Shown one piece after another: positions 1-7,463 of a stretch of DNA of 7,463 nucleotides. A program made the translations under genes and the position numbers. Below the pieces are notes generated by a model. The model saw only the letters and a list, made by a program, of their open reading frames with translations, ran no database searches and was not told the origin of the DNA. Each line of letters begins with the position of its first letter. Position 1 is the first letter of the stretch. Source of the DNA: a bacterium (GTDB taxonomy: Bacteria; ARS69); the NCBI GenBank assembly GCA_025774865.1, contig JALGZO010000471.1, positions 1 to 7,463 on the forward strand. Reading direction: 5' to 3'.

Positions 1-1281
1 CACGAACCTCCGCGGGAGCTCGGCGAGCTCCGTGCCGTCGAGTCGGATCGAACCTGACTCGTAGTCGTAGAGCCGCAACAGGAGCTGCACGATGGCGGAC
101 TTGCCGGACCCGGGCGGGCCGAGCAGCGCGAGCGTCTGACCCGGTTCGATCGAAAAGGAGACGTCGTGGAGGACATCGCCGGCGCCGCCGTCGAACGCGA
201 AGCGGAGGCTCTTCACCTCGATCGCGCCGTGCAGCCGGGCCGGCTCGCCGTTCGCGGATAGCCACTCCGGGGCGGTCGTGCTCGACTCCTCGGGTTCCTC
301 GAGGATCTCCCGCAGGCGTCCGAGCGAGACCATCGCCTTTCCGGTGTCGCTGAGGACGCGGCCGAGGTGCCTGACCGGCCACATCACGATGTTCTCGTAC
401 GTCACGAATGCGAACAGCGTCCCGACGCTGATCGCGCCTTCCAACGTCCACCACGCCCCGACGATCAGCGTCAGCCCGATCTGTCCCATGCACAGCAAGT
501 CCGACAGCGACCAATACGTGGCGAGCAGCTCGATCAGACGATTCGTCCGGTCTCGGAACTGCACGTTCTTCGCGGCGAATTTCTCGCACTCGAAGTCTTG
601 TCGTGCGAACGCCCGTACGACGCGAACCCCCGTGAGGTTCTCCTGGAGCACGGTCGTCATCGCGCCTTCGGCCTCGTCCGAAAGCAGGAAGCGATTCTGG
701 ATCCGCCCGAAGAAGGTGACCGCGAACGCGATGATCACGGGGAAGAGAGCCAGCGCGACGAACGTCATACGCACGTCGAGCCAGAGCATCACCGGAATCA
801 CGGTCAGCAGCAGCAGAATCGCCCGTCCGATCTCGACGACCTCCGCCGCCAGGAAGATCCGGATCGTCTCCACGTCCGACGTGCACCTTTGGACGAGGTC
901 GCCCGTGTCCGCGCGGTCGTGATACGCGCAGGGAAGGCGTTCCAGGTGTCTCACGAGGCGATCCCGGACCCCCCGCACGATGGACTCCGACGCGACCGCG
1001 GCCCAGCGCCCGCGCAGGTACTGGAACAGCCCCGCGAGAACCGTCAGGAGCACGATGGCCGCCGCCGCCAGCCCCAGCGCCGCGGCCGTACCCACCGAGT
1101 CGCCGAGGCGAGAGAAGAAGGCCTCCTCGCCGCCCAGCAACCCGTCGATGACGCTCTTCGAGACGAGGGGCACCCCGAACAAGAAGACATTCGACAGACC
1201 CATCGCGAGGATCGCGACCCCGTACCGGAGTCGCTGCCCCTGCGTGAGCTCCCAGAGTGTCCGATGTGGATCGAGTTTCAC
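1..1281 (-). CDS. ABC exporter half-transporter (MsbA/BmrCD-like), C-terminus beyond window
   Basis: Fused membrane domain plus nucleotide-binding domain of a type IV ABC exporter, expected in the inner membrane and to work as a dimer exporting lipids, drugs or peptides. The visible 427 residues contain about six hydrophobic segments (roughly 20-42, 66-88, 148-168, 171-191, 255-277, 283-300), the family-typical stretch LQENLTGVRVVRAFARQ (211-227), then the ATPase domain starting near 352 with Walker A GPPGSGKS at 388-395 (K394). F363 sits where the A-loop aromatic residue is expected. The Q-loop, signature, Walker B and H-loop lie outside the window, so I cannot say whether the ATPase site is canonical or degenerate, as it is in one half of many heterodimers. 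The GTG start is chosen because GGAGG lies 8 bases upstream; the frame stays open further up, with a TTG 30 bases earlier that has no SD. The partner half, if there is one, would lie off the left edge. The substrate cannot be inferred. Confidence 0.95.
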   Translation of the reverse strand, partial: MKLDPHRTLWELTQGQRLRYGVAILAMGLSNVFLFGVPLVSKSVIDGLLGGEEAFFSRLGDSVGTAAALGLAAAAIVLLTVLAGLFQYLRGRWAAVASESIVRGVRDRLVRHLERLPCAYHDRADTGDLVQRCTSDVETIRIFLAAEVVEIGRAILLLLTVIPVMLWLDVRMTFVALALFPVIIAFAVTFFGRIQNRFLLSDEAEGAMTTVLQENLTGVRVVRAFARQDFECEKFAAKNVQFRDRTNRLIELLATYWSLSDLLCMGQIGLTLIVGAWWTLEGAISVGTLFAFVTYENIVMWPVRHLGRVLSDTGKAMVSLGRLREILEEPEESSTTAPEWLSANGEPARLHGAIEVKSLRFAFDGGAGDVLHDVSFSIEPGQTLALLGPPGSGKSAIVQLLLRLYDYESGSIRLDGTELAELPRRFV

Positions 1282-1308
1282 GGCCGCGGCCTCCGTCGGT
1301 GCCCCTTG

Positions 1309-1339
1309 CAAACAAAAACCCGCTCGGCGGGGGAGCGGG
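1309..1339 (-). terminator. Intrinsic terminator B in the exporter leader
   Basis: Read on the minus strand, a perfect 7-bp stem (CCCGCTC / GAGCGGG, 7-base loop CCCCGCC) is followed at once by TTTTTGTTTG. This is a textbook Rho-independent terminator. On the plus strand the stem is followed by TACGTAC, so it works in the minus direction only. It lies about 28 bases before the exporter GTG, with no long gene upstream to terminate, so it probably attenuates transcription into the exporter. Confidence 0.75.
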
Positions 1340-1351
1340 TACGTACAGGGC

Positions 1352-1388
1352 AAAAACGACGAAACCCGCTCGGTCGGCGAGCGGGCTT
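1352..1388 (-). terminator. Intrinsic terminator A in the exporter leader (near-copy of B)
   Basis: Minus-strand stem of 8 bp (CCCGCTCG / CGAGCGGG, loop CCGAC), extendable by AAG against TTT, followed by TTTCGTCGTTTTT. Its arms are the same sequence as those of the terminator 12 bases further on. The 3' arm of A can therefore pair with the 5' arm of B, which would disrupt both terminators. This gives the four-arm 1:2, 3:4 versus 2:3 layout of classical attenuators. Terminator-like orientation is seen directly; alternative pairing in vivo is inference. Confidence 0.7.
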
Positions 1389-1393
1389 GCAGG

Positions 1394-1409
1394 CTGGCTC
1401 TATCGCCAG
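1394..1409 (-). other. Small leader hairpin upstream of terminator A
   Basis: CTGGC / GCCAG stem with loop GATAGA, between the short leader ORF and terminator A. Its 5' arm (CTGGCG) is also complementary to CGCCAG at 1502-1507, near the predicted transcription start, so a competing long-range pairing is possible. A 5-bp stem is weak evidence alone; it is listed because of its place in the leader. Confidence 0.35.
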
Positions 1410-1430
1410 GGTGAGATCAAGTCCACTCGC

Positions 1431-1481
1431 TCAATCGTGTCCGGTATTTCCCGGAACCTTGTCGGTGAGTCGAATGAACAT
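1431..1481 (-). CDS. Candidate 16-residue leader peptide upstream of ABC exporter
   Basis: ATG-initiated ORF encoding MFIRLTDKVPGNTGHD then TGA, with a purine-rich Shine-Dalgarno (GGAG within AGGAGAGAG) 9 bases before the start. It sits in order behind a candidate promoter and ahead of two tandem terminators and the exporter gene, the usual layout for a leader peptide controlling attenuation. No amino acid is enriched, so it does not look like an amino-acid biosynthesis attenuator. An antibiotic- or translation-responsive leader such as bmrB upstream of bmrCD in Bacillus subtilis is the closest known analogy. The stop codon lies about 45 bases before the first terminator arm, further than a stalled ribosome would cover, which weakens a simple stalling model. 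A chance ORF remains possible. Confidence 0.45.
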   Translation of the reverse strand: MFIRLTDKVPGNTGHD

Positions 1482-1513
1482 CGCTTCTCTCTCCTGGTGG
1501 GCTGGCGACACGG

Positions 1514-1542
1514 AAGATACGAAACTCCCCCGGTGAGCGCAA
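1514..1542 (-). promoter_or_regulatory. Candidate sigma-70-type promoter for the exporter leader
   Basis: On the minus strand, TTGCGC and TATCTT are separated by exactly 17 bases (3/6 and 4/6 matches to the -35 and -10 consensus). Transcription would begin near 1507, about 26 bases before the leader ATG. The match is moderate; its position immediately upstream of a well-spaced SD and ORF is the main support. The spacer overlaps a C5/G5 inverted repeat (1524-1550) that could be an operator or a chance structure. Confidence 0.4.
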
Positions 1543-1585
1543 GGGGGAAGTCGCGGCCTGTCGGTCGGGAAGCCGCCGAGTTAAG

Positions 1586-3595
1586 ATGCATGCCATGTCC
1601 CGCCTGCCCTGGAGCTTCGTTTCCGTACGCATCGCCGCGGTCGCCGGCCTGACGCTGGTCTCGTGCGCTCGGGGCCCCGACTCGGGGTCCCTCGCCGGAT
1701 GGAACGTCCTGCTGATCACCGTCGACACCCTCCGCGCCGACCGGCTCGGCTTCGCCGGGTACGAGCCGGCGGAGACGCCCATCCTCGATGCCTTCGCGGG
1801 TGACGGCGTCGTCTTCGAGAACGCGATCTCTTCCGCTCCGGTCACCCTTCCTTCGCACGCCAGCCTCATGACGGGGCGGTACCCGCCGGGGCACGGGGCG
1901 CTCGACAACGCGTACTACTCCCTTCCGGATGACGTCCCGACGCTGGCGACGGTGTTGCGGACGGCGGGGTACGAGACCGCCGCCATCGTCGGGGCCTACG
2001 TCCTCCACGGGCAGTTCGGCCTCGATGCCGGCTTCGACCGGTACGACGACTTCTTTCGCCAACCTCGCCCGGACGAGTGGGAGCCGCGCGAGCGCCGCGC
2101 CGGGGAGGTGAGCGCGCGGGCGGGGGAGTGGCTCGCGGGGCGGAAGAACGATCGTCCCTTCTTCCTGTGGGTCCACATGTTCGATCCGCACTCGCCCTAC
2201 GATCCGCCACCGCCGTTCAACTCCCGCTTCGCCGCGCGCCCGTACGACGGCGAGATTGCATACACCGACCGCGCGATCGGGACGCTCCTGGAGTCGTTGG
2301 ACGGGGCCGGGTTCGGAGACCGGACGATGGTCGTCGTCACGGCCGATCATGGTGAGGGATTCGGCGACGGAGGGGAGAAGACTCACGGCCTGCTGCTGCG
2401 CACGAGCACCCTGCGGGTGCCGCTCCTGCTCCGGGCCCCGGGCGTGTTGCCGGCCGGTCGGCGAGTCGAGGGGCTGGTGTCGACGGTGGACCTGATGCCG
2501 ACGGTGCTCGATCTGCTCGGGGTGGACACACCGACGGGGGTCGACGGCTCGAGCATCGCGGGCGCGATCCGCACCGGCCGGGCGGAGGGCCGACGCGCCT
2601 ATTCCGAAACCCGGCTGCCCGCGAACATCTTCGGCTGGTCGATGCTGGCGGGGTCGCGCAACGACCGCTGGGCCTGGGTTCGGGGTCCGATCCCGGAGCT
2701 CTATGATCTGGATTCGGATCCGGGGCAAACTCGGAGCCTGCACGCGGAGCGGCCGGAGAAGGCGTCGGACCTGGATCGGGACGTGGAGCGAGTGCTCGGA
2801 GCTTCGCGAGGGGGGACGACCGCGCGCGCTCTCTCGTCGGAGGAGGTGGACGCTCTGCGTGCGCTCGGGTACGCGTACGGCTCGGAGGCCCCGAAGCCGT
2901 CGGGCGCGGACCCCAAGGAACGCCTGCCGCTGTGGAACCGATTCGATGGACTGCGAGATGTCTTCGAAGCCGGTCGCTACGCAGAGGCGGCGATCGGACT
3001 CGAAGAGCTCTTGAACGAGGATCCCGGGAACTACGAGGCGCGTACGCTGCTCGGGCGGGCGCTCGTGAGAGCGGGCCGGGTCGAAGAGGGGCTCCGCGAA
3101 TTCCAGGCTCTGCTCGAAGCGGGAAGGGCCCGCGGCCGGACGGGCGCGATCTTCGCGCACGCTCTCACCGATGCGGGCCATCCCGAGGAGGCCGAGACTC
3201 TCCTGCGGGTGCTTTGCCGCAGCGAGCCGGAGGATGTGGACCACCCGTTCAATCTCGGGGTATTGCTCTTGAAGCAGGGTCGTTGGAAAGAAGCCCGGGC
3301 CGCCTACGAAGAGGCCCATCGTCTCGGCCCGGAAGCGATCCACGTGCTCGCGCACCTCTCAATTTCCCTCTCGGTCGGGGCCGATCCGGATTCGGCCCGG
3401 GCCGTGGATCTGATCGATCGCGCCGTCGAGCTGGCTCGGGAGGACGATCGTCCGTTGCTGGCGAAGGCGAAGGTCCTGTCGAACGTGGGCAGAACGGAGG
3501 ACGCGCGGAGTCTCCTGCGGGAGCTCGCGGCACGTCGGACGCTTCACGGGGTCACGAAGAAGGAAGTGGCGAAGGTCATGCGGGAGATCGGATGA
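1586..3595 (+). CDS. Sulfatase-fold lipoprotein with C-terminal TPR domain, Thr in nucleophile position
   Basis: Alkaline-phosphatase-superfamily metalloenzyme of the sulfatase-like hydrolase/transferase group, probably envelope-anchored: a hydrophobic N-terminal stretch ends in the lipobox LVSC (C27). The sulfatase domain spans about 38-375, with VDTLRADRL (metal-binding D47), TLPSHASLMTG (87-97), HMFDPHSPYD (197-206) and TADHGEGFGD (252-261; D254, H255), then H267. Where formylglycine sulfatases have C/S-x-P-S-R, this has T87-L-P-S-H, so it cannot be activated to formylglycine and may use Thr directly, as phosphoethanolamine and phosphoglycerol transferases do. A linker LSSEEVDALRALGYA (417-431) leads to TPR-like helical repeats from about 450 to 655. 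First gene of a three-gene operon. Start is uncertain: no strong SD precedes ATG 1586, and M4 (1595) is an alternative. Substrate unknown. Confidence 0.9.
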   Translation: MHAMSRLPWSFVSVRIAAVAGLTLVSCARGPDSGSLAGWNVLLITVDTLRADRLGFAGYEPAETPILDAFAGDGVVFENAISSAPVTLPSHASLMTGRYPPGHGALDNAYYSLPDDVPTLATVLRTAGYETAAIVGAYVLHGQFGLDAGFDRYDDFFRQPRPDEWEPRERRAGEVSARAGEWLAGRKNDRPFFLWVHMFDPHSPYDPPPPFNSRFAARPYDGEIAYTDRAIGTLLESLDGAGFGDRTMVVVTADHGEGFGDGGEKTHGLLLRTSTLRVPLLLRAPGVLPAGRRVEGLVSTVDLMPTVLDLLGVDTPTGVDGSSIAGAIRTGRAEGRRAYSETRLPANIFGWSMLAGSRNDRWAWVRGPIPELYDLDSDPGQTRSLHAERPEKASDLDRDVERVLGASRGGTTARALSSEEVDALRALGYAYGSEAPKPSGADPKERLPLWNRFDGLRDVFEAGRYAEAAIGLEELLNEDPGNYEARTLLGRALVRAGRVEEGLREFQALLEAGRARGRTGAIFAHALTDAGHPEEAETLLRVLCRSEPEDVDHPFNLGVLLLKQGRWKEARAAYEEAHRLGPEAIHVLAHLSISLSVGADPDSARAVDLIDRAVELAREDDRPLLAKAKVLSNVGRTEDARSLLRELAARRTLHGVTKKEVAKVMREIG

Positions 3596-4188
3596 GGCGG
3601 GCCACGTCGCCAACGGCGATCTCCCTCCGTTGCGCCACCTCACCCGAGTGGGTGCCCACGGTTCTTGCCGACTTCGACACCTTCCTCGTGGATCACGCGG
3701 CCTGCGAGCGGAAGGCGTCGGCGACGGGGATGCTCTTCGTCGTGCGCTACCCGGACCGGCCGGCGTTGATCGGGCCGCTCATCGATTTCGCCCGGGAGGA
3801 GCTCGAGCACTTTCACGAGGTGTGGAAGATCGTCTCGGCTCGAGGTCTCCAGCTACGGCGGGACCGCCCCGACGATTACGCGCGGGCCCTGCTCGAAGGT
3901 GCACGCCACGGCCGGGACGAGCGCCTTCTCGACCGGCTCCTCATCGCCGGGATCCTGGAGGCCCGCGGCTGCGAGCGCTTCGGCCTCTTGTCGAACGCCC
4001 TGGAAGAGGAGGAGCTGCACGAGTTCTATCGAGACCTCGTTCGGGCGGACGCCCGCCACCAGCGTCTCTTCTTCGATCTGGCACGCGAATACTTCGACGA
4101 CGACATCGTCCGCGAGCGCAGTGAAGTCCTCCTGGAGCTCGAGGCCGACATCGTGACGCGGCTCCCGGTCCGGCCGGCGCTCTACTGA
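3592..4188 (+). CDS. miaE: MiaE-type tRNA-(ms2io6A37) hydroxylase, non-haem diiron
   Basis: Cytoplasmic O2-dependent diiron monooxygenase that, in characterised members, hydroxylates the isopentenyl group of ms2i6A at position 37 of tRNAs reading UNN codons. The 198 residues show the ferritin-like ligand pattern: E39 in ACERKA, E70/H73 in EELEHF, E123 in ILEARGCERF, and H156 in the last helix. The family usually ends with an E-x-x-H pair (as in SEARH), from memory; here the residue three before H156 is Asp (D153 in ADARH). The length matches the shorter class of MiaE (about 200 residues). Its ATG overlaps the upstream stop in ATGA, implying translational coupling with the sulfatase-like gene, and the glycosyltransferase follows after 2 bases. 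The substrate would need MiaA and MiaB, which are not in this window. Identification rests on family motifs and is strong; the operon context is unusual. Confidence 0.9.
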   Translation: MRRATSPTAISLRCATSPEWVPTVLADFDTFLVDHAACERKASATGMLFVVRYPDRPALIGPLIDFAREELEHFHEVWKIVSARGLQLRRDRPDDYARALLEGARHGRDERLLDRLLIAGILEARGCERFGLLSNALEEEELHEFYRDLVRADARHQRLFFDLAREYFDDDIVRERSEVLLELEADIVTRLPVRPALY

Positions 4189-4190
4189 CG

Positions 4191-5501
4191 GTGTCCGCCC
4201 CGCCGCCGCCCACCGCACTCTCGAAACCCCTTCGCAAGTACCTGACGACGTGGGCCGAGCCGGAAACCCGTCTCGCGGCCGACGTGCCCGGTCCGTACGA
4301 GAACGTTCTCGTCATTCCCGTTCTCCGCGAACAGGCGTCGTTCTTGGACGGGGTGCGTCCGGCCGTCGAAGGCGCGCCGGGCGCGACGCTCGTGATCGTC
4401 GTCGTGAACGCCGCGGAAGACGCGAGTGCCGAAGCGCACTCGACCAACGCCGAGATGATCGAGAGGCTTCGGCACGCGGGCCGGGTGACGCGCGAGTGGC
4501 CGGACGCGGGCGCGTCCTTCCTCGGGAGCGGGGCGGGCGCCGATCTCCTGGTGATCGATCGCGCGAGCGAGGGGCGACGACTGCCGGCCGGAGAGGGGGT
4601 CGGCCGGGCGCGCAAGATCGGTTCCGACGTGGCGCTGTCCCTGCGAGTGGCGGGGCGCCTCGCGTCGGAGTGGATCCACGCCTCGGACGCCGACGCCGTG
4701 CAGCCGCCGGATCGCTTCGCCGCCGCCGAGGCCGCGGGCGCGCCGGGTGTCGTCGCGGTCACGCACCCGTTTCGGCACACGCCGTCCGGCGACGATGCCC
4801 TGGACGATGCTCTTCGCCGTTACGAGCACTCGCTCCGTTACTGGGTTCAGGGGCTCGAGTGGGCTGGCTCCCCCTACGCGTTTCACGCCGTGGGAAGCAC
4901 GCTCGCGGTGCGCGCGGAGGACTACGCGCGGGTCCGGGGATTCCCGGATCGGGAGGCGGGGGAGGATTTCTACTTGCTCAACAAGCTCGCGAAACTCGGC
5001 CGCGTCGCGGCGGCCGGCGGCGCCCCCGTGCAGATCCGCGGTCGCCTCTCGGATCGTGTGCCCTTCGGGACCGGTCGCGCCATCCGCCGCATCCTCGACG
5101 ACGATGCGCGCGGCGAGCCGTTCCGGCTCTACCATCCGGTGTGCTTCCGGCTCTTGAAACGCTGGCTCGTCGCCGCGGAGAAGTGGGCACGGGAAGGGGA
5201 GGATGCGATCGAGTGCGCCACCCGCGACCTCCCGATCGCCGAGGCCGGCGCTCTGGCCGAGGCGCTCGACGCCGCCGGCGCCCGCCGCCACCTCGCGGCG
5301 ATCCATGAGCACCACGGGCGCGGCGATCTGCTTCGTCCGTTCCACACCTGGTTCGACGGCTTCCGAACGCTCAAGCTCGTTCACGCCATCCGCGACCGCG
5401 GCTACGCCGGATTGAAATGGAGGGAGGCGCTCGAGTCCGCGCCGTTCGTCACGGCCGAGGCGTCGAAAGCTCCGCCACCCGCCGGCGCTCAGCGAGCGTG
5501 A
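4191..5501 (+). CDS. GT-A fold glycosyltransferase, family 2-like
   Basis: A 436-residue soluble, probably inverting, nucleotide-sugar-dependent glycosyltransferase. Visible: the opening beta strand NVLVIPVLRE (38-47), a divalent-metal DxD-type motif in HASDADAVQPP (D166-A-D168), an acceptor-side region GSTLAVRAEDYARVRGFP (235-252), and the catalytic-base type GEDFYLLNKL (257-266; E258, D259), followed by DRVPFGTG (288-295). A roughly 140-residue helical, charged C-terminal region follows without membrane segments, so it is not a processive synthase. GTG start 2 bases after the miaE stop, without a clear SD, suggests coupled translation. An unusually long insert (about 75-150) separates the first strand from the DxD motif. 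Its last 53 bases overlap the convergent membrane-protein gene. Sugar and acceptor cannot be predicted. Confidence 0.8.
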   Translation: MSAPPPPTALSKPLRKYLTTWAEPETRLAADVPGPYENVLVIPVLREQASFLDGVRPAVEGAPGATLVIVVVNAAEDASAEAHSTNAEMIERLRHAGRVTREWPDAGASFLGSGAGADLLVIDRASEGRRLPAGEGVGRARKIGSDVALSLRVAGRLASEWIHASDADAVQPPDRFAAAEAAGAPGVVAVTHPFRHTPSGDDALDDALRRYEHSLRYWVQGLEWAGSPYAFHAVGSTLAVRAEDYARVRGFPDREAGEDFYLLNKLAKLGRVAAAGGAPVQIRGRLSDRVPFGTGRAIRRILDDDARGEPFRLYHPVCFRLLKRWLVAAEKWAREGEDAIECATRDLPIAEAGALAEALDAAGARRHLAAIHEHHGRGDLLRPFHTWFDGFRTLKLVHAIRDRGYAGLKWREALESAPFVTAEASKAPPPAGAQRA

Positions 5502-6519
5502 GAAACGCGATCGCCACGAGAATGAGGGCCAGCGAGATCCAGTCGCGAGTCGCGGGGAACCGTCCGCCGAATCCCCAGTAAAAGACGAGGGTGGCGGTCG
5601 TCCCCGCGATCAGGGACGTCAGCCGGTTCACGAGACCCGCGAACGTGGCCGTCCGACCCTGGAACAGGAAGAGGAACACCGAGAAGAACGCCGCCCCTCC
5701 GAAGGGGATCCCGGAGATCAGTGCCCACTTCCAGAGCGGGTGCGGGATCCGGATCGCGTCGCGGTACCCCTCGATCACCTCGCCCGATCCGATCGTGTGG
5801 AAGAAGAGGAGACTCGCCAGCGTGAGTGTGGCGCTGGCGGCGAGTTGCTCGATCCCGAAGAACGGCCGATTGTCCTGCTTTCCGCCCCGGCCGTGCGTGT
5901 TCTTGTAGTAGTTCATGATGTAGATCCGGATCGAGTAGGCCACAATGTAGCTTCCGAGGATCGACAGAGCGGGGACCGACCGCAAGAAGTCGAAACCACC
6001 TTCGCGCGCAAAGAGGACGTGCACCCCGACGGCGGCGATCGCAAAGAGCACCGCGACGTTCTCCTCCCAGTACACCGTCTTGTCGAGGAGACCCTGTCGG
6101 ATCTGGATCGCGTCGACGACGCGACTGATCACGATGACGCTGCCGCGCATGATCACCATCGCGACCATGACGGAGATCGGAAGCGTGTACATCAAGGTCG
6201 TGGTGGGAATGACGACCGCAGTGCAGACCCCGGACGGCACCAGGTAGAGAAGCTCGCCCGGGAAGCGAACCGGCCCGAGGCGCATCGGGTGCAACGACTC
6301 GAGCCGCCACCAGCGCAGCGCGACCACGACGCCGAGTACGACGGTCGCCGACCCTCCCGTGCTGTAGACGAGATACTCGATTCCGCTGAGCCCCGGAAAG
6401 CCGAGCTCGGGCCGCCCCAGGAAGAACTTCACCGAGACGCCGGTCAGGACATAGAAGAAGAAGTACCCGAGACAGAGCTGGATGAGACGGCCGGTCGACC
6501 CGGCGGCGGTGCGCCACAT
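5449..6519 (-). CDS. Ten-helix membrane protein, DMT/EamA-transporter-like
   Basis: A 356-residue integral membrane protein with about ten hydrophobic helices (near 11-31, 50-69, 88-108, 115-134, 151-171, 183-204, 225-242, 263-284, 291-316, 328-343) and short charged ends. Length, helix count and the segment TLPISVMVAMVIMRGSVIVISRVVD (112-136), which resembles the fourth helix of drug/metabolite transporters, suggest a divergent DMT-superfamily permease; this is inference, since no diagnostic motif is conserved enough to be certain. A polar loop (205-222, KNTHGRGGKQDNRPFF) separates the two halves. ATG 6519 is chosen because the hydrophobic sequence starts there and an earlier in-frame ATG would run through the divergent dehydrogenase gene. 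There is no proper SD; GGGG touches the ATG, in line with a leaderless transcript. Substrate unknown. Confidence 0.75.
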   Translation of the reverse strand: MWRTAAGSTGRLIQLCLGYFFFYVLTGVSVKFFLGRPELGFPGLSGIEYLVYSTGGSATVVLGVVVALRWWRLESLHPMRLGPVRFPGELLYLVPSGVCTAVVIPTTTLMYTLPISVMVAMVIMRGSVIVISRVVDAIQIRQGLLDKTVYWEENVAVLFAIAAVGVHVLFAREGGFDFLRSVPALSILGSYIVAYSIRIYIMNYYKNTHGRGGKQDNRPFFGIEQLAASATLTLASLLFFHTIGSGEVIEGYRDAIRIPHPLWKWALISGIPFGGAAFFSVFLFLFQGRTATFAGLVNRLTSLIAGTTATLVFYWGFGGRFPATRDWISLALILVAIAFLTLAERRRVAELSTPRP

Positions 6520-6525
6520 CCCCGT

Positions 6526-6554
6526 GCAGTAGCGGTTGCGGGACGTCGCGTCAA
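6526..6554 (-). promoter_or_regulatory. Candidate promoter for the membrane-protein gene, leaderless spacing
   Basis: On the minus strand TTGACG (5/6 match) and TACTGC (weak, 3/6) are separated by exactly 17 bases. The -10 ends 6 bases before the ATG, so transcription would start at or next to the A of the start codon. Together with the absence of an SD this suggests a leaderless mRNA. Confidence 0.35.
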
Positions 6555-6570
6555 GGAGTGGGATTTCGCG

Positions 6571-6600
6571 TATGCTGCGGTCGTCCCTGAAGAAGGAGGA
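6571..6600 (+). promoter_or_regulatory. Candidate -10 and strong RBS for the SDR gene
   Basis: TATGCT at 6571-6576 is a 4/6 match to the -10 consensus with no good -35 at 16-18 bases upstream. AAGGAGGA at 6593-6600 is a near-perfect Shine-Dalgarno with about 5 bases to the ATG, which decides the start at 6605 over an earlier in-frame ATG at 6536. The RBS is firm; the promoter is tentative. Confidence 0.5.
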
Positions 6601-6604
6601 TCGA

Positions 6605-7306
6605 ATGACGGAATTGAGAGATCGGCGGTACCTCGTCACCGGAGGCAGCCGGGGCATCGGGCGGGCGATCGCCGAGGCGCTCTCGAGTCGGGGGGCGCGA
6701 GTCGTGATCACCGGCCGGGATGCGAGCGTCGCGGAACGAACGGCGAAGGAGATCGGCGCTCACGCGGTGGCGGCGGACGTCGGCGAAGAGACCGATTGCG
6801 TCCGTTCCGTGCGGGAGGCCGCGGATGCTCTCGGCGGTCTCGACGGGCTCGTCAACAACGCGGGGATCGGCGAGTTCATGCCGGTCGAGAAGCTCGATGC
6901 GGACAAGTTTCGCCGCGTCTTCGCCGTCAACGTGCTCGGTCCCGCGATCATGACGCGGGAAGTCATCCCGCACCTGCGAAAGGCCGGCGGCGGCGACATC
7001 GTCAACATCTCCAGCACGTCCGGACTGAAGGGCGGCAAGAACTCGACGATCTACAGCTCCTCGAAGTTCGCACTGCGTTCGATGACGGAGTCCTGGCAGG
7101 CCGAGCTCCGTCCCGACGACATCCGCGTCATCCTGGTGAATCCGAGCTACGTGCAGACGGAGTTCGGAGGCGCGCCGGCCCCCACGGAGCTGAAGCCGAA
7201 GTTCCTGCGCGCGGAGGACATCGCGCATGCCGTCGTCGGCGTCCTGACGATGGAGCGGCGCGGATTCGTTCCCGAAGTGACCGTGTTCGCGACGAACCCG
7301 TTCTAA
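6605..7306 (+). CDS. Classical short-chain dehydrogenase/reductase (FabG-like)
   Basis: NAD(P)-dependent oxidoreductase of 233 residues, single Rossmann domain, cytoplasmic. Visible motifs: cofactor loop TGGSRGIG (12-19), D58 in AADVG after the third strand, NNAG (84-87), catalytic N109, S137, Y150 and K154 (YSSSK), and NPSYVQTEF (179-187) in place of the usual PG motif. R38 in ITGRDA at the end of the second strand favours NADP(H). The length is slightly below FabG (about 245), and the C-terminus ends in PEVTVFATNPF, seen in a subgroup usually annotated only as SDR oxidoreductase. It could act as a 3-oxoacyl reductase, but there are no fatty-acid genes nearby to support that. It is monocistronic as far as the window shows and divergent from the membrane-protein gene. 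Confidence 0.92.
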   Translation: MTELRDRRYLVTGGSRGIGRAIAEALSSRGARVVITGRDASVAERTAKEIGAHAVAADVGEETDCVRSVREAADALGGLDGLVNNAGIGEFMPVEKLDADKFRRVFAVNVLGPAIMTREVIPHLRKAGGGDIVNISSTSGLKGGKNSTIYSSSKFALRSMTESWQAELRPDDIRVILVNPSYVQTEFGGAPAPTELKPKFLRAEDIAHAVVGVLTMERRGFVPEVTVFATNPF

Positions 7307-7359
7307 TGTTCCGTCTCGAAAGTCTTGCTTTCTTTTGCGTTGGTTGGCTCGGAGCGGCA

Positions 7360-7463
7360 GGAGGCCGGGGGATCCCCTCGCCCGCCGTTGCTGCTCGGCT
7401 CGCGAAGGGGATTGTAGCTCGCCTGCGCTGCGCTGACGCGTTCGAGGGGGTCCCCCGGCCTCC
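7360..7463. repeat. Long near-perfect inverted repeat downstream of the SDR gene
   Basis: Two 21-base arms (7360-7380 and 7443-7463) are inverted copies differing at one base (T versus C), which as RNA still gives a G-U pair. The arms flank a 62-base GC-rich centre. Each arm also contains its own short palindrome (GGGGATCCCC and GGGGGTCCCCC types). The right arm ends at the window edge, so the repeat may be longer. It begins 53 bases after the SDR stop. It could be a bidirectional terminator or mRNA-stabilising stem, or a copy of a dispersed palindromic (REP/MITE-like) element. No transposase or target-site duplication is visible. Confidence 0.7.

Follow-up and report, generated by a model that had tools for sequence, protein, structure and literature searches.

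The DNA analyzed here (the window), a 7,463-bp contig in its entirety from an incomplete and fragmented assembly (785 contigs), carries on its minus strand what is probably a ribosome-mediated transcription attenuator, through which an apparently heterodimer-type ABC exporter would be expressed according to how translation is proceeding. The piece missing from an earlier sequence-only reading of this DNA, and supplied here with support from relatives, is a predicted antiterminator strand that directly follows the stop codon of a 16-codon leader ORF. Ribosome-mediated attenuation of antibiotic resistance genes is known mainly from Firmicutes; its known range would grow considerably if Planctomycetota and another phylum also have a conserved form ahead of an ABC exporter. 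If the reading is true, the exporter would be an inducible defence against ribosome-targeting compounds, and a two-terminator domino with the stop codon as part of the switch makes testable predictions.

Organization of the leader and its neighborhood

All elements listed in the sequence-only reading (a 17-spaced promoter-like pair, a Shine-Dalgarno [SD] sequence with a 16-codon ORF, a small hairpin, tandem same-arm terminators, and an SD-GTG exporter start) were present on the minus strand, in the following arrangement:

1586-3595, plus: sulfatase-like gene, divergent from the leader and its upstream neighbor
1514-1542, minus: promoter-like TTGCGC (1542-1537), 17 nt, TATCTT (1519-1514), from sequence and likeness to the G002 leader
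1491-1495, minus: mini-ORF SD, AGGAG, from sequence
1469-1489 (limits approximate), minus: segment 1, start-codon region and predicted anti-antiterminator, pairing with segment 2 in minimum free energy (MFE) folds without a ribosome
1431-1481, minus: leader mini-ORF, MFIRLTDKVPGNTGHD and stop, 16 codons, from sequence, with counterparts in 28 leaders
1419-1430, minus: segment 2, predicted antiterminator 5' strand, GCGAGUGGACUU, directly 3' of the UGA stop, 11/12 pairs with the T1 5' arm (1388-1377)
1394-1409, minus: small hairpin CUGGC..GCCAG inside the antiterminator loop, from folds
1362-1388, minus: terminator T1, 5' arm (segment 3) 1388-1378, 3' arm (segment 4) 1372-1362, arms conserved
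1311-1340, minus: terminator T2, 5' arm (segment 5) 1340-1333, 3' arm 1325-1318, U-tract to 1311
1290-1294, minus: exporter SD, GGAGG, from sequence, before the GTG at 1281
1-1281, minus: ABC exporter half-transporter, truncated by the end of the contig (ABC_membrane and the beginning of ABC_tran), GTG start

The promoter-like pair was too weak for a strict sigma-70 scan of the window and was not reported there; the leader of G002, a member of the same family, has TTGCGC-17-TATATT at the same place, with the spacing and -35 element of the window. T1 (1388-1362) had a folding energy of -17.8 kcal/mol (z -4.5) and T2 (1340-1318, followed by TTTTTGTTT) one of -13.7 kcal/mol (z -3.9). An interruption in the T1 U-tract (UUUCGUCGUUUUU) may make this terminator leaky when it acts alone. 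A terminator scan found 6 terminator-like sites in the window versus 4.1 ± 2.4 expected, a count that is not significant alone; the significance of the terminators comes from their structure energies, their conservation, and an arm pattern that stays at control level genome-wide. Because the upstream sulfatase-like gene is divergent, the minus-strand terminators are not the ends of its transcript, which bears out the earlier claim that there is no long gene upstream for them to end.

The hairpin arms are not a general terminator habit of these genomes. The window leader accounts for two of the 5 forward matches that CCCGCTY-N-GAGCGGG had in 4.7 Mb, a genome-wide frequency at control level; across 14 genomes, CCCGCTY-N(3-11)-GAGCGGG occurred at about the level of a reversed-pattern control, and in G942 the exporter leader was the sole place with the arm hairpin. 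With the pattern at control level, the idea that these genomes commonly terminate with CCCGCTC/GAGCGGG was rejected. A probable constraint on the arm sequence is that one GAGCG(G) stretch must function at the stop codon and in both T1 and T2.

The window encodes the first 427 residues of the exporter half-transporter (ABC_membrane, ABC_tran), whose PDB matches include Sav1866, TM288, BmrD, and BmrC among many other exporters. The contig ends inside this first gene. G002 has a further ABC match immediately downstream of the exporter, and a second complete ABC half-transporter follows the exporter in three of the four distant relatives read (L031-L033); for the fourth (L034), the contig stops within an open frame. 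Elsewhere in the window, a MiaE-family tRNA hydroxylase gene (3592-4188, plus) lies between the sulfatase-TPR gene and an unassigned 436-aa ORF. A membrane protein with no Pfam or NCBIfam match (window 5449-6525, minus; L106 2615-3712, minus) adjoins the leader upstream in G002 and lies about 4 kb from it in the window, a rearranged synteny.

A predicted antiterminator at the stop codon

By sequence and computation, five pairings are available to the leader: 1:2, 2:3, 3:4 (T1), 4:5, and T2. In the window, the 2:3 antiterminator was favored over T1 (-26.9 versus -17.8 kcal/mol, thermodynamic rather than cotranscriptional fold energies). Among 27 leaders, the T1 5' arm had a better upstream partner than in dinucleotide shuffles (Fisher p about 4e-12), and a leader's own partner beat partners swapped among leaders (p 5e-5), both p-values being overstated since leader ORFs were picked by eye from the sequence and related genomes are not independent. 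The partner overlapped the stop-codon region in 18 of the 27; in relatives it often reads UGAGCG, with the stop codon inside the pairing strand. As the core arm pairs are nearly invariant, classical pair counting there was uninformative, with one compensatory change (in G476), and the swap test took its place. Covariation in the arms, which the sequence-only reading had proposed as a check, is therefore weak in the core but visible outside it, since the swap result is covariation outside the invariant core. Folds, shuffles, and swapped partners together indicate that antiterminator and terminator are mutually exclusive.

The choice of fold also depended on ribosome position, as modeled by in silico masking. 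In the window, the antiterminator formed with the ribosomal P site at codons 1 to 13, shrank from codon 14, and was lost at the stop. Across leaders, mean predicted capture of the T1 arm was 0.74 with the ribosome at codon 5 and 0.29 with the ribosome at the stop, a difference of 0.45 versus 0.10 ± 0.04 in shuffles. The sequence-only reading had cautioned that the stop lies about 45 nt from the first terminator arm; the concern is answered by where the antiterminator 5' strand starts, at the stop codon itself, since a ribosome arriving there would mask that strand. In the ribosome-free MFE fold of the window, the antiterminator strand is sequestered by the start-codon region, yet this state was mixed in silico (mean arm capture 0.57; window, 0.54), so the 1:2 pairing is not a firm lock everywhere.

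Two terminators as a possible domino

The earlier claim that pairing of the T1 3' arm with the T2 5' arm abolishes both terminators was upheld as far as the pairing goes: it was possible in all 10 tandem leaders, at -10 to -24 kcal/mol, and was kept in the AT-rich G502 and G538 despite quite different arm sequences. The MFE fold of the window from the stop codon through T2 contained the antiterminator and the 4:5 cross-pair, with neither full terminator and a 5-bp remnant of T2. Cross-pairing alone, however, cannot be the switch, because the T1 5' arm must first be held by the post-stop strand. As 18 of the 28 leaders compiled (see below) seemingly have one terminator only, the domino is an elaboration rather than a defining feature.

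Under the proposed mechanism, a leader without a ribosome would pair 1:2 and hide segment 2, so that T1 and T2 form and the exporter is off. A ribosome finishing the ORF would cover segment 2 at the stop codon, T1 would form, and the exporter would again be off. Should a ribosome-targeting antibiotic or general translation stress slow or halt the ribosome within the early or middle codons, segment 2 would instead be free to capture the T1 5' arm; the T1 3' arm, once released, would capture the T2 5' arm, both terminators would fail, and the exporter would be transcribed.

Leader peptides and what may be sensed

We infer that the mini-ORF is translated; it is a short SD-led ORF upstream of an intrinsic terminator, with counterparts in relatives. 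An SD-like 4-mer was present in 25 of the 28 compiled leaders, whose ORFs were partly chosen by SD. The conservation expected of the mini-ORF thus held for its presence, position, SD, and stop but not for its amino acid sequence: no conserved peptide was found among the 28 leader ORFs, which ranged from 13 to 42 in length. No residue run exceeded two in the 28 peptides, save four Gln in one, and the window ORF had none; neither the window nor the 28 leaders showed the run of codons for a regulated amino acid that marks amino-acid leaders, and no single amino acid therefore seems to be sensed. Unconserved peptides lacking residue runs suggest a general translation or antibiotic sensor, and our best guess, by analogy with vmlR, bmrB, and toiL, is a general sensor of slowed translation. 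Hydrophobic residues were frequent at position 2 (61% of the 28 peptides) and scarce at position 4 (11%), a pattern that could possibly reflect an early-stall preference.

Occurrence in exporter relatives

Searching 60 relatives at the DNA level with the 341-nt region yielded short, weak matches only, so orthologues were sought through the exporter protein; one weak DNA match (G002, E 0.03) later turned out to be a true leader. The G002 orthologue (65%) is preceded by a mini-ORF (MIRRIVLDPVGNVDRLRASA) and two same-arm terminators. Its upstream neighbor is a different, codirectional gene, and the promoter, mini-ORF, and terminators are still kept. A profile from six exporters then identified orthologues in Planctomycetota. 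The earlier reading of a leader-ORF attenuator of an ABC exporter was thereby strengthened, the layout being kept in G002 and in divergent Planctomycetota.

Terminator-like sites, many of them weak, were found within 400 nt at 47 of 93 exporter loci. By reading, we compiled 28 of the 93 relatives with an SD-led mini-ORF followed by one or two terminators; in about two-thirds of the 93 examined, the leader went undetected. The 28 leaders span Planctomycetota, one gammaproteobacterium, and the small phylum of the window, which has five genomes in the collection. Contig ends cut the homologues in G004 and G001 before the leader. On a quick exporter tree (n = 74), the window exporter grouped with the planctomycetotal G860 and G586 and with G002; the leader required 13 changes and was present on both sides of the midpoint root. 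This distribution suggests transfer between phyla and repeated loss, with change counts that cannot separate gain from loss.

The lone gammaproteobacterial exporter copy, from Alginatibacterium sediminis (L033/L111), has its own leader ORF and terminator. Since no other member was above the cut-off in 369 genomes of its class, this copy looks transferred.

A covariance model and apparent amino-acid attenuators

A covariance model built from 14 leaders was used to scan 392 Planctomycetota genomes. The best match outside the training set (G660, E 1.2e-6) was a leader before a divergent exporter that the protein cut-off had missed and that has an internal repeat. The insert (MGVPLG repeats) lies between the membrane and ATPase domains of this exporter (L259, G660:C181).

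Weaker matches lay before hisG, two prephenate dehydratase genes, and one gene for a biopterin-dependent aromatic amino acid hydroxylase. They resemble classic amino-acid attenuators, with hairpin arms similar to those of the exporter leaders. Before hisG (L243, G442:C35), a His-rich leader ORF (VISNRTAHHHHAHRHEVA) is followed by a GGCCCGCTC..GAGCGGGC terminator, an apparent planctomycete His attenuator. The leader ORFs before prephenate dehydratase, MNRTRNIFALAYAYFGGCGRACG (L232, G535) and MKRTQNIFALYAYLGGRGHACG (L240, G704), belong to apparent Phe/Tyr attenuators, and a Tyr-rich ORF (MKNMTASRYYYPPHRGADTPA, with YYYPP) with an attenuator-like terminator precedes the hydroxylase gene (L244/L260, G499:C108). 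Most other weak matches inspected were, by appearance, ordinary gene-end terminators.

Alternative explanations

The unconserved peptide sequences would also fit a protein- or ligand-gated attenuator in which a bound factor picks the fold and the mini-ORF is incidental, and the strongly conserved arm sequence could be its binding site. We consider this improbable given the SD-like mini-ORF in 25/28 leaders with a stop codon at the antiterminator strand, and given that the same covariance model matches apparent classic amino-acid attenuators with leader ORFs; an Rfam scan of window positions 1100-1800 found no family (T-box, riboswitches, anti-hemB) above its gathering score. The nearest approach in that scan, the anti-hemB small RNA (E 0.0069, 22.6 bits versus a gathering score of 49.5), was rejected as a likeness of tandem hairpins. 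Weak as it is, this match, along with the presence of two good terminators, is what a small RNA or untranslated transcript ending in ordinary tandem terminators, without switching, would have in its favor. That explanation appears quite unlikely, as the hairpin arms are hardly used elsewhere in the genomes, the antiterminator partner is beyond chance, and the leader unit stays upstream of the same exporter.

Least probable of all, and very unlikely, is that the mini-ORF product is itself exported, as a signal peptide or other cargo, with the terminators doing no more than adjusting how much peptide is made relative to exporter. A short ORF does lie directly before an exporter, and operons for peptide export can have a terminator separating the precursor gene from the exporter gene, but the absence of a conserved peptide among 28 ORFs of 13 to 42 in length speaks against cargo, and the complementarity at the stop codon would be left unexplained.

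Ribosome-mediated attenuation remains the preferred reading, and the occurrence of the same kind of switch before exporter relatives in many Planctomycetota marks it as genuine and as a mostly undescribed relative of known antibiotic-responsive attenuators. More tentatively, and with a chance we place a little short of even, these leaders may form a cross-phylum attenuator family, possibly ancestral to the exporter family, in which the antiterminator overlaps or adjoins the stop, the two-terminator form acts as a domino, and the whole would serve as a general translation-stress or antibiotic sensor driving an efflux pump in Planctomycetota and the window's phylum.

Comparison with known systems

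In the vmlR leader of Bacillus subtilis, as summarized in the abstract of its description (PMC9226507), a ribosome stalled with antibiotic frees an antiterminator; like the arrangement predicted for the window, that leader has an upstream ORF (uORF), anti-antiterminator, antiterminator, and intrinsic terminator. It controls an ABCF ribosome-protection ATPase, whereas the window leader precedes an exporter, and a domino of two same-arm terminators is not described in that abstract; the likeness is one of logic, not sequence. In E. coli, a single uORF, toiL, reportedly responds to ribosome-targeting antibiotics of several classes, acting on translation and Rho-dependent termination (PMC12121999), in contrast to the intrinsic terminators of the window. 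The trp-, his-, and phe-type leader-peptide attenuators share the alternative pairings 1:2/2:3/3:4 with the window but differ in their residue runs, which in the exporter leaders never exceed two apart from the four Gln in one. The ABC-leaders of Naville and Gautheret in 2010 (PMC2965389), likewise attenuators before ABC transporters, are shown there for Firmicutes and Gammaproteobacteria, the string "Planctomyc" being absent from the main text; some gammaproteobacterial rimP leaders in that study have a second tandem terminator.

Closest in target is bmrB-bmrCD of B. subtilis (PMC4191407), where a heterodimeric ABC exporter is under transcription attenuation governed by ribosome position, as proposed for the window exporter. 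The latter matches the YheH/YheI (BmrD/BmrC) chains, among many other exporters. The single bmrB terminator lies inside the 162-bp coding region, whereas the window has two, both beyond the stop codon of the 16-codon ORF, and a predicted antiterminator starting at this codon. By sequence, the window leader is a member of neither the vmlR nor the bmrB attenuators; it would work like both.
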